Origin: Nocardia farcinica
GTDB taxonomy: Bacteria > Actinomycetota > Actinomycetes > Mycobacteriales > Mycobacteriaceae
NCBI RefSeq assembly: GCF_001182745.1
Contig: NZ_LN868938.1
Span: forward strand, 1,426,001-1,490,000
Length of the DNA stretch: 64,000 nt
Reading direction: 5' to 3'
In this document: piece after piece, positions 1-64,000 of the stretch
Layout of the letters: each line of letters starts with the position of its first letter
Numbering within the stretch: the stretch's first letter is position 1
Position numbers and translations under genes: made by a program
Notes under the pieces: generated by a model
Seen by the model: the letters and a program-made list of their open reading frames with translations, nothing else
Told to the model about the DNA's origin: nothing
Database searches by the model: none

Positions 1-1700
1 TGCTCTACGCGGCGGAGGCCATGTCCAAGGCCAACGCGCTGGCCGCCACGCTCGCCGACGGCGGCCCGCCCGCGGTGCCGGTCGAGGAGTTGCTGTATCA
101 GATCGGCTTCTACCACACCGAGATCGGACTGCTGGCCGCCGACATCGACAACGAGCAGCGCGAGGCCGCGGCCGCCCTCACCCGCTCCCCCGCCTGGCAG
201 CAGGTCACCGCCATGGAGAACGCGGTGCTGCGCCGGGTCGCCGGTGCCGACACCGCCGACCCGCCGATGGACACCGAGCAGTGGCAGAGCGCCGCCGCCG
301 AGGTCAATCGCGGGCTGCTCGACCTGTGGATCGCGCAGAACAAGCGCACCCAGCGCTTGGCCGAGGAGACCTCCGGCGACTCGGCCCTCGGCTCGCTCTA
401 CGGCGGCATGGGCGTCATGCTGGTCAGCGTCGCCGCGTTCCTCATCGCCGTGGTGCTGGCCAACCGGATCATCCGCAGGCTCAAGCGGTTGCGCGGGGAG
501 ACGCTGGCCCTGGCCGACGAACGGCTGCCCGCCATGCTGCGCCGGCTCCGCGCCGGCGAGTCCGTCGACCCCGCCGCCGAGACACCGCGGCTGGACTACG
601 GCCGCGACGAGATCGGCCAGGTGGCGCGCGCCTTCGAGCACGCCCACGCCGCCGCCGTCACCGCCGCCGTCGACGAGGCACGCACCCGCGAAGGGGTCAA
701 GGCGGTGTTCCTCAACATCGCCCACCGCAGCCAGATCGTGGTGCACCGCCAGCTGGAGATCCTCGACGAAGCCGAATCCCGCCAGGAAGACCCGCAACTG
801 CTCGAGACGCTGTTCCGGCTCGACCACCTCGCCACCCGGGAACGCCGCAACGCCGAGAACCTCATCGTGCTCGGCGGCGGCATGCCCGGCAGGCAGTGGC
901 GCCACCCCATCCCGCTGCTCGACCTCGTGCGCGCCGCCGTCGGCGAAACACTCGACTACGCGCGGGTACACGTGCACCGCATCCCCGACACCCACGTGCT
1001 CGGCTCGGTGGTGGCCGACCTCGGGCACCTGCTGGCCGAGCTGGTGGACAACGCGATCGCCTTCTCCCCACCGCAGTCACGGGTGGAGCTGTCCGGCGCC
1101 GTCGTCGGCCGCGGCGTCGTGGTCGAGGTCAGCGACCAGGGCATGGGCATGTCCGAGGAGGAGCTGGCGCGGGTCAACGAGATGTTGCGTGAGCCGCCCG
1201 ACTTCGGTGTGGCCCGGCTGTCCGCCGATTCGCGCCTCGGGCTGTTCGTCGTCGCGCAGCTGGCCGTGCGGCACGGTGTCTCGGTGCGCCTGTCGGAATC
1301 GCCCTACGGTGGCGTCCGGGCGGTCGTGCTGATCCCCAGCGCGTTGCTCGCCGCCGAGCCGCCCGCCCCGCGGCCCGCCGAATATCCACTGCGTCAACGG
1401 TATTCGGCCGTCCCCGACGAGCCTGCCGGGGACCGCGCCGACACCGCGGTGGCGACCCTGGCCCCGCCCGCCCCGGTGCGGGCGCCCGCGGCCGCGTTCA
1501 CCCCCGACGGCCGCCCCCAGCTGCCCCGGCGCAGGCGCCAGGCCCCGCGAGCCGCCGAGTCGCCGGCCACACCCGCCCCGGCCGCGCCCGACCGCGAACG
1601 TTCCCCCGAACAGGCCCGCGATCTGATGTCGGCCATAGAGAATGGAACCCGGCAGGGCCGCCGCGAGCGGCTCGCCGATGGACAGGAAGGCGAACAGTGA
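1..1700 (+). CDS. Conservon sensor-kinase-like ATPase (CvnA type), 5' truncated
   Basis: The frame is open to the left window edge, so the N-terminus lies outside; the ATG at 21 is internal. The visible part has the end of an extracellular sensor region, a membrane segment (about residues 128-147 from that ATG), a HAMP-like basic stretch, a helical region in the position of a dimerization domain, and a GHKL ATPase domain with an N-box (LLAELVDNAIAFSPP) and a G-box (SDQGMGMS). The C-terminal 110 residues are a Pro/Ala/Arg-rich tail. Its stop overlaps the next start (GTGA). In Streptomyces conservons the equivalent CvnA is a membrane component of a G-protein-like complex. The input signal is unknown. 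Confidence 0.88.
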   Translation, partial: LYAAEAMSKANALAATLADGGPPAVPVEELLYQIGFYHTEIGLLAADIDNEQREAAAALTRSPAWQQVTAMENAVLRRVAGADTADPPMDTEQWQSAAAEVNRGLLDLWIAQNKRTQRLAEETSGDSALGSLYGGMGVMLVSVAAFLIAVVLANRIIRRLKRLRGETLALADERLPAMLRRLRAGESVDPAAETPRLDYGRDEIGQVARAFEHAHAAAVTAAVDEARTREGVKAVFLNIAHRSQIVVHRQLEILDEAESRQEDPQLLETLFRLDHLATRERRNAENLIVLGGGMPGRQWRHPIPLLDLVRAAVGETLDYARVHVHRIPDTHVLGSVVADLGHLLAELVDNAIAFSPPQSRVELSGAVVGRGVVVEVSDQGMGMSEEELARVNEMLREPPDFGVARLSADSRLGLFVVAQLAVRHGVSVRLSESPYGGVRAVVLIPSALLAAEPPAPRPAEYPLRQRYSAVPDEPAGDRADTAVATLAPPAPVRAPAAAFTPDGRPQLPRRRRQAPRAAESPATPAPAAPDRERSPEQARDLMSAIENGTRQGRRERLADGQEGEQ

Positions 1701-2092
1701 GCACTGCCAAATCCGGTGATCTCGACTGGCTGCTCGATGACCTGGTCGACCGGCTGGCCGGTGTGCGCCACGCGGTGGTGTTGTCCACCGACGGATTGCT
1801 GCTCGGCCGATCGAAGGCGATCGAGCGCGACGACGCCGAGCATTTCGCCGCGATGTCGTCGACCCTGTACGGGCTGGCGCGCAGCGCGGGCAGCCGATTC
1901 GACGGCGGCGGGGTGCGCCAGGCGGTGATCGAACTGGACCGCGCGGTGCTGTTCGTCACCTCGGCGGGCGACAACGCGTGCCTGGCGTTGCAGGCCGCCG
2001 AGAACGCCAACCTCGGCATGGTCGCCTACGAAATGAACGTCACCGTCCAGCGTGTCGGCTCCTACCTGTCCACCCCCGCCCGTTTGTCATGA
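1697..2092 (+). CDS. Roadblock/LC7 domain protein (CvnB type)
   Basis: This 131-residue protein is a single roadblock/LC7 domain (LDDLVDRLAGVRHAVVLSTDGLLL at the N-terminus, with key residues LDxLV and VLSxDGLLL). Such domains dimerize and act as regulators of small GTPases. The GTG start overlaps the stop of the kinase-like gene by four bases, and its own stop overlaps the next ATG, so the genes are translationally coupled. Its expected partners are the membrane ATPase upstream and the GTPase two genes downstream. Confidence 0.93.
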   Translation: MSTAKSGDLDWLLDDLVDRLAGVRHAVVLSTDGLLLGRSKAIERDDAEHFAAMSSTLYGLARSAGSRFDGGGVRQAVIELDRAVLFVTSAGDNACLALQAAENANLGMVAYEMNVTVQRVGSYLSTPARLS

Positions 2093-2463
2093 CGCGCGGG
2101 GGCGAGCCGTGGTTCGACGAGGCGGCCGGGCCCGTGGTCCGTCCGTACGCGCTGATCCGCGGCCGCACGATGGGCGCCGCCCACGATCTGGACATGCTGA
2201 CGGTGGTCGTCACCACCACCGCGGCGCCGACTCTGCGCAGGCCGGAGCCCGAATACGGGATCATCACCGCGCTCTGCGCGCAGCCGAAATCGGTGGCCGA
2301 GGTAGCCGCCCACTTGCAACTTCCCGTTGCGGTGACAAAGATTCTCGTCGGCGACCTGATCGGCGAGGGACACCTGATCTTCCGGGCTCCGGTGCAACCG
2401 GAAACAGGTCCCGGCGGTCTCAACGTATTGCGAGCGGTATTGGATGGCATCAGAAAACTTTGA
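2089..2463 (+). CDS. DUF742 protein (CvnC type)
   Basis: The 124-residue product matches DUF742: an N-terminal VRPYALIRGRT motif, then a winged-helix-like middle (AEVAAHLQLPVAVTKILVGDL) and a GLNVLRAVLDGIRKL tail. ATG 2089 overlaps the roadblock stop (ATGA), so the longer frame that begins near 1978 is not the real start. In conservons this is the third subunit; its biochemical role is not settled. It overlaps the GTPase gene by 20 bases. Confidence 0.92.
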   Translation: MTRGGEPWFDEAAGPVVRPYALIRGRTMGAAHDLDMLTVVVTTTAAPTLRRPEPEYGIITALCAQPKSVAEVAAHLQLPVAVTKILVGDLIGEGHLIFRAPVQPETGPGGLNVLRAVLDGIRKL

Positions 2464-3058
2464 CCCCGCACGGGTCGATCCCAGCGGATCCCAGCGCTTG
2501 GCCGCCTCGGTCAAGATTCTCATCGCGGGCGGCTTCGGGGTCGGTAAGACCACCATGGTGTCGGCGATCAGCGAGATCACGCCACTACGCACCGAGGAAC
2601 TCATCACCGAGGTCAGTACCGGCGTCGACGACCTGTCCGGCGTCGAATCCAAGGAAACCACCACGGTGGCGCTCGATTTCGGTCGCATCACCATCGACCG
2701 TGATCTCGTGCTGTATCTGTTCGGCACACCGGGCCAGGACCGATTCTGGTTCCTGTGGGACGAATTGTCCCGGGGCGCGCTCGGCGCGGTGGTGCTGGCC
2801 GATACCCGGCGCCTCAGCAATTCCTTCGCCGCGGTCGATTTCTTCGAGCGGCGCGGGCTGCCGTTCATCATCGGCGTCAACTGCTTCGACGGCGCACCGC
2901 GCTACACCGTGGACGAGGTGCGCGACGCGCTGGACCTCGATCCGGAGACGCCCGTGCTGCTGTGCGATGCGCGCAGCCGCGATTCGGTGAAGAACGTGCT
3001 GCTCACCCTCGTCCAGCATCTGATCGAGCTGGCGGGCCGCGCGGCCGTCGCCACCTGA
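2444..3058 (+). CDS. Conservon GTP/ATP-binding protein (CvnD type)
   Basis: A 204-residue small GTPase-like protein. The P-loop is GGFGVGKTT at residues 29-37, with a switch-like TTVALDFGRI, a DxxG-like FGTPGQDRFW and a base-recognition-like VNCFD. The GQDRFW motif resembles Ras/Arf-type switch II. The gene closes the four-gene conservon and is followed by a convergent gene. Conservon GTPases are thought to cycle under control of the roadblock and DUF742 subunits and affect differentiation or secondary metabolism in Streptomyces; that role is inferred here. Confidence 0.92.
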   Translation: MASENFDPARVDPSGSQRLAASVKILIAGGFGVGKTTMVSAISEITPLRTEELITEVSTGVDDLSGVESKETTTVALDFGRITIDRDLVLYLFGTPGQDRFWFLWDELSRGALGAVVLADTRRLSNSFAAVDFFERRGLPFIIGVNCFDGAPRYTVDEVRDALDLDPETPVLLCDARSRDSVKNVLLTLVQHLIELAGRAAVAT

Positions 3059-3065
3059 GCCGGCT

Positions 3066-3095
3066 CGGCATCCCCGCCCACGGACGCGGATGCCG
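3066..3095. terminator. Hairpin between convergent genes
   Basis: CGGCATCC (3066-3073) pairs with GGATGCCG (3088-3095) around a 14-nt loop, in the gap between the conservon GTPase and the convergent LLM gene. There is no T-tract, so a role as bidirectional terminator is only suggested by position. Confidence 0.35.
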
Positions 3096-3137
3096 GGCAC
3101 CGGCGGCCCGGCTCGGTCGGTCGGCCCGACCGTCCGG

Positions 3138-3992
3138 TCAGTGTGGGCCGAGACCGAACCGTTCCGCGAAAGCGGACAGCTGATCGAGTTGTTCGGCCGG
3201 GTCGGCCGCCGTCGCGCTCACGACCACCCGGGTGACGCCCTGCGCGACGAAAGCGTCGAGCCGCTCGGCGGTCATGTCGATGCCGCTCCAGCGGGTGTAT
3301 TCGAGAGCGTCCGGGTCGCGCCCGGCCGCCGCCGCCGTGGCGCGGGCGAGTTCCCATTGCGCCGCGCGATCCCAGGGCATCAACGCTCCCCCGGCGAAGT
3401 AGCCGTCCCCGCGCAACCCGGCCCGGCGCGCGGCGGCCTCGCTGGAGCCACCGATGTGAATCGGCAGCGGGCGCACCGGCGTCGGATACTGGACCACGCG
3501 GTCGAGGTCGAAGAACTCGCCGTGGAAACTCACCCCGTCCTGGTCACCGGACCACAGCAGGCGCAGCACGTCGATCGCCTCGTCGGCGCGACGGCCGCGG
3601 GCACGGAAGTCCACCCCGGTGGCGGCTGCCTCGCGCGGCACCGTCCCCAATCCGACCGTCAGCAAGCGCATCCGGCCCTTGGACAGCACGTCGATCGTCG
3701 CCAGCTGCTTGGCCAGCACCACCGGATGCCGGTACGGCAGCAACAGCACCCCGGTGCCCAGCAGCAGCCGCTCGGTCGCGGCGGCGACGTAGGCCAGGGT
3801 GTCGAGCGGGTCGAGGAACGGCAGGGTGGGTGCCACCTCGGCACCGTGCAGTTCGATCCCGGGGCCGAGGACCAGGTGTTCGGGCAGATACAGCCCGTCG
3901 AAACCGCAGGATTCCGCGTGCCGGGCATAGGCGACGAGGCGGTCGGGGTCGGTGCCGAAATGGGCACTGCTGTAGCTGACGGCGAAGTGCAT
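3138..3992 (-). CDS. LLM-class (luciferase-like) F420-dependent oxidoreductase
   Basis: The 284-residue product has the TIM-barrel luciferase-like fold signature: MHFAVSYSSAHFGTDPDRL at the start, GFDGLYLPEHL, LLLGTGVLLLPYRHP and IHIGGSSEAAARRA. Family members usually bind coenzyme F420 (sometimes FMN) and reduce or oxidize small organic substrates; the substrate is unknown. The start was set at ATG 3992 because it begins the conserved domain and has AAGGA just upstream; the longer open frame to 4493 lacks similarity. It is the last of three same-strand genes, separated from the membrane protein by 79 bp. Confidence 0.85.
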   Translation of the reverse strand: MHFAVSYSSAHFGTDPDRLVAYARHAESCGFDGLYLPEHLVLGPGIELHGAEVAPTLPFLDPLDTLAYVAAATERLLLGTGVLLLPYRHPVVLAKQLATIDVLSKGRMRLLTVGLGTVPREAAATGVDFRARGRRADEAIDVLRLLWSGDQDGVSFHGEFFDLDRVVQYPTPVRPLPIHIGGSSEAAARRAGLRGDGYFAGGALMPWDRAAQWELARATAAAAGRDPDALEYTRWSGIDMTAERLDAFVAQGVTRVVVSATAADPAEQLDQLSAFAERFGLGPH

Positions 3993-4071
3993 GCTGGTCC
4001 TTCCGGGCGCGACCGCGCGGGTGCGGGTCGTCTCGGAGGGAAACCGCGCCGCGCGCAGACCGATTCCCGGT

Positions 4072-4599
4072 TCAGAGCTGGCGGGTCCAGGCGATGAACA
4101 GCAGCGCGCCTGCGGCGGCGAGCGCGATGGACAGCGGAATCGCCCACGGCGGCCCGGTGCGCCCGAGCAGTCGCTGCGCCAGCCGCCACTGCACGGCGCC
4201 GAGCCCGGCGATCGCCAGGAGCCAGACCGGCAGCAGTGCCACGCCCAGGACCGCGTGCACCGCCCAGGCGCCCGCCAGGGTCGGGCCGCCCCAGGAGTTC
4301 GCGTGGTCGTCGCCGGTGAGCACCGGGTAGGCCAGCCCGCGGGTGAGCGCGACGAGGGCGAGGAGGGCCAGGAACCAGCCGACCAGGCCCGAGCCGCCGC
4401 TGAGAACCGAATGCGCGAGCACCCGCAGCGGGCCGGGACGCTCGAGCCGGACCGGGCTGCGCAGCCAGCGCCGCGGCACCCGCAGCCGGACACTCACCGG
4501 CGCGAACGCCAACGGCAGCGCCGCCAGCCCGTATCCCGACCAGCGCGCGAGTGTCGCCGCTGTCGTCCGTGGGCCCCGGCGCATACCGTCCCCGTTCAC
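4072..4599 (-). CDS. Membrane protein of unknown function, four predicted helices
   Basis: I do not recognise the family. The 175-residue product has a short basic N-terminus, then hydrophobic segments around residues 15-30, 60-85, 105-130 and 150-170. GTG 4599 overlaps the TGA of the upstream NUDIX gene (GTGA), which argues for coupled translation and for this start over ATG 4584. The membrane topology is read from hydrophobicity only. Confidence 0.7.
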   Translation of the reverse strand: MNGDGMRRGPRTTAATLARWSGYGLAALPLAFAPVSVRLRVPRRWLRSPVRLERPGPLRVLAHSVLSGGSGLVGWFLALLALVALTRGLAYPVLTGDDHANSWGGPTLAGAWAVHAVLGVALLPVWLLAIAGLGAVQWRLAQRLLGRTGPPWAIPLSIALAAAGALLFIAWTRQL

Positions 4600-5012
4600 T
4601 CCAGCAGACCGGCGGCGTGCAGGTCGTCGAACAGCAGTTGATCCACCGGCGGTACCCGCGGGCGGTCGGCGTACCCGAACCAGGCCAGCTCGTCGATCTC
4701 GCTGCTGGCGGCGAGGGTGCCGCGGTATTCGGCGGTGTAGCAGGCCATCCGGACGAGCACGTCGTCGCCCGGTGCGTGCGCGCCCGCTTCGTAGACGCCC
4801 ACCGCCGCGACGGTCCCTGCGATCAGCGCGACGGTCAGTTCCTCGCGGATCTCCCGCAGCAACGTGTCCAGATCCGATTCGGCGCCTTCGCGTTTCCCGC
4901 CGGGAATGAAGAAGACGTCCTTGCCGCGCGGACGCGCGCACAGGATGCGTCCCCGCACGATGTGCACCCACGCGACCGTATCGATGAGTGTCGTCACCGG
5001 GCCTTCCCTCAT
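4596..5012 (-). CDS. NUDIX hydrolase
   Basis: The 138-residue protein contains a complete Nudix box (GX5EX7REUXEEXGU form): GGKREGAESDLDTLLREIRE followed by EL. The Glu residues of REIREEL bind the catalytic metal. Family members cleave nucleoside diphosphates linked to another moiety; the substrate cannot be read from sequence. ATG 5012 is preceded by a GGGAAGG-like stretch inside the coding start. It is coupled by a 4-bp overlap to the membrane protein gene. Confidence 0.9.
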   Translation of the reverse strand: MREGPVTTLIDTVAWVHIVRGRILCARPRGKDVFFIPGGKREGAESDLDTLLREIREELTVALIAGTVAAVGVYEAGAHAPGDDVLVRMACYTAEYRGTLAASSEIDELAWFGYADRPRVPPVDQLLFDDLHAAGLLE

Positions 5013-5115
5013 CGCCGCAGCCTACCGGGTCGCGCCGTCCGAGGTCGGCCATGAGGCGACACGGTGGGTGCTGCCACGCGGGTACCCGGTGCGGGCTGCC
5101 GTCCCAGGGTGGGCT

Positions 5116-6222
5116 TCACACCCGCCGGACGCGCAACGCCGCCCGACCCGTCGCGGTCGCCACCCGGTCGAGCGCGGCGTCCAGGTGTTTCGGGAGCGGG
5201 GCGTCGTCGAACATCGACACGGCCACCTCGTCGTCGGCGAATTCCCAGGTGCCCGCGATACGTCCGCCGACGACGACCAGCGGCGCGATCCAGCCGGCCG
5301 TCCGGCTGACCTGCGCGCGGTGTGCCTTGGGCAGCAGTTCCGTGGCGGCGGTGCCGGGGCCGAGAACGTACTGGTCGAACGGGCCGAGCAGGTGGACCTC
5401 GGCGCTCGGTTCGGCCGCGGCGAGGTCGTCGGCGTGTTCGGCGAGCAGCGCGCCGGGCGTGCCGTCGACGTCCACGGTCACCAACGCCGCGCCCATGTCG
5501 GCGAACCAGGACCGCACCACGGTCTTGCGGTGGCTGGTGCGGGTGAGCCACGCGTCGAACGTCTCCGGTGTCGCCGGGCCGTAGGCGCCGAGGTAGGCCG
5601 CGATCGCCCGCGGCGCGGCCTCCTCGGGCGCGAGTGGGCCGGTCCAGCCGGGAACGGCGCGGCGGGGACTGGTGAACGTCACCCGGTTGCCCTCGGCCGG
5701 CCCGTGGCAGAGCACACCCTGCCAGGCCAGCGGTTTGAGCAGCGCGCCCCACCCGGAATTCAGCTCGGTACCGAGCCGGTGGAACCGCGCGTCGGCCAGT
5801 AACGCGTCCACCAGTTCGGCGCGGGTGAGCGCGGCGTCGGCGAGCACGTCCCCGACGGCCTCGGCCAAGGCCGCCACGTCCGCGGGCGAGGCGCCGAAGG
5901 CCTTCTGCCAGGACGGTTTCTCCCACGTGCGCGCGGCCGCGATGAGCGGCAGCACGGTCGCCGCGGTCGCGGGCGTCATCGCGTGCAGCGTGCCGCGCAT
6001 CGCCCAGGTCTTCACCAGCGTCCCCGCCGCCAGCGCCTGCGCGACCGCGCCCGTGCTCGGCTCCGCACTGCGCAACGCCACCGCCAACTCGGCCGAGGAG
6101 GCCACCTGCGCCTGCACCCCCACCAACCGCTCGGCCACCTCGACGGCCGACCGCGCGCCCGCCCCGGACACGAACTGCCTGCGCAGCCGCCAGGCGAACA
6201 CCTGCTCCCACGTGACCCGCAC
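5116..6222 (-). CDS. Winged helix DNA-binding domain protein (HTH_42 family)
   Basis: The 368-residue protein fits the HTH_42 (PF06224) family: an N-terminal RRQFVSGAGARSAVEVAERLVG region, the LVKTWAMRGTLHAM motif, EFxR-type winged-helix middle and a C-terminal IAPLVVVGGRIAGTWEF core. Relatives include the DNA-glycosylase-like YcaQ/AlkX group, but many actinobacterial members are uncharacterised. GTG/ATG choice: ATG 6222 begins the conserved sequence. It is divergent from the TetR gene at 6404. Confidence 0.82.
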   Translation of the reverse strand: MRVTWEQVFAWRLRRQFVSGAGARSAVEVAERLVGVQAQVASSAELAVALRSAEPSTGAVAQALAAGTLVKTWAMRGTLHAMTPATAATVLPLIAAARTWEKPSWQKAFGASPADVAALAEAVGDVLADAALTRAELVDALLADARFHRLGTELNSGWGALLKPLAWQGVLCHGPAEGNRVTFTSPRRAVPGWTGPLAPEEAAPRAIAAYLGAYGPATPETFDAWLTRTSHRKTVVRSWFADMGAALVTVDVDGTPGALLAEHADDLAAAEPSAEVHLLGPFDQYVLGPGTAATELLPKAHRAQVSRTAGWIAPLVVVGGRIAGTWEFADDEVAVSMFDDAPLPKHLDAALDRVATATGRAALRVRRV

Positions 6223-6403
6223 CCGCTCCTCCTCATCACCGGACCGGCTGGAGGCTACCGGCCGTGGGCGACAGATCCGGCCTACCCGGTGACATGTTCG
6301 TGGCTATGAACGAACCACAGGATGCGCGGCAGCACCGACGAGCGTAGCACTTGGATGATATCGGCGTACCATAAGCGGTTTCGGAGGACGAAGGGACGAC
6401 ATC

Positions 6404-7024
6404 GTGCCGCGACTGGTGGATCACGACGAACGACGACGCCAGATCACCGACGCCGCCCGGCGGGTGATCGTGCGTGGCGGACTGGCGGCCGCCACCTTCC
6501 AGGCCGTCGCCGCCGAGGCGGGCATCTCGGTCCGCCTGGTGCAGTACTACTTCGGCACCAAGAACGACTTCCTGCTCGGCACCCTGAAAGCCGTGCTGGA
6601 CGACATGGCCGTCCGCTTCATCCGCCACGTCGAAGCGCTCGGTCCCGACCCCGACCCCCGCGCGGCCATGCGCGCCACCGCCCTCGCCCTGCTCCCCCTC
6701 GACGAGACCCGCCGCGCGGAAGCCCTCGTCCTGTCCGCCTACCAGACCGCCCGGCTCACCGGCTCGCCCACCATCCCCGGCGAAACCCTCGAAGCACCCC
6801 GACTGCTCGCCCAGACCTTCGCCGGCCACCTGCGCCGTGCCCGCGGCAGCGATACCGACACCCACACCAGCGACACCGACACCGAAGCCGACGCCGAACT
6901 CCTCACCGGCATCCTCGTCGGCCTCACCCAATCCACCCTGGCCGGCTACCACACCCCCGACCGCGCCACCGCACTCGTCGACCACGCCCTCGACCGCCTC
7001 CTGGGTTCCGCGCCCCGCCGGTGA
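6404..7024 (+). CDS. TetR family transcriptional regulator
   Basis: The 206-residue protein has an N-terminal TetR HTH (residues 10-55, ending SVRLVQYYFGTKNDFLL) and a helical ligand domain; an acidic Thr/Asp-rich stretch sits near residue 150. The GTG start follows GGAGGACGAAGGG. It lies divergent to the winged-helix protein, with a 181-bp gap that includes an imperfect TTCGT/ACGAA dyad near 6297-6314. Target genes are not identified; autoregulation or control of the neighbour is possible. Confidence 0.88.
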   Translation: MPRLVDHDERRRQITDAARRVIVRGGLAAATFQAVAAEAGISVRLVQYYFGTKNDFLLGTLKAVLDDMAVRFIRHVEALGPDPDPRAAMRATALALLPLDETRRAEALVLSAYQTARLTGSPTIPGETLEAPRLLAQTFAGHLRRARGSDTDTHTSDTDTEADAELLTGILVGLTQSTLAGYHTPDRATALVDHALDRLLGSAPRR

Positions 7025-7033
7025 CCCCGGCCG

Positions 7034-7905
7034 TCAGCGACCGGCCGTGACCACCGCGCCCGGGTACTCCGCCCGCAGCGCCCGCACCGCGGCCAGCACC
7101 GCCGGGAACGGCGCGGCGGTCAGCAGCGGCAGGCGCACCCGCGGCGTCGACAGCAGCCCGCGCGCGTGCAGCACCGCTTTGATCACGGTCGGATTGGGCT
7201 CCGACAGCAGCAGCCGGGCGGGCTCGACCAGACGATCGGCCAGCTCGCGCGCCCGGTCGGGCGTCCCGTCCAGCCAGCGCCGGTGCAGCTCGACCAACTC
7301 GCGCGCACACACGTTCGCGGTCGCCAGGATCCCGCCGCGCGCGCCCATCGCCAGCAGCGGCGAGACCAGCGTGTCCTCACCCGCCAGCACGGAGAAGGTG
7401 GCCGGGGCGTGCGCGATGAGTCGCGCGGTGTCGGTGTCCACCGCGCCCACCGCCTGCTTCACCCCGACGATCCCTGGTTGCCGGGCCAGCTCGAGCATCG
7501 CCTCGTATCCCACGGTCTGCGCCGTGCGATAGGGGACGTTGTAGACGAGCACCGGCACCGGGCTGCGTTCGGCGACGTACTCGAAATGCGCGACGACGCC
7601 GGCTTCCGAGGGCCGCACGTAGTACGGCACCACCGTCAGCACCGCCGCGACGTCGGTCCGGGCGACGGTCTGCTCGATCGCCCGCACCGTCGCGACGGTG
7701 TCGTTGGAGCCCACGGCCGCGATCAGCGGAACACCACGGGCCCGGCACACCTCGCCGCAGACCCGCAGCACCCGAACCCGCTCGGCCGCCGACAAGGTCG
7801 CCGGTTCGGCGGTCGTGCCCAGCGCGACGAGGCCCGCCGCACCCTCGTCGAGCACCGTGTGGGCGAGGCGCGCCAGCTCGGCGGCGGCGACCGCGCCGTG
7901 CTCGT
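7034..7905 (-). pseudogene. DapA-family (dihydrodipicolinate synthase/NAL) aldolase, N-terminus lost
   Basis: The reading frame encodes a nearly full-length DHDPS-family barrel: ALGTTAEPATLS (substrate loop), VPYYVRPS, VLVYNVPYRT with the conserved Tyr, and IVGVKQAVGAVD with the Schiff-base Lys. The first 15-20 residues, normally containing the ALVTPF strand, are missing and no start codon replaces them; upstream in this frame the sequence is unrelated. The break coincides with the 5' break of the LysR remnant on the other strand, so both were probably lost in one deletion. The exact edge is uncertain by about 20 bp. Confidence 0.75.
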
Positions 7906-8494
7906 CGCGCTCGCCCGCTCCGCGCCGGACCTCGCCGTCGACATCACCGAGGTCGACCCCGCCGAAGTGCCGAACCTGCTGCGCGGCGGTCGGCTCGATC
8001 TCGCCCTGGTCCACGAGTACGACAACGTGCCCTCCGCGCTCGGCGCGGGCCTCGATCTGGAGCCGTTGCTCGTGGAGGCCGTGCATCTCGCCTGTCCCGC
8101 GAGCTGGAATCCGGACCGCGAGATCACCCTCGGCGACCACGCGGAGTCGCGGTGGATACTCGCCAATCCGGGCACCCTCTGCCACAGCATGGCCGTGCGC
8201 ACCTGTCGAGCGCACGGCTTCGAACCGCGGGTCGCCCACCACATCGACGACTTCGCCGCGGTGCTCCGGCTCGTCGCCGCGGGGGCCGGTGTGGCCCTCG
8301 TTCCCCACCTCGGCGTGGACCACCTGCCGGCCGGTGTGCGGCTGGCCGCCCTGCCGGTCGGCAGGCGAACCCGTATCGCCTATCGTCGCGGCAGCGCCGA
8401 CCAACCGCTGTTCGCCGCCGTCGCCGCCGAACTCCACCGCGCGGCGGCGGCGTTCCGCGCGGACGACGGGATCCGGCTCGACGAGAATTCCTGA
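7891..8494 (+). pseudogene. LysR-type regulator, only the ligand-binding domain remains
   Basis: About 200 codons match the LysR substrate-binding domain: ARSAPDLAVDITEVDP, LLRGGRLDLALVHEYD, VHLACPASW, VAAGAGVALVPHL and VRLAALP. The N-terminal HTH and linker helix, normally about 95 residues, are absent, and the frame runs back into the antisense of the dapA-like remnant. A LysR gene divergent from a DapA-family gene is a common arrangement, which supports an internal deletion of both 5' ends plus the shared promoter region. Confidence 0.75.
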
Positions 8495-8544
8495 CCGCCG
8501 AGGAGTGCCCCGCCTCGTCCACCGCAGTTTGTCACCCCCGCATG

Positions 8545-8558
8545 CGAACATGTGTTCG
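8545..8558. promoter_or_regulatory. LexA (SOS) box overlapping the dinB start
   Basis: CGAAC-ATGT-GTTCG is a perfect 5-4-5 dyad and matches the actinobacterial LexA core (CGAAC N4 GTTCG). It covers the first possible GTG of dinB (8552) and touches the second (8558). LexA bound here would block transcription start or early elongation, predicting DNA-damage induction. Confidence 0.8.
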
Positions 8559-9853
8559 TGTCGGAAAGCCGCCTCGAACCCCCCTCGCCCACCGTTCGCG
8601 GGCGCGGCGGCATCGGGGACGCCGGGGCCGAACCGACCCGGGCACCCCGCCCGCGCATCGAAGCCAGGGCCGATGCCTCGATCCTGCACGCCGACCTCGA
8701 CTCCTTCTACGCCTCGGTCGAGCAGCGCGACGATCCGAGCCTGCGCGGCAGGCCGGTCATCGTCGGCGGCGGGGTGGTACTGGCGGCCTCGTACGAGGCG
8801 AAGGCGTTCGGGGTGCGCACGCCGATGAACGGTGCGCGGGCGCTGCGGCTGTGCCCGCAGGCGGTGGTGGTGCCGCCGCGGATGAGCGCCTACGCGGCGG
8901 CGAGCAAGGCCGTCTTCGAGGTCTTCCGCGACACCACCCCGGTGGTCGAGGGCATCTCGATCGACGAGGCGTTCCTCGACGTGGCCGGGCTGCGGCGGAT
9001 CGCGGGCGAGCCGATCGAGATCGCCCGGCGGCTGCGGGCCCGGGTGCGCGACGAGGTCGGCCTGCCGATCTCGGTGGGCATCGCGCGTACCAAATTCCTG
9101 GCGAAGGTGGCCAGCGCGGTCGCCAAGCCGGACGGACTGCGGCTGGTGGAGCCGGAGCGCGAGCTCGAGTTCCTGCATCCCCTGCCCGTCGAGCGGCTCT
9201 GGGGCGTCGGCGACGTCACCGCGCGGACACTGCACGAGCACGGCATCACCCGGATCGCCCAGCTCGCCGAACTCGGCGAGAGCGGGCTGCGCGGGTTCCT
9301 GGGTCCGGCGGCGGCCCGGCACCTGTCGGCTTTGGCGATGGCACGCGACCCGCGCCGGGTGGAGACCGGGCGGCGACGCCGTTCCCTCGGCGCCCAACGC
9401 GCGCTCGGGCGGCGGCACCGCACGCCCGAGGAGGTGGCGGCGTACCTGCACGGGCTGGTCGACCGGCTCGGCAGGCGGCTGCGCGCGGCGGACCGCCTGT
9501 GCCGAACGGTGGTGCTGCGCATGCGTTTCGACGATTTCACCCGCGCGACCCGCTCGCACACCCTGCCCGAACCGACCGACGACACCGCCACCGTGCTGCG
9601 CGCGGCCCGGCTGCTGCTCGACGCCGCGACCCCGATGATCCAGCAGCGCGGCCTCACCCTGATCGGCCTCTCGCTCACCAACCTCGTCGACGCCGACCCG
9701 CTGCAACTCACGCTGCCCCTGGAACCGCGCCCCACCGGCACCCTCGACCGCACGCTCGACGAACTGCGCCGCCGCTTCGGGTCGGCGGCGGTCACCCGGG
9801 CCGCGCTGATCACCAGCGGCGAGGGACTTTCGGTGCCGCTGCTCCCCGACTGA
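8552..9853 (+). CDS. dinB: DNA polymerase IV (Y family)
   Basis: The product (433 residues from GTG 8552, 431 from GTG 8558) is a Y-family translesion polymerase. The palm carries HADLDSFYASVEQ (about residues 46-58) and SIDEAFLD (about 134-141), supplying the catalytic acidic residues. The thumb has a helix-hairpin-helix (VERLWGVGDVTARTL), and a beta-clamp-binding motif QLTLPL lies at about 385. The first 40 residues are a Pro/Arg-rich extension not typical of E. coli DinB. No other in-frame start exists near the palm, so translation begins inside or at the edge of the LexA box, suggesting a leaderless or very short-leader mRNA. Confidence 0.93.
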   Translation: MFVSESRLEPPSPTVRGRGGIGDAGAEPTRAPRPRIEARADASILHADLDSFYASVEQRDDPSLRGRPVIVGGGVVLAASYEAKAFGVRTPMNGARALRLCPQAVVVPPRMSAYAAASKAVFEVFRDTTPVVEGISIDEAFLDVAGLRRIAGEPIEIARRLRARVRDEVGLPISVGIARTKFLAKVASAVAKPDGLRLVEPERELEFLHPLPVERLWGVGDVTARTLHEHGITRIAQLAELGESGLRGFLGPAAARHLSALAMARDPRRVETGRRRRSLGAQRALGRRHRTPEEVAAYLHGLVDRLGRRLRAADRLCRTVVLRMRFDDFTRATRSHTLPEPTDDTATVLRAARLLLDAATPMIQQRGLTLIGLSLTNLVDADPLQLTLPLEPRPTGTLDRTLDELRRRFGSAAVTRAALITSGEGLSVPLLPD

Positions 9854-9939
9854 ACCGATAGCGCTATGGTTGCCGGAACGGCCGGACGGGGGGCGTCACC
9901 ACTCGGGACCGCGGAACGCCGGCCACGCTATCGAGGAGA

Positions 9940-10329
9940 ATGTCCGTGCCCTACGCCGTGTTCGGCTTCCTCACGCTCGCGCTGTGGGTCTACTGCCTGG
10001 TCGACATCGTGACCTGTCCCGAGGCCGGCATCCGCCACCTGCCCAAGATGGGCTGGCTGCTGGTGGTACTGCTGGTGCCGACCATCGGTGCGCTGCTGTG
10101 GCTGTTCGCGGGCCGCCCCCTGCACGAGGGGGCGCCGCGCTCGACCACCCGCTACGCCGAGTACGACCGTCCCGGCCGCGCGGTGGCGCAGAACCCCGAG
10201 GACGACGAGGCGTTCCTGCGCGGGCTGCGCGAACGCGCCGAACAGCAGCGCCGCGAAGCCCGACGGCAGGAGGAGGAACGGCAGGAGCGGGAACGCCGGG
10301 CGCGCGAGAGCCGCGGCGACGCGGGCTGA
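9940..10329 (+). CDS. PLDc_N-type small membrane protein
   Basis: The 129-residue protein has two transmembrane helices (about 4-24 and 37-58) with the PLDc_N signature between and after them (LVDIVTCPEAGIRHLPKMGW, IGALLWLFAGRP). In cardiolipin synthases this module precedes the phospholipase D domains; here it is stand-alone and followed by a charged, coiled-coil-like tail rich in Arg/Glu (about 95-129). The ATG follows GAGGAGA. Function unknown; the family knowledge supports only membrane location. Confidence 0.8.
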   Translation: MSVPYAVFGFLTLALWVYCLVDIVTCPEAGIRHLPKMGWLLVVLLVPTIGALLWLFAGRPLHEGAPRSTTRYAEYDRPGRAVAQNPEDDEAFLRGLRERAEQQRREARRQEEERQERERRARESRGDAG

Positions 10330-10372
10330 TCCGATCCGGCCGAACTTCGCCCGCCCGCCGCGGGGACGGACG

Positions 10373-10378
10373 TACGAT
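10373..10378 (+). promoter_or_regulatory. -10 element for a leaderless receiver-protein transcript
   Basis: TACGAT lies six bases upstream of GTG 10385. A TANNNT hexamer at this distance places the transcription start on the start codon, the standard actinobacterial leaderless arrangement. No Shine-Dalgarno sequence is visible. Confidence 0.5.
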
Positions 10379-10384
10379 GCGATC

Positions 10385-10795
10385 GTGGCCGACGAGATGC
10401 GTTCCACCGCACTGCGGGTCCTGGTCTACAGCAACGACGCCGATACCCGGCGCCAGGTCGTGCTCGCCCTTGGCCCGCGCCCGCACCCGGACCTGCCGGA
10501 GTTCGACTACCTCGAGGTCGCGACGGCACCGATGGTGATCGAGCGGATGGACGCGGGCGGCATCGATCTGGCCATCCTCGACGGCGAGGCCACTCCCGCC
10601 GGCGGTCTCGGCATCGCCAAGCAACTCAAGGACGAACTCGCGCAGTGCCCGCCGGTGCTCGTGCTCACCGGCCGCCCGGACGACGCCTGGCTGGCGAAGT
10701 GGTCGCGCGCCGAGGCCGAGGTCCCGCACCCGATCGATCCGCTGCGGCTGACCGAGTCGGTGGTCGAGCTGCTCCGCGATCGCTCCGCGGCCTGA
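10385..10795 (+). CDS. Response-regulator receiver-like protein upstream of nuo (Rv3143 type)
   Basis: The 136-residue protein is a stand-alone CheY-like receiver fold. It has RVLVYSNDADTR for beta-1, the expected phospho-acceptor Asp66 in DLAILDGE, and Thr95 in VLVLTGRPDD. The conserved Lys before the cis-Pro of beta-5 is replaced by His115 (VPHPIDPL), so classical phosphorylation switching may be altered. In Mycobacterium tuberculosis Rv3143 sits in the same place just upstream of nuoA. It may regulate or assist complex I; that is inferred from position. ATG 10397 is an alternative start. Confidence 0.8.
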   Translation: MADEMRSTALRVLVYSNDADTRRQVVLALGPRPHPDLPEFDYLEVATAPMVIERMDAGGIDLAILDGEATPAGGLGIAKQLKDELAQCPPVLVLTGRPDDAWLAKWSRAEAEVPHPIDPLRLTESVVELLRDRSAA

Positions 10796-11103
10796 TTCAT
10801 ATCCATCGCACATGACCGGCCACCGCCGTGGCCGGCCCTCCCGCGCTCCGACCGCGACCCGAGCCGGTGCGCGCACCTGCCCGATTACCCCCGTTTCGGT
10901 CATGAATCGCAGTCGCGAATTCGATCAAACCGGACCCCGCAAAGGCCGCTCACGCACGTGCGGCGGTTGTAGGCTGTGCCGTAGCTCACACGGATGCGGG
11001 TAGCGGAATGACAGCCCCGTGACAATCACCGCTGCCCGCGCGCCGTCTCGAAGCTGCCCACCGGCCGTCGAGGAGCCTTGGCTCGCAAGGAGGGGAAGCG
11101 CTC
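10796..11103 (+). other. Gap holding the nuo operon promoter region
   Basis: No supportable gene. The end of the gap has a purine-rich ribosome-binding site (AAGGAGGGGAAG, near 11087) before the nuoA GTG. The promoter for the 15.8-kb nuo operon must lie here or further upstream; I see no clear -35/-10 pair. A GAATTCGATCAAACC patch near 10917 is less GC-rich than its surroundings. Confidence 0.4.
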
Positions 11104-11484
11104 GTGAACCTGGAAACGCCCACCCTCGTGCTCGGCGCGCTGGCCGGCGCCTTCGCCGTGTTCTCCATCGTGCTCTCGGCCCTGGTCGGCCCCAAGCGCT
11201 ACAACCGGGCGAAGCTGGAAGCCTACGAATGCGGCATCGAGCCGACACCGCACGCGGTCGCCGGTGGGCCGGGAAATGCCACCGGGCAACGCTTTCCGGT
11301 GAAGTACTACCTCACGGCGATGCTGTTCATCATCTTCGACATCGAGATCGTGTTCCTCTACCCGTGGGCCGTGCATTTCGACGCACTCGGGCTGTTCGGT
11401 CTCGTCGCGATGGCGCTGTTCATCTTCAACGTCTCGATCGCCTACGCCTACGAATGGCGGCGCGGCGGGCTCAGCTGGGACTGA
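11104..11484 (+). CDS. nuoA: NADH-quinone oxidoreductase subunit A
   Basis: The 126-residue subunit has three transmembrane helices (about 8-30, 64-84, 95-115) and the family motif YECGIEPT with the quinone-site Cys, followed by FPVKYYLTAMLFIIFDIEIVF. NuoA borders the quinone channel at the junction of the membrane and peripheral arms of complex I. The GTG start is 17 bases after an AAGGAGG site. It is first in the nuoA-N operon, 48 bp from nuoB. Confidence 0.97.
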   Translation: MNLETPTLVLGALAGAFAVFSIVLSALVGPKRYNRAKLEAYECGIEPTPHAVAGGPGNATGQRFPVKYYLTAMLFIIFDIEIVFLYPWAVHFDALGLFGLVAMALFIFNVSIAYAYEWRRGGLSWD

Positions 11485-11532
11485 TCACCGCCGGAGTCAC
11501 GCCCGCACAGTGGAAGTGAGAGTCAGTCGGAT

Positions 11533-12087
11533 ATGGGTCTCGAGGAAAAACTGCCCAGCGGGTTCCTGCTGAGCACGGTGGAGAGTTTCGCCGGATATCT
11601 ACGCAAGGGCTCGGTGTGGCCCGCGACCTTCGGCCTGGCCTGCTGCGCCATCGAGATGATGGCCACCGGCGCAGGCCGTTTCGACATCGCGCGCTTCGGT
11701 ATGGAGGCCTTCCGCGCCTCGCCCCGGCAGGCCGATCTGATGATCGTCGCGGGCCGGGTCAGCCAGAAGATGGCGCCGGTGCTGCGGCAGGTCTACGACC
11801 AGATGGCCGAGCCGAAATGGGTGCTGGCCATGGGGGTGTGCGCGTCCTCGGGCGGGATGTTCAACAACTACGCGGTGGTCCAGGGGGTCGACCACGTGGT
11901 GCCGGTCGACATCTACCTGCCCGGCTGCCCGCCCCGCCCGGAGATGCTGCTCAACGCGATCCTGGCACTGCACGACAAGATCCAGCACACCCCGCTGGGC
12001 GTGAACCGGCAGGAGGCGGTGCGCGCCGCCGAGCAGGCCGCCCTCGCCGCGACTCCCACCATCCGGATGGAGGGCCTGCTGCGATGA
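11533..12087 (+). CDS. nuoB: NADH-quinone oxidoreductase subunit B
   Basis: The 184-residue subunit carries the terminal N2 [4Fe-4S] cluster, ligated by the tandem Cys37-Cys38 ([10 protein letters not shown]), Cys103 (GVCASSGG) and Cys132 (PGCPPRP). It passes electrons to quinone next to NuoD. Length and motifs are normal for the family. Its stop overlaps the nuoC ATG (ATGA). Confidence 0.97.
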
Positions 12088-12845
12088 GCCCGGACACGCC
12101 CCGCGGCGGCGAGCTGCACCCGCCCGAGCCCGACGCCGCCGCCACCGCGGGCCCCGAAGGCACCCCGCCGGACACCGAACCGGCCGCCGAGGTGATCGGC
12201 GTGCGGCACGGCATGTTCGGCATCCGCGGCACCGGCGACACCTCCGGCTACGGTCGCCTGGTCCGCCCGGTCACCCTGCCCGGCGGCACCGCGCCGCCCT
12301 ACGGCGGCTGGTTCGACGAGGTCGTCGACCGGCTGCGCACCGCGCTGGAGAACAGCGGCACCCCCTTCGGGTCGGCGCTGGAGAAGATCGTGGTCTTCCG
12401 CGGCGAACTCACCCTGCACGTGCGCCGCGAGCACCTGGTGACCGTGGCGCGCCTGCTCCGGGACGACCCCGCCCTGCGATTCGAACTGTGCCTGGGCGTG
12501 AACGGCGTGCACTACCCCGACGACGCGGGCCGCGAACTGCACGCGGTCTACCCGCTGCGCTCGATCACCCACAACCGCCTCCTGCGCGTGGAGACCTGCG
12601 CCCCCGAGGCCGACCCGCACATCCCGTCGCTGTTCGAGGTCTATCCGACCACCGACTGGCACGAACGCGAGACCTACGACTTCTTCGGGATCCTCTTCGA
12701 CGGTCATCCGTCGCTGACCCGCATCACCATGCCGGACGACTGGCGCGGTCACCCGCAGCGCAAGGACTACCCGCTGGGCGGGATCCCGGTCGAGTACAAG
12801 GGCGCGCGCATCCCGCCGCCCGACGAGCGGAGGGCGTACAGCTAG
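12084..12845 (+). CDS. nuoC: NADH-quinone oxidoreductase subunit C
   Basis: The 253-residue subunit has the 30-kDa signature [19 protein letters not shown] and the RRDYPL-like end (QRKDYPLGG). It is a peripheral-arm scaffold that packs against NuoD and NuoB and has no cofactor. The first 40 residues are a Pro/Glu/Ala-rich extension, common in actinobacterial NuoC. ATG 12084 overlaps the nuoB stop, and the TAG shares its last base with the nuoD GTG. Confidence 0.96.
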
Positions 12846-14206
12846 TGAAGGACACCGAGACCCGGCCGGGCCGCCACCGCGCCCCCGAGCCGGCACACCC
12901 CGAGCAGCCGGACACCACCGGCGACACCGTGGTCACCGTCTCCGGCCAGGACTGGGACACGGTCACCGAAACCCTCGGCGGCGCACGCGAAGAGCGCATC
13001 GTCGTGAACATGGGCCCGCAGCATCCGTCCACGCACGGCGTGCTGCGGCTGATCCTCGAGATCGAGGGCGAGACCGTCGTCGAAGCCCGCTGCGGCATCG
13101 GCTACCTGCACACCGGCATCGAGAAGAACCTCGAATACCGCACCTGGATGCAGGGCGTCACCTTCGTGACCCGGATGGACTACCTGTCACCGTTCTACAA
13201 CGAGACCGCCTACTGCCTGGGCGTGGAGCGGCTGCTGGGGATCACCGAACAGATTCCCGAGCGGGCCAGCATCGTCCGGGTGCTGCTGATGGAACTCAAC
13301 CGCATCTCCTCGCACCTGGTGTGCCTGGCCACCGGCGGCATGGAGCTCGGGGCGCTCACCCCGATGCTGTTCGGCTTCCGCGAACGCGAACTGATCCTCG
13401 ACGTCTTCGAGACCATCACCGGCCTGCGGATGAACCACGCCTACATCCGCCCGGGCGGGCTCGCCCAGGACCTGCCCGACGACGGTGTCGCCAAGGTCCG
13501 CGAGCTGCTCGACCTCATGCCGAAGCGGTTGCGCGACATGGAACATCTGCTCACCCAGAACCCGATCTTCAAGGCCCGCACCCAGGACATCGGCTACCTC
13601 GATCTCACCGGCTGCATGGCGCTGGGGATCACCGGCCCGGTGCTGCGGTCCGCGGGCCTGCCGCACGACCTGCGCAAGTCCCAGCCCTACTGCGGCTACG
13701 AGACCTACGAGTTCGACGTGCCCACCACCACCGGCTGCGACTGCTACGGCCGCTACCTCATCCGGGTCGAGGAGATGAAGGAGTCGCTGAAGATCGTCGA
13801 GCAGTGCCTGGACCGGCTGCGGCCCGGCCCGGTCATGATCGAGGACAAGAAACTCGCCTGGCCCGCCGACCTGAAACTGGGCGCCGACGGCCTGGGCAAC
13901 TCCCCCGCCCACATCGGCCGCATCATGGGCAGCTCGATGGAGGGCCTGATCCACCACTTCAAGCTCGTCACCGAGGGCATCCGGGTGCCGGCGGGCCAGG
14001 TGTACGTGGCGGTGGAGTCGCCGCGCGGTGAGCTGGGGGTGCACATGGTCAGCGACGGCGGCACCCGGCCGTACCGGGTGCACTACCGCGATCCCTCGTT
14101 CACGAATCTGCAAGCGGTGGCGGCGATGTGCGAGGGCGGCATGGTCGCCGACGTGATCGCCGCCGTCGCGAGCATCGACCCGGTGATGGGTGGTGTCGAC
14201 CGATGA
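12845..14206 (+). CDS. nuoD: NADH-quinone oxidoreductase subunit D
   Basis: The 453-residue 49-kDa-type subunit forms the quinone pocket with NuoB. It contains [15 protein letters not shown] (quinone-proximal His residues), the [12 protein letters not shown] and [10 protein letters not shown] segments, and the C-terminal [11 protein letters not shown]. The start is GTG 12845, overlapping the nuoC stop by one base; the 50-residue N-terminal extension is acidic and probably disordered. It couples to nuoE by ATGA. Confidence 0.97.
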
Positions 14207-14940
14207 GCGACCGACAGACCGGCGACGGGCACGCCCCGATCCTGTTGCAGTTGAGCACCCGGCCCGAGCCGTACCCGCCCTCGGTGCGGGAACGACTCGC
14301 GCTCGACGCCAAGGAGATCATCGGCCGCTACCCGCAGCCGCGCTCGGCGCTGTTGCCGCTGCTGCACCTGGTGCAGTCCGAGGACGGCTACGTCACCGCC
14401 ACCGGCATCGAATTCTGCGCCGAACAACTCGGGCTCACCGGCGCCGAGGTGACCGCCGTGGCGACCTTCTACTCGATGTTCCGCCGCACCCCGACCGGCG
14501 ACTACCACGTCGGGGTGTGCACGAACACGCTGTGCGCGGTCCTCGGCGGCGACGCCATCCTGGCGAGCCTCACCGAACACCTGGGCATCGCCGCCGGGGA
14601 GACCACCGCCGACGGCGCGATCACCGTCGAGCACATCGAATGCAACGCCGCCTGCGATTTCGCGCCCGTGGTGATGGTCAACTGGGAGTTCTTCGACAAC
14701 CAGACCCCCGAGTCCGCGCGAGCCCTGGTCGACGCGTTGCGTGCCGGGGAACCGGTGCGGCCCAGCCGCGGCGCGCCGCTGTGCACCTTCCGCGAGACCG
14801 CGCGCCTGCTCGCGGGCTTCCCCGACGAGCGGCCCGGCGCGCTGGACGGCGCGGCCGGGCACGCCACCCTGGCCGGGCTCGAGATCGCCCGCGACCGGAA
14901 CATGACCGCGCCGCAACCGGATTCGGGAGAGCTGCGATGA
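14203..14940 (+). CDS. nuoE: NADH-quinone oxidoreductase subunit E
   Basis: The 245-residue 24-kDa-type subunit has a thioredoxin-like [2Fe-2S] domain with ligands in CTNTLC and ECNAACD, plus the VATFYSMF helix. It holds cluster N1a beside the FMN site of NuoF. The C-terminus (about residues 185-245) is longer than in E. coli, as in other actinobacteria. The ATG overlaps the nuoD stop and its own stop overlaps nuoF. Confidence 0.97.
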
Positions 14941-16262
14941 CCGCGCTCGCGCCCGTCCTCACCCGCTACTGGGACGACCCGCAGTCGTGGACCCTCGACA
15001 CCTACCGCCGCCACGACGGCTACGAGGGCCTGCGGATCGCGCTGGGCATGGAGCCGGACCAAGTGATCCAGACGGTCAAGGACGCGGGCCTGCGCGGCCG
15101 CGGCGGCGCAGGCTTCCCCACCGGCATGAAGTGGGGATTCATCCCGCAGGGCCCCGGCCCGGACGGCACCGTGAAACCGCACTACCTGGTGGTCAACGCC
15201 GACGAGTCCGAACCCGGCACGTGCAAGGACATCCCGCTGCTGATGGCCACCCCGCACGCGCTGGTGGAGGGCGCGATCATCGCCTCCTACGCCATCCGCG
15301 CCAACACCGCCTTCATCTACCTGCGCGGCGAGGTGGTACCGGTGCTGCGGCGGCTGCGTGCCGCGGTCGACCAGGCCTACGCGGCGGGTCTGCTCGGCCG
15401 CGACATCCTCGGCTCCGGCTTCGATCTGGAGCTGATCGTGCACGCGGGCGCGGGCGCCTACATCTGCGGCGAGGAGACCGCGCTGCTGGATTCGCTGGAG
15501 GGTCGCCGCGGCCAGCCCCGGCTGCGCCCGCCGTTCCCCGCCGTCGCCGGTCTGTACGCCTGCCCGACCGTGGTCAACAACGTGGAGTCCATCGCCAGCG
15601 TGCCCCCGATCCTGCGGTACGGCACCGACTGGTTCCGGTCGATGGGCAGCGAGAAGTCGCCCGGGTTCACGATCTACTCGCTGTCCGGTCACGTCACCCG
15701 GCCCGGCCAGTACGAGGCGCCGCTCGGCATCACCCTGCGCGAGCTGCTCGACTACGCCGGCGGCGTGCGCGCCGGACACCGGCTGAAGTTCTGGACACCC
15801 GGCGGCTCGTCCACGCCGCTGTTCACCGACGAGCACCTGGACGTGCCGCTGGACTACGAGGGCGTCGCCGCGGCGGGCTCGATGCTGGGCACCAAGGCGC
15901 TGCAGATCTTCGACGAGACCACCTGCGTGGTGCGGGCGGTGCTGCGCTGGACGGAGTTCTACGCCCACGAGTCGTGCGGTAAGTGCACACCGTGCCGCGA
16001 AGGCACCTACTGGCTGGTGCAGTTGCTGCGGCGGATCGAGACCGGCGGGGGCACCGAGGCCGATCTGGACACCCTGCTCGACATCACCGACAGCATCAAC
16101 GGCAAATCGTTCTGCGCGCTCGGCGACGGCGCGGCGAGCCCGATCGTGTCCTCGGTGAAGTACTTCCGCGACGAGTACCTCGCGCACATGCGCGGCGACG
16201 GCTGTCCGTTCGACCCGGCGCGGTCGACGGCGTGGGCCGAGGCAGGAGAAGGGGTTCGATGA
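14937..16262 (+). CDS. nuoF: NADH-quinone oxidoreductase subunit F
   Basis: The 441-residue 51-kDa-type subunit binds NADH, FMN and cluster N3. Visible motifs are [16 protein letters not shown] (NADH), the FMN-binding [19 protein letters not shown], and the N3 ligands [11 protein letters not shown] with a distal Cys in [10 protein letters not shown]. This is the entry point of electrons. It overlaps nuoE and nuoG by ATGA. Confidence 0.97.
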
Positions 16263-18885
16263 CCGCCACCGTCAGCAGCAACGCCAGCGGCGTGGTGCCC
16301 GCCGACCTGGTCACCGTCGTCATCGACGGCGTGCAGGTCAGCGTGCCCGCGGGCACGCTGGTGATCCGCGCCGCCGAGTTGATCGGCATCCAGATCCCGC
16401 GCTTCTGCGACCATCCGCTGCTCGACCCGGTCGGCGCGTGCCGTCAGTGCCTGGTCGAGGTGGAGGGCCAGCGCAAACCGGTCGCCTCCTGTACCCAGAC
16501 CGTCGCCGACGGCATGGTCGTGCGCACCCAGCTCACCTCGCCGGTCGCCGGCCGCGCGCAGGAGGGCGTGATGGAGCTACTGCTCATCAACCATCCGTTG
16601 GACTGCCCGGTCTGCGACAAGGGCGGGGAATGCCCGTTGCAGAACCAGGCGATGTCCTCCGGCCGCCCGGAGTCACGCTTCGACGGCGTCAAACGGACCT
16701 ACCCCAAACCGATTCCGCTGTCGAGCGCGGTGCTGCTCGACCGGGAACGGTGCGTGCTGTGCGCGCGCTGCACCCGCTTCTCCCAGCAGGTCGCAGGCGA
16801 CCCGTTCATCGAGCTGATGGACCGCGGCGCGCTCGAGCAGGTGGGCACCGCGCAGGCCGCGCCGTTCGACTCCTACTTCTCCGGTAACACCGTGCAGATC
16901 TGCCCGGTCGGCGCGCTCACCGGCACCAGTTACCGGTTCCGCGCCCGCCCGTTCGACCTGGTCTCCTCGCCCAGCGTGTGCGAGCACTGCGCGTCGGGCT
17001 GCGCGCAGCGCACCGACCACCGGCGCGGCAAGGTGCTGCGCCGGCTGGCCGGCGACGATCCCGCGGTCAACGAGGAATGGAACTGCGACAAGGGCCGGTG
17101 GGCGTTCACCTACGCGAGCGAGCCCGACCGGCTCACCACCCCGCTGGTGCGCGGCGCCGACGGCGAGCTGCGACCGGCGTCCTGGTCCGAGGCGCTGGAC
17201 GCGGCGGCCCGGGCCTGTCCGCCGCGCGCGGCGACGCGGGCGTGCTGGTCGGCGGGCGGGTCACCGAGGAGGACGCCTACGCCTACGCCAAGTTCGCGCG
17301 GATCGTGTTGGGCACCAACGACATCGATTTCCGCGCGCGTCCGCATTCGGTGGAGGAGGCCGACTTCCTCGCCGCGCGGGTCGCCGGGCAGGGCGTGGTC
17401 GTCGACTACGACGCGCTGGAGCGGGCCCCGATGGTGCTGCTGGCCGGGTTCGAGCCCGAGGAGGAGTCGCCGATCGTCTACCTGCGGCTGCGCAAGGCCG
17501 CCCGCAAGCGGGGGCTGGCGGTGTACTCGGCGGCGCCGTACGCCTCGCGCGGGCTGGCGCGGATGGGCGGCGCGCTGCTCCCGACCGTTCCCGGCGCCGA
17601 ACCGCACCTGCTCGACGCGTTGCGCACCGGGCAGCTGCCGGAACCGAACGACCGTCCCGCGTCCGCGGAATCGGCCGATGCGGCGCACGGCACGGGCAGC
17701 CCGGAACCTGCCTCCGCCGCCGTGGTCGCGGGGGTGGACGGGGCCACGGTCCGCCGGGCGGCGGAACTGCTGCGGCGGCCGGGGGCGGTGATCCTGGTCG
17801 GCGAGCGGATGGCGGCGGTGCCGGGCGCGCTCTCGGCGGCGGTCCGGCTGGCCGAGGAGACCGGCGCGGCGCTGGCCTGGGTGCCGCGCCGGGCCGGCGA
17901 GCGCGGCGCCGTGGAGGCGGGTGCGCTGCCCGGCCTGCTGCCCGGCGGCCGTCCCGTGACCGATCCCGCCGCGCGCCAACAGGTCCGAGCGGTCTGGCAG
18001 ACCGACGAACTGCCGGTCACACCCGGCCGCGACACCGGCGCGATCCTCGAGGCGGCACCCCGGCTCGGCGCCCTGCTGGTCGGCGGCGTCGATCCCGCCG
18101 ACCTGCCCGACCCGGCCGCGGCGCTCGCCGCCCTCGACGCCGCACCGTTCGTGGTGAGCCTCGAGCTGCGGCGCAGCGCCGTGACCGAACGCGCCGACGT
18201 CGTCTTCCCGGTGGCCTCGGCGATGGAGAAGGCGGGCACCTTCCGCACCTGGGAGGGCAGGCCGCGCCCGTTCGCGGCCGCGCTGGGCACCTCGACGGTG
18301 CGCCGCGAGGCGGCACCGCTGTCGGACCACCGGGTGCTGCACGCCCTCGCCGCCGAACTCGGCGTCCGGCTCGGCCTGCCCGACGCGGACGCGGCCAGGG
18401 CGGAGCTGACCGCGCTGGGCGCCTGGGACGGGCAGCGGCTGGCACCGCCCGCGCACCGCGCACACCCGGTCACCCGGCCGGGGCCGGGCACCGCACTGCT
18501 GGCCGGCTGGCGGATGCTGCTCGACAACGGCCGCATGCAGGACGGCGAACCGAACCTCGCGGGCATCGCCCGCCCGGCGCTCGCGCGGCTGTCCGCCGCG
18601 ACCGCGGCCGAGATCGGCGCCGCCGACGGCGACCTCGTCGAGGTGGCGAGCGAGCGCGGGGCGCTCACCCTGCCGCTGGCGGTCACACCGATGCCGGACC
18701 GGGTGGTGTGGGTGCCGCTGAACTCCCCCGGCTGCGCTGTCCCCGCCCAGCTGGCCACCCCGGCCGGTGCGGTGGTGCGGATCCGGCGAGCCGGTCGCGC
18801 GCCGCAGACCGGGCCGGTCGCCGCCGTCGTCGCGGCATCCGGTGCCGCCGAAGGCGCTACCCAGCAGGAGGACGACCATGCCTGA
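16259..18885 (+). CDS. nuoG: NADH-quinone oxidoreductase subunit G, interrupted by a one-base frameshift
   Basis: The N-terminal part has the [2Fe-2S] motif ([15 protein letters not shown]), the N5/N4-type cysteines ([23 protein letters not shown]) and CEHCASGC, then a molybdopterin-oxidoreductase-like region without cofactor motifs. Near 17211-17213 the reading frame shifts by -1. Before it the sequence reads SEALDAAAR; restoring one G to the GGG run continues as [15 protein letters not shown] and stays open to 18885. The repaired protein is about 875 residues. Codon use and similarity are normal on both sides, so a sequencing error in a G-run is at least as likely as a true mutation. It overlaps nuoH by eight bases. 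Confidence 0.88.
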
Positions 18886-20671
18886 CCTGTCCCTGTTCGG
18901 CCACGACCCGTTCTGGCTGGTCGTCGCCAAATCGGTCTTCCTGTTCGTCTACATCATCCTGATCCCGCTGGTCGCGGTGCTCGCCGAACGCAAGGTCGTG
19001 GCGCGCATGCAGATGCGGGTCGGCCCGAACCGGGTGGGCCCGTTCGGGTCGCTGCAGTCCATCGCCGACGGCGTGAAGATGGCGTTCAAGGAAGACCTCG
19101 TCCCCGCCATCGTCGACAAACCGATCTACCTGCTGGCGCCGGTCGTCTCGGTGATCCCCGCGTTCATGGCCTTCGCGGTGATCCCGCTCGGCGGCGAGGT
19201 GTCGGTGGCGGGCAACACCACCGCACTCCAGCTCACCGACATGCCGGTCGGCGTGCTCTACATCCTGGCCATCACCTCCATCGGCGTCTACGGCATCGTG
19301 CTGGCCGGGTGGGCGTCCGGCTCGACCTACCCGCTGCTGGGCGGGCTGCGCTCGACGGCACAGGTGATCTCCTACGAGATCGCGATGGCCTTGTGCTTCG
19401 CGGCGGTGTTCCTGCACGCGGGCACGATGGCCACCTCCGGCATCGTCGGCGCCCAGCATCCGACCTGGTTCGTCTTCCTGCTGCTGCCCTCGTTCCTCAT
19501 CTACTGCGTGTCGATGGTCGGCGAGACCAACCGCGCGCCGTTCGACCTGCCCGAGGCCGAGGGCGAACTCGTCGGCGGCTTCCACACCGAGTACTCGTCG
19601 CTGAAATTCGCGATGTTCATGCTCGCCGAATACGTGAACATGGGCACCGTCTCGGCGCTGGCGACCACGTTGTTCCTCGGCGGCTGGAGCGCGCCGTGGC
19701 CGTTCAACCTCATCCCGGGCGCGGACGCGGGCTGGTGGGGGCTGCTCTGGTTCACCGCCAAGGTGTGGACGTTCATGTTCGTGTTCGTCTGGCTGCGCGG
19801 CACCCTGCCCCGCTTGCGTTACGACCAGTTCATGCGGCTGGGCTGGCAGCTGCTCATCCCGGTGTCGCTGCTGTGGGTGATGCTGGTCGCCACCGCCCGG
19901 CTGCTGCGCGCCGACGGCCACGCGTGGGCCACCGGCGCCCAGGTCGTCGTCGGAGTCGCGCTCACCGCGGCGATGATCGGGCTGTTCCTGCGGGCGGGCC
20001 GCCGCCCGGCCGCCCCGCCGGAGCCGGAACCCGAACCGTCCGGCGAGGCGGTGTTCCTCGGCTTCCCGACCCCGCCGGTGCCCGCCGACGCCCACCGCGT
20101 CGACAACCCGAAGGGCGGCCTGCTCGAACCGCTGGCGGGTTTCGCGGTCACCGCGGCCACCATGTTCAAGAAGCCGAACACCGAGTTCTACCCCGAGCAG
20201 AAGGTGCCGACCGCGCCGCGCTACCACGGCAGGCACCAGCTCAACCGCCACCCCGACGGGTTGGAGAAGTGCATCGGCTGCGAACTGTGCGCGTGGGCCT
20301 GCCCGGCCGACGCCATCTATGTCGAGGGCGCCGACAACACCGAAGACGAACGCTTCTCCCCCGGCGAGCGGTACGGCCGCGTCTACCAGATCAACTACCT
20401 GCGGTGCATCGGCTGCGGCCTGTGCATCGAAGCGTGCCCGACGCGCGCGCTGACCATGACCAACGACTACGAGCTCACCGACGACAACCGCGCCGACCTG
20501 ATCTACGAGAAGGACCGGTTGCTCGCCCCGCTCGCCCCCGGCATGGTCGCTCCTCCGCACGCGATGGCGCCGGGCACCACCGAGGCCGACTACTACCTCG
20601 GCGCGGTCACCGGCGGCGCCCCCGCCGCCGAGCAACCCGCGCCCGCGGGCGCGAAAGGAGGTGCGCGGTGA
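18878..20671 (+). CDS. nuoH/nuoI: Fused NADH-quinone oxidoreductase subunits H and I
   Basis: One uninterrupted 597-codon frame encodes both subunits. Residues 1-385 are NuoH: eight or so membrane helices, [20 protein letters not shown] and the quinone-site [21 protein letters not shown] Pro/Glu-rich linker (about 385-415) leads directly into NuoI, with two [4Fe-4S] motifs, [12 protein letters not shown] (about 465) and [12 protein letters not shown] (about 510). In most bacteria these are two genes. Internal GTG codons at 20051 and 20078 lack a convincing ribosome-binding site. NuoH seals the quinone tunnel and NuoI carries clusters N6a/N6b just above it, so a covalent link is sterically plausible. 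Confidence 0.9.
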
Positions 20672-21492
20672 CGCTGGTACTGGCCGCCGAGCCCCTGACC
20701 CGAGCTTCCACCGGTGAGGCCGTGCAGTTCTGGATACTGGCTCCGCTGGCGGTGCTGGGCGCGCTCGGCATGGTGTTCGCCGCCAAGGCCGTCCATTCGG
20801 CGATCTGCCTGGCCGCCACCATGATCGCGCTGGCGGTGATGTACATCGCCCAGGACGCGTTGTTCCTCGGTGTCGTGCAGATCGTCGTCTACACCGGCGC
20901 GGTGATGATGCTGTTCCTGTTCGTGCTGATGCTCGTCGGCGTCGACTCGGCCGAATCACTGCGCGAGACCTTGCGCGGGCAGCGCATCGCCGCCACGGTC
21001 GTCGGGATCGGGTTCGGGCTGCTGCTGATGGCCGGAATCGGGATCGGCATCCGGGAGTCGGGAGTCACCTTCCCGGCCACCGGCTTCCCGGGCCGCGACG
21101 TCATCGCCGAACTGGCCGAGCTGATCTTCCTGCGGTATGTGTGGGCGTTCGAGCTCACCGGCGCGCTGCTCATCACGGCCACCATCGGCGCGATGGTGCT
21201 CGCCCACCGCGACCACTTCGGCGCCAGGACGACCCAGCGCGAGCTGTCCCGCCGCCGGTTCCGCGACGGCGCGAGCCGCGCGACACCGCTGCCGACGCCG
21301 GGCGTCTATGCCCGGCACAACGCCGTCGACGTCCCGGCGCGGCTGCCCGACGGTTCCTTCGAGGAACTCTCGGTCAGCACGATCCTGCGGCACCGCCGTA
21401 CCAGGGCCCTCACCGAGGCGGCCGCGCTGTCGGTCGGCTCCGGGGGCGGCCAGGACGGTCCCGAATCCGCCGACGAGGGAGGCCAGCGGTGA
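20668..21492 (+). CDS. nuoJ: NADH-quinone oxidoreductase subunit J
   Basis: The 274-residue subunit has five transmembrane helices in the first 170 residues, including the pi-bulge helix region [23 protein letters not shown] (key residues Y and the GAVMxL motif). The last 100 residues are a soluble Arg-rich tail, typical of actinobacterial NuoJ and absent in E. coli. GTG 20668 overlaps the preceding stop and follows AAAGGAGG. Confidence 0.95.
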
Positions 21493-21788
21493 ATCCCGCG
21501 AACTACCTGTTCCTGTCCGCGCTGTTGTTCACCATCGGCGCGGCCGGAGTCCTGTTGCGCCGCAACGCCATCGTGGTGTTCATGTGCATCGAGCTGATGC
21601 TCAACGCGGTGAACCTCGCGTTCGTCACCTTCGCCAGGATGCACGCGAACCTCGACGGGCAAGTGTTCGCCTTCTTCACGATGGTCGTCGCCGCCGCCGA
21701 AGTGGTGGTCGGGCTGGCCATCATCATGACCATCTTCCGCGCCCGCCGCTCGACCTCGGTCGACGACGCCAACCTGCTGAAGTTCTGA
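21489..21788 (+). CDS. nuoK: NADH-quinone oxidoreductase subunit K
   Basis: The 99-residue subunit has three transmembrane helices with the conserved membrane glutamates in [13 protein letters not shown] and [11 protein letters not shown], which belong to the proton pathway. Length is normal for the family. GTG 21489 overlaps the nuoJ stop. Confidence 0.96.
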
Positions 21789-21789
21789 C

Positions 21790-23676
21790 GTGGATACCGC
21801 AACGTTGTCGCTGTTGCCCGCGCTGCCGCTGGCGGGCGCGGTCGTGCTGCTGCTGATCGGTCGCCGCGGTGACCGCTGGGGTCACCTGCTCGGCACCGCC
21901 ACCGCGCTGGCGTCGTTCGTCGTCGCGGTGGTCGCGTTCGTGGCGATGCTGGGCCGCGCCGAACCCGCCCGCGCGATCCACACCGACCTGTTCTCCTGGG
22001 TGCCGGTGGCCGGCCTGCAGGTGGATTTCGGGCTGTCGCTGGATCAGCTGTCGATGTGCTTCGTGCTGCTGATCACCGGGGTCGGCACGCTCATCCACGT
22101 GTACTCGATCGGCTACATGAACGCCGATCCCGGCCGCAGGCGGTTCTTCGCCTACCTGAATCTGTTCCTGGCCGCGATGCTGATCCTGGTGCTGGCGAAC
22201 AACTACCTGGTGCTGTACCTGGGCTGGGAGGGCGTCGGCCTGGCCTCCTACCTGCTGATCGGCTTCTGGTACCACAAGCCCTCGGCCGCCACCGCGGCGA
22301 AGAAGGCGTTCGTGGTCAACAGGGTCGGTGACATGGGATTGGCGCTGGCGATGATGGCCATGTTCGCCACCTTCGGCTCGGTCGGCTTCGACACCGTGTT
22401 CGCCGCGGCGCCCGGTGCGAGCGAGGCGACACTGACCGCCATCGGCCTGCTGCTGTTGCTGGCCGCCTGCGGCAAGTCCGCGCAGGTGCCGCTGCAGTCC
22501 TGGCTCGGCGACGCCATGGAGGGCCCCACCCCGGTCTCGGCGCTCATCCACGCCGCCACCATGGTCACCGCCGGTGTGTATCTCATCGCCCGGTCCAACG
22601 CCATCTTCGACCTCGCGCCCGGCGCACAACTCGGCGTGGTGCTCGTCGGTGCGGTGACACTGCTGTTCGGCGCGATCATCGGCTGCGCCAAGGACGACAT
22701 CAAGAAGGCGCTCGCCGCCTCCACCATGAGCCAGATCGGCTACATGGTCCTGGCCGCCGGACTCGGCCCGGCGGGCTACGCCTTCGCCATCATGCACCTG
22801 CTCACGCACGGCTTCTTCAAAGCCGGGCTGTTCCTGGGCGCGGGCTCGGTGATGCACGCGATGAACGACGAGACCGACATGCGCCGCTACGGCGGGCTGC
22901 GCACCCTGCTGCCGATCACCTATGTCACGTTCGGGCTCGGCTATCTCGCGATCATCGGGGTGCCGCCGTTCGCGGGATTCTTCTCCAAGGACAAGATCAT
23001 CGAGGTGGCCTTCGGCGACGGCGGCGCGGGCGGATACGCCCTCGGCACGGCCGCGCTGCTGGGCGCCGGGCTCACCGCCTTCTACATGACCCGGGTCATG
23101 CTGATGACGTTCTTCGGTGAACGCCGGTGGGCGCCGGACACCCATCCACACGAGGCGCCCGCGGTGATGACCGGCCCGATGATCCTGCTCGCGATCGGCT
23201 CGGTCGCCTCGGGTCTGCTGTTCGTGCTCGGCAACGGGCTGCAGAACTGGCTGGAGCCGGTCGTCGGCGCACACCACGCCGAGCACGCGGTGCCGCCGAT
23301 CGTGGTGACCGTGCTCGCGCTCGCGGTCGTGGCAGTCGGCGCGGGCATCGCCTACCAGCGCTACGCCCGGGCCGAGATCCCGCGCACCGCACCGGAAGCC
23401 GTCGGCCCGCTCACCGTGGCCGCGCGCAACGATCTCTACGGTGACGCGGTCAACGAGGGCCTGCTCATGCGACCGGGCCTGCACCTGACCCGCTCGCTGG
23501 TGTTCCTCGACAACCGCGGCATCGACGGCCTGGTCAACGGCACCGCCGCGCTGATCGGCGGGCTGTCCGCGCGGGCCCGCCGCATCCAGACCGGCTTCGT
23601 GCGGTCGTATGCCCTGTCCATGTTCACCGGCGCGGCCCTGGTGGCCGCCGCCCTGGTGGCGGTGCGCATCCTGTGA
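21790..23676 (+). CDS. nuoL: NADH-quinone oxidoreductase subunit L
   Basis: The 628-residue antiporter-like subunit has about 16 membrane helices. Landmarks are [16 protein letters not shown], the Lys-bearing [13 protein letters not shown], the [16 protein letters not shown] discontinuous helix and [19 protein letters not shown]. The long amphipathic lateral helix lies in the C-terminal part. It is the distal proton-pumping module. GTG 21790 is one base after the nuoK stop. Confidence 0.96.
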
Positions 23677-25304
23677 GCGAGGCGGTCGTGAGCGATTTCC
23701 CGTGGTTGACCATCCTGTGGCTGCTGCCGGTGGCGGGCGCGCTGGCGGTGCTGGCCGTGCCCGCCGAACGCCGCACCCTCGCCCGCGGTCTGGCGCTGGT
23801 GGTGTCGGTGGGTGTGCTCGGCGTGGCCGCCGGTCTGGCGGTCGCCTTCGAACCCGGGGGCGCCCAGTACCAGTTCGTCGAGTCCCGGCAGTGGATCCCG
23901 GCGTTCGGCGCGGGCTACACGCTGGGGCTGGACGGGATCGCGCTGGTGCTGGTGGTGCTGACGGCCGCGCTGGTGCCGCTGTTGATCCTGGCCGGCTGGC
24001 ACGACAACCGCGAGGTCGGCAGCGGCCGCCGGGTCGCGCACACCTACGTCGCGTTGACCCTGCTGGTCGAGGCGATGGTGCTGATGTCCTTCCTGGCCCT
24101 GGACATCCTGCTGTTCTACGTGTTCTTCGAGGCCATGCTCATCCCGATGTACTTCCTGATCGGCGGATTCGGCCCGCGCACCGGCGATCTCGCCGCGCGC
24201 GCCACCCGATCCCGGGCGGCGGTGAAGTTCCTGCTCTACAACCTGCTCGGCGGACTGATCATGCTGGCCGCGGTGATCGGGCTGTACGTGCTCACCGCGC
24301 GGGCGGGCCTCGGCCCCGACGGCGGCGGCACCTTCGATCTGCGCACCGTGGTCGCGGCCGCGAATTCCGGTGCCCTCGGCGCGGGTCCGGCGGTGCTGAA
24401 CGCGCTGTTCCTCGGTTTCATGTTCGCCTTCGCGGTGAAGGCGCCGCTGTGGCCGCTGCACACCTGGCTGCCGGACGCGGCGGTGGCGGCGACGCCGTCG
24501 AGCGCGGTGCTGATGATGGCGGTGGTGGACAAGGTCGGCACCTTCGGCATGCTGCGGTTCTGCCTGACACTGTTCCCCGGCGCGTCGCAGACCTATGCGC
24601 CGCTGGTGATCACGCTCGCGGTGATCGGGATCCTCTACGGCGCACTGCTGGCCATCGGCCAGACCGACGTGATGCGCCTGATCGCCTACACCTCGATCTC
24701 GCACTTCGGTTTCATCATCCTGGGCATCTTCGCGATGACCAGCCAATCGCAGTCCGGCGCCACGCTCTACATGGTCAATCACGGCATCTCCACCGCCGCG
24801 CTGTTCCTGATCGCCGGGTTCCTGGTCTCGCGGCGCGGCACCCGGCTCATCGCCGACTACGGCGGGGTGCAGAAGGTGGCGCCGGTGCTGGCGGGCACGT
24901 TCTTCGTGGCGGGCCTGGCGACGTTGTCGCTGCCGGGTCTGGCGCCGTTCGTCAGCGAATTCCTGGTGCTGGTCGGCACGTTCAGCCGGTATCAGGTGGC
25001 GGCGGTCTTCGCGACCGGCGCGCTGGTGCTGGCCGCGATCTATGTGCTGTGGCTGTATCAGCGGATGATGACCGGGCCGGTGAAGGCCGGCAACGAGAAA
25101 CTGCCCGACCTGGTGCCGCGGGAGCTGCTGGTGGTCGCGCCGCTGATCGCCGGGCTCGTGTTCCTCGGCGTGTACCCGAAGGCGGTGCTCGATGTCGTCG
25201 ATCCCGCGGTCGGCCAGACCCTCACCACCATCGGCCGCCAGGATCCGGCGCCGACGGTGCCCGCGCCCGCCGCCGCGGACCTCCAGGAAGGTGGACACCC
25301 GTGA
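23673..25304 (+). CDS. nuoM: NADH-quinone oxidoreductase subunit M
   Basis: The 543-residue antiporter-like subunit shows the family motifs [17 protein letters not shown] (with the essential Glu), [34 protein letters not shown] (HTWLPDA) and [13 protein letters not shown]. It forms one proton channel between NuoL and NuoN. GTG 23673 overlaps the nuoL stop; GTG 23688 is a weaker alternative. Confidence 0.96.
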
Positions 25305-26917
25305 CCGCCCAGCCGCTTCCGCTCGCCGCGACGGTGCCCGCCCCGAGCATCGAATACGGCGTGCTCGCACCGATGCTGATCGTGTTCGGCGCCGCCGTGG
25401 CCGGTGTGCTGGTCGAGGCGTTCGTGCCGCGCCGGTTCCGCTACGGCACCCAGCTGGTGTTGGCGCTCGGCGGTTCGGCGGCCGGGTTCGTCGCGGTGCT
25501 GGCCGTGTGGGGCGCCGAGCAGACGGCGGTGGTCGGCGCGGTCGCCGTCGACGGGGTGACGCTGTTCCTGCAGGGCACGCTGCTGGTGGTGGCGGCGCTC
25601 GGCGTGCTGTTGATGGCCGAGCGGCGCGGGACGCGCAGCCGGGTGCGGTCGGGTCCTGGCACGTGGAGCCGGGCCGCCGCGACCCTGGATCGTGGCCTGG
25701 ACGCGTTCACCCCGCAGGCGGCGGCGGTGCCCGGCAGCGCCGACGAACAGGCCGCCGCGCGCGCGGGTGCGGTGACCACCGAGGTGTTCCCGCTGACCAT
25801 GCTGGCGGTCGGCGGCATGATGCTGCTGCCCGCGTCCAACGATCTGCTCACCATGTTCGTCGCGCTCGAGGTGCTGTCGCTGCCGCTGTACCTGCTGTGC
25901 GGGCTGGCGCGGCATCGGCGGCTGCTCTCCCAGGAAGCGGCGCTGAAGTACTTCCTGCTCGGCGCGTTCTCCTCGGCGTTCTTCCTCTACGGCGTCGCCC
26001 TGCTGTACGGGCAGACGGGCACGGTGCGTCTCGGCGGCATCGCCGACGCCTTGGCCGCCCAGCCGCAGGACGATCCGCTGCTGGCGTTGCTGGGGTTGGC
26101 GATGCTGGCGGTGGGGTTGCTGTTCAAGGTGGGCGCGGTGCCGTTCCAGGCGTGGGTACCCGACGTCTATCAGGGTGCGCCGACGCCGGTCACGGCGTTC
26201 ATGGCGGCCGCGACCAAGATCGCGGCGGTCGGTGCGCTGTTGCGCGTGCTGTATGTCGGGGTGCCCGGCCTGGTGGACGACTGGCGGCCGGTGCTGGCGA
26301 CGGTCGCGATCGCGACGATGGTCGTCGGCGCGGTGCTGGCGGTCACCCAGACCGATGTGAAGCGGATGCTCGCTTACTCCTCGATCACCCACGCGGGCTT
26401 CCTGCTCACCGGGCTGCTCGCCGCCGACGACGCCGGAATCCACGCGGTGCTGTTCTATCTCGCCGCCTACGCGCTGGGCACGCTGGGCGCGTTCGCGGTG
26501 GTCACCCTGGTGCGCGACGGCGACGAGGAGGCGACCGGGCTGGCGCAGTGGGCCGGGCTGGGCCGCCGGTCCCCCTGGGCGGCCACAGTGTTCGCGCTGT
26601 TCCTGCTCTCGTTCGCGGGCATCCCGCTCACCAGCGGGTTCGTCGCGAAGTTCGCGGTGTTCGAAGCCGCCGCCGGTGGCTACGGCGCGGCGGTGGTCGT
26701 GGTCGGCGTGCTGACCAGCGCGGTGGCGGCGTTCTTCTACGTGCGGGTGATCGTGATGATGTTCTTCACCGACCAGCCCGCCGACGCCCCCGCTGTCCTG
26801 CCCCTCGCGCTGACGCGGGCGGTCATCACGGTGACGGCGGCGGCCACGCTGGTGCTGGGCATGTTGCCCCAGCCGCTGCTCGACCTCGCCGAGCACGCGG
26901 CCACCTTGGTGCGCTGA
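25301..26917 (+). CDS. nuoN: NADH-quinone oxidoreductase subunit N
   Basis: The 538-residue antiporter-like subunit has FVALEVLSLPLYLLCGL with the conserved Glu, the Lys-containing EAALKYFLLGAFSSAFFLYG, KVGAVPFQAWVPDVYQGAPTPVTAFMAAATK (PFQAWVPDVYQG) and LAYSSITHAGFLL. An insert of about 60 residues near 105-165 (GTRSRVRSGPGTW onwards) is rich in Ala/Arg. It closes the operon; GTG 25301 overlaps the nuoM stop. Confidence 0.95.
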   Translation: MTAQPLPLAATVPAPSIEYGVLAPMLIVFGAAVAGVLVEAFVPRRFRYGTQLVLALGGSAAGFVAVLAVWGAEQTAVVGAVAVDGVTLFLQGTLLVVAALGVLLMAERRGTRSRVRSGPGTWSRAAATLDRGLDAFTPQAAAVPGSADEQAAARAGAVTTEVFPLTMLAVGGMMLLPASNDLLTMFVALEVLSLPLYLLCGLARHRRLLSQEAALKYFLLGAFSSAFFLYGVALLYGQTGTVRLGGIADALAAQPQDDPLLALLGLAMLAVGLLFKVGAVPFQAWVPDVYQGAPTPVTAFMAAATKIAAVGALLRVLYVGVPGLVDDWRPVLATVAIATMVVGAVLAVTQTDVKRMLAYSSITHAGFLLTGLLAADDAGIHAVLFYLAAYALGTLGAFAVVTLVRDGDEEATGLAQWAGLGRRSPWAATVFALFLLSFAGIPLTSGFVAKFAVFEAAAGGYGAAVVVVGVLTSAVAAFFYVRVIVMMFFTDQPADAPAVLPLALTRAVITVTAAATLVLGMLPQPLLDLAEHAATLVR

Positions 26918-26958
26918 GCACGCCACCGCAGCTGCGCGGTACGCGCCACCTCCGACCG

Positions 26959-27795
26959 TCAGCGCCGGGCTGCCGAGTCGGTGAGAAAGGCCGCGAATCC
27001 GGCCGGATCGTCGACGAACCCGGTGTGATCGCCGGGAAAGACCACCGGCTCGCCGCCCAGCCGGGCGGCGAGCGCACGGGAGGTGCGGTCGCAGAGTTGC
27101 CCGGCGGAATCCGCGCCGACGCCGACGACGACCTTCGCGCCCTGAGCGGTGAGTGCGGCGATGTCGGGCTGCCAGGTCACGGTGCCGAGCAGTTCGTGCT
27201 CGAACCAGTACCGCTCGGTGGCGGCCTGTTCCGGGTCGCGCGCGCCGCCGAACATCTGCTCGAGCGCCTCGTCGGGGATCGGGATGTTCGCCTGGGCGAA
27301 GAACATCCGCCAGGCGCCGACCACGTCCCCGGACAGATAGGTGGCGATCATGGCGTGGGTGCCCGCCCGCAACGCCTCGCGGTCGTCGAGCAGTTCGATG
27401 AGCGGCGGTTCGTGCGCGATCACGGTGGCGACCAGGTCGGGGCGCCGCTGGACGAGCGCCAGCGCGCTCACCGCGCCACCGCTGGAACCGAACACCGTGG
27501 CCGGTCCGGCGCCGAGATGTTCGATGAGCCGGGCCAAGTCGTCGCCGCGCAGGGCCGGGGTGGAATCGGCGGCCGGGTGGTCGAGCGTACTGCCGCGATG
27601 CCCGCGCGGATCGGTGGTGAGCACGGTGTGGGTGGCGGCGAGCTGCTCGGCCACCGCCGCGAAATCCGCCGCCGCCATCGGCGCACCCGCCAGCACGAGG
27701 AGCGGGCCCGCGCCGCGCACCTCGTAGTACAGGCGTGCGCCGGGCACGGCGAGTTCACCGGTGCGGGGTTCGCTGATTCGACTGGATGTGGTCAT
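26959..27795 (-). CDS. Alpha/beta hydrolase
   Basis: The 278-residue protein has the nucleophile elbow GSSGG (Ser105), an oxyanion-region GAPMAAADF, TDPRGHRGS and a C-terminal PGDHTGF that supplies the catalytic His. It lacks a signal peptide, so it is probably cytosolic. Sequence alone does not separate esterase, epoxide hydrolase-like and meta-cleavage hydrolase roles. It is convergent with nuoN and 66 bp downstream of the acetyltransferase gene on the same strand. Confidence 0.85.
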   Translation of the reverse strand: MTTSSRISEPRTGELAVPGARLYYEVRGAGPLLVLAGAPMAAADFAAVAEQLAATHTVLTTDPRGHRGSTLDHPAADSTPALRGDDLARLIEHLGAGPATVFGSSGGAVSALALVQRRPDLVATVIAHEPPLIELLDDREALRAGTHAMIATYLSGDVVGAWRMFFAQANIPIPDEALEQMFGGARDPEQAATERYWFEHELLGTVTWQPDIAALTAQGAKVVVGVGADSAGQLCDRTSRALAARLGGEPVVFPGDHTGFVDDPAGFAAFLTDSAARR

Positions 27796-27861
27796 GGGGT
27801 CTCCCGGATTGTCGAGGCTTCACCGGAGTCGACGGGGCGGGAGTACCGGATTCATCGGTCG

Positions 27862-28374
27862 TCAGTCTTCGAGGACGCGTTCGAAGGTGACGCGAACGGT
27901 GTTCGGCCCGTCGTAGCCGGGGTAGGCCGCCGTGCTCACCGTGAACCCCATGCGGGCGTGGAAGGCCTGGGACGCGGTGTTGGTGTCGGAGGTGATCGCG
28001 CGGACGATCCGCCGGCCCCGGGCGCGAACCAGCGCGAAGAAGCGCTCGTAGAGCGCCCGCCCGAGGCCGTGCCCGTGCAGGTCGGGTGCGACGCCGACGA
28101 AGTGGATGTAGGCCTCGTCCGGCCGGGACTGCGAGAGGAACCCGATCAGGAACCCCACCAACTGTCCGTCGCGCTCCACCACCGTGCTGGTGTCGGTGAA
28201 GTGCTGGAAGAACAACCGCGGCAAGAGCCCGGCCCGCTGCCGCGACCCCTCCGCCCCGCCCAACCCACCCCACCACTCGTCGAGCACGGCCAACACCCGG
28301 GCGTGATCCTCCTCGGTCGGTTCCCGGTACACCAGATCGGTCGACACATCACCTGCTGCATCATTATTTGCCAC
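27862..28374 (-). CDS. GNAT family N-acetyltransferase
   Basis: The 170-residue protein has the GNAT core: VGFLIGFLSQSRPDEAYIHFVGVAPDLHGHGLGRALYERF, where VxPxxHGxGxGRxL is the acetyl-CoA binding motif A, and ASQAFHARMGF motif B. The acceptor is unknown. It lies between the hydrolase and deformylase genes on the same strand, with a 34-bp gap to the deformylase stop. Confidence 0.87.
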   Translation of the reverse strand: MANNDAAGDVSTDLVYREPTEEDHARVLAVLDEWWGGLGGAEGSRQRAGLLPRLFFQHFTDTSTVVERDGQLVGFLIGFLSQSRPDEAYIHFVGVAPDLHGHGLGRALYERFFALVRARGRRIVRAITSDTNTASQAFHARMGFTVSTAAYPGYDGPNTVRVTFERVLED

Positions 28375-28408
28375 AATGCATATTCTTGCGCGCCGCGAGC
28401 GAGGCGCG

Positions 28409-28981
28409 TCAATCCGAATCCGGTCCCGAGTGGTTCTTCGGTGGTAGCCAGGTGTTGCCCGGGACCGTCCAGCCGTGGGCTTTGATCATGCGGCGGGCGG
28501 CGCGGGCGTGGCGGCCGAGCAGGCGCTCCAGGTAGAGCCGGCCGGCGAGGTGGTCGGTTTCGTGTTGCAGGCAACGGGCCAGGTAGCCGGTGCCCTCGAC
28601 GGTGATGGGTGCGCCGGTGGCGTCGAGGCCGGTGACCCTGGCCCGGTCGGCGCGGCCGGTCGGGTACCACTCCCCCGGCACCGACAGGCAGCCTTCGAGG
28701 TCGCCGTCGGGGTCGGGCATCGTTTCCGGTAGTGCGGAGGTTTCCGCGACCGGGTTGACCACGACTCCGCGATACCGGTGTCCGTGGTCGACCAGGTCGT
28801 AGACGAACACCGCGCGCGGGTCGCCGATCTGGTTGGCCGCCAGGCCCGCGCCCTCGGCCGCGGCCAGGGTGTCGAAGAGGTCGTCGACCAGGGCGGCGAG
28901 TTCGTCGTCGAACACGGTGACGGGTTGGGCAGGGGTGGTCAGGCGCGGGTCGCCCGCGATGAGGATGGGTCGTATCGCCAT
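28409..28981 (-). CDS. def: Peptide deformylase
   Basis: The 190-residue metalloenzyme removes formyl groups from nascent proteins. Its three motifs are intact: GLAANQIG (46-53), EGCLSVPG (metal ligand Cys98) and QHETDH (His140, Glu141, His144). ATG 28981 begins the family sequence; an upstream TTG at 28999 would add six residues but overlaps the putative PadR operator. It is divergent from a PadR regulator. Whether this is the housekeeping copy or an extra one cannot be judged from the window. Confidence 0.92.
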
Positions 28982-28992
28982 GCCGCCGAGGG

Positions 28993-29022
28993 TACTCAAA
29001 ACCGAGTAGTCGTGTCAGACTA
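28993..29022. promoter_or_regulatory. Two tandem 5-6-5 dyads between def and padR
   Basis: TACTC-N6-GAGTA (28993-29008) and TAGTC-N6-GACTA (29007-29022) overlap by two bases and share the pattern TASTC-N6-GASTA. They fill the space between the divergent starts and end six bases before the padR ATG. Position and symmetry suggest PadR binding and autoregulation; this is inference. Confidence 0.55.
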
Positions 29023-29027
29023 GGAGC

Positions 29028-29591
29028 ATGAACGAGACGCGGTTGTTCGTGCTGGCGGCGCTGGCCAAGCGCGGACCGATGCACGGGCACCAGCTGCGGC
29101 GCGACGCGCGGTTGGATCGCGCGGATCTGTGGTCGCGCGTGCGGCCCGGCTCGCTGTACAGCGCACTGCACCGGATGGCCGACGAAGGCCTGATCCGCCC
29201 GTTGCGCACCGAGCAGTCCGGTGCCCTGCCCGCTCGCACCGTGTACGAGATCACCGGCGAGGGGCACCGAGAGCTGCGCGCCCTGCGCGACGAGGCGTTC
29301 AGCGAGGTCGACATCCGCCCGGATCCCGTCGATCTGGCGTTGGCGGTGAGCGAGGATCTGGACGGGGAGCTGCTGCGCGGCTACGTCGAAGACCGCCTGG
29401 CAGCCCTGCGCGCCCGCCGATCCACCCTCGAGCACCAGCTCGACCGCCGCTGGCCCGACCAGACCGCGGCCGACGATCTCGTGGTCGAGCACGCCACGCT
29501 GCGCATCCAGGCCGAGATCGACTGGCACGAAAAGGTTCTCGCCCACATCGACAAACTCGACACCGCAGCGGCGGCCGACCGACAGCCCTAG
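29028..29591 (+). CDS. PadR family transcriptional regulator
   Basis: The 187-residue protein has the PadR winged helix (LFVLAALAKRGPMHGHQLRRD, RPGSLYSALHRMADEGLIRP, RTVYEITGEGHREL) followed by a Vir-type helical dimerization tail (about 100-187). PadR proteins usually repress a neighbouring detoxification or transport gene; the only divergent neighbour here is def. The upstream tandem dyads are likely its operators. Confidence 0.88.
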   Translation: MNETRLFVLAALAKRGPMHGHQLRRDARLDRADLWSRVRPGSLYSALHRMADEGLIRPLRTEQSGALPARTVYEITGEGHRELRALRDEAFSEVDIRPDPVDLALAVSEDLDGELLRGYVEDRLAALRARRSTLEHQLDRRWPDQTAADDLVVEHATLRIQAEIDWHEKVLAHIDKLDTAAAADRQP

Positions 29592-29628
29592 GGCGCGGGG
29601 ATCAAATCCGATCTGATTCAGATGGCCG

Positions 29629-30171
29629 ATGAGCGGAGCGTCGCAAGTCGCACCGTCGGTGACGGAGCGTAACCTCGGTCCGGTGGCAGTGAGCAAGGCA
29701 CGACGCCCCCGGGTCGTGATGATGTGCGGGCCGGCTGGTGCCGGCAAGACCACCTATGCCAAGCGCCTGGAGCGCGACGGTTGGACGCGTTTGTCGTTCG
29801 AGGTGGAGTTCTGGGATCGCGGAATCACGACGATGCCCTCCGCCGAAGTGGTGGCCGACGTGGCAGCAGACCTGAAGGCGCGGTTGCTGCGTCACGTCGC
29901 GGCGGGGGATGATGTCGTGCTCGACTTCGGATTCTGGTTCCGGCGTCAACGCGACGAGTTCCGCGCGCTGCTCGCGCCCCAGGGCATCGTGCCGCAGACT
30001 GTTTACCTCGCGACAAGTCTCGAGACCATCCTGAGCCGAGTCGGTGATCGGCACGGCAGGCAGGCCGACGATTGGCCGCTCACCGAGCAGACGGCGACGG
30101 AGTACTTCGAGCGGTTCGAGCCGCCGACGCCCGATGAGGGGCCACTCGAGGTGGTCGGCCAGGCCATGTGA
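29629..30171 (+). CDS. P-loop kinase-like ATPase (AAA_33 type)
   Basis: The 180-residue protein has a Walker A at residues 34-42 (GPAGAGKTT), a DFGFWFRRQRDEFRALL segment and a lid-like RVGDRHGRQADDWPLT. This is the pattern of small zeta-toxin/shikimate-kinase-like P-loop phosphotransferases; the substrate is unknown. ATG 29629 is used; GTG 29683 would fit the domain equally well. Its last codons abut an IS5-type transposase remnant on the opposite strand, so the natural C-terminus may have been altered. Confidence 0.72.
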   Translation: MSGASQVAPSVTERNLGPVAVSKARRPRVVMMCGPAGAGKTTYAKRLERDGWTRLSFEVEFWDRGITTMPSAEVVADVAADLKARLLRHVAAGDDVVLDFGFWFRRQRDEFRALLAPQGIVPQTVYLATSLETILSRVGDRHGRQADDWPLTEQTATEYFERFEPPTPDEGPLEVVGQAM

Positions 30172-30353
30172 TTCACGTCGGTTTCGATCCAGATCAGCGT
30201 GGCGAGGAGGGTGATCGCGGCGCTGTGGGCGCGGGCGGTCATGTCCGAGCGCATCGCGATGGCTCTCCATTGCTCGGGCTTGTCGAAGCACCGTTGGACG
30301 CCGGTGCGTCCCTGATCGAGTTCGCCGACCACGAGCCCGGACGTCTTGATCAA
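30172..30353 (-). pseudogene. IS5-family transposase, C-terminal remnant
   Basis: Read on the minus strand, the sequence gives VQRCFDKPEQWRAIAMRSDMT followed by ARAHSAAITLLATLIWI, which is the conserved end of IS5-type DDE transposases (ERCFNKLKQWRAIATRYDK form). Only about 55 residues remain, with no DDE catalytic region, no start and no inverted repeats that I can define. It lies between the kinase gene and the amidohydrolase stop, and marks a past insertion followed by decay. Confidence 0.6.
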
Positions 30354-30384
30354 CGCTCCCCGGTCCGGGCGGTGGGCGATGTCC

Positions 30385-32004
30385 TCACCCCGTGAACGTC
30401 GGCGTTCCGGCGAGGTAGGTGGCGTGCACCTCGATCGCGGGGAGCTCCGCGGGATCGACGTCGTACGGGTCTCGGTCGAGGACGACGAGGTCGGCGTATT
30501 TGCCCGGGGTGAGCGATCCGGTGATGTCGTCGGCGAACAGTTGGTAGGCGGCGTCGAGGGTCTGTGCGCGCAGGGCCTGGTCGAGGGTGATGCGCTCCTG
30601 CGGGGCGAGCACGCGTCCGGTGCGGGTGGTGCGGGTGACGGCGGCGGCGATGTTGCGCAGCGGCTCTTCCTCGGTCACCGGGCTGTCGTTGTGGAAGGAG
30701 ATCCGTACGCCCGCGTCGAGCGCGGAGCGAGCGCGTGTCCAGTGCGCGCCGTGGTCGGGCCCGAACAGGTCGTCGACGAGCACGTCGCCCCAGTGATAGA
30801 TGTGGTCGATGAACAGGCTGCAGGTGACGCCGAGGCGGGCGGCGCGCCGGAATTGCTCGGCGGTCATGGCGCCGCAGTGTTCCAGGCGCAGCCGGTGGTC
30901 GGGGCGTGGGTGGGCGGCCAGCGCCCGTTCGTAGACGTCGAGGATGGTGTCGACGCCGTGGTCGCCGTGAATGTGGCAGGCCATCTGCCAACCGTGCGGA
31001 TGATAGGCGGCCATGATCGAATCCAGTTGGGCCGCGGTGTAGTTGGCGTGTCCGCGGTGGTCGTGGGCGAGGCCGAGCGCGGCGGTGGCGGCGGTGTTCA
31101 GGTAGGGGAAGGAGATGTCGATGTTGCCGATCCAGGGTGAGCCGTCCAGCCACAGTTTGATGCCGATCTGGCGGAACATGTCGTCGCCGTTGTCGAGCGG
31201 GCAGCTCGCCCGGCCGTCGGCGGTGGACATTTCGTAGACCCGCATCCGCACCTTCGCCAGATCCCGCCGGTACAGCTCGTCGGTCAGTGGGCGCAGCCGG
31301 TCGGAGAAGGCCATGTCGCTGCACAGCGTGACTCCGCGCCGGGCCAGTTCGGCGTGCTGGCGGGCCAGCAGGCCGGGGCCGGTGAGTTCCCCGGCGAGGA
31401 TCGGGGCGACCACGGCGAGTACGGCGGGCGCTTCGTAGACGCGGCCGGTCGGTTCCCCGGTGGCGTCGCGTTCGAAGCTGCCGCCGACCGGGTCGGGGGT
31501 GGCGGCGTGCACGCCCGCCTGCGCGAGGGCGGCGCTGTTGGCGTAGGCGAGGTGTCCGGAGTTCTGCCAGATCACGATCGGGCGGGCCGGGCCGAGGTCG
31601 TCCAGCCACCGCCGGGTGGGTTCGGGGAACCCCTTCTGCAACAGGATGTCGAGGCCGTAGAAGATCAGCGGAGCGTCCGCGGGGGCCACGGCGAGGGCCC
31701 GCTCGATCGTGCGGTGTACGTCCTCGGCGCTGGGGCAGGTGGTGACCGGGCGGATGTCGACGACGGCGTCGGAGTACATCATCTGGTCCTGGGTGGGGTG
31801 GGTGTGTGCCTCGACGAATCCCGGCAGCAGACAGCGCCCACCCAGGTCGATCATCTCGGTGCTCGCCCCGCGCAGCTCCAGGACCTCCTCGGCGCCCACG
31901 GCGGTGATCCGGCCGCCGGTGACCGCGACCGCGCTCGCGCGCGGCCGGTCGGGGTCCATGGTGTGGACGGGTCCTCCGGTGACGATCAGATCGGCCGTGC
32001 TCAT
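30385..32004 (-). CDS. YtcJ-like amidohydrolase (Amidohydro_3)
   Basis: The 539-residue protein belongs to the metal-dependent amidohydrolase superfamily: LIVTGGPVHTMD, GGRCLLPGFVEAHTHP (first metal His pair), HIHGDHGVDTIL, LEHCGAM, and SFHNDSPV near the C-terminus with LTPGKYADLVVLDRDP. Members hydrolyse C-N bonds in amides or N-formyl compounds. ATG 32004 follows GGAGGTG. It is the last gene of a four-gene minus-strand set that begins with an amino-acid-oxidase-like flavoenzyme, so a role in degrading a nitrogenous compound is plausible. Confidence 0.87.
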   Translation of the reverse strand: MSTADLIVTGGPVHTMDPDRPRASAVAVTGGRITAVGAEEVLELRGASTEMIDLGGRCLLPGFVEAHTHPTQDQMMYSDAVVDIRPVTTCPSAEDVHRTIERALAVAPADAPLIFYGLDILLQKGFPEPTRRWLDDLGPARPIVIWQNSGHLAYANSAALAQAGVHAATPDPVGGSFERDATGEPTGRVYEAPAVLAVVAPILAGELTGPGLLARQHAELARRGVTLCSDMAFSDRLRPLTDELYRRDLAKVRMRVYEMSTADGRASCPLDNGDDMFRQIGIKLWLDGSPWIGNIDISFPYLNTAATAALGLAHDHRGHANYTAAQLDSIMAAYHPHGWQMACHIHGDHGVDTILDVYERALAAHPRPDHRLRLEHCGAMTAEQFRRAARLGVTCSLFIDHIYHWGDVLVDDLFGPDHGAHWTRARSALDAGVRISFHNDSPVTEEEPLRNIAAAVTRTTRTGRVLAPQERITLDQALRAQTLDAAYQLFADDITGSLTPGKYADLVVLDRDPYDVDPAELPAIEVHATYLAGTPTFTG

Positions 32005-32124
32005 CGCACACCTCCGCGGACGGGAGAACAGCGGGCGGAACAGCTCGAACCACCGAACGATAACAGCCGCCCGCGCCGCCCGGGCCGACATCGCCGCCGG
32101 CCGAGCAGCCCACGCCGCCGGATG

Positions 32125-32571
32125 TCAGGTCGACGGCGCGCCTGTCTCGGGCACCAGCCCCGCCGCGCGGATCCCGGCGATCGCGGCCAGCTCGTCCTCC
32201 GCCGAGGTGGCGGCGCCGGTGACGCCGACCGCGCCGAGCAGCGTCCCGGATTCGGCGCGGACGAACACCCCGCCGGGCACGTCGAGGATGCGGCCCTGGG
32301 CGAGCACGGCGACCGAGGTGAAGAAGGCCGGTGCGGCGGCGGCGCGGCGGGCGATCTCCCGGTTGGGCACGCCGAGCCCGAGCACACCCCAGGCCTTGGC
32401 GGTCGCGATGTCCGGGCGCAGGATGCCCGAGCCGTCCTGGCGGTGCAGCACGACCGGGTGTCCGCCGGGGTCGAGCACAGCCACGGTGAGCGGGTCGTAG
32501 CCGTGTTCGACGCCGAAGGCCACGGCGTGCTCGGCGATGGTGACAGCGGCGGTCAGGCTGATCGATGTCAT
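32125..32571 (-). CDS. HbpS/GlcG-like protein
   Basis: The 148-residue protein fits the GlcG/HbpS family (PF03928): LTAAVTIAEHAVAFG, VAVLDPGGHPVVLHRQDGS, DIATAKAWGVLGLG and GAVGVTGAATSAEDE. In Streptomyces HbpS binds haem and modulates a two-component sensor, but most members lack a known role. No secretion signal is visible. ATG overlaps the exporter stop (ATGA), and the amidohydrolase follows after 120 bp. Confidence 0.86.
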   Translation of the reverse strand: MTSISLTAAVTIAEHAVAFGVEHGYDPLTVAVLDPGGHPVVLHRQDGSGILRPDIATAKAWGVLGLGVPNREIARRAAAAPAFFTSVAVLAQGRILDVPGGVFVRAESGTLLGAVGVTGAATSAEDELAAIAGIRAAGLVPETGAPST

Positions 32572-33500
32572 GGAATCCTCCTCGGGACAGGGTGTTTCGA
32601 TGCCGGTGTGACCGGCGGGGCAGGGTCGGATCGGGTGGTCGGCACGGCGGCCAGCGCGGCCAGGACGAGGGCGCCGCCGAGGATCTGGGCCGGGCCGATC
32701 CGTTCACCCCCGACGACCGCGAACGCCGCGGCGACCACCGGCACCGCGAACATGAGCAGCATGGTGCGCGCCGAGCCGAGGGCGCGCACCCCGCGATACC
32801 AGGCGACGAGGCCGAAGACGGTGACCGCGAGCACCGAGAACGCCAGCGACACCCAGGTGAGCGCGGCCCACTCGGCGGCGCCGGGCCGGGCGCCGGGCAG
32901 CAGCGCGGCGCCCGCGAGCAGGACCGCGCCGCCGATCAGCGCCGCCCACGCCGTCACCCGGACCGGGCTGTAGCGGTCCAGCAACGGCCGGGTGACCACC
33001 GGATACAGTCCCCACAACACGCCCGCGGCGAGCGCGGCCAGATCTCCGGCGAGGCGGTGCACCGGCGGCGGCCCGTCCGGTCGGCCGGTCACCACCAGGA
33101 TCACCCCCACCGTGGCGACCAGCGCGGCGACGACGACCGGGCCGGGCACCCGCTCCCCCGCCACCGCGGCGAACAGCGCTGCCCACAGCGGCGAGAGGGC
33201 GATGAGGATCGCGGCCTCGGTGACCGTGGTCCAGGCGACCGCCAGCGAGAACGTCAGCTGATAGGCCACGATGCCGATCGACGCCGAGACCGCGAGCCGC
33301 GGCCATACCGCCCGCGCCACCCACGGCGCGCCCTCGGTGAGCAGCACCACCGCGAACAGCAGCGGCGCCGCGGCGGCGAACCGGATCGCGTTGTAGCTCA
33401 ATACATCCAGTTCCCGCAGGCCCCAGCCGGTGACGGTGTAGCTGGCGCCCCACACCAGCGCCGCCGCCGCGGGCAGCAGTGTCGCCGGCTCACGCCGCAC
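32568..33500 (-). CDS. EamA/DMT superfamily transporter
   Basis: The 310-residue protein has ten hydrophobic segments in two EamA repeats (ALVWGASYTVTGWGLREL in repeat 1, LAAGVLWGLYPVVTRPLL in repeat 2). DMT exporters move amino acids, nucleobases and related metabolites out of the cell. GTG 33500 lies inside the end of the oxidase gene (11-bp overlap), so both are co-translated. The substrate may be related to the oxidase reaction. Confidence 0.87.
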   Translation of the reverse strand: MRREPATLLPAAAALVWGASYTVTGWGLRELDVLSYNAIRFAAAAPLLFAVVLLTEGAPWVARAVWPRLAVSASIGIVAYQLTFSLAVAWTTVTEAAILIALSPLWAALFAAVAGERVPGPVVVAALVATVGVILVVTGRPDGPPPVHRLAGDLAALAAGVLWGLYPVVTRPLLDRYSPVRVTAWAALIGGAVLLAGAALLPGARPGAAEWAALTWVSLAFSVLAVTVFGLVAWYRGVRALGSARTMLLMFAVPVVAAAFAVVGGERIGPAQILGGALVLAALAAVPTTRSDPAPPVTPASKHPVPRRIP

Positions 33501-35028
33501 GAGCCAGGCTCACGCGATCGAGCACCTGGGTGACCGCGTCGAGCGCCGACTGCAGTGCGCCCTGGATCCACGCGTGTGCCACCGAGAGGTGTTCGCCGGC
33601 GAAGAAGATCCGCGGCGCGGGCGCGGGATGGGCGGCGCCGATCCCGGCCAGGTACCGCGCGTGCTCGCCGGGCGCCAGATAGGCGAACGCGCCGCCGCCC
33701 AGACCGACCTGTTCGTCCCAGGTCCAGTGCACCACGTCGTCGACCGAGGCGACGATGCCCGGGTGCAGCTTGTCGAGCGCGGACAGCACGACGCGGGTGC
33801 GGTCGGCTTCGGGCAGCGCGGCGAAGCGGCGGGCGTTGTTCTCCCACAGGTAGGCGGCGGTGAGTACGGCCGGACGATGCGAGCGGTCGCGGTCGCGGGC
33901 GGTGAGGCGATCGGTGCCCGGCACCCGCACGGCGTTGTCGGCCGGATACCACACCTGCTGGATCGGCAGGTCGGTGAAGCTGCCGCCGCCGTAGATGCCG
34001 TCACGGTACTCCCAGGGCCGGTCCCGCAGGTGCAGCAGGGTTTTGGTGCTGCTGGCGTAGTTCATGCCGCGGATGGCCTGCCGCTGGCGGGCGGGCAGGC
34101 CGGGGGTGATCTCGATCTGGTCGAGGCCGGGCGCGGGCACGGCGCAGACGAGGTAGTCGAAGTCCTCCTCGACCGGTGCGCCGAGCTGCTCGCCGTGCAC
34201 GCGCACACCGTCGCCGTCGACCCGCACGGCGGTGACGCGGGTCGCCAGCCGCAGGGTGCCGGGGCGCAGGGCCGCGACGAAGGCGCGCACCAGGGCGTCG
34301 GTGCCGTCGACGAGCTCGACCTGGTCGACGTTGAACAGCCCGAAGTAGTCGACGAGCACCTCGAGCAGGGAGGCGTGCTCGTAGTGCAGCAGCCCGCTGG
34401 CGTGCCCGACCAGATCCCACGCCTCGGCGGAGAGCCGCTCGCGCGCGAACTGCCACAGCGAGGTGCCCGCCAGCCGCTCGAGTTCCGGGTCGGCGACGTC
34501 GCCGGCGAGCAGCGCCTTGCGCCGGTGCTCGCCGAGCCCCTCCCACGCCGAACGCAGCAGGGTGTCCAGCAGTGTCAGCGGGTCGCCCTGCTCACCGGCG
34601 GCGAGCCGATAACCGTTCACCACCCGCGCCACGTCGGCGCGCCGCACGCGCGTGTCGCGCAGCAGATAGAGGGCGTCGGGGTTCGCGTTGACGAACGGCC
34701 TTGTGGGTAGCGCGAATTCGCGTATGTAGTGCAGGGTGCAGTGGTGGTTGCCCGGGATGCGCATGGCACCGAGTTCGCCGTGGGTGCCGTCCCAGAACCG
34801 CCAGGTGCGGATGCGGCCACCGGGCCGGGCGGTGCGTTCGAAGACGGTCACGGCCAGCCCGCGGCGCTGGAGTTCGTAGGCGGCGGCGAGCCCGCCCACA
34901 CCGGCGCCGACGACAGCGACCCGCGCGGGCGCCGCCGGTGCCGGGGTGCGCAGTGGCGCGGGAAAGGCGAAGGACTCGTCGAACAGCGACTCGCCACGGA
35001 TCGGGCGGTGCTGTGCGGTAGCAGACAT
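33490..35028 (-). CDS. FAD-dependent amine/L-amino-acid oxidase-like protein
   Basis: The 512-residue flavoenzyme has the Rossmann FAD motif VAVVGAGVGGLAAAYEL (about 36-52), the GG motif RPGGRIRTW, and GELGAMRIPGNHHCTLHYI, which resembles the GAMR-P substrate-site motif of L-amino acid oxidases and tryptophan monooxygenases. A C-terminal FAD-contact motif FAGEHLS is present, and WIQGALQSALDA closes it. It probably oxidises an amine or amino acid, releasing peroxide. It heads a four-gene operon. There is no signal peptide. Confidence 0.88.
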   Translation of the reverse strand: MSATAQHRPIRGESLFDESFAFPAPLRTPAPAAPARVAVVGAGVGGLAAAYELQRRGLAVTVFERTARPGGRIRTWRFWDGTHGELGAMRIPGNHHCTLHYIREFALPTRPFVNANPDALYLLRDTRVRRADVARVVNGYRLAAGEQGDPLTLLDTLLRSAWEGLGEHRRKALLAGDVADPELERLAGTSLWQFARERLSAEAWDLVGHASGLLHYEHASLLEVLVDYFGLFNVDQVELVDGTDALVRAFVAALRPGTLRLATRVTAVRVDGDGVRVHGEQLGAPVEEDFDYLVCAVPAPGLDQIEITPGLPARQRQAIRGMNYASSTKTLLHLRDRPWEYRDGIYGGGSFTDLPIQQVWYPADNAVRVPGTDRLTARDRDRSHRPAVLTAAYLWENNARRFAALPEADRTRVVLSALDKLHPGIVASVDDVVHWTWDEQVGLGGGAFAYLAPGEHARYLAGIGAAHPAPAPRIFFAGEHLSVAHAWIQGALQSALDAVTQVLDRVSLARAA

Positions 35029-35268
35029 CGGACATCAACTCCCCCAGTAGGATTCGAGCCGGACCGATCCGCCGCCGCGTCGCGGGCGGACCGCGGTTCG
35101 AGCCTGTCCGGTCCGGGCCCGCGGGGCGAGCATTGCGATCAGCTCGAGCGAAGATGCCCGATTCGCCCGTCGTCGCGCATCCTCCGATTCGCGGCCGTGT
35201 CACACTCGGGCGGCCCGCATCGTCTCCCTGCCGACAGACCAACACGAGTCGGAAGGACGGGGAGTCGA

Positions 35269-35616
35269 ATGGACGTCGCGTATCACATCGTCACGGTGGC
35301 GGCTGCGCTGTGGATCGGGTTCTCGGGGTATTCGCTCTACAGCAAGCAGCCGTTCGTCGTGGAACCGCTCGAGCGGTACGGGGTTCCGCGGGCCTGGTGG
35401 AATTGGTTGGCGGCGGCGAAGTCGGCGGGCGCACTGGGCCTGCTCGCCGGGTTGGTGGTGCCCGCGGTCGGTGTCGCCGCGGCGATGGGGTTGATCGTCT
35501 ACTTCCTGGGTGCCGTCGCCACCACGATCCACGCGAAATCGTATGGGACGACCGTGTTTCCGCTGCTGTACCTGGCGCCGGCGGCGGCGGCCCTGGCGCT
35601 GCAGCTGGCCCGGTGA
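35269..35616 (+). CDS. DoxX-like small membrane protein
   Basis: The 115-residue protein has four hydrophobic helices with the DoxX-like signature FSGYSLYSKQPFVVEPLERYGVPRAWW and LAAAKSAGALGLLAGL. Such proteins are often near redox or stress genes, but this copy has no proven role. ATG 35269 is preceded by GGAAGGACGGGGAG. It is divergent from the oxidase operon across a 240-bp gap and convergent with the solute-binding protein gene. Confidence 0.8.
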   Translation: MDVAYHIVTVAAALWIGFSGYSLYSKQPFVVEPLERYGVPRAWWNWLAAAKSAGALGLLAGLVVPAVGVAAAMGLIVYFLGAVATTIHAKSYGTTVFPLLYLAPAAAALALQLAR

Positions 35617-35620
35617 GGGC

Positions 35621-37207
35621 TCAGTTGTAGGAGCGGGTGACGCCGTCGAGCAGGCTCTCGAGAGTGTCGTAGGTGGGGGTGTCGACGACGTCGATGAGCT
35701 CGGCGGGGACCGGGGCGCGGTGTTCGGCGGCGACGGCGGCGAACTGGGCGGCGTCACGGGTGCGGAAGCCGTGTTCGGCGGCCAGGCGCTGGAGTTCGGG
35801 GTCGGTGGTGAGCAGGCGGCCGAGCCGGTCGCCCGGTTCGTCGAAGGGCACGACGGTGTGGGTCGACAGCACGGTCGGTGAGGGGTAGGCCAGCACCATG
35901 CCGGGCTGGATGCGGCCCTGGGCCAGCGCTTCGACGTACTGGGCTTCGTAGATGAGCACCAGCGGCGCGGGGCCCATGCCCGCGGTCAGGTATTCCTGGA
36001 AGGGGCCGGCACTGGAGTTCTCGGCGTAGCCCTGGCCGGTGAACAGACGGGTCAGCTGCGGCAGCACCCGCTGCTCGGCGTCGGAGCCCTGGACGACGGC
36101 GTTGTCGTTGGCGACGAACGCCGCGATCGCCAGGAACATCGCCGCCGAGTTGGAGGTGCGGGGGTCGGTGGTGGAGACCAGGATGTTCTTGCGCACGGGG
36201 TAGACGGTGTTGCCGGGCAGGTGCGTCCACTCGGTATTGCGTTGGACCAGTTCGAGATAGCGTGCCATGTCGACGGTGGGCTCCGGGCCGGGACGGAGGA
36301 CGCCCGCGCCGGTGAGCAGGTCGGCGATCGGGGCGAAGGTGGCGATCGCCATCGGGGAGGAGAACGGCGTGTACTTGGTCGCCACACCGCGGGCGCGCTG
36401 GATGCGTTCGGCGGCGGTGGCGCTGGAGGGGAAGGCGAAGCTGTAGCCGGACAGGTCCATGTCGGCGATCTGGCGGGACCCGGCGGGTTCGATCTCGGCG
36501 CGCAGGCCGTGCCGGGCCAGCGCGTCGATGACGCGCTGATCTTCGAAGAAGGACGCCTTCTCCGAGCCGACCGCGCCGCGCACCACGGTGAGGGCGGGTC
36601 CGCTGGCCGCGGCGGGCTCGGGCTCGGGCTGGCGGCCGAGCTGGGCGGCGACCACGACGGCCACCACGAGCAGCGCGCCGCCGGCCAGCGCCAGGGTGCG
36701 TCGGGACACGCGGCCCACGGTGGCGGCGTGCCGTGCCCCGCTCCCCCGGGACTCCGCATCCGCCGATATCGCTGGTGCGCGGTGGCCGGTGCGGTTGTGC
36801 GGCGTAGCGTGGTCCCGCCCAGCCGATTCCAGCCGGGTGCTCGGCTGCGCTGCCGCACCGGCGTCCGGTGCCGGAGAGGCGACCGGTGCCGGAGAGGCGA
36901 CCGGTGCCGGAGAGGCGACCGGTGCCGGAGAGGCGACCGGTGCCGGAGAGGCGACCGGTGCCGGAGAGGTGGCCGGCGTCGGAGTGGCGACCGGGCCGGC
37001 CCTGGCGGTCCGGTCCAGTTCGCGCCGGGCGATGCGTTCGACGAGGATCGGCACGAACTCGCGGACCGGGTTGCCGGTGAACCGCTCCCGGGCGTGGTCG
37101 ATGACGGTGCGCACCCGTTCGGGCGGATGGGTCTCGGTGTAGCTCTCGACCAGGCTGTCGGCCAATCGGCGCAGTGCCTGTTCTTCGCGGACGGTATCGA
37201 CAGCCAC
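35621..37207 (-). CDS. Membrane-anchored extracellular solute-binding protein with Pro/Ala repeat linker
   Basis: The 528-residue protein has three parts. Residues 1-65 are a helical cytosolic domain (ALRRLADSLVESY, ERFTGNPVREFVPILVERIARREL) seen at the N-terminus of many actinobacterial membrane proteins. Residues 70-170 are a low-complexity linker with repeated SPAPVA. A membrane helix (about 176-196) leads to a type-2 periplasmic-binding-like domain (VRGAVGSEKASFFEDQRVIDAL onwards), like those joined to VWA domains, but no VWA domain follows. GTG 37207 and 37210 are possible starts; 37207 is better spaced from GAGGGAG. Ligand unknown. Confidence 0.8.
   Translation of the reverse strand: MAVDTVREEQALRRLADSLVESYTETHPPERVRTVIDHARERFTGNPVREFVPILVERIARRELDRTARAGPVATPTPATSPAPVASPAPVASPAPVASPAPVASPAPVASPAPDAGAAAQPSTRLESAGRDHATPHNRTGHRAPAISADAESRGSGARHAATVGRVSRRTLALAGGALLVVAVVVAAQLGRQPEPEPAAASGPALTVVRGAVGSEKASFFEDQRVIDALARHGLRAEIEPAGSRQIADMDLSGYSFAFPSSATAAERIQRARGVATKYTPFSSPMAIATFAPIADLLTGAGVLRPGPEPTVDMARYLELVQRNTEWTHLPGNTVYPVRKNILVSTTDPRTSNSAAMFLAIAAFVANDNAVVQGSDAEQRVLPQLTRLFTGQGYAENSSAGPFQEYLTAGMGPAPLVLIYEAQYVEALAQGRIQPGMVLAYPSPTVLSTHTVVPFDEPGDRLGRLLTTDPELQRLAAEHGFRTRDAAQFAAVAAEHRAPVPAELIDVVDTPTYDTLESLLDGVTRSYN
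36867..36992 (-). repeat. 18-bp coding tandem repeat, seven copies
   Basis: The unit GGTGCCGGAGAGGCGACC occurs five times exactly from 36867 to 36956, followed by two diverged copies to 36992. On the coding strand each unit encodes Pro-Val-Ala-Ser-Pro-Ala. The exact identity at DNA level implies recent expansion or contraction of the linker. Confidence 0.9.
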
Positions 37208-37691
37208 CACACACTCCCTCGGACCACGTATCCACCGGCGCCGCGCGCCGCCACCACCTGAGTTGCGCGCCGAAACGATACCGGCAGCGCACGGGTCTCG
37301 GCAGCGGCCGCGGACCGGCGCCGAGGGGCCGCCTCGACCCGCAGCGAACACCTCCGCGCGGGTGTCCTGGCCGGTATCCGCGCAGGTCGGCGGGCATGCG
37401 GCGGCGGTCGCCTGGCTTCGGCGGCAACCGTGCCGCGCTGCCTGCTGTGCGGACGAGAGTTCACTCGGGCATCGGCCCCTCGATACCGGTTGTTCGCCGG
37501 TGCGACGCGCAGACCGACCGCGTTCGCCACGGGACCGTTCGCCACGGGACCGTTCGCCACGGGACCGTTCGCTGCGTGACCGTTCGCTGCGTGACCGTTC
37601 GCCACCGGACTGTCAGGTGCGGGACCGTCCGGTGTGTCTGCCGTCGCCGGACCGGCGCGCACCCGTGGCGGGCACGAGAGAACACCACCGC
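37208..37691. other. Intergenic region with a minisatellite
   Basis: The gap separates two minus-strand genes. Open frames run across it on both strands, but they are Arg/Pro-rich, lack similarity and owe their openness to GC content. Its main feature is the 15-bp repeat at 37526-37615. Confidence 0.5.
37526..37615. repeat. 15-bp tandem repeat (minisatellite), six copies
   Basis: Three exact copies of GCCACGGGACCGTTC (37526-37570) are followed by two copies of GCTGCGTGACCGTTC (37571-37600) and one degenerate copy (to 37615). The period is a multiple of three, so frames stay open, but no convincing gene uses it. Confidence 0.85.
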
Positions 37692-38165
37692 TCAGACGGC
37701 AGCGATGGTGACCGCCGCGGCGAGGAGTGCGATCGCCTGCAATCCGACCCGCACACCGATGATGCTGTCCCATCGTTGCTGCAGCGCACGGGCATTCGCC
37801 GGGATGATGCCCGACAGCGCGGCTGCCTTCTGGGCGATGTTGACCGGCTTGGCGATTCGCGCGTACAGCACGAGCCAGGCGATCAGGGCGATCACCGACA
37901 CTCCGGCGGCGGCGGCCGCGACCGTGTGCCCACCGAGCGCGGCGGCCACGGCGGCGGCGAGCATGCTCACCAGTCCGGTGATGCCGACCGGCGGCATGCG
38001 CCGGTCGGCGTAGTAGTGCCCCCACCCGGCACTGAGGGTCATCGCGGTGTCGTCGAGATGGGTGTTGGCCGAACGCACGACGAGCGCGGCGGCCGCGTCG
38101 GTGCCGTAGACGACGGCGTTGGCCGCCAGCGCGAGCACGGCGAGGACCTGAACGACGGTGATCAT
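37692..38165 (-). CDS. DUF1772 family membrane protein
   Basis: The 157-residue protein has four hydrophobic helices and the DUF1772 pattern: LAANAVVYGTDAAAALVVR near the start, then GWGHYYADRRMPPVGITG. DUF1772 includes anthrone-oxygenase-like proteins, but most actinobacterial members are uncharacterised. ATG 38165 follows CAGGAG; the longer open frame to 38210 crosses operator-like sites. It is divergent from a TetR gene, its probable regulator. Confidence 0.82.
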   Translation of the reverse strand: MITVVQVLAVLALAANAVVYGTDAAAALVVRSANTHLDDTAMTLSAGWGHYYADRRMPPVGITGLVSMLAAAVAAALGGHTVAAAAAGVSVIALIAWLVLYARIAKPVNIAQKAAALSGIIPANARALQQRWDSIIGVRVGLQAIALLAAAVTIAAV

Positions 38166-38183
38166 GGGCGGACTCCTGAAAAC

Positions 38184-38244
38184 TAGCGTTGCTATCTGAT
38201 GTAGCGACACTAACGTTCTGGCGCTACGTTGTCTAGCGCTGCTA
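38184..38244. promoter_or_regulatory. Three TAGCGNNRCTA operator-like sites between DUF1772 and tetR
   Basis: TAGCGTTGCTA (38184-38194), TAGCGACACTA (38202-38212) and TAGCGCTGCTA (38234-38244) share the imperfect dyad TAGCG-NN-RCTA; the outer two extend to CTAGC-N3-GCTA. A further GTAGCG/CGCTAC pair spans 38201-38227. Repetition inside a 90-bp divergent gap next to a TetR gene strongly suggests its operators. Confidence 0.65.
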
Positions 38245-38254
38245 GGTTCGCGGT

Positions 38255-38827
38255 ATGGGTATCCAGAGCAGGCGGGAGCGGGAGCGCGCCGAGCGGCACC
38301 GCCTCATCGTCGACACCGCGCGCGAGTTGGCCGAAACCGAGGGCTGGGACGCGGTCACCGTCCGCAAGCTCGCCGACCGCATCGAATACAGCCAGCCCGT
38401 GCTCTACAGCCACTTCGCGGGCAAGCGCGCCATCGTCACCGCGGTGGCCCTCGACGGCATCGCCGAACTCGCCGAGGCACTACACCGGGCCCGCACCTCC
38501 GCACCCGACGCCCCCGCGGCCCTGGCCGCCGTGGCCCGCGCCTACACCGACTTCGCCGCATCCCACCCGGCCCTCTACGACGCCATGTTCTCCCAGCCCA
38601 CCGATCTCACCTTCGGCGAGGGTGCCCCCGAACCGTTGCGCGCGGCATTCGCCGAGCTGGTGGCCACCTTCGCTCCCTTCGCCGCCGCCACCGACGTGGA
38701 GACCCTCACCGAAACCGTCTGGAGCACCCTGCACGGCCTGGCGAGCCTGGAACGCGATGCCCGCCTGCGCCCGGGCCTGCGGGAACAACGCCTCGACATC
38801 CTCGAGCGCTGGCTGACGGGCGCCTGA
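38255..38827 (+). CDS. TetR family transcriptional regulator
   Basis: The 190-residue protein has a TetR HTH (RLIVDTARELAETEGWDAVTVRKLADRIEYSQPVLYSHFAGK, with recognition around SQPVLYSHF) and a TetR_C-type helical domain. It is divergent from the DUF1772 membrane protein gene with three repeated operator-like sites between them, so control of both genes is likely. Confidence 0.9.
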   Translation: MGIQSRRERERAERHRLIVDTARELAETEGWDAVTVRKLADRIEYSQPVLYSHFAGKRAIVTAVALDGIAELAEALHRARTSAPDAPAALAAVARAYTDFAASHPALYDAMFSQPTDLTFGEGAPEPLRAAFAELVATFAPFAAATDVETLTETVWSTLHGLASLERDARLRPGLREQRLDILERWLTGA

Positions 38828-38850
38828 CGCTCGCTGCCGCGGGCGATGTG

Positions 38851-39135
38851 TCAGATGAGCGGGTGGACCACCGCCACCACTCCGATCACCACGAGCAGCG
38901 CGAGATAGCCCAGCACGAGCCGGGTGTCGCGCAGCAGGCAGCGGCTGCGGCGCAGTCCGTGACGCCAGGCACGCCAGTAGCCGACGAAGGCCAGGGCGGC
39001 GAAGGCGATCAGGGCGAGCGGCCCGACCAGCCAGGTGAGCAGGGCGACGGTGGCGTAGACACAGAGGTTCAGCGGGTCGGGCGTGGCCTGTTTCGCGGTG
39101 GCCTCGGTGTAGTAGACCCCGGGGTTGTCGCTCAT
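38851..39135 (-). CDS. Small membrane protein, last gene of the radical SAM operon
   Basis: The 94-residue protein starts MSDNPGVYYTEATAKQ and has two or three hydrophobic helices (about 27-58 and 75-93) separated by a basic loop (RAWRHGLRRSRCLLRDTR). I do not recognise the family. ATG 39135 overlaps the stop of the radical SAM gene (ATGA), so it is co-translated and probably works with it at the membrane. Confidence 0.75.
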   Translation of the reverse strand: MSDNPGVYYTEATAKQATPDPLNLCVYATVALLTWLVGPLALIAFAALAFVGYWRAWRHGLRRSRCLLRDTRLVLGYLALLVVIGVVAVVHPLI

Positions 39136-40712
39136 GGTGTGGTCACCGGGAGCAGCGCGGCCCCGGCGGGGGCGGCGGCGGACAGGCGTTGGCGCGACAG
39201 GGCGGGCCAGGCCTGCACGGCACAGAAGGGCGCGCACTGGTCCTGTTCGGCGCGGGTGCCCACGTGCACACAGCACTGGGTGAGGCGTTCCTCGAGCATG
39301 GTGTCGATGTCCATGAAGGGTTTGACGGTGAGGCGGACGACCCGCTCACCCAACAGGGTCCGCAGGCGGGCCTTGCGGCCGGGCAGCGCCGAGGAGGCCA
39401 GCGTCAGCAGCGTGGACATGCCCAGATCGCAGTGCTGGCAGATGGTCTGCCAGACCCGCCCGATGTCGGGGTGCGACAGCGAGGACTGTTCCGAGAGCAG
39501 CCCGAGCAGGGATTCGCGCACCGCCAGGCGCAGATCGGCGGGGATGTCGCTGTCGGCGATGCGGTTGGCGACCAGGCCGAGGCGCTGTTTGAGGGTGTCG
39601 TGTCCGAGCAGAGCGGTCAGGGAGCGCCAGTCGCCCGCGTCGTCGCGCAGCAGGTAGCCGACCGAGCAGCAGTGCGGGTGCGAGCAGGGCAGTGCGGTCA
39701 GGTCGCGCCAGGTGACCAGGCCGTCGGTCTGCGGGCCGAGGCGGGCCAGCACACCGGTGTGGGTGAGCCGGTGCATCGGGTCGATGACGCCGCTGCGGCC
39801 GGAGCCGAACTGCGGTTGCAGGGAGACCCCGCCGACGAACGGGGTGTCCAGTGCGGTGCGCACGACCGCGCCGATCTCGTCGTCGTTGACCCCGAACGCG
39901 ACGGTCATCACCAGGGTGGTGAAGATGCCGTGACCGGAAAGACGGCGCAGCGCTTCGGCTTTGAGGGCGCGCAGATCCCCACCGCGGTGGTGGCGGGAGG
40001 CGGCGGCGCTGACCCCGTCGTATTGCAGGTAGACCTCCACGCGTTCGCGGTGCTCGGCCAGCAGCGCGACCAGCGACTCGTCGCGGGCGAGGCGCACGCC
40101 GTTGGTGTTGATCAGGATGCGGGTGATGGGGCGGGCGGTGAGTTCGGCCAGCAGGGTGGGCAGGTCGGGATGCAGGGTGGGTTCGCCGCCGCTGAGCATG
40201 AGCACATCGAGCCTGCCGTGTTCGCGGGCCAGCCGCTGGTCGACGTTGGCGAGCACGTCGGCGACGGCGACGACGCCGGCCAGCTCCGGGGTGGAGTCGG
40301 CGAAACAGGTGGGGCAGCGCAGATTGCAGCCCTCCACGATGTCGGCGAGCAGGATGCAGGTGTGCTGGGTCTGCATCTCCGGCAGTCCGCGCAGGTAGGC
40401 GGCGGGCACGGGGTCGAAATTGCCCGGCGTGTCGGGCAGGTGGGCCTTGGTCGGGGCGGTCCATTCCTCGAGGTAGGCCAGGATCTCGGGATGCTCGTCG
40501 TAGAGGGTGCGCACCATGCCGTGCTCGGGGCAGCCGCGTTCGAGGTAGACCCGCCCGTCGCGTTCGGCCAGCCAGCCCGAGCGGCGGGCGACCTCGGCGA
40601 GCGGGCGGTCGGGGTCCGCGCGGTGGCAGTGCGGGCAGAACGCGTTGACGTAGCGCAGGATCCGGTCACCGCGCAGGGGCATGCCGGTGCCGGTCGGTCG
40701 ACGGCTCATCAC
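39132..40712 (-). CDS. Radical SAM enzyme of the Tes/MJ0619 (tetraether lipid synthase-like) type
   Basis: The 526-residue protein has the radical SAM cluster motif CNLRCPTC (Cys129, 133, 136) and the SAM-binding GGEP (175-178). It also carries extra cysteines: CPHCH at 26-30, Cys61, Cys343/348/349, Cys425/428, Cys480/481 and Cys493/497. The N-terminal CPHCH domain and the C-terminal pattern KPFMD...ERLTQCC..H...D.CAPFC match the layout of archaeal Tes/MJ0619, which joins lipid alkyl chains by C-C bond formation. The substrate here is unknown. It is coupled by ATGA to the genes on both sides. Confidence 0.85.
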   Translation of the reverse strand: MMSRRPTGTGMPLRGDRILRYVNAFCPHCHRADPDRPLAEVARRSGWLAERDGRVYLERGCPEHGMVRTLYDEHPEILAYLEEWTAPTKAHLPDTPGNFDPVPAAYLRGLPEMQTQHTCILLADIVEGCNLRCPTCFADSTPELAGVVAVADVLANVDQRLAREHGRLDVLMLSGGEPTLHPDLPTLLAELTARPITRILINTNGVRLARDESLVALLAEHRERVEVYLQYDGVSAAASRHHRGGDLRALKAEALRRLSGHGIFTTLVMTVAFGVNDDEIGAVVRTALDTPFVGGVSLQPQFGSGRSGVIDPMHRLTHTGVLARLGPQTDGLVTWRDLTALPCSHPHCCSVGYLLRDDAGDWRSLTALLGHDTLKQRLGLVANRIADSDIPADLRLAVRESLLGLLSEQSSLSHPDIGRVWQTICQHCDLGMSTLLTLASSALPGRKARLRTLLGERVVRLTVKPFMDIDTMLEERLTQCCVHVGTRAEQDQCAPFCAVQAWPALSRQRLSAAAPAGAALLPVTTP

Positions 40713-41101
40713 GGTACTCCGTTCGAGGCGGGCCAGGTCAGGGCGGCATACAGGTCGGGGTTGACGCCGGTGCAGAGGCCGACGGTGCAGATGGTGACCA
40801 GGGCCCAGCCGATCATCAGCCCGAGACCGAGTCCCTTGGCGACGGCGTTGCGGGTCCGGATCAGCAGTCCCCCACCGACGAAGACGGTGAGCACCCCGGC
40901 GGCGGTGGCCACACCGAGGATGATCTCGCCGGTGGTCCCCGGCCGGTCGGAGACCAGCAGGAACACCATGAACCCGAGCACGGCGTTGGCGCAGATGTAG
41001 ACGAATGCGCCGAGCACCGCGAATCCGGCGACGGCCAGACCATTACCGGAGCCGGGCGGCGGCGGGCCGACGGGTGGTGGTGGGGGTGGGGGCTGGGTCA
41101 T
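40709..41101 (-). CDS. Pro-rich membrane protein in the radical SAM operon
   Basis: The 130-residue protein begins with a polyproline stretch (residues 4-16) and has three hydrophobic helices (about 22-50, 60-80, 90-112). I do not recognise a named family. ATG 41101 overlaps the Lgt-like stop and its own stop overlaps the radical SAM start, so it is translated together with both. Its place between two candidate lipid enzymes suggests an accessory membrane role. Confidence 0.75.
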   Translation of the reverse strand: MTQPPPPPPPVGPPPPGSGNGLAVAGFAVLGAFVYICANAVLGFMVFLLVSDRPGTTGEIILGVATAAGVLTVFVGGGLLIRTRNAVAKGLGLGLMIGWALVTICTVGLCTGVNPDLYAALTWPASNGVP

Positions 41102-41853
41102 GCCGCGACCTTTCGTCGGAGGACAGCGTCATAGGTGCCGCGCCGGTAGCCGAGGGTCAGCCGGACGGCGACCAGCACCAATCCGGGCAGCAGGAACCAC
41201 TGCGGGCGGGTCAGATCCAGCCACACGGTGTCGTTGGCGCGGGTGAATTCGACGAGGAACCGGAAGATCGCGTAGGCGCCGATGTAGAGGGTGAACAACT
41301 CCCCGGGCGCGGTGATGCGGGTGCGCGCCCACCGCAGCGCGGCGAACGCGGCCAGGTGGAAGGCGATCTCGTAGAGGAAGCTCGGATGCATGGCGGCACC
41401 GCTGGCGCAGCCCGGGCACTGCGGGACGGTACCGGGTGCGTGCACGCCCCACGGCAGGCCGGTGGGCCGCCCGGGTGCTTCGGTGAGATGGCAGCCGATG
41501 CGGCCGACCGCCATGCCGAGGGCCACGGCGGGGGCGAACAGATCACCGGTGCGCTCGCGGTAGCCGATGAGACGTTTGGCGACCAGCACGCCGAGGTAGG
41601 CGCCCAGCAGCCCGCCCAGCACACTGCGGGCGCCGAACAACCAGCTCTCGTAGGGGTCCAGCGTTTCGGCCAGGCTCGACAACCGCATACCGATCGCGCC
41701 GCCCACCAGCGCGCCGGTGACCGCGACCAGCGATTCCTCGCGCAGCGCGGCCCGGCGCCTGCATTCGAGCACGAACACCACCGCCGCCACCGCGACCCCG
41801 AGCGCCACGAAGAACCCGTGGGTGGGGATCCCCCCGATCAGCTGCGGCACCAT
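41098..41853 (-). CDS. Lgt-like (prolipoprotein diacylglyceryl transferase family) membrane protein
   Basis: The 251-residue polytopic protein fits the Lgt family: ARSVLGGLLGAYLGV (75-89), GRIGCHLTEAPGRPT (117-131), HPSFLYEIAFHL (156-167) and RFLVEFTR (198-205). Compared with E. coli Lgt it keeps the Arg143, Arg239 and Glu243 equivalents (Arg118, Arg198, Glu202). It lacks the His of the HGGLIG motif and has Cys121 where Asn146 would be. That pattern fits a paralogous family rather than the housekeeping Lgt. It is the first gene of a four-gene coupled operon with a Tes-like radical SAM enzyme. Confidence 0.85.
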   Translation of the reverse strand: MVPQLIGGIPTHGFFVALGVAVAAVVFVLECRRRAALREESLVAVTGALVGGAIGMRLSSLAETLDPYESWLFGARSVLGGLLGAYLGVLVAKRLIGYRERTGDLFAPAVALGMAVGRIGCHLTEAPGRPTGLPWGVHAPGTVPQCPGCASGAAMHPSFLYEIAFHLAAFAALRWARTRITAPGELFTLYIGAYAIFRFLVEFTRANDTVWLDLTRPQWFLLPGLVLVAVRLTLGYRRGTYDAVLRRKVAA

Positions 41854-41992
41854 GGGCCGAGACTAACCGCCGCGCCCGCTCGCGGGCATGAGTGAAACCA
41901 CTCGGTATGTCGGCAGGTGCGCGGTGACCGCCGAACCCTTCCAGCCCTCCCCCGCGCCCGATCACCGGTACGGACCCACCGACCGACCCGGT

Positions 41993-42586
41993 TCAGCCGC
42001 GCGGCACCACGATCCGGTTCGCCCACACCGCGCGCGCCTCCGCGCGCCCGACCCCGGCCACGCCCAGCTCCGCCGCCCCGATCGCGAGCAACCCGGCCGC
42101 TGCGACGAATCCGAGCGCCATCGTCGACTCCAGCGGCCACAACAACACGACGATGCCGATCACCAGCGCCGCCACCCCGGCCAGCTCGAGACGCAACGGC
42201 TCGGACAGCTGCTCGTCCCACACCGCGACGGTGGCCTGGCTCACCCCGCGCATCGCCCACCCCAGCCCCAACCACATCGACAGTGTCGGTATCGAATTGC
42301 CGCCGCTGAGCGCCAGCACCGCCAGGATCACCGACAGCAGCCCGGACACCAACAGCAACGCCCGCAACGGCATCGCGAACCGCGCGCCGAACGCCAGGAA
42401 CACCTGCGCGCCCGCGCTCACGGCCAGGTACAACCCGAGGAGCAGTTCGAGGGTCGGCACGGTCTTGCCCGGCCACAGCGCCACCAGCACGCCCAGCGCC
42501 ACCGAGCAGATACCCAGCACGAGAATCGCTTCCCGGCCACCCCGGACTCGCGACGAAACCGGCTTTCCGCCATAGTTGTCCGACAT
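41993..42586 (-). CDS. HdeD/DUF308-like membrane protein
   Basis: The 197-residue protein has six hydrophobic helices in paired repeats, with the DUF308 rhythm GVLVALWPGKTVPTLELLLGLYLAVSA and ALVIGIVVLLWPLESTMALG. In E. coli HdeD is linked to acid resistance; actinobacterial members are uncharacterised. ATG 42586 (MSDNYGGKP) starts the hydrophilic N-terminal lead; the frame runs further upstream without similarity. It is divergent from the Imm5-like gene. Confidence 0.8.
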   Translation of the reverse strand: MSDNYGGKPVSSRVRGGREAILVLGICSVALGVLVALWPGKTVPTLELLLGLYLAVSAGAQVFLAFGARFAMPLRALLLVSGLLSVILAVLALSGGNSIPTLSMWLGLGWAMRGVSQATVAVWDEQLSEPLRLELAGVAALVIGIVVLLWPLESTMALGFVAAAGLLAIGAAELGVAGVGRAEARAVWANRIVVPRG

Positions 42587-42778
42587 AAGCCCATGATATG
42601 GGCGGGCGAACAAGCGGTTCGTCAGTGCCGGGAGTCGGGTTCGCAACGTCACCATGCCGCAAGGGTGCCCGCTGAGCCCGGATCGACACCGCCCATCGAG
42701 GGGGCTTGGCAGCCATCGCGCGCCGGGCGGCCCGGCGCCGAAGTCTCCACCGGGACTTCAACGATACTGTCGAGGCTC

Positions 42779-43333
42779 ATGACACCGAACGACCGGCACC
42801 CCGCCATCGACCTCACCCTCGACGAGGTGCGCGCGGTCACAGCGTTCGCGCTCGCCTGCGCCGAATCGGTGCTGCCGATCGCCGAGCGCGACTGCCCCGA
42901 CGACCCGCGCCCGCGCGCCGTCCTCGACCGCGCGCGTGCCTTCGTCACCGGTGGCCCACGCACGCAGGCGATCCGGGTGACCGCGCTCGCCGCGCACCGC
43001 GCCGCCCGAGAGGCCCGCGACCGGGGGATGGACGCCGCCGCGGAGGCGGCGCTGGCCGCCGGGCACACCGGCGGAGCCGCCTACCTGCATCCGCTGGCGA
43101 CCGCGACCCAGGGCGGACACATCCTCCTGTCGGCCGCGCACGCGGCGCGCGCCCGCGAACTCGACGCCGGAGACCCGACCGTCGCCGCCGACACCCTCGC
43201 CACGGCCCAGCGGCTGGCCGGCCCGGTGGTGCGGGCGGTGTTGCGGCGATATTCACCCGCACCGGCGCGGGGACGCGGACGGGTGGGTGAGTTGTGGCGC
43301 ACGCTCGACTCCGCCCTCCGCCAGACCGGGTGA
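42779..43333 (+). CDS. Imm5-like putative immunity protein
   Basis: The 184-residue all-helical protein resembles the Imm5-like family: DLTLDEVRAVTAFALACAESVLP, DDPRPRAVLDRARAF, RVTALAAHRAAREA and AGGAAYLHPLATATQGGHIL. Related proteins are named as immunity proteins of polymorphic toxin systems, mostly by genomic context. No toxin gene is adjacent. A TACTGT hexamer (42765-42770) eight bases before the ATG suggests an almost leaderless transcript. Confidence 0.75.
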   Translation: MTPNDRHPAIDLTLDEVRAVTAFALACAESVLPIAERDCPDDPRPRAVLDRARAFVTGGPRTQAIRVTALAAHRAAREARDRGMDAAAEAALAAGHTGGAAYLHPLATATQGGHILLSAAHAARARELDAGDPTVAADTLATAQRLAGPVVRAVLRRYSPAPARGRGRVGELWRTLDSALRQTG

Positions 43334-43379
43334 GTTGAGTTCCGCCGCACGGCTGTTCGGCTCCGCGAGGTGGCTTCGG

Positions 43380-44087
43380 TCACCCCTCGCCGACGGTGCC
43401 CTCATCGCACCCGGACCTCCCGCAGCACCCGTCGCCGATCGCGTCCCCGTCGATCCGGGCGGGGGCCACCGGCGTGCAGCAGTGGTCACCGTTCCAGGCT
43501 TCGCGGCCTTCCTTCACCGCGACGGCCGCGATCACCAGCGCCGCGATCGGGTCCGCCCACGACCAGCCGAACAGGCTGTTGAGCACCAAGCCCAGCAACA
43601 GCACTCCCGACAGGTAGGTGCACAGCAGCGTCTGCTTGGAATCGGCCACCGCCGAGGCCGAGCCCAGCTCCCGCCCGGCCCGCCGCTGCGCTGCCGAGAG
43701 CACCGGCATGACGACCAGACTCACCGCGGCCAGCACAATACCCACGGTGGAATGCCGGGCTTCGCCGAATCCGGCCAGCGCCCGCACCGCCTCCACACCG
43801 ACATAACCGGCCAGCGCGAAGAAGGAGCAGGCGATCACCCGCAGCGCCACCCGTTCGCGCGCCTGCGGGTCGGGCCCGGCGAACTGCCAGGCGACCGCCG
43901 CCGCCGAGGACACTTCGATCACCGAATCCAGTCCGAACCCGATCAGCGCGGTGGAGGACACGCGCGCCCCCTCGGTGAGGGCCACGCCCGCCTCGATCAC
44001 GTTGTAGGTGATGGTGGCCGCGACGAACCAGCGGATCCGCCGCGCCAGCACGTCCCGCCGCGACAACGCACTCGCCGACGCCGTCAT
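43380..44087 (-). CDS. CDF-like cation transporter with Cys-rich tail
   Basis: The 235-residue protein has five or six membrane helices of the cation efflux (CDF) type: FVAATITYNVIEAGVALTEG, STALIGFGLDSVIEV (Asp in the transport site) and SKQTLLCTYLSGVLLLGLVLN (with SWADP). The C-terminus is unusual: HCCTP and GCCGRSGCDEG give six cysteines within about 25 residues, suited to thiophilic metals. Its ATG shares one base with the stop of the CmtR-like gene, so both are one operon behind one metal-responsive operator. Confidence 0.87.
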   Translation of the reverse strand: MTASASALSRRDVLARRIRWFVAATITYNVIEAGVALTEGARVSSTALIGFGLDSVIEVSSAAAVAWQFAGPDPQARERVALRVIACSFFALAGYVGVEAVRALAGFGEARHSTVGIVLAAVSLVVMPVLSAAQRRAGRELGSASAVADSKQTLLCTYLSGVLLLGLVLNSLFGWSWADPIAALVIAAVAVKEGREAWNGDHCCTPVAPARIDGDAIGDGCCGRSGCDEGTVGEG

Positions 44088-44422
44088 CAGCAGCACCCCT
44101 GCTCGTCCGAGGCCGGGCAGCAGGCCGGATCGACGGCGAGCACCAGACCCAGCAGATCCCCGAGCGCGGCACCGACACGGGCGTCGGCCAGCTCGTAACG
44201 CACGCGCCGCCCCTCGGGCACCGCGACCACCAGCCCGCACCCGCGCAGGCACGCCAGATGATTGGACAGGATCTGCCGCGACACCCCGAGCTGCTCGGCC
44301 AACTCCGACGGATATCCCGGCTGCTGCCGCAGCCGCACCATGATCCGCGCGCGCGTCGGGTCGGACAGGGCGTGCCCGAAGCGAGCCAGCGCGTCGATGT
44401 GCAGCACGGGAGCGGTCTCCAT
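44087..44422 (-). CDS. cmtR: CmtR-like ArsR/SmtB metal sensor repressor
   Basis: The 111-residue winged-helix repressor has Cys58 and Cys62 in the recognition helix (SNHLACLRGCGLVV) and Cys101/Cys102 in the C-terminus. This matches the Cd/Pb-sensing Cys57, Cys61 and Cys102 of M. tuberculosis CmtR, with an extra Cys110-Cys111 pair. Metal binding should release DNA and induce the operon. A perfect 7-6-7 dyad sits just upstream of the start. The partner is a CDF-like transporter, not the P-type ATPase found in M. tuberculosis. Confidence 0.85.
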   Translation of the reverse strand: METAPVLHIDALARFGHALSDPTRARIMVRLRQQPGYPSELAEQLGVSRQILSNHLACLRGCGLVVAVPEGRRVRYELADARVGAALGDLLGLVLAVDPACCPASDEQGCC

Positions 44423-44430
44423 GCCGAAAT

Positions 44431-44450
44431 AGTACAGCGGAATCTGTACT
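44431..44450. promoter_or_regulatory. ArsR-type operator of the cmtR-transporter operon
   Basis: AGTACAG (44431-44437) and CTGTACT (44444-44450) form a perfect inverted repeat with a 6-bp spacer, ending nine bases upstream of the cmtR ATG. Location and symmetry fit an ArsR/SmtB operator; binding is predicted, not shown. Confidence 0.7.
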
Positions 44451-44633
44451 GTCGGGGCCGGGGCGGTCGCCACGAGGACTGACACCTGCCGATCCGCACG
44501 GCGGCGCGCACCGCCCACGGCCGGTATTCCGCAGCAGGGGCCGCTACCCGACGGTGCGGCGGTCGTGTTCGAGGAACGAGGAGAGTGCGCACTCGACCCC
44601 CGGGGTGTCAGGGACCGCTCGGTGAGCGGGTGG

Positions 44634-45875
44634 TCAGACCGATTCCGGTGTGCCCGAACGCCGCCCGTCGAGGAGTTCGTCGAGTTGGCGTTCGGCCCGT
44701 TCGGCGCGCGCGAGGGTTTGGGCGCGGGCGTCGTCGAGGGCCGCGATCCGCTCGGCGGTCTCCGCGCGGACCTGCTCCAGGGCGGCGGCCGCTTCGGCTC
44801 GTGCCTGCTCGAGCGCGGCCGCGGACTCACCGCGCACACGCTCGAGCGCCGCGGCGGAATCGGCGCGCACACGGTCGAGGGTCGCGGCCGATTCCGCGCG
44901 CAGATCGGCGAGTTCGGTGGCGGCGGCGCGGCGGGCTTCGGCGGTCTCGGCGCGGGCGAGACCGAGTTCGGCGCGGGCGGTGTCGAGTTCGTCCCGGGTG
45001 CGCGCGAGCTCGTCGCGAACGCGGGCGAGTTCGGCCTTGGTGTCGGCGAGGGCCTCGGCGCGTTCGGCGGCGGCCTGTTCGGCCCGGGTGATGGCCCGCT
45101 CGGCGTCGGCGGCACGTTGGACGGCGAGGTCGCGTTCGGCGGCCGCGGCGGTGGTCTGCTGTGCGGCCTCGCGGCGGACCTGTTCGATCTCGGCGGCGGC
45201 CTTGGCTCGCGCGGCGTCGACGTCCTCGGCGGCCTGCCGGCGGGCGCGTTCGATCTCCGCGGCCGCCTCCTGGCGCGCCGCACGCAGGTCGGCCTCGGCC
45301 GCGCTGCGGAGGGTGAAGGCTTCCTCGGCCGCGGCGGCCGCGACCCGCTCGACCTCCTGGAGCGCTTCCGCACGCGCCGAATTCGCCTCGGCTGCGAGAG
45401 CTTCGGCGCGCTCGGCCGCCGCGGCCGCGTCCTCGGCCGCCGATTCGGCGACCGCGCGCGCGTCCTCGGCCTCCCGCCGCGCCTGCTCGGCCGCGACGGC
45501 GCTCATCTCCGCTTCCGCGATCCGCCGCGCCGCATCCGCCTGCGCCGCCTGGACCTGCGCTTCGGCCACGGAAGGGTCGGCGAGGGTGGACAATTCGGCG
45601 ACCGCTGCCGTGAGGTTGGCGCTCAGTTGCTCGGCCAGTCCACGAAACTGACCCAGCAGCTCATCGGCTCGCAGCCGGGCAGCCGTCACCGGACCCTGTT
45701 GCGTCACAGTGACACCAGCCGGGGGTGCCTGCGTCTCCTGCTGCATCCGCTGCCGCTCCCGCCAGGCCCGCCACCGCGTATGGTCCGGGTGGTCGCAGTA
45801 CTCCGACGGGCGGCCGGGCCCGCTCCCGCGCGTGACAGGACGGGAACAGCCGGGATAGTTGCAGACACTGGACAC
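44634..45875 (-). CDS. Long alanine-rich coiled-coil protein with N-terminal Cys/His motif
   Basis: The 413-residue protein starts with a small putative zinc site (CNYPGCSRPV, then YCDHPDHTRWRAWRER) followed by about 340 residues of almost unbroken coiled coil rich in Ala, Glu and Arg. Similar proteins in Nocardia and relatives are annotated as chromosome-segregation-like or KfrA-like without experimental role. The layout suggests a DNA- or protein-binding head and a rod. GTG 45875 precedes the Cys motif. It is monocistronic. Confidence 0.75.
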   Translation of the reverse strand: MSSVCNYPGCSRPVTRGSGPGRPSEYCDHPDHTRWRAWRERQRMQQETQAPPAGVTVTQQGPVTAARLRADELLGQFRGLAEQLSANLTAAVAELSTLADPSVAEAQVQAAQADAARRIAEAEMSAVAAEQARREAEDARAVAESAAEDAAAAAERAEALAAEANSARAEALQEVERVAAAAAEEAFTLRSAAEADLRAARQEAAAEIERARRQAAEDVDAARAKAAAEIEQVRREAAQQTTAAAAERDLAVQRAADAERAITRAEQAAAERAEALADTKAELARVRDELARTRDELDTARAELGLARAETAEARRAAATELADLRAESAATLDRVRADSAAALERVRGESAAALEQARAEAAAALEQVRAETAERIAALDDARAQTLARAERAERQLDELLDGRRSGTPESV

Positions 45876-45947
45876 GGGTGGATCGTAGCCGCACCGGCCG
45901 CGTCCACCGCGTTCCCGCGGACGGGCCGAGGGCGACGATTGCGCCGT

Positions 45948-46177
45948 TCAGCCGACGGCGACGAGGAGTGCCACCGCCCCAGCCCGGTCGAGTGCGAGCG
46001 CGGCCATCACCGCATAGATCAGGATCGACACCACCCCGGCGACCCGCAAACCCGCGGGCAGCACACGCGGGTGCGCGCCTCCCCAGGTGAAGCGCCCCAG
46101 CGGCGCCCCGCGGCCACCGCGATCTGGACGATCGCCAAGGCGGCCAGCAGGGCGACGAACAGTCACGCCCAGATCAT
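45948..46177 (-). pseudogene. Decayed small integral membrane protein gene
   Basis: The minus strand shows a first helix in one frame (LFVALLAALAIVQIAVAAG) and a continuation in another frame (APLGRFTWGGAHPRVLPAGL, then RVAGVVSILIYAVMAALALDRAG). The two join if one G is added to the GGGG run near 46110. A TGA follows four codons after the ATG at 46177, and the second half of the usual two-to-four-helix protein is missing. Two or three lesions argue for real decay rather than a single sequencing error. Confidence 0.55.
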
Positions 46178-46659
46178 GACCGCGACGCCAGCCGATCGGC
46201 GAGATCCACGGTCCGCCACGGTCGCCGCGCTTCGCCCCCGGACAGACGGGGACATCCCACCCCTCCGCCGTCGTGCAGCACCGGCGAGGACGACGTTTCC
46301 TCTACGCCGACGGCCAACGAAATGCCCTTGCCCCCAGCGGAGAGGAGTGGAGACCGTCCCTTTCCTGACCGCCGATAAGTGAACCTTATCGGCGGTCAGG
46401 ATCTCCCGAACATCGGAATCAACTCTGCTCATTTTCGTTATCGTTACCGTCACGCCAACGCAACGTATTGCGACGTAAGCGGTCGAAAAACTGGGATCGG
46501 TTGCACGGACGTACCGAACGTGAGCCACAACACTTCCGCACGCACTGGCGAGGACGGCACGCCGAATTCCCGTCCCCTACTGCTTCCGCACGACGCGGGC
46601 GTACCCCGGGCGGGTTGGACGACCGTCCCCGGTCGCTGCGGCCGGGGACGGTGACCCAC
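46178..46659. other. Intergenic region with a strong hairpin and an AT-richer stretch
   Basis: No supportable gene. It contains the 17-bp perfect hairpin (46363-46401) and, at about 46425-46490, a stretch that is clearly less GC-rich than its surroundings (ATTTTCGTTATCGTTACC). Confidence 0.5.
46363..46401. repeat. Perfect 17-bp inverted repeat
   Basis: The arms TCCTGACCGCCGATAAG (46363-46379) and CTTATCGGCGGTCAGGA (46385-46401) are exactly complementary around a 5-nt loop TGAAC. No T-tract follows on either strand, so a simple intrinsic terminator is not obvious. Confidence 0.85.
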
Positions 46660-47061
46660 TCACTCCACCGCGGTCGCCTCGAGCTCGACCAGCTGCCCCG
46701 GCACGGCCAACCGCGTCACACCGAGCATCGTGGTCGCCGGCGCCACCCCGGCCGCACCCAATCGGCCGGCCAGCACGCCGTAGTGTTCGAGCAGCAGGTC
46801 GACGTCGGTGGTGTAGACGTCGAGGCGGACCAGGTTCGCCAACGACATGCCGCCCGCCGCCAGCACCGCCTCCACGTTGTCCAGGCTCAGCGCCAGCTGC
46901 GCCGCCATGTCACCGTCGTGGCACGGTTGCCCGTCCGCGCTCATGGCGGTCTGCCCGGAGCAATACAGGGTCCGGGTGTGCCCGGTGACGAGCTCGCCCT
47001 GGTTGAACCCCATCGCCAGCGACCACGTCACCGGGTTGATCGCCGTTCGTTCCGCTACCAC
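46660..47061 (-). CDS. RidA family (YjgF/YER057c/UK114) protein
   Basis: The 133-residue protein has the RidA fold signature: LYCSGQTAMSADGQ, DMAAQLALSLDNVEAVLAAGGMSLANLVRLDVYTTD (LxNVxxxLxxAG) and VPGQLVELEATAVE at the C-terminus. RidA removes reactive enamines/imines; this sequence lacks the typical IPxR Arg motif, ending instead LVELEATAV, so it may be one of the divergent Rid groups. GTG 47061 follows GGAG. It is divergent from a WYL regulator. Confidence 0.85.
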   Translation of the reverse strand: MVAERTAINPVTWSLAMGFNQGELVTGHTRTLYCSGQTAMSADGQPCHDGDMAAQLALSLDNVEAVLAAGGMSLANLVRLDVYTTDVDLLLEHYGVLAGRLGAAGVAPATTMLGVTRLAVPGQLVELEATAVE

Positions 47062-47151
47062 ATCAGCTCCATTCGCTTCGTCGGATCCGGCGCCCCGCGG
47101 TCGGGTGACCGCGTGGTCGAGCGCCGTGCCGAGGAGCCTTCCCGGTAATGA

Positions 47152-47182
47152 CGACACCCTCTGTCGCGTATCGGACTAGGGT
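47152..47182 (+). promoter_or_regulatory. Dyad and -10 element of the WYL regulator promoter
   Basis: CGACA-N5-TGTCG (47152-47166) lies just upstream of TAGGGT (47177-47182). The hexamer is six bases before GTG 47189, which predicts a leaderless mRNA; the dyad is a candidate operator for autoregulation or for the divergent RidA gene. Confidence 0.45.
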
Positions 47183-47188
47183 TTTGCG

Positions 47189-48157
47189 GTGCGCGCGGAT
47201 CGATTGGTGTCGCTGGTGCTGCTGCTCCGACAACGCGGCAGGGCCACCGCGGCCGAGCTGGCCGCCGAACTCGAGGTGTCCACACGCACCGTGCTGCGCG
47301 ATATCGACGCACTGTCCACCGCAGGCGTTCCCGTGTACGCCGAACGCGGCAGGTACGGCGGCTTCGCATTGTTGCCCGGATTCCGCACCGAGCTCACCGG
47401 CCTCAACCACGACGAAGCGCTGGCCTTGCTGATCGCCGGATCCCGCCGCGGAGCACAGGCATTCGGCCTCGACTCCGCGCTCGCCTCGGCAATGCTCAAG
47501 GTCGTCGACGCACTGCCCGACACCTATCGCGACACCGCCGCCGACATCGCCGAGCGGCTGCTCATCGACCCACGCACCGACCTGCTGTCGCGTCCACTCG
47601 CGGCCGAGGAGATCCCCGGCACCGTCCTCGCCGAGATCCGGCGCGCGGTGCTGGCCGGCCACCGGCTGCGCATCCACTACGCCGCCGTCGACCAGCCGCC
47701 GCGGTGGCGCACCGTGGACCCCATCGGCCTGGTCGTGGCCCGCGGCCAGACCTACCTGCTGGCCACCCGATCCGGCGCGGACCGCACCTACCGGCTGGCG
47801 CGAGTGCTCGCCGCCGAAGAACTGCCCGACCCCGCCCAGCGACCCGAGCAGGTCGACCTGGACCAGATCTGGCAGGAGCGCAGCATCCGCTTCCGCACCG
47901 GCGGCGACCAGATCACCGTGCTGCTCCGACTCAACCCGGCCAGACGCGACGACCTGGTGACCACCGCACTGGCCGTGCTCACCGAAGAACCCGACACCGA
48001 CGGCAGGCTGCGCATGGAAGTCACCTTCCAGGACTCCCGCCACGCCGAATGGGCACTGTGGCAGCTCGGCATCGACGCCGAAGCCCTCGCCCCGCCGGCC
48101 CTGCGCGCCGCCCTGCACGACCGCGCCGCCGCCATCGCCGCCCGCTACGAGCGCTGA
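47189..48157 (+). CDS. WYL-domain helix-turn-helix transcriptional regulator
   Basis: The 322-residue protein has a DeoR-like HTH_11 domain (ATAAELAAELEVSTRTVLRDIDALSTAGVPVYAERGRYGGFAL) and a C-terminal WYL ligand-binding domain (HRLRIHYAAVDQPPRWRTVDPIGLVVARGQTYLLAT) followed by a WCX-type region. WYL regulators respond to nucleic-acid-like or other ligands. It is divergent from the RidA gene, a frequent arrangement for local regulators. Confidence 0.9.
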   Translation: MRADRLVSLVLLLRQRGRATAAELAAELEVSTRTVLRDIDALSTAGVPVYAERGRYGGFALLPGFRTELTGLNHDEALALLIAGSRRGAQAFGLDSALASAMLKVVDALPDTYRDTAADIAERLLIDPRTDLLSRPLAAEEIPGTVLAEIRRAVLAGHRLRIHYAAVDQPPRWRTVDPIGLVVARGQTYLLATRSGADRTYRLARVLAAEELPDPAQRPEQVDLDQIWQERSIRFRTGGDQITVLLRLNPARRDDLVTTALAVLTEEPDTDGRLRMEVTFQDSRHAEWALWQLGIDAEALAPPALRAALHDRAAAIAARYER

Positions 48158-48303
48158 CCACCACCGACGGCCCGCGACACCAGCCGCATGATCCAGAACG
48201 GCTCGGGCGGAAAGGCCACCGTCCAGTACTTCAGGGCGGCCGCCAGCGCCTGCGCGGCGGCCCGCCGCGTAGGCTTCGGGCGAGCGACGACGCCGGGTCG
48301 CAC
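48145..48303 (-). pseudogene. Possible small gene or C-terminal fragment
   Basis: A minus-strand frame encodes about 52 residues with a natural-looking end: ALAAALKYWTVAFPPEPFWI followed by MRLVSRAVGGG. The aromatic and Pro content differs from shadow frames, but I recognise no family and the GTG start is arbitrary. It overlaps the end of the WYL gene and may be a remnant. Confidence 0.25.
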
Positions 48304-48345
48304 CGGGCCACCGGGGCGCCCTCGGCACGACCCGAAGGAGACCCC

Positions 48346-49257
48346 GTGCGGATCGGAATCATGCTGAACGAGCATGCCGGACCCGACAGCCTGCGCCTGC
48401 TCACCGACGAGCTGCGCCGCAACGCCGACGAAGGATTCGACTCGTCCTGGCTCACGCACGTCTTCGGCGTGGACGCGCTCACCGCGCTCGCCGTCGCGGG
48501 CAGCCGAGTTCCCGACATCGCCATCGGCACCGCCGTCGTGCCCACCTACCCACGCCACCCCGGGGCCCTCGCCCAGCAGGCGCGCACCACCGCGCTCGCG
48601 GTCGGACCCGACCGGCTGACGCTGGGCATCGGGCTCTCGCACCAGATGGTCATCGAGAACATGTACGGCTACGACTTCGCCCGCCCGGTCCGGCACCTGC
48701 GCGAATACCTCGAGGTGCTGATGCCGCTGGTGGACGGACAGCCGGTGTCCTTCAGCGGCGAAACGGTCAGCGCCAACCTGCAACTGAGCGTCCCCAACGA
48801 CGACCGCGTGCCGGTGCTCGTCGCCGCGCTGGGCGAACAGATGCTCCGGCTCGCGGGCAAACGCACCGACGGCACCGTGCTGTGGATGACCGGCCCCACC
48901 ACCATCCGCGACCACATCGCCCCCACCATCACCGCCGCCGCGACCGAAGCGGGCCGTCCGGCACCCCGGATCGTGTGCGCGCTGCCGGTGCTGGTCACCG
49001 ACGACCCCGACGGCGCCCGCGAACGCGCCGCCAAGGTGTTCAAGATCTACGGCAGCCTGCCCTCCTACCGCGCCATGATGGACCGCGAGGGCGCCGCGGG
49101 CCCGGCCGACCTGGCCATCGTCGGCACCGAGGACCAGGTCGCCGAACGGGTGCGCACGGTCTTCGCCGCTGGCGCCACCGAATTCGTCGGTATCGTCTTC
49201 GCCGACGGCGACGACGCCACCCGCACCCGCAAGCTCCTCACCGACCTGAAATCCTGA
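48346..49257 (+). CDS. LLM-class F420-dependent oxidoreductase
   Basis: The 303-residue luciferase-like protein has VRIGIMLNEHAG, DEGFDSSWLTHVFGVDALTAL, IAIGTAVVPTYPRHP, LTLGIGLSHQMVIENMYGYDF and VPVLVAALGEQMLRLAG, typical of the actinobacterial F420-dependent group that resembles methylene-H4MPT reductase. The substrate is unknown. GTG 48346 follows GAAGGAG and begins the conserved strand; the longer open frame runs through the WYL gene in another phase. It is a separate unit from the LLM gene at 3138. Confidence 0.87.
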   Translation: MRIGIMLNEHAGPDSLRLLTDELRRNADEGFDSSWLTHVFGVDALTALAVAGSRVPDIAIGTAVVPTYPRHPGALAQQARTTALAVGPDRLTLGIGLSHQMVIENMYGYDFARPVRHLREYLEVLMPLVDGQPVSFSGETVSANLQLSVPNDDRVPVLVAALGEQMLRLAGKRTDGTVLWMTGPTTIRDHIAPTITAAATEAGRPAPRIVCALPVLVTDDPDGARERAAKVFKIYGSLPSYRAMMDREGAAGPADLAIVGTEDQVAERVRTVFAAGATEFVGIVFADGDDATRTRKLLTDLKS

Positions 49258-49369
49258 CCACGTGATCCGGCGCGCGCCGACCGGTGCGGCGCGCCCGACC
49301 GGTCCGGGGATCGATCGCCGTAGACTCGGCGAAACCGGTGCGGCGGGCGGTGATTCACGAGGAGGTGCG

Positions 49370-50572
49370 GTGCCGGAGGGAACGGTGGTCGTGGCGGTGC
49401 CCGACGCCGTGCGCGGGGAACTGCGACGCGGAGTGGGCAGCGTGCTCGTCGACGCCGCGGCACTGCGGCTGGTGCGCGAACGATTCGACGACGGTCAGGC
49501 CGGCGCGTTACGCCGCTACCTGGAGGCCTCGCAGTCACCGAACACGTTGCGCGCCTATCGAACCGACTGGGTCGCCTGGGCCGCCTGGTGCGCGCGCGAA
49601 GGACGCCAGGCCCTGCCCGCCGAACCCCTCGACGTGGCCGTCTATCTCGCCGCGGCCGCCGACGCCCGCCGCGAGGACGGCACCTGGGCGTTCGGACCCG
49701 CAACCCTGGAACGCAAATCCGCCGCCATCGCCGCCGTCCACGCCGCCAACGGCCTGCCCTCCCCCACCCGCTCCGACGTCGTGCGACTGACCCTGCGCGG
49801 CATCCGCCGCACCCGCCGCAGCGCCCCCACCCGCAAACGCCCCGTGCTGCTGCACACCCTCGAACAACTCCTCGACGGCCTGCCCGAACCCGGCTGGCCC
49901 GGCGAACCGGCCCGCCGCCGCGACACCCTCGCCCTGCTCATGGGGTTCGCCGGCGCCCTGCGCCGCAGCGAACTCGCCGGACTGCGCCTCGGCGACGTCG
50001 AACAACGCACCGACCACGCCACCGGCGAACCGCTGCTGCTCCTCCATCTGCCCACCACCAAGACCGACCCCACCGGCACCGCCGAACACCGCGTCGTCCT
50101 GCCCCGCGGCAAACACCCCCGCACCTGCCCCGTCTGCGCCTACGCCGACTGGCTGCGCCTGCTCGACATCCACCACCGCGGCGGCACCGACGCCGTCCGC
50201 GCCTACTGCGCGCAAACCCACCACGACCCCGCCCTGCACCGCTGCCACGGCTTCACCGGCAGCACCGGCGGGCACCCCGACGCACCCCTGCTGCCGACCA
50301 TCACCCGGCACGGGCACATCGGCGCGCGCCCGCTGTCCGGCCGCGCCGTCGCCGAACTCGTCAAACGCTACGCCGCCCGCGCCGGCCTCGACCCCGCCCT
50401 CTTCTCCGGCCACTCCCTGCGCGCCGGCTTCGCCACCCAAGCCGCCCTCGGCGGCGCCGGCGACCGCGAGATCATGCGCCAGGGCCGCTGGTCCAATCCC
50501 CGCACCGTGCACGGCTACATCCGCACGGCCGACCCGCTCCAGGACAACGCCGTCACCAAACTCGGCCTCTGA
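49370..50572 (+). CDS. Tyrosine recombinase/site-specific integrase
   Basis: The 400-residue recombinase has a SAM-like core-binding domain (SPNTLRAYRTDWVAWAAWC) and a catalytic domain with Arg199 (GALRRSELAG), Lys231 (TTKTD), His348/Arg351 (GHSLRAGF), Trp374 (GRWSNPRT) and nucleophile Tyr383 (HGYIR). The catalytic set appears complete. GTG 49370 has GGAGG upstream and a TAGACT hexamer at 49321-49326. There is no tRNA, excisionase or phage gene nearby, so it is either a stranded mobile-element gene or a resident recombinase. Confidence 0.88.
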   Translation: MPEGTVVVAVPDAVRGELRRGVGSVLVDAAALRLVRERFDDGQAGALRRYLEASQSPNTLRAYRTDWVAWAAWCAREGRQALPAEPLDVAVYLAAAADARREDGTWAFGPATLERKSAAIAAVHAANGLPSPTRSDVVRLTLRGIRRTRRSAPTRKRPVLLHTLEQLLDGLPEPGWPGEPARRRDTLALLMGFAGALRRSELAGLRLGDVEQRTDHATGEPLLLLHLPTTKTDPTGTAEHRVVLPRGKHPRTCPVCAYADWLRLLDIHHRGGTDAVRAYCAQTHHDPALHRCHGFTGSTGGHPDAPLLPTITRHGHIGARPLSGRAVAELVKRYAARAGLDPALFSGHSLRAGFATQAALGGAGDREIMRQGRWSNPRTVHGYIRTADPLQDNAVTKLGL

Positions 50573-50581
50573 GAAAACCGT

Positions 50582-51916
50582 TCACCGGTCCTCCGTCAGG
50601 AGACCGAGCACCGCCATTCCCGCCGCCAGACCCGCCGCGACCAGCAACGCCGCGTTGTACCCCCGCACCGCCGACCCACCACCGTCGGCCACCGTGCCCA
50701 CCACCGTCACCAACCCGGCCAAACCCACCGCACCGCCGACGTGCCGGGCCATGTTCACCAACCCCGAACCCAGTCCCGCCAACTGCGGCCCCACCGCCCC
50801 GGTCACCAGCTCGACGATCGGCATCGTCAGCACCCCGACCCCGGCCGCCCACACCATCGTCGGCCCGAGCACATGCACCACATACCCCGGCGATTCCGGC
50901 AGCCGCGCCATCCACACCAGCGCCACAGCCGCCACCAGCGAACCCGCCACCACCAACAACCGTGCACCGCACCGGGGCAACAGCGTCCGGGACGCCAGGG
51001 AACCCACCAGGATCACCGCGCTCATCGGCAGCAGCGCTGCCCCCGTGCGCAGCGGGCCGTAGCCGAGCACCTGCTGGTGGTACAGCGACAGGAAGTACAC
51101 CGTCGCGTTCATGACCCCACCGAACAACGCCATGATCGCCACTCCCGTCGCCACCCCACGCCGCCCGAGCACCGGCAACGGCAGCAACGGCGCCGGAACG
51201 CGCTGCTCCACCACGACCGCCAGCCCGAACAGGATCACGGCGGCCGACAAGGCCAAGAGCACCCGAGCCGTACCCCACCCGTGCTCGGCCGCGTGCGCCA
51301 GCCCCAGAATCAACGCACCGGCGCCACCGGTGACGGCGACCGCGCCGGTCACATCCAACCGCGCCCGCTCGACAGGCCGGACCACCGGGAGTCCCACCGC
51401 GGCGGTCGCCAGAACCACCACGCCCAGTGGCACATTCACCAACAGCACCCACCGCCATCCGAGCAGCGCGGTGATCGCACCACCCAGCACGAACCCCAGC
51501 ACACCGGCCGTCGCCGACACCGCCGCCCAGATCGCCACCGCATGCCGTCGCCGTTCCGGTTCGGCGAAGGTCGTGACGAGCAGGCTCAACGTACTCGGCG
51601 CCAGCGCGGCGGCGCCCACGCCCTGCGCGAACCGGGCCGCGATCAACAACCACGCCGCGCCCGCCACTCCGGCCACCAGCACCGCGACGGTCGATACGGC
51701 TGCACCGTACAGGAACACCCGCCGATGGCCGAACACATCACCCGCCCGGCCCGCCAACAGCAGGAGCCCACCGAAGGTGAGCAGGTATCCGTTGAGTACC
51801 CACTGCTGACCCGCCGCCGACAACCCCAGATCCCTCGCCATGTCCGGGAGCGCGATCGTCACGATCAGCCCGTCGAGCACTACGAGGAACTGCGCGGCGC
51901 ACGTCACGAACAGCAC
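50582..51916 (-). CDS. MFS multidrug exporter (DHA2/EmrB-QacA type)
   Basis: The protein (444 residues from GTG 51916) has 14 predicted helices and DHA2 motifs: VVLDGLIVTIALPDMARDL (motif D1), GRAGDVFGHRR (motif A) and GFVLGGAITALLGWRWVLLVNVP (motif C and the WRW-NVP end). It probably exports hydrophobic drugs by proton antiport. The open frame extends to GTG 51970, but that would place the first codons inside a 25-bp palindrome, so the internal GTG is preferred. It is divergent from its likely TetR repressor. Confidence 0.88.
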   Translation of the reverse strand: MLFVTCAAQFLVVLDGLIVTIALPDMARDLGLSAAGQQWVLNGYLLTFGGLLLLAGRAGDVFGHRRVFLYGAAVSTVAVLVAGVAGAAWLLIAARFAQGVGAAALAPSTLSLLVTTFAEPERRRHAVAIWAAVSATAGVLGFVLGGAITALLGWRWVLLVNVPLGVVVLATAAVGLPVVRPVERARLDVTGAVAVTGGAGALILGLAHAAEHGWGTARVLLALSAAVILFGLAVVVEQRVPAPLLPLPVLGRRGVATGVAIMALFGGVMNATVYFLSLYHQQVLGYGPLRTGAALLPMSAVILVGSLASRTLLPRCGARLLVVAGSLVAAVALVWMARLPESPGYVVHVLGPTMVWAAGVGVLTMPIVELVTGAVGPQLAGLGSGLVNMARHVGGAVGLAGLVTVVGTVADGGGSAVRGYNAALLVAAGLAAGMAVLGLLTEDR

Positions 51917-51941
51917 AACGCGCGCGGTGCCGACGGTCGAC

Positions 51942-51966
51942 CTGTGGTAAACAATGTTCACCACAG
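51942..51966. promoter_or_regulatory. 25-bp near-perfect palindrome between exporter and tetR
   Basis: The outer arms CTGTGGT (51942-51948) and ACCACAG (51960-51966) flank an inner AACA-A-TGTT (51950-51958); the whole 25-bp dyad centred at 51954 has a single mismatched pair. This is typical in size for a TetR operator and should control the divergent exporter and regulator. Confidence 0.7.
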
Positions 51967-52021
51967 GCACGGTAGCCGTGCCCCGCCGTGCCCGTCAACC
52001 ACCACACCCCCGCGGCCCCGT

Positions 52022-52027
52022 TACCCT
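52022..52027 (+). promoter_or_regulatory. -10 element for leaderless tetR
   Basis: TACCCT lies seven bases before GTG 52035, giving a start site at or next to the start codon, with no Shine-Dalgarno sequence. The 25-bp palindrome lies about 55 bp further upstream. Confidence 0.45.
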
Positions 52028-52034
52028 CGGCACC

Positions 52035-52682
52035 GTGGTGAAACGCGGATTGACCAGGGAGCGGCTCGTCGCCATCGCACACGACTTCGTCGCCGCTCAC
52101 GGCATCGACGCACTCACCATGCGCAGGCTCGCCGCCGCCGCCGAGGTCTCCCCCGGTGCGCTCTACAAGCATCTGCGCGACCGCAAAGACCTCCAGCGCG
52201 CCATGGCCGATGCCATCTTCACCACCATCGATCTCGACGACATCGACCTCGACCACCCGGATGTCGAGCAGGTCCTCACCTGCTGCACGCGCCTGCGCCA
52301 GGCCATGCTCGCCTTCCGCGACGGCGGTCGCATCGTCGCGGGTTCCTACGCACCCACCGTGGCCACCGCGCGGCTCGGCGTCACCCTGCGCACGCTGCTC
52401 GCCGCCGTCACCCGCGCGCCCTTCACCCCCGGTGACCTCGCCTCCGTGCTGCGCTCGTACACAACGGGTTTCGTCATCGAGGAACAGGCCTACCTGGAGA
52501 TCTCCGACAGTGGGGAATGGGACGACCTGATCACCGCGCTGGAAGCCACCGGCCAGCCGCGCGTCGATTCCACCGGCGACATCATCGCGATCATGACCGG
52601 CGACCGGGACGAGCGATTCCGTGCCGGACTGCGCGCGATCCTCGCCGGGACGGTGCGCGCAGACATCGACAGCGCGGGATAG
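52035..52682 (+). CDS. TetR family regulator (TetR_C_1 type)
   Basis: The 215-residue protein has an HTH with ALTMRRLAAAAEVSPGALYKHLRDRKDL and the C-terminal domain of the tetracycline-repressor type (SYTTGFVIEEQAYLE). Drug-exporter repressors of this group release DNA on ligand binding. It is divergent from a DHA2 exporter with a palindromic operator between them. GTG 52035 or the next codon GTG 52038 is the start. Confidence 0.9.
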   Translation: MVKRGLTRERLVAIAHDFVAAHGIDALTMRRLAAAAEVSPGALYKHLRDRKDLQRAMADAIFTTIDLDDIDLDHPDVEQVLTCCTRLRQAMLAFRDGGRIVAGSYAPTVATARLGVTLRTLLAAVTRAPFTPGDLASVLRSYTTGFVIEEQAYLEISDSGEWDDLITALEATGQPRVDSTGDIIAIMTGDRDERFRAGLRAILAGTVRADIDSAG

Positions 52683-53023
52683 TCCGGCGTCCTGCCGGCG
52701 ACGGCGGCGCAAAAGCCCCGAACGAAACGCCGGGCGGCCGGCAGCTCGACCACCTCGGGATTGCCGAAGGTGGCCGGAGTCCGCAGCCGACACGCTCTCT
52801 GTTCGAAGACCACGGCCTGCCTGTGGCCGTCTCTCCCGTCACGTTCGGCGCGACGCTCCCCACGCCCCGAGACAGGCTTACTCGATCACGACCCCGGCGA
52901 ATCGCCTGCGCAAAGGGCGTACGGTCCGAATCCGACCGGCAAGCCGGCCCGCCACCGCCGTGGGCGGACAGCACCAGAGTGGTCATCCGTCAACGCCCCC
53001 GAGCTCGCCGTACGCCGTCCCAC
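52683..53023. other. Gap between convergent genes, no gene seen
   Basis: Open frames here are shadows with biased composition. One minus-strand frame begins MTTLVLSAHGGGG near 52986 but loses any protein-like character within 30 codons. I see no strong hairpin or repeat. Confidence 0.4.
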
Positions 53024-53512
53024 TCACTCCCGCACGCGCTGCAACACGAACATCCGGAACTCGCGACCGCCCGACAACTCGCACTCCATCAGGTAGCCGG
53101 GCCAGAACCGCACGGCCGCCGCCCAGGCTTCCTTGCGCTCCGGTCCGGTCAACTCCACCACCCGTACCGGATACCGCTCGCCCCGGCGATGCACCACCGC
53201 GCGGTCGGCGGCGCGCAGGTTCGCCGACCATACGGGGTGCTTGGCGCTGCCCCAATTCGAACCGACGACAAGGTGATCCGGGCCGTACGGCACATACAGC
53301 AGCGCGGTGGTGCGGGGCCGACCGGTCTTGCGGCCCGCCACCGTCAGTTCCAGGGACGGCAGGCCCGCCAGGTCCAGTACCCCGTACCGGCCGCGGGTCA
53401 GCCGACGTACGAGCCGTTCCCAGCGGACCACCAGGGGCGCCGTGCGCATCACCCAGCGTTGCCGGGCGAGATACCGGGCCAGGACGGGCAACGGGTTGGC
53501 CATATCCGCCAT
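53024..53512 (-). CDS. Deazaflavin (F420)-dependent nitroreductase-family oxidoreductase
   Basis: The 162-residue protein fits the Ddn/FDOR split beta-barrel family: GLPSLELTVAGRKTGRPRTTALLYVPYGPDHLVVGSNWGSAKHPVWSANLRA (RxSGxxR-type and GxxxHPxWxxNLxA motifs) with a C-terminal FRMFVLQRV. Members use F420H2 to reduce quinones or nitroimidazoles. ATG 53512 or ATG 53503 are both possible; the family normally has a short amphipathic N-terminus. It stands alone, divergent from the phosphodiesterase-fold gene. Confidence 0.87.
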   Translation of the reverse strand: MADMANPLPVLARYLARQRWVMRTAPLVVRWERLVRRLTRGRYGVLDLAGLPSLELTVAGRKTGRPRTTALLYVPYGPDHLVVGSNWGSAKHPVWSANLRAADRAVVHRRGERYPVRVVELTGPERKEAWAAAVRFWPGYLMECELSGGREFRMFVLQRVRE

Positions 53513-53577
53513 CCTGGCACGATCCGGACGCCCCGTGTGGCGCGGCGCCCCGACGGGGATCGGTAGCATCACCCCGT

Positions 53578-54306
53578 GTGATCACGGTGGCCACCTGGAA
53601 TGTCCTGCACCGCATCCACGCCGACAACTGGGGTGAGGAGGCGCCGCGCCGGTGGCCGAACGAGGCCGCCCGGATCAGCGCCGTCACCGAGTGGGTCGCG
53701 AGCCGGTCCGAACAGGTGATCGCACTACAGGAAGTCAGCGGCGACCTGCTCAACAGCCTGCGCATCGCCCTCCCGGACCGGACCGTGCCGTATTTCCGCT
53801 ACCCCCGCATGCCCACGCCGCGACGCACGGCCGCCGAACTGACCGAACCCGCCGAATACCTGGTGCTCATCCTCGACAAACCCGCCCGTCCACTGGTCGC
53901 CGAGGCCTTCCCCGACGACCCGGGCAAGGGCGTGCTCGCCGTACAGACCGACGAACTCGTCGCCGTCGCCACCCATCTCAGCGGACGCGGCCGCACCAAC
54001 GGCCAGCTCGACCGGCTGGCCGCCCTCACCCGCGAACACACCGACCGGCCGGTCGTGTTGCTCGGTGACTTCAACACCGGCCGTGACGCGGTCGCGCAGC
54101 ACCTGCCCGACTTCACCGTCGCGATCCCACCCGAGGACGCGCCCCCGACCCGCCCCCGCGAGCGTGCCGGCCGGTCCCGCACCATCGACCACATCGTCGT
54201 CCGCGGCGCGCGCATCACGGAGGTCGGCGTCGAGATCACCGGCGACCGCTCCGATCACAACTTCGTGCACGCCGCCCTGGCACTGGACCCACCGCCCCGG
54301 ATCTGA
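53578..54306 (+). CDS. Endonuclease/exonuclease/phosphatase (EEP) family protein
   Basis: The 242-residue protein has the EEP fold motifs: TVATWNVLHR (metal-site Asn), VIALQEVSGDLL (catalytic Glu), VVLLGDFNTG (DxN) and SRTIDHIVVRG with SDHNFVHAAL (catalytic Asp-His). The substrate could be DNA, phosphoinositide or another phosphodiester. No signal peptide is present. GTG 53578 starts the first strand; a TAGCAT hexamer lies eight bases upstream, so the transcript may be near-leaderless. Confidence 0.85.
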   Translation: MITVATWNVLHRIHADNWGEEAPRRWPNEAARISAVTEWVASRSEQVIALQEVSGDLLNSLRIALPDRTVPYFRYPRMPTPRRTAAELTEPAEYLVLILDKPARPLVAEAFPDDPGKGVLAVQTDELVAVATHLSGRGRTNGQLDRLAALTREHTDRPVVLLGDFNTGRDAVAQHLPDFTVAIPPEDAPPTRPRERAGRSRTIDHIVVRGARITEVGVEITGDRSDHNFVHAALALDPPPRI

Positions 54307-54311
54307 CGCGG

Positions 54312-54638
54312 TCACCCGCAACAGAACGGATCGTCACAGGGCGCACCGACCTCACTGCCGTACACGGCGAACGGTTCGACCACGGCCAGGATCGCGCTCG
54401 CGGTCGCGGCCTCGAGCATCGTCGACACGGTCAGCGGCCGTCCCCATCCCGCGGGCAGGTCGTTCAGGTCGTACCGGGCGGCGCCGTCCACGAATACCGT
54501 CCACAGGTCGTGGTCGGGAAAAGGATTGCGGCGCAATACCCACCACGCGCCGTCGACCGACGCGGCCACGGGAAAGCGGTCATCGCCGGTCCTGCACCAC
54601 CGCAGATGCACCGGCAGGTCCGAAAGATGGTCGGGCAC
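54312..54638 (-). CDS. Small protein of unknown function
   Basis: The 108-residue protein reads PDHLSDLPVHLRWCRTGDD at the start and ends VGAPCDDPFCCG. I do not recognise a named family. It has Trp-rich strands (AWWVLRRNPFPDHDLW), which suggests a small beta-rich fold. GTG 54638 has GAGGAG about ten bases upstream; ATG 54677 would add 13 residues. It is convergent with the EEP gene, five bases apart, and its coding character is clearer than any opposing frame. Confidence 0.65.
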   Translation of the reverse strand: MPDHLSDLPVHLRWCRTGDDRFPVAASVDGAWWVLRRNPFPDHDLWTVFVDGAARYDLNDLPAGWGRPLTVSTMLEAATASAILAVVEPFAVYGSEVGAPCDDPFCCG

Positions 54639-54965
54639 GGGTCCGATTCTCCTCTTCGTCCTTGCTGGTCGTTGCATCAGTACGGGGCTGGTTGGCAGCG
54701 TTCGGTGAAGAGGGTGAGAATCATGGTTAGATGCGAATATCTACGTATCGGCACTTTTTCTCGCGGGCGTCTTGGACCACCTCCCTGCCCGCCGGCTCGC
54801 TTCTCCAACCCGGTTCCGGAGCGGCACCCTCGCCCCGGCGCACTCGCCTCCCCCGACTCTTCCGTACGAATCACTCGGTCCACCCCCCCAATCGGACAAT
54901 CGACCAGTACAGTGGCGCCCGAGCGCCATCCCGCCCTCCCCCGTCCGGACACAACAGGAGCCACG
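54639..54965 (+). other. Upstream region of the GH1 gene
   Basis: No gene is supported. A relatively AT-rich stretch (54720-54770, including ATGGTTAGATGCGAATATC) could hold promoters for the flanking divergent genes. An ACAGGAG ribosome-binding site ends at 54960, five bases before the GH1 ATG. Confidence 0.4.
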
Positions 54966-56288
54966 ATGCGATCACCCCGTCGCCGTCACGTCCTGGCCGT
55001 CGTCGCGGTAACCACGGCCGCGCTCTTGCTCGGCGGCCCCACCACCGCCCAGGCACAGCCCGCGCCCGACCGGGTGGCGCCACTCGGCAACGACTTCCTC
55101 TGGGGTGTCGCCTCCTCGGGCTATCAGTCCGAAGGCCAGGCGCCCGACAGCAATTGGTCCCGCTATGTCGCCCAGGGCAAGACCGAGGACCCGTACGCGA
55201 ACAGCGTGGATTTCTTCGGCCGCTACCGCTCCGACATCCAGCTCGCCGCCGACCTCGGTGTGCGCGTGTACCGGATCGGCATCGAATGGGCCCGCGTGCA
55301 GCCGCGCCCGGGCGAGTGGGACGAGCAGGGGTTCCGCTTCTACGACGATGTGGTCGCCGCCATCCGCGCGGCGGGGATGCGGCCGATGATCACCCTCGAC
55401 CACTGGGTCTACCCCGGCTGGGCCGTCGACCGGGGCGGGTGGGGCAACCCGGGGATCGTCGAGGACTGGCTGACCAACGCGCGCCGGGTGATCGACCGTT
55501 ACGCGCCCGCCGACCCGCTGTGGGTCACCTTCAACGAGCCGCTGATGTACCAGATCAACGAGGTGCGCCACGGCGGCCTCTCCCCCACCGACGTCCCGGC
55601 GATGCACGACCGGATCGCGCGGGCCCACAACGCGATCTACGACCACATCCACGCCGTGCAGCCCGGCGCGATGGTCACCAGCAACGTGGCCTACATCCCC
55701 GCCGTCGAGGACGTGGTGAACAAACCGCTGCTCGACAAGATCGGCGGCAAACTCGACTACATCGGCATCGACTACTACTACGGCGTCGCGCCCGACGCGG
55801 TGACCGAGGAATGGAGTTTCGCCGAGCTCTGGAAGAACCCGCTGCACGCCGAGGGCATCTATTACGCGCTACGGCACTACGCGCGCGCCTTCCCGGGAAA
55901 GCCGCTCTACATCGTGGAGAACGGCATGCCCACCGAGAACGGCCACCCCCGCGCCGATGGCTACGGCCGCGCGGACAACCTGCGCGACACCGTCTACTGG
56001 CTGCAGCGCGCGGTCGCCGACGGCATGAACGTGCTGGGCTACAACTACTGGAGTCTCACCGACAACTACGAATGGGGCTCCTACACACCGCGTTTCGGCC
56101 TCTACACCGTCGACGTCCGCACCGATCCCACCCTCACCCGCCGACCCACCGACGCCGTGGCCGCCTACCGGGAGATCACCGCGTCCGGCGGCGTGCCCGC
56201 GGACTACCGCCCCACCCGCGACCCGAAGCTCTGCTCGCTGGTCGACGGGCTCTCGAGCTGCCTCGAACCGGTGACGCTGACCCGGTGA
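54966..56288 (+). CDS. Secreted glycoside hydrolase family 1 protein
   Basis: The 440-residue protein has a signal peptide (RSPRRRHVLAVVAVTTAALL, cleavage near AQA-QP at 30) and a GH1 TIM barrel. The acid/base Glu191 is in TFNEP and the nucleophile Glu318 is in YIVENG. The substrate-site DHW and YNYWSLTDNYEW are also present. GH1 enzymes are retaining beta-glycosidases; secretion suggests use of extracellular plant- or glycan-derived sugars. A Cys pair near the C-terminus (LCSLVDGLSSC) may form a disulfide. It is monocistronic. Confidence 0.92.
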   Translation: MRSPRRRHVLAVVAVTTAALLLGGPTTAQAQPAPDRVAPLGNDFLWGVASSGYQSEGQAPDSNWSRYVAQGKTEDPYANSVDFFGRYRSDIQLAADLGVRVYRIGIEWARVQPRPGEWDEQGFRFYDDVVAAIRAAGMRPMITLDHWVYPGWAVDRGGWGNPGIVEDWLTNARRVIDRYAPADPLWVTFNEPLMYQINEVRHGGLSPTDVPAMHDRIARAHNAIYDHIHAVQPGAMVTSNVAYIPAVEDVVNKPLLDKIGGKLDYIGIDYYYGVAPDAVTEEWSFAELWKNPLHAEGIYYALRHYARAFPGKPLYIVENGMPTENGHPRADGYGRADNLRDTVYWLQRAVADGMNVLGYNYWSLTDNYEWGSYTPRFGLYTVDVRTDPTLTRRPTDAVAAYREITASGGVPADYRPTRDPKLCSLVDGLSSCLEPVTLTR

Positions 56289-56304
56289 CGCTGCCCCGGT
56301 GAAC

Positions 56305-57570
56305 TCAGGCCCGGCGGCGTACTCGCGCGCCGTCGGGCCCGGCGGCGGGCTCGGCCGTGCGGTGCGTGCGGGCGACCAGGGCCGAGCGCAGGTACCACAA
56401 CCCGGAGGGGTTGGTGGGGTCGAAGCCGATCAGGTGACCGATGCGCTTGAGGCGGTAGTCGACGGTGTTGGTGTGCACGTGCAGCAGCCGGGCGGTGCGC
56501 TGTCGATTGAGGTTGGTGGAGATGTGCACGCGCAGGGTTTCCAGCAGCTCGGGGTACTCCTCGAGGGGATCGAGCAGCCCGCCGAGGTACTCGCGGGCGG
56601 GGCCGGGCCGGGTGAGCTGGTATTCCAGGGCCAGATCGGTGAACCGGTAGAGTCCGGGCTCGCTGTGCATGCGCTGCACCATGTCGAGCAGTTCGTGGGC
56701 CTGGTCGGCGGCCTGCGGTACCCGGTCCGGCTCGGCGGCCACCACCGCGGCCCGCACCGGCACCTGCGCGGCCCCCGACAGGCGGGCGACCAGGTCGTCC
56801 AGCGCCTCGTCCGCGCAGGCGTCGGTGGGGATCAGGACGGTGCCGCCGTCCACGCTGAGCAGTGACAACGCGGCCTCGCCGACCCGGGTCGCCAGCTCGG
56901 CCTGTACTCTGCGCAGCTTGCGCCGGGCGACGACGCCGCCGTCCAGTGCCGGGTTGTGCTCGTCGGGGTGCTGCGGAACCGCCAGGGCCAGGACGTGATA
57001 CGACGCGGCGATCGGAATGCCGCACTCACGCACCATGGTCGAGGTGGTGTTGCCCGCGAGCAGTGCCGAGGTGAGGGTGTGCACCGCGGTGTGGTGTTCA
57101 CCGACGACCGCGCGCAGCTCCCGCACATAGGCGGCGGAGACGGCCACGGTGATGGCGTCGAGGATCTCCATGAACCGGCGCGCCACGTTGATCAGGCTCT
57201 CGTAATCCTGTGCGCTGGCCTGGGATTGGATCAGATCGAAACTGAGTTTGAAGCCCTCGTGGATGGCGTGCTGGATGGTGTCGATCGGGATGCCCTCGCG
57301 CGCCCAGCCCGCCGCCGCGGCGGCGACCTCGTCGATGTTCTCGCCGATCTCGTGACCGTCGAGCATCCGCATGGTCAATTCCAGGCAGGCGCGGGTGACC
57401 GCGGTGACGTCGCCGGCCAGCGCGTCGCCGGGCAGCGTTCCGCACGGCACGACGTTCTCGACGAAATGGCCTACCATTCGCCGGGAGATCGTGCGAACAT
57501 CCCGCAGGTGCGTCGACGCGGGCCGGCCGGAGACGATCAGGTCCGGATCGGCCGTGGGTGGTGGGGTCAT
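56305..57570 (-). CDS. PucR/CdaR-type transcriptional regulator
   Basis: The 421-residue protein has an N-terminal all-helical region (about 1-150), a GGDEF-like-derived central domain (about 165-330) and a C-terminal PucR HTH (TLRVHISTNLNRQRTARLLHVHTNTVDYRLKRIGHLIGFDP). These regulators often activate purine or amino-acid metabolism genes in actinobacteria, but no such target adjoins it. ATG 57570 has GGAAGGAA upstream. It is convergent with the GH1 gene and divergent from a TetR gene. Confidence 0.88.
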   Translation of the reverse strand: MTPPPTADPDLIVSGRPASTHLRDVRTISRRMVGHFVENVVPCGTLPGDALAGDVTAVTRACLELTMRMLDGHEIGENIDEVAAAAAGWAREGIPIDTIQHAIHEGFKLSFDLIQSQASAQDYESLINVARRFMEILDAITVAVSAAYVRELRAVVGEHHTAVHTLTSALLAGNTTSTMVRECGIPIAASYHVLALAVPQHPDEHNPALDGGVVARRKLRRVQAELATRVGEAALSLLSVDGGTVLIPTDACADEALDDLVARLSGAAQVPVRAAVVAAEPDRVPQAADQAHELLDMVQRMHSEPGLYRFTDLALEYQLTRPGPAREYLGGLLDPLEEYPELLETLRVHISTNLNRQRTARLLHVHTNTVDYRLKRIGHLIGFDPTNPSGLWYLRSALVARTHRTAEPAAGPDGARVRRRA

Positions 57571-57716
57571 CGAGATTCCTTCCGCCCGGGTAACGCAGCG
57601 ATTCAACCTAACGGCAATCGCGTGCTCGCTGGGAGGCGCAGGCGTCCGGTTTGTGATACTCGACGAGCGCTCCGGCGGCCCGTTGTGATCATCGCCAGCC
57701 GGATGGGGTGGTGTTC

Positions 57717-57722
57717 TAGACT
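57717..57722 (+). promoter_or_regulatory. -10 element for leaderless tetR
   Basis: TAGACT lies six bases before GTG 57729, the spacing expected when transcription starts on the start codon. No Shine-Dalgarno sequence is present. Confidence 0.5.
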
Positions 57723-57728
57723 CGGTGC

Positions 57729-58460
57729 GTGTCGATCTCCGCGTCACCCGATCCGCCGCGCGGCGGCAGACAGGCGCGTTGGCAGCCGCACAACGACCGG
57801 CGCCGCGAGCGCATCGTCGCCGCGCTCATCGAGCTGATCGAGGAGACCCCGCCGGGCATCGAGGTGCCGATGCAGCGGATCACCGAGCGGGCGGGGCTGG
57901 CGAAATCGGTGGTCTACCGGCAGTTCTCCGGCCGGGACGAACTCGACCGCCGGGCCAGGACGGCCATCTCCGATCAGTTCGCCGACACCCTGGCCACCGC
58001 GCTGGACGTCTCGGTCGGCTCGATCAACGAGATCCTGCACCGCGCCATCGCCGCGGTGGTCGACTGGATCGACGGGCACGCCAGCCTCTACGAATTCCTG
58101 CGCCGCGGCCCGGCGCTGGGCGACCCCGACGACGTCGACGGCGTGAGCAGCCTGAAGGACCGTATCGCCGCGGACACCCGCGGGCTGGTGTCCGGCTTGG
58201 CGGGCGTGATCGGCGTGGTGGACGAGCCGGTGGTCGACACCATGACCTTCGCCATCGTCTCGATGACCGAGGCGACGGTCACCCGCTGGGTGCGCAGTCC
58301 GGACCGGTTGATGGACCGGGACCGGCTGGTCACCGAACTCGCCGGGTACGCGTGGAGCGTGCTCGACGGCGTGTGCCGGGCCCAGGGTCTGCTCATCGAT
58401 CCGGACGAGCCGCTGTTGTCGGTGCTCACCCGGCTCTCCGACGTGCAGACCCCGGGCTGA
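57729..58460 (+). CDS. TetR family transcriptional regulator
   Basis: The 243-residue protein has a 23-residue Arg/Pro-rich lead, a TetR HTH (RERIVAALIELIEETPPGIEVPMQRITERAGLAKSVVYRQFSGRDEL) and a helical effector domain. Its stop is three bases from the convergent stop of the diiron oxygenase gene. Its target is not clear; the PucR gene is divergent. Confidence 0.88.
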   Translation: MSISASPDPPRGGRQARWQPHNDRRRERIVAALIELIEETPPGIEVPMQRITERAGLAKSVVYRQFSGRDELDRRARTAISDQFADTLATALDVSVGSINEILHRAIAAVVDWIDGHASLYEFLRRGPALGDPDDVDGVSSLKDRIAADTRGLVSGLAGVIGVVDEPVVDTMTFAIVSMTEATVTRWVRSPDRLMDRDRLVTELAGYAWSVLDGVCRAQGLLIDPDEPLLSVLTRLSDVQTPG

Positions 58461-58463
58461 CGG

Positions 58464-59453
58464 TCACGCCGCCCGGCGCTCGGGTTCGCTGCGGTAGCGC
58501 GAGGCTTCCCCGTCGACGTTGAGCAGCGCCCACAGCCGCTTGGTCACCGGGTTCATCAGGCCGAGTTCGTCGGCGAGTTTGCGCACGTCGCCGAAGTAGC
58601 CGGCCAGGATGCGCTTGGAGTGCGGCGCGCGCCAGAACGCTTCCTTGAAGACCTCGCGGGGCACGTCGAACTTCTCGGCGAACGAGCGCGGCGGCACCAT
58701 GATCTCGCCGGCCAGCCACCGCATCACCACCGGGAAGGCGACCGCGCACACCGCCCGGCCCGCGGGCGTCATGTGCTCGAGGTGCGCCTTGAGGAACTCG
58801 TTGGCGAACGAGATGTGACGGGCCTCCTCGGCGATGTGGATCTGCATGCACCGGCGCACGGCGGGCGGGATGTTGCCGCCGTCGCGCAGCAGCGCCTTCT
58901 GGTAGTGGTCGATCGGCTCCTCGCCGCCGAGGATCCCGATGAACAGGATGGCCGGGGCGAAGCCGCCCGCGACGCCGATGAACGGCGAGAGCCTGCGGAA
59001 GATCGGCCGCATGCCCGGCACGTCGTCACCGATGCGGTTGACCAGTTCCTGGAACATCTGGATGTGGTTGCACTCTTCGGTCATCTCGTGCAGGCAGTAC
59101 CGGAACTCCGGTGACTGGTTCGGCAGCTTCATGATGTACTGCATCATTCCGCGGATGAGCACACTCTCGAAGGCGGCGCCGACCTTGATCGCGTTGGCGG
59201 TGCGCCAGCGGCCGATCTCGATCTGCCGCTCCACGGGCAGGTTGCGGTACCACGAGGTCGCGCCGAGCGGATCGTAGTCCGGCGACAGGATCCAGCGCGG
59301 GTCGTTCTTGTCGATCCCGAGTTCCGGGGAGTCCCAGTCGATGTCGAGATACGGGTCGAATTTGCGGTGCACCGATCCGTCCGACAGGGTCGCCAGGGCG
59401 TCCCGGTACTCCTGATCGAACAGTCCGGCACGTACCGATTCGGACAGCGTCAT
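58464..59453 (-). CDS. AurF-like diiron oxygenase
   Basis: The 329-residue protein belongs to the AurF (PF11583) ferritin-like family. Candidate diiron ligands are Glu96 (AAFESVL), Glu127/His130 (EECNHIQMF), Glu179 and Glu209-His213 (EEARHISF). AurF N-oxygenates p-aminobenzoate; mycobacterial and nocardial relatives have unknown substrates. ATG 59453 follows GAGG. A -35/-10 pair with a dyad in its spacer lies 70-100 bp upstream, directly downstream of a TetR gene that is probably its regulator. Confidence 0.85.
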   Translation of the reverse strand: MTLSESVRAGLFDQEYRDALATLSDGSVHRKFDPYLDIDWDSPELGIDKNDPRWILSPDYDPLGATSWYRNLPVERQIEIGRWRTANAIKVGAAFESVLIRGMMQYIMKLPNQSPEFRYCLHEMTEECNHIQMFQELVNRIGDDVPGMRPIFRRLSPFIGVAGGFAPAILFIGILGGEEPIDHYQKALLRDGGNIPPAVRRCMQIHIAEEARHISFANEFLKAHLEHMTPAGRAVCAVAFPVVMRWLAGEIMVPPRSFAEKFDVPREVFKEAFWRAPHSKRILAGYFGDVRKLADELGLMNPVTKRLWALLNVDGEASRYRSEPERRAA

Positions 59454-59522
59454 CGATGCCTCCTCGTTCCCGCCGGCGCGCCGCGCCGGCTCTGCGCACG
59501 CGGGGTGCGTGATGTGATCCAG

Positions 59523-59550
59523 AATATATGGGACTACCGGTCCCACACAA
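59523..59550 (-). promoter_or_regulatory. Promoter with TetR-type operator for the diiron oxygenase
   Basis: On the minus strand, TTGTGT (59550-59545) and TATATT (59528-59523) form a -35/-10 pair with a 16-bp spacer. TGGGAC-N5-GTCCCA (59529-59545), a perfect 6-5-6 dyad, fills that spacer. The TetR gene immediately upstream is the obvious candidate repressor. Confidence 0.6.
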
Positions 59551-59595
59551 CACCCCGGGTGTCGTTCGCGCGTCCGGGCCGCGAATCGTCGCGGC

Positions 59596-60291
59596 TCAGG
59601 CGGGCAGGCCGAGGAGTTCGACCAGGTTCTCGACCAGCAGCTCGAACAGTTCGTCCCGGTCGGCGAAGGTGTCGCGGCCGTACATGTCGAACACGTCGAA
59701 CCCGACCGCGCCGAACAACGCGGTCCACACCGAGACCAGGCGCGGCACCAGCCCGTCCGGCAGCCGGACCCCGAATTCCGCGCCCACCCGGGCGAAGCTG
59801 CGGGCCAGGTCCGGCGAGACCCGGACCGGCCGCGCCGGCTCGGTGAGCAGGCCGCGCTCGTGGGCGTCGGCCGCGATCCGCAGCAGGGCGGCGATCACCC
59901 TGGTGCCGGGATCGACGGTCTGTTCGGCGGGTGCGTCGTAGCCGGGCACCGGGGTGCCGAACAGCAGCCCGTACCAGGCCGGTTCCGCCAGCGCCCACGC
60001 CCGCACGGCCCGTGCGGCGGCCCGCAGCCGCTCGGCCGGGTCCTCGGGCGCGGCCGCGATCGCCGCGTCCACCGCGTCGCCGAGCGCGTTGTAGCCGTCG
60101 ACCACCAGCAGCGTGAGCAGTTCGTCGCGACTGGCGACGTACCGGTACACCGCCGAGGAGACCACCCCGAGATCGCGCGCCACCGCGCGCAGCGACAGCG
60201 CGGCCGCGCCGTGCAGAGCCAGATGTTCGCGGCCGATGCGCTTGATGTCCTCCATGGTCCGGGCCCTGGCCCGCTGGCGGGGTGTGGTCAT
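59596..60291 (-). CDS. TetR family transcriptional regulator
   Basis: The 231-residue protein has a TetR HTH (REHLALHGAAALSLRAVARDLGVVSSAVYRYVASRDELL) and a TetR_C_13/WHG-like effector domain (AWALAEPAWYGLLFGTPVPGY). ATG 60291 is used; a GTG at 60300 would add three residues. It lies 142 bp upstream of the AurF-like gene on the same strand, with a dyad inside that gene's promoter, so it likely represses it. Confidence 0.9.
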   Translation of the reverse strand: MTTPRQRARARTMEDIKRIGREHLALHGAAALSLRAVARDLGVVSSAVYRYVASRDELLTLLVVDGYNALGDAVDAAIAAAPEDPAERLRAAARAVRAWALAEPAWYGLLFGTPVPGYDAPAEQTVDPGTRVIAALLRIAADAHERGLLTEPARPVRVSPDLARSFARVGAEFGVRLPDGLVPRLVSVWTALFGAVGFDVFDMYGRDTFADRDELFELLVENLVELLGLPA

Positions 60292-60312
60292 GTCCCACAC
60301 CCTAGGCGGCGC

Positions 60313-61008
60313 TCAGGCCTCGGATTCGCGGACCGCGCGGTCGATCTCGTCGGCCAGGGTGGCGCCGGCGACCTCGCGGGCGGCGGCGCGGAAACGCTCA
60401 CGGAACCGGCTGTGGTCGATGCCGATCCCTTCGCCGCCGTAGCTCGTCGCGGCCGCGTCGCGGAAGGTCGCGACGATCTCGTCGGCGAGTTCGGCCAACC
60501 GGGTCCTGATCAGTTTCCGCAGCGCGCCGCTGAGGGTGATGTCGGTGCCCAGGTCGTAGAGGATGAGCGCGCCTTTGAGCATGGGCTGGTCGGGAATGCG
60601 CCAGCCGCCCTCGCACCGGTGCAGGTACTCGGCCGCGATCAGTTCGTCGAGGATGTCGGCGCGCCGGTCGCCGAGCAGGGCGGTGAGCTGGTCGTCGTCG
60701 AGCACCGCCGATTGCTCGCCCGCGCCGGGATAGCGGGGATCGAGGACCGCGCGCCAATCCGCCGGGGCGCCCGACTGTGCCTGGACGTCGAACACCTCGC
60801 GGATCGCGTCGAGGCGCAGCCCGCGCGCCTGCATCTCGGCGATGTCGCGCAGGCGGGCGAGGTGATCGTCGCCGTAGACGGCTTCCTTGCCCGCGCGGCC
60901 GGGCTTGGGCAGCACGCCCAGCGAGTGGTAGTAGCGGATGGTGCGCGCCGGGACGCCGCTGAGTTCGGCGAGCTGCGAGCGGCTGTAGCGGGACACGACT
61001 GTCAGCAT
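60313..61008 (-). CDS. MerR family transcriptional regulator
   Basis: The 231-residue protein has an N-terminal MerR HTH (YSRSQLAELSGVPARTIRYYHSLGVLPKPGRAG, then YGDDHLARLRDIAEMQARGLRLDAIREVF) and a long C-terminal helical domain of unknown ligand. It is divergent from a ChoD-like GMC oxidase; a perfect dyad sits in the shared 88-bp gap. ATG 61008 or GTG 60996 may be the start. Confidence 0.87.
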   Translation of the reverse strand: MLTVVSRYSRSQLAELSGVPARTIRYYHSLGVLPKPGRAGKEAVYGDDHLARLRDIAEMQARGLRLDAIREVFDVQAQSGAPADWRAVLDPRYPGAGEQSAVLDDDQLTALLGDRRADILDELIAAEYLHRCEGGWRIPDQPMLKGALILYDLGTDITLSGALRKLIRTRLAELADEIVATFRDAAATSYGGEGIGIDHSRFRERFRAAAREVAGATLADEIDRAVRESEA

Positions 61009-61030
61009 AGAGCGCCACCTCCCGCCTTCG

Positions 61031-61059
61031 TTGACAGTTCCTACTGTCGGCGTTAGCGT
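61031..61059 (+). promoter_or_regulatory. MerR-type promoter of the GMC oxidase gene
   Basis: A consensus -35 TTGACA (61031-61036) and a TAGCGT hexamer (61054-61059) are 17 bp apart. The dyad GACAGT-TCCT-ACTGTC (61033-61048) starts inside the -35 and fills the spacer, the layout used by MerR-type activators. The divergent MerR protein is the likely ligand. Confidence 0.55.
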
Positions 61060-61096
61060 AGCGCGCGTCACTGCCGACGCGACCGAGGAGTTCCGC

Positions 61097-62830
61097 ATGA
61101 CCCAGCGAGAAACCGACTTCGACGTGCTCATCGTCGGTTCCGGGTTCGGTGGCAGCGTCACCGCGCTGCGCCTGGTCGAGAAGGGCTACCGGGTCGGCGT
61201 GCTCGAGGCCGGACAGCGCTTCGCCGACCACGAGCTGCCCAAGACCAGCTGGGACGTGCGCAAGTTCCTGTGGGCGCCCGCTCTGGGGTGCTACGGCATC
61301 CAGCGCATCCATCTGCTGCGCGACGTGCTCATCCTCGGCGGCGCGGGGGTCGGCGGCGGCTCGCTGAACTACGCCAACACCCTCTACGTGCCGCCGGAGC
61401 CGTTCTTCCGCGACCCGCAGTGGCGCGACATCACCGACTGGCGCGAGGAACTGACGCCGTACTACGAGCAGGCCCAGAAGATGCTCGGCGTGGTCCGCAA
61501 CCCGCACATGACGCCCGCCGACGAGGTCTTCAAGAAGGTCGCCGACGACATGGGCTTCGGCGACACCTTCGTGCAGACCCCGGTCGGCGTGTTCTTCGGG
61601 GAGCCGGGAAAGACCGTGCCCGACCCCTACTTCGGGGGCGTCGGCCCCGAGCGCACCGGGTGTGTCGAGTGCGGTGACTGCATGGTCGGCTGCAAATACG
61701 GGGCCAAGAACACCCTGGTGAAGAACTACCTCTATCTCGCCGAGCAGGCGGGCGCACAGGTGGTGCCGATGACCACGGTCACCGCGATCCGCCCGCTCCC
61801 GGACGGCACCTGGGACGTGGAGACCAAGCGCACCGGCAAGCTGATCGGCAAGCAGCCCAAGACCTACACCGCGGGCCACGTGGTGCTGGCGGCAGGCACC
61901 CGCGGCACCCAGCAACTGCTGTTCGCCATGCGCGACAAGGGGGTGCTGCCCAAGCTCTCCGACCGCCTCGGCGTGCTGACCCGCACCAACTCCGAGTCCA
62001 TCGTCGGCGCCGCCACCAAGACGCTGCAGCCCGGCCAGGACTTCACCAAGGGCGTGGCGATCACCTCCTCGATCCACCCCACCCCCGACACCCACATCGA
62101 ACCGGTCCGGTACGGCAAGGGCTCCAACTTCATGGGCCTGCTCCAGACGCTGATGGTGGACGGTGGCGGCCGCATCCCGCGCTGGCTGAAATTCCTGCTG
62201 CTGGTGCTGCGCCGCCCGCTGGACCTGCTCAGCTTCCTGAGCACCAAGAACTGGAGCGAGCGCACCATCATCTCGCTGGTGATGCAGCACCTGGACAACT
62301 CCATCACCACCTACACCAAACGCGGCCTGTTCGGTCGCAAGATGACCTCGAAACAGGGCCACGGCCAACCGAATCCGACCTGGATCCCGGTGGGCAACCA
62401 GGTGACCCGCAAGGTCGCCGAGGAGATCGGCGGCATCGCGGGCGGCAGCTGGGGTGAGATCTTCAACATCCCGCTCACCGCGCACTTCCTCGGCGGCGCG
62501 GCGATCGGCGCCGACCCCGAGCACGGCGTCATCGACCCGTACCACCGCGTCTACGGCTACCCCACGCTGAGCGTGGTGGACGGTGCCGCGGTCTCGGCCA
62601 ACCTGGGCGTCAACCCGTCACTCACCATCACCGCGCAGGCCGAGCGGGCCGCCGCCTACTGGCCGAACAAGGGCGAGCAGGACAAGCGCCCGCCGCAGGG
62701 CGAGGGCTACCGCCGGATCGACCCGGTGCCGCCGGTGCGCCCGGTGGTGCCCGCCGAGGCCCCCGCCGCCCTGGTGCTGCCGATCAGTCCGGTGCGCCGC
62801 ACCGAGCAGGACACGCCCGCCGCGGGCTGA
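61097..62830 (+). CDS. choD: GMC-family oxidoreductase, ChoD-like (cholesterol oxidase-type)
   Basis: The 577-residue flavoenzyme has the FAD motif VGSGFGGSVTALRL (13-26), the GGAGVGGGSLNYANT flavin loop and the C-terminal NLGVNPSLTITAQAERAA. A cysteine cluster CVECGDCMVGC (about 189-199) is shared with mycobacterial Rv3409c (ChoD) and suggests an Fe-S or metal site. ChoD was named as a cholesterol oxidase, but its true substrate is disputed. The last 60 residues are Pro-rich. It is followed by a second GMC gene, 90 bp away. Confidence 0.85.
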   Translation: MTQRETDFDVLIVGSGFGGSVTALRLVEKGYRVGVLEAGQRFADHELPKTSWDVRKFLWAPALGCYGIQRIHLLRDVLILGGAGVGGGSLNYANTLYVPPEPFFRDPQWRDITDWREELTPYYEQAQKMLGVVRNPHMTPADEVFKKVADDMGFGDTFVQTPVGVFFGEPGKTVPDPYFGGVGPERTGCVECGDCMVGCKYGAKNTLVKNYLYLAEQAGAQVVPMTTVTAIRPLPDGTWDVETKRTGKLIGKQPKTYTAGHVVLAAGTRGTQQLLFAMRDKGVLPKLSDRLGVLTRTNSESIVGAATKTLQPGQDFTKGVAITSSIHPTPDTHIEPVRYGKGSNFMGLLQTLMVDGGGRIPRWLKFLLLVLRRPLDLLSFLSTKNWSERTIISLVMQHLDNSITTYTKRGLFGRKMTSKQGHGQPNPTWIPVGNQVTRKVAEEIGGIAGGSWGEIFNIPLTAHFLGGAAIGADPEHGVIDPYHRVYGYPTLSVVDGAAVSANLGVNPSLTITAQAERAAAYWPNKGEQDKRPPQGEGYRRIDPVPPVRPVVPAEAPAALVLPISPVRRTEQDTPAAG

Positions 62831-62841
62831 CCCACCGCTCG

Positions 62842-62874
62842 CCACCCCACTTCGGCGAAACACCGCCGGGGTGG
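62842..62874 (+). terminator. Hairpin after the choD-like gene
   Basis: CCACCC/GGGTGG (62842-62847 with 62869-62874) and an inner CGGCG/CGCCG (62853-62857 with 62864-62868) form a two-part stem with a 5-nt bulge and an AAACAC loop. No T-tract follows, so termination strength is uncertain. Confidence 0.35.
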
Positions 62875-62920
62875 GCCGCGTGCTCGTATCTTGGCCCTAG
62901 CAGCAGATCGGAGTGGGACA

Positions 62921-64000
62921 GTGGCAGCAGAACAGATGGCCGCGGACTACGTCGTGGTCGGGACCGGGTCCGCGGGCGCGGTGGTCGCCCACCGGCTCAG
63001 CGAGGATTCCGGCACCCGTGTGGTGGCGCTCGAGGCGGGTCCGCCGGACAAGAACAAGTTCGCGCACATCCCGGCCGGATTCGCGAAACTGTTTCGCTCC
63101 GAACTGGACTGGGACTACCTGACCGAGCCGCAGCCCGCCCTGGACGGGCGCCGCATCTACTGGCCGCGCGGGCGGATGTTCGGCGGCTCCTCGTCGATGA
63201 ACGCGATGATGTGGGTGCGTGGCTTCCGCGCCGACTACGACGAGTGGGCACTGCTGGCCGGGGACGAGTGGGGCTTCGCCGCCGCGGTGGAGCAGTACCG
63301 GCGCATCGAGAACGTCCAGGACGCGCAGTACCCCGACGAGGGCACCGGAGGGCCGATCCACGTCGAGCACCAGCGCAGCCCGCGCTCCTCGACCGCGGCG
63401 TTCCTGACCGCGGTGCAGGAGTCCGGCTTCCCGGTGGAGCCGCCGAACCGCCCGCAGCCCAAGGGTTTCAGCCAGACCATGGTCACCCAGCACGGCGGCA
63501 GGCGGTGGAGCACCGCCGACGCCTACCTGAAACCGGCCATGCGCCGACCGAACCTCACCGTGCTACCCGAGGCGCTCGCCACCCGGGTGCTGTTCGAGGG
63601 CACGCGGGCGGTCGGGGTCGAATACCGCCGCGGCACCGAGACATTCGTGGTGCGGGCGCGGCGCGAGGTGGTGCTGTGCGGCGGTGCGATCAACAGCCCG
63701 CAACTGCTGATGCTGTCCGGCGTCGGCGACGCCGATGAGCTGGCCCGGCACGGCATCCCCGTGGTCCGGCACGCACCCGAGGTCGGCGCGAACCTCCAGG
63801 ACCACCTCGTCGCGGGCCTCGGTTACTCCGTCGAGGGCGATTCGCTCTTCGCCGCGGAGAAACCGAAGGAACTGCTGAACTACCTGTTGCGCCACCGCGG
63901 CATGCTCACCTCCAACGTCGGCGAGGCGTACGGGTTCGTGCGCAGCAGGCCCGACCTCGAGCAGCCGGATCTGGAGCTGGTGTACGCGCCCGCCCCCTTC
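62921..64000 (+). CDS. GMC-family oxidoreductase (choline dehydrogenase-like), 3' truncated
   Basis: The 360 visible codons encode a GMC flavoenzyme N-terminal region: the FAD motif VVVGTGSAGAVVAHRLSE (11-28), the GRMFGGSSSMNAMMWVRG flavin-attachment loop and the GMC signature 2 GGAINSPQLLMLSGVG. It resembles BetA-like dehydrogenases and mycobacterial Rv1279; the substrate cannot be assigned. GTG 62921 has GGAG eight bases upstream. The C-terminal substrate domain with the catalytic His-His/Asn lies beyond the window end. Confidence 0.88.
   Translation, partial: MAAEQMAADYVVVGTGSAGAVVAHRLSEDSGTRVVALEAGPPDKNKFAHIPAGFAKLFRSELDWDYLTEPQPALDGRRIYWPRGRMFGGSSSMNAMMWVRGFRADYDEWALLAGDEWGFAAAVEQYRRIENVQDAQYPDEGTGGPIHVEHQRSPRSSTAAFLTAVQESGFPVEPPNRPQPKGFSQTMVTQHGGRRWSTADAYLKPAMRRPNLTVLPEALATRVLFEGTRAVGVEYRRGTETFVVRARREVVLCGGAINSPQLLMLSGVGDADELARHGIPVVRHAPEVGANLQDHLVAGLGYSVEGDSLFAAEKPKELLNYLLRHRGMLTSNVGEAYGFVRSRPDLEQPDLELVYAPAPF

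Follow-up and report, generated by a model that had tools for sequence, protein, structure and literature searches.

A conserved four-gene module of Actinomycetota pairs an altered Lgt-like membrane protein with a radical SAM enzyme of the Tes superfamily

The closest described relatives of the proteins considered here are the prolipoprotein diacylglyceryl transferase Lgt and the lipid-chain-coupling radical SAM enzyme Tes (GDGT-MAS, MJ0619). E. coli Lgt is described as requiring Y26, N146, R143, G154 and R239 (PMC13251419), and the Lgt active site as facing the periplasm (PMC4728403). A second Lgt of M. smegmatis, MSMEG_5408, carries the Y26H and N146C substitutions and is presumed to have low Lgt activity (PMC13251419). 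The rubredoxin ligands of Tes are given as C9, C12, C33 and H36 (PMC9433317).

The window analysed, a 64-kb stretch of Nocardia farcinica DNA, harbours at 38851-41853 a minus-strand set of four overlapping genes (hereafter the cassette) encoding an Lgt-like protein, a radical SAM protein (rSAM) and two small membrane proteins, MEM1 (ahead of rSAM) and MEM2 (behind it), just as a sequence-only reading of this DNA had described for a coupled operon. That reading had taken all three gene junctions for ATGA overlaps; the outer two do read ATGA, but the one between MEM1 and rSAM reads GTGATGA, and rSAM may start at the GTG (4-base overlap, 526 aa) or at the ATG 3 bases later (1-base overlap, 525 aa). 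No RNA elements or tRNAs were found across the window. The genes and the sites referred to below are the following:

41098..41853, minus strand: Lgt-like integral membrane protein, 251 aa; Pfam LGT 106.5 bits, under the TIGR00544 cut-off
41491..41502, minus strand: R118...C121 of the Lgt-like protein, the position of E. coli R143...N146 with Asn replaced by Cys (R 98/98, C 98/98)
40709..41101, minus strand: MEM1, 130 aa, with a Pro-rich N-terminus, 3 predicted membrane segments and GxCT near the C-terminus; conserved, cassette-linked
40772..40774, minus strand: Cys110 of MEM1, invariant (91/91), where the last membrane segment ends
39132..40712, minus strand: rSAM protein with an N-terminal zinc-ribbon/rubredoxin domain; PF23545 41.3 bits, PF04055 72.6 bits
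40626..40637, minus strand: C26xxC29 of rSAM, first half of the rubredoxin-like site (17/17 Tes, 13/13 bacterial relatives, 18/18 cassette; 240/240 homologues)
40521..40532, minus strand: C61xxH64 of rSAM, second half of the rubredoxin-like site (same counts: 17/17, 13/13, 18/18; 240/240)
40305..40328, minus strand: CNLRCPTC of rSAM, radical SAM cluster motif (C129, C133, C136; 240/240 homologues)
39222..39275, minus strand: C480 C481...C493...C497 of rSAM, C-terminal auxiliary cluster region (C480 and C497 equal Tes C455 and C470)
38851..39135, minus strand: MEM2, 94 aa, a small membrane protein with Cys25 (67/68) and Cys66 (68/68)

Its score against Pfam LGT (PF01790, cut-off 24.9) makes the first of these proteins a member of the Lgt superfamily, but with 71.6 bits it stays below the cut-off of 118.9 for the lipoprotein-enzyme equivalog TIGR00544. 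An ordinary Lgt is also encoded in the same genome (G000:C1:2254875-2255642, 220.9 bits). Positions R143, E151, G154, R239, E243 and R246 of Lgt were retained in all 98 cassette Lgt-like proteins, whereas all 98 carried Y26H and N146C; seven ordinary Lgts all had Y26 and also N146, six of them having been selected by a motif that contains this Asn. As judged from the alignment, the Lgt-like protein retains the arginines that bind phospholipid but no longer has two residues on which lipoprotein work depends, and it is probably not the lipoprotein enzyme. The sequence-only reading had reached the same view from the absence of the Asn and of the His of the HGG motif, and both are indeed missing, the His position (H103, HGGL) being occupied by Leu or Ile in the cassette proteins. 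The loss of the His proved uninformative as an argument against lipoprotein function, because the seven ordinary Lgts, including that of the same genome, also lack it and have Trp or Phe instead. Nor is N146C a mark exclusive to the cassette, since L157, an Lgt outside any cassette match, has Cys at this position. A search of PDB sequences with the Lgt-like protein gave no match at E 0.1. The combined Y26H and N146C pattern is that described for MSMEG_5408 (PMC13251419), which may itself lie in such a cassette, and the module could account for second Lgt copies of this kind.

The rSAM protein exceeded the cut-offs of both PF23545 (27) and PF04055 (29.5), which places it in the HMPTM/Tes zinc-ribbon radical SAM superfamily, and among PDB sequences Tes (7tol, E 2.8e-31) is the nearest to it. 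The sequence-only reading had recognised a Tes/MJ0619 pattern in the motifs CNLRCPTC, CPHCH, FMD...ERLTQCC and CAPFC, all of which are present. That the protein is Tes itself was nevertheless rejected on score, ligand pattern and tree. The Tes equivalog model (NF045702) gave 145.5 bits, below its cut-off of 450, and the best-scoring NCBIfam model, TrsS (NF045646), matched across the core with 199.2 bits but has a cut-off of 490. Ligands were compared in an alignment of 18 of 99 cassette rSAM proteins, 17 of the 120 proteins listed in a Tes search and 13 bacterial relatives. The radical SAM CX3CX2C motif and the four Tes rubredoxin ligands were matched in all 18 cassette rows and in 240 of 240 rSAM homologues, and the three C-terminal Cys invariant in Tes (C338, C455, C470) were kept in 18/18; the zinc-ribbon/rubredoxin domain, CX3CX2C and these Cys are thus common to both enzymes. 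In contrast, the ligands of the Tes N-terminal [4Fe-4S] cluster (C73, C77, C80 and a His), present in 17/17 Tes proteins, were found at none of the respective columns in the 18 cassette rows; no Cys lies between H64 and H117 in any of the 240 homologues, and H117 falls nearby but outside the Tes H83 column. The N-terminal Tes pattern earlier ascribed to this protein therefore stands only as regards CPHCH, which belongs to the rubredoxin-like site, and not as regards the separate [4Fe-4S] site. This absence also distinguishes the cassette enzyme from TrsS, since most rows of bacterial relatives keep the Tes-type N-terminal site.

Further differences from Tes are found at Met439, which is Lys in 18/18 cassette rows, and at Tyr459, which is Val. 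The cassette enzyme has, moreover, a C343/C425/C428/C481 set and an extra invariant Cys, C493, which is cassette-specific and kept in 240/240 homologues; the residues that ligate the C-terminal cluster are putative assignments from the alignment. In a tree of 48 rows from one search, in which long branches may meet, the cassette proteins formed their own branch (support 100/100), apart from Tes (100/99). Calls of "Tes homologue" in bacterial genomes can include enzymes without the Tes N-terminal cluster. Selenocysteine was considered for loci L120 and L015 and rejected, the in-frame stops being ordinary C-terminal stops. Alignment A2 was made without L120 and alignment A3 without L066 and L074 (references ran into stops).

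MEM1 had no match in Pfam or NCBIfam. Its invariant Cys (one of 92 sequences, over 320 aa, was dropped from the count) mostly lies 9 residues before the end of the protein and is probably extracytoplasmic, according to a topology deduced from a basic loop. The Cys of MEM1 and MEM2 are conserved while the remaining parts of these small proteins vary, and 12 of 82 loci contain two MEM1 copies.

The four gene families belong together as a conserved module. Among 296 sampled genomes of the class, orthologues of rSAM and of the Lgt-like protein occurred in the identical 17, the N. farcinica genome included, and were separated by about 0.8 kb or less in each; the chance of identical 17-genome sets, 1/C(296,17), is 5.5e-28, a value that ignores shared ancestry. 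Orthologues in these genomes scored 750-1199 bits for rSAM (next match in the 296 genomes, 198) and 317-477 bits for the Lgt-like protein (next match, 105). All 17 genomes had a strong match to MEM1, MEM2 or both. Strong MEM2 profile matches were found in 12 of the 296 genomes, every one within the 17, and MEM1 gave 13 strong matches within the 17 plus a weak one adjoining the Lgt-like gene, being not found in three cassette genomes (G010, G034 and G148). Among genomes that have no cassette, MEM1 matched weakly in 10 (22-39 bits) and strongly in one, G259 (95 bits, with an internal stop). Of 354 loci, 80 named ones were kept for analysis, the neighbourhoods read being those of Actinomycetota: the Lgt-like gene accompanied rSAM in 79, MEM1 in 79 and MEM2 in 54, and the sole loci missing the Lgt-like gene (L062) or MEM1 (L083) both lay at a contig start. 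These data bear out the conserved neighbourhood expected for Nocardia and its relatives, and the co-occurrence of the Lgt-like and rSAM genes across genomes is the opposite of what the sequence-only reading had named as counting against it. Gene order varies (MEM1, Lgt-like, rSAM in Nonomuraea) with the set still together. Pairwise distances of the Lgt-like and rSAM proteins correlated at 0.88 over 98 loci, with a contribution from shared ancestry; as near relatives are among the loci, counts like 98/98 do not represent independent cases. On our reading the module is handed down and disappears as a whole and is sometimes plasmid-borne. A larger conserved cluster was rejected, as no further neighbour family common to Nocardia, Mycobacterium and Streptosporangiaceae loci was found in a survey with a rough ORF picker.

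The reading we prefer, to which we assign a probability of about 0.5, is that the module is a dedicated one for producing or modifying a membrane lipid or a lipid anchor. In the chemistry suggested, the Lgt-like enzyme would work at the outer face of the membrane, with phosphatidylglycerol as donor, and pass the diacylglyceryl group to a non-lipobox acceptor, plausibly the MEM1 Cys; since MEM1 was not found in three cassette genomes, this would not be the sole acceptor everywhere. The rSAM enzyme would act from the cytoplasmic side, probably held at the membrane by MEM2, its 5'-deoxyadenosyl radical abstracting hydrogen from an inert carbon, either in the lipid chain or in the anchored product, with its C-terminal cluster handling the radical. 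The lipid or lipid-anchor pathway first put forward from the sequence is thus retained on the strength of the Lgt-like partner and the membrane setting, but Tes family membership by itself carries no lipid implication. In favour of the lipid reading, the rSAM superfamily is that of the lipid-chain-coupling Tes; against it, the enzyme has neither the Tes N-terminal cluster nor Met439 and Tyr459, and the closest relatives in actinobacteria with an intact Tes N-terminal site, in the two loci whose neighbour was named (L020 and L025), adjoin an arsenite-methyltransferase-like gene (138-141 bits, cut-off 155) instead of lipid genes. Therefore, family membership alone is no proof of a lipid role. 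To our knowledge, membrane-spanning lipids are not known from the actinobacteria concerned. A more elaborate proposal, which we regard as rather improbable, is that the rewired Lgt, with its active-site Cys and His, loads diacylglyceryl on the MEM1 Cys at the C-terminal membrane edge, and that the Tes-superfamily enzyme, through its different Fe-S sites, couples or functionalises the chains into a radical-built, possibly membrane-spanning, protein-bound lipid.

Tes-like chemistry, towards which the sequence-only reading pointed, would have rSAM join the ends of two fatty chains to give membrane-spanning lipids. We consider this possible but unlikely, and do not favour it: Tes is the closest solved sequence and its three invariant C-terminal Cys are all kept, but the score falls far short of the Tes cut-off, the clade is separate, and the N-terminal cluster, Met439 and Tyr459 are lost. 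The last two losses weigh less, as Tes variants at both residues are reported to have remained active (PMC9433317). Bacterial Tes homologues have been proposed as makers of membrane-spanning lipids (PMC8941075), but are described in PMC11868695 as having no experimental tie to them. Also unlikely, in our estimate, is a modification of protein, akin to peptide maturation, in which rSAM would crosslink or modify a conserved Cys region in either MEM1 or MEM2, whether or not the Lgt-like protein adds a lipid. The invariance of MEM1 Cys110 and MEM2 Cys66 in otherwise variable small proteins, the near-terminal place of the former and the loci with two MEM1 copies all fit this idea, but among the best 25 of 46 NCBIfam rows none of the SPASM-type or RiPP-maturase families attained its cut-off, and MEM1 or MEM2 can each be missing.

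It is doubtful that rSAM acts on a pterin, a metalloid or another small molecule whose product the Lgt-like protein would anchor to lipid. Some superfamily members carry source names for pterin methylation, and the neighbours of L020 and L025 point the same way, but neither a methyltransferase gene nor a small-molecule gene is a conserved companion of the cassette, the constant partners of which are membrane proteins. That the Lgt-like gene is an ordinary spare lipoprotein Lgt placed by chance next to an unrelated rSAM gene is hardly credible: the Pfam match and the low Lgt activity presumed for MSMEG_5408 (PMC13251419) would agree with it, but it runs against the perfect co-occurrence with rSAM over 296 genomes and the loss of Y26 and N146 in 98/98.

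In many soil bacteria a compact gene set brings together a modified membrane enzyme of the lipid-attaching kind and a radical enzyme that is uncharacterised, a pairing which suggests that a membrane lipid or a lipid anchor is built or altered by a route not yet described. An uncharacterised rSAM family gains a constant genetic partner and with it a testable biochemical setting; should the membrane-lipid reading be true, a radical route to lipid chemistry would be added for aerobic actinobacteria. For rSAM, at least 4,249 matches, other rSAM groups among them, had E 1e-3 or better and at least 2,076 had E 1e-60 or better; homologues also occur in Gemmatimonadetes, Chloroflexota and Acidimicrobiia.

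The four genes of the cassette lie in tight order on the minus strand of a genome of 6.46 Mb (5 contigs), with the following layout and flanks:

Lgt-like protein, 251 aa, minus strand, first gene
MEM1, a small membrane protein, 130 aa, minus strand, second gene
rSAM, the radical SAM protein, 526 aa, minus strand, third gene
MEM2, a small membrane protein, 94 aa, minus strand, fourth gene
41993-42655, same strand as the operon, DUF308 membrane protein, 140 bases upstream
38255-38827, facing the operon, TetR-type regulator, downstream

All four genes overlap, in keeping with the coupled operon proposed by the sequence-only reading, but the junctions are not all ATGA as it had stated, being in gene order ATGA, GTGATGA and ATGA. 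An Imm5-like putative immunity protein is encoded upstream (42758-43333), and tandem repeats (36860-36999, 18-base; 37521-37628, 15-base) lie near and within a minus-strand ORF (35621-37351) that had no match in the Pfam search.

Two queries, the rSAM protein and an Lgt-like profile, were run against 296 whole genomes of the class. Orthologues of rSAM were found in 17 genomes, with 750-1199 bits (the next match anywhere scored 198), and Lgt-like orthologues likewise in 17, with 317-477 bits (next 105, as for an ordinary Lgt). The same genomes, the source genome counted in, made up both sets, and the two genes lay no more than about 0.8 kb apart in every one, which bears out the expected co-occurrence in other genomes. 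In each of these 17, MEM1, MEM2 or both were also matched strongly. All 12 strong MEM2 matches (profile A4) fell inside the set, this profile finding none in G003, G149, G159, G215 and G231. Profile A5 gave 13 strong MEM1 matches inside the set and a weak one in G008, adjoining the Lgt-like gene, and found none in G010, G034 and G148; outside the set it gave one strong match (G259, 95 bits, with an internal stop) and ten weak ones (22-39 bits). G031, a congener, has apparently lost the cassette: a broken, two-piece MEM2 trace remains (L172:6844-7021), and the 14 kb around it contain neither an Lgt-like nor an rSAM match.

The neighbourhood also proved conserved across Nocardia and relatives when GTDB representatives were scanned: among the best 80 of 354 loci, Lgt-like and MEM1 genes were each present in 79 and MEM2 in 54, mycobacterial loci mostly being without MEM2. 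These 80 came from Nocardia, Mycobacterium/Mycolicibacterium, Nonomuraea, Microbispora, Planomonospora and others; most had the order Lgt-like, MEM1, rSAM, and Nonomuraea and Thermoactinospora had MEM1, Lgt-like, rSAM. No further clusterable neighbour family was common to the Nocardia, Mycobacterium and Streptosporangiaceae loci. Two true plasmids carried the cassette:

L170:7225-10545, cassette on M. avium pS2b (344 kb, typed mobilizable)
L171:7358-10551, cassette on M. branderi pJCM12687 (864 kb)

Both had two MEM1-like genes, and MEM2 was not found beside either rSAM gene. A third "plasmid" match proved to be a Nonomuraea record of 11.9 Mb. In another class of the phylum the cassette occurred in 3 of 24 genomes; the two contigs read had Lgt-like, rSAM and MEM2 together, and MEM1 was not found in them. 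In both, L175 and L176, a SorA-like molybdopterin oxidoreductase and a YgfZ-like gene lie upstream and a DUF6855 gene downstream:

8533-10080 and 4741-5148, flanking genes in L175; the same in L176

Pairwise distances correlated with those of rSAM at 0.88 for Lgt-like (98 loci) and 0.84 for MEM2 (67 loci), as expected for inheritance as a unit, to which shared ancestry also contributes.

According to PMC13251419, E. coli Lgt requires Y26, R143, N146, G154 and R239. The R143, G154 and R239 positions were kept in 98/98 cassette proteins, and Y26 was replaced by His and N146 by Cys in all 98. The retained arginines and missing Asn noted from the sequence stand, but the missing HGG His (H103; Leu or Ile here) says little, because the seven ordinary Lgts compared carry Trp or Phe there. 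The same source gives Y26H and N146C for M. smegmatis MSMEG_5408, a likeness at the residue level, gene setting aside. N146C also occurs in L157 (G170), an Lgt-type protein outside the cassette with a longer following loop.

In the rSAM protein, an HMPTM zinc ribbon accompanies a radical SAM domain. Tes is its closest PDB sequence (E 2.8e-31), with which its C-terminal stretch also aligns, not significantly when taken alone. It does not, however, group with Tes: it stayed below threshold for its best NCBIfam models, with 199 bits for TrsS against a cut-off of 490 and 145.5 bits for Tes against 450, and cassette proteins (100/100) and Tes (100/99) formed separate branches in a tree to which a long-branch warning applies. 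The Tes pattern was present in part. When 18 cassette proteins were aligned with 17 Tes and 13 bacterial relatives, rubredoxin ligands, SAM-cluster cysteines and C-terminal cysteines (Tes C338, C455, C470) were kept in every row, whereas the N-terminal cluster ligands C73, C77, C80 and H83, present in 17/17 Tes and 13/13 relatives, were absent from all 18 cassette proteins, which also have Lys for Met439 and Val for Tyr459 (18/18 each). None of 240 homologues among the matches listed (two lists) had a Cys between H64 and H117. C493 is cassette-specific. A further metal site is possible in cassette proteins and bacterial relatives, because nearly all of them share C343, C425, C428 and C481, mostly absent from archaeal Tes.

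MEM1 has three predicted membrane segments and an invariant GxCT motif (Cys in 91/91), usually 9 residues before the stop and 20 in the window's copy. By the positive-inside rule its last segment would run outward, ending in GxCT, so the predicted topology would place the thiol on the side of Lgt activity. MEM2 has two cysteines that are nearly invariant (67/68 and 68/68), one of them in a basic loop that is probably cytoplasmic.

From the observed partnership, residue patterns and distribution, we infer substrates, step order and product as follows. In our reading, the module would serve a lipid or lipid anchor. Its Lgt-like enzyme would transfer diacylglyceryl to an acceptor without a lipobox, plausibly MEM1, and rSAM, acting from the cytoplasm, would functionalise an inert carbon in the lipid part. 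A literature search, with most subscription journals outside its coverage, found no paper on an Lgt-like/rSAM pairing.

The closest named rSAM relatives among the matches listed were from Nocardia; the family is wider than Actinomycetes, since some homologues bear the names Gemmatimonadetes, Herpetosiphonaceae and Acidimicrobiia (draft genomes). The link to Tes should not be over-read, as in the two closer bacterial relatives with a named neighbour the Tes/TrsS-like gene is directly followed by a DVU_1556/arsenite-methyltransferase-like gene (L020:3013-3819, L025:2969-3757; 138-141 bits, best-model cut-off 155), possibly a separate conserved pair.
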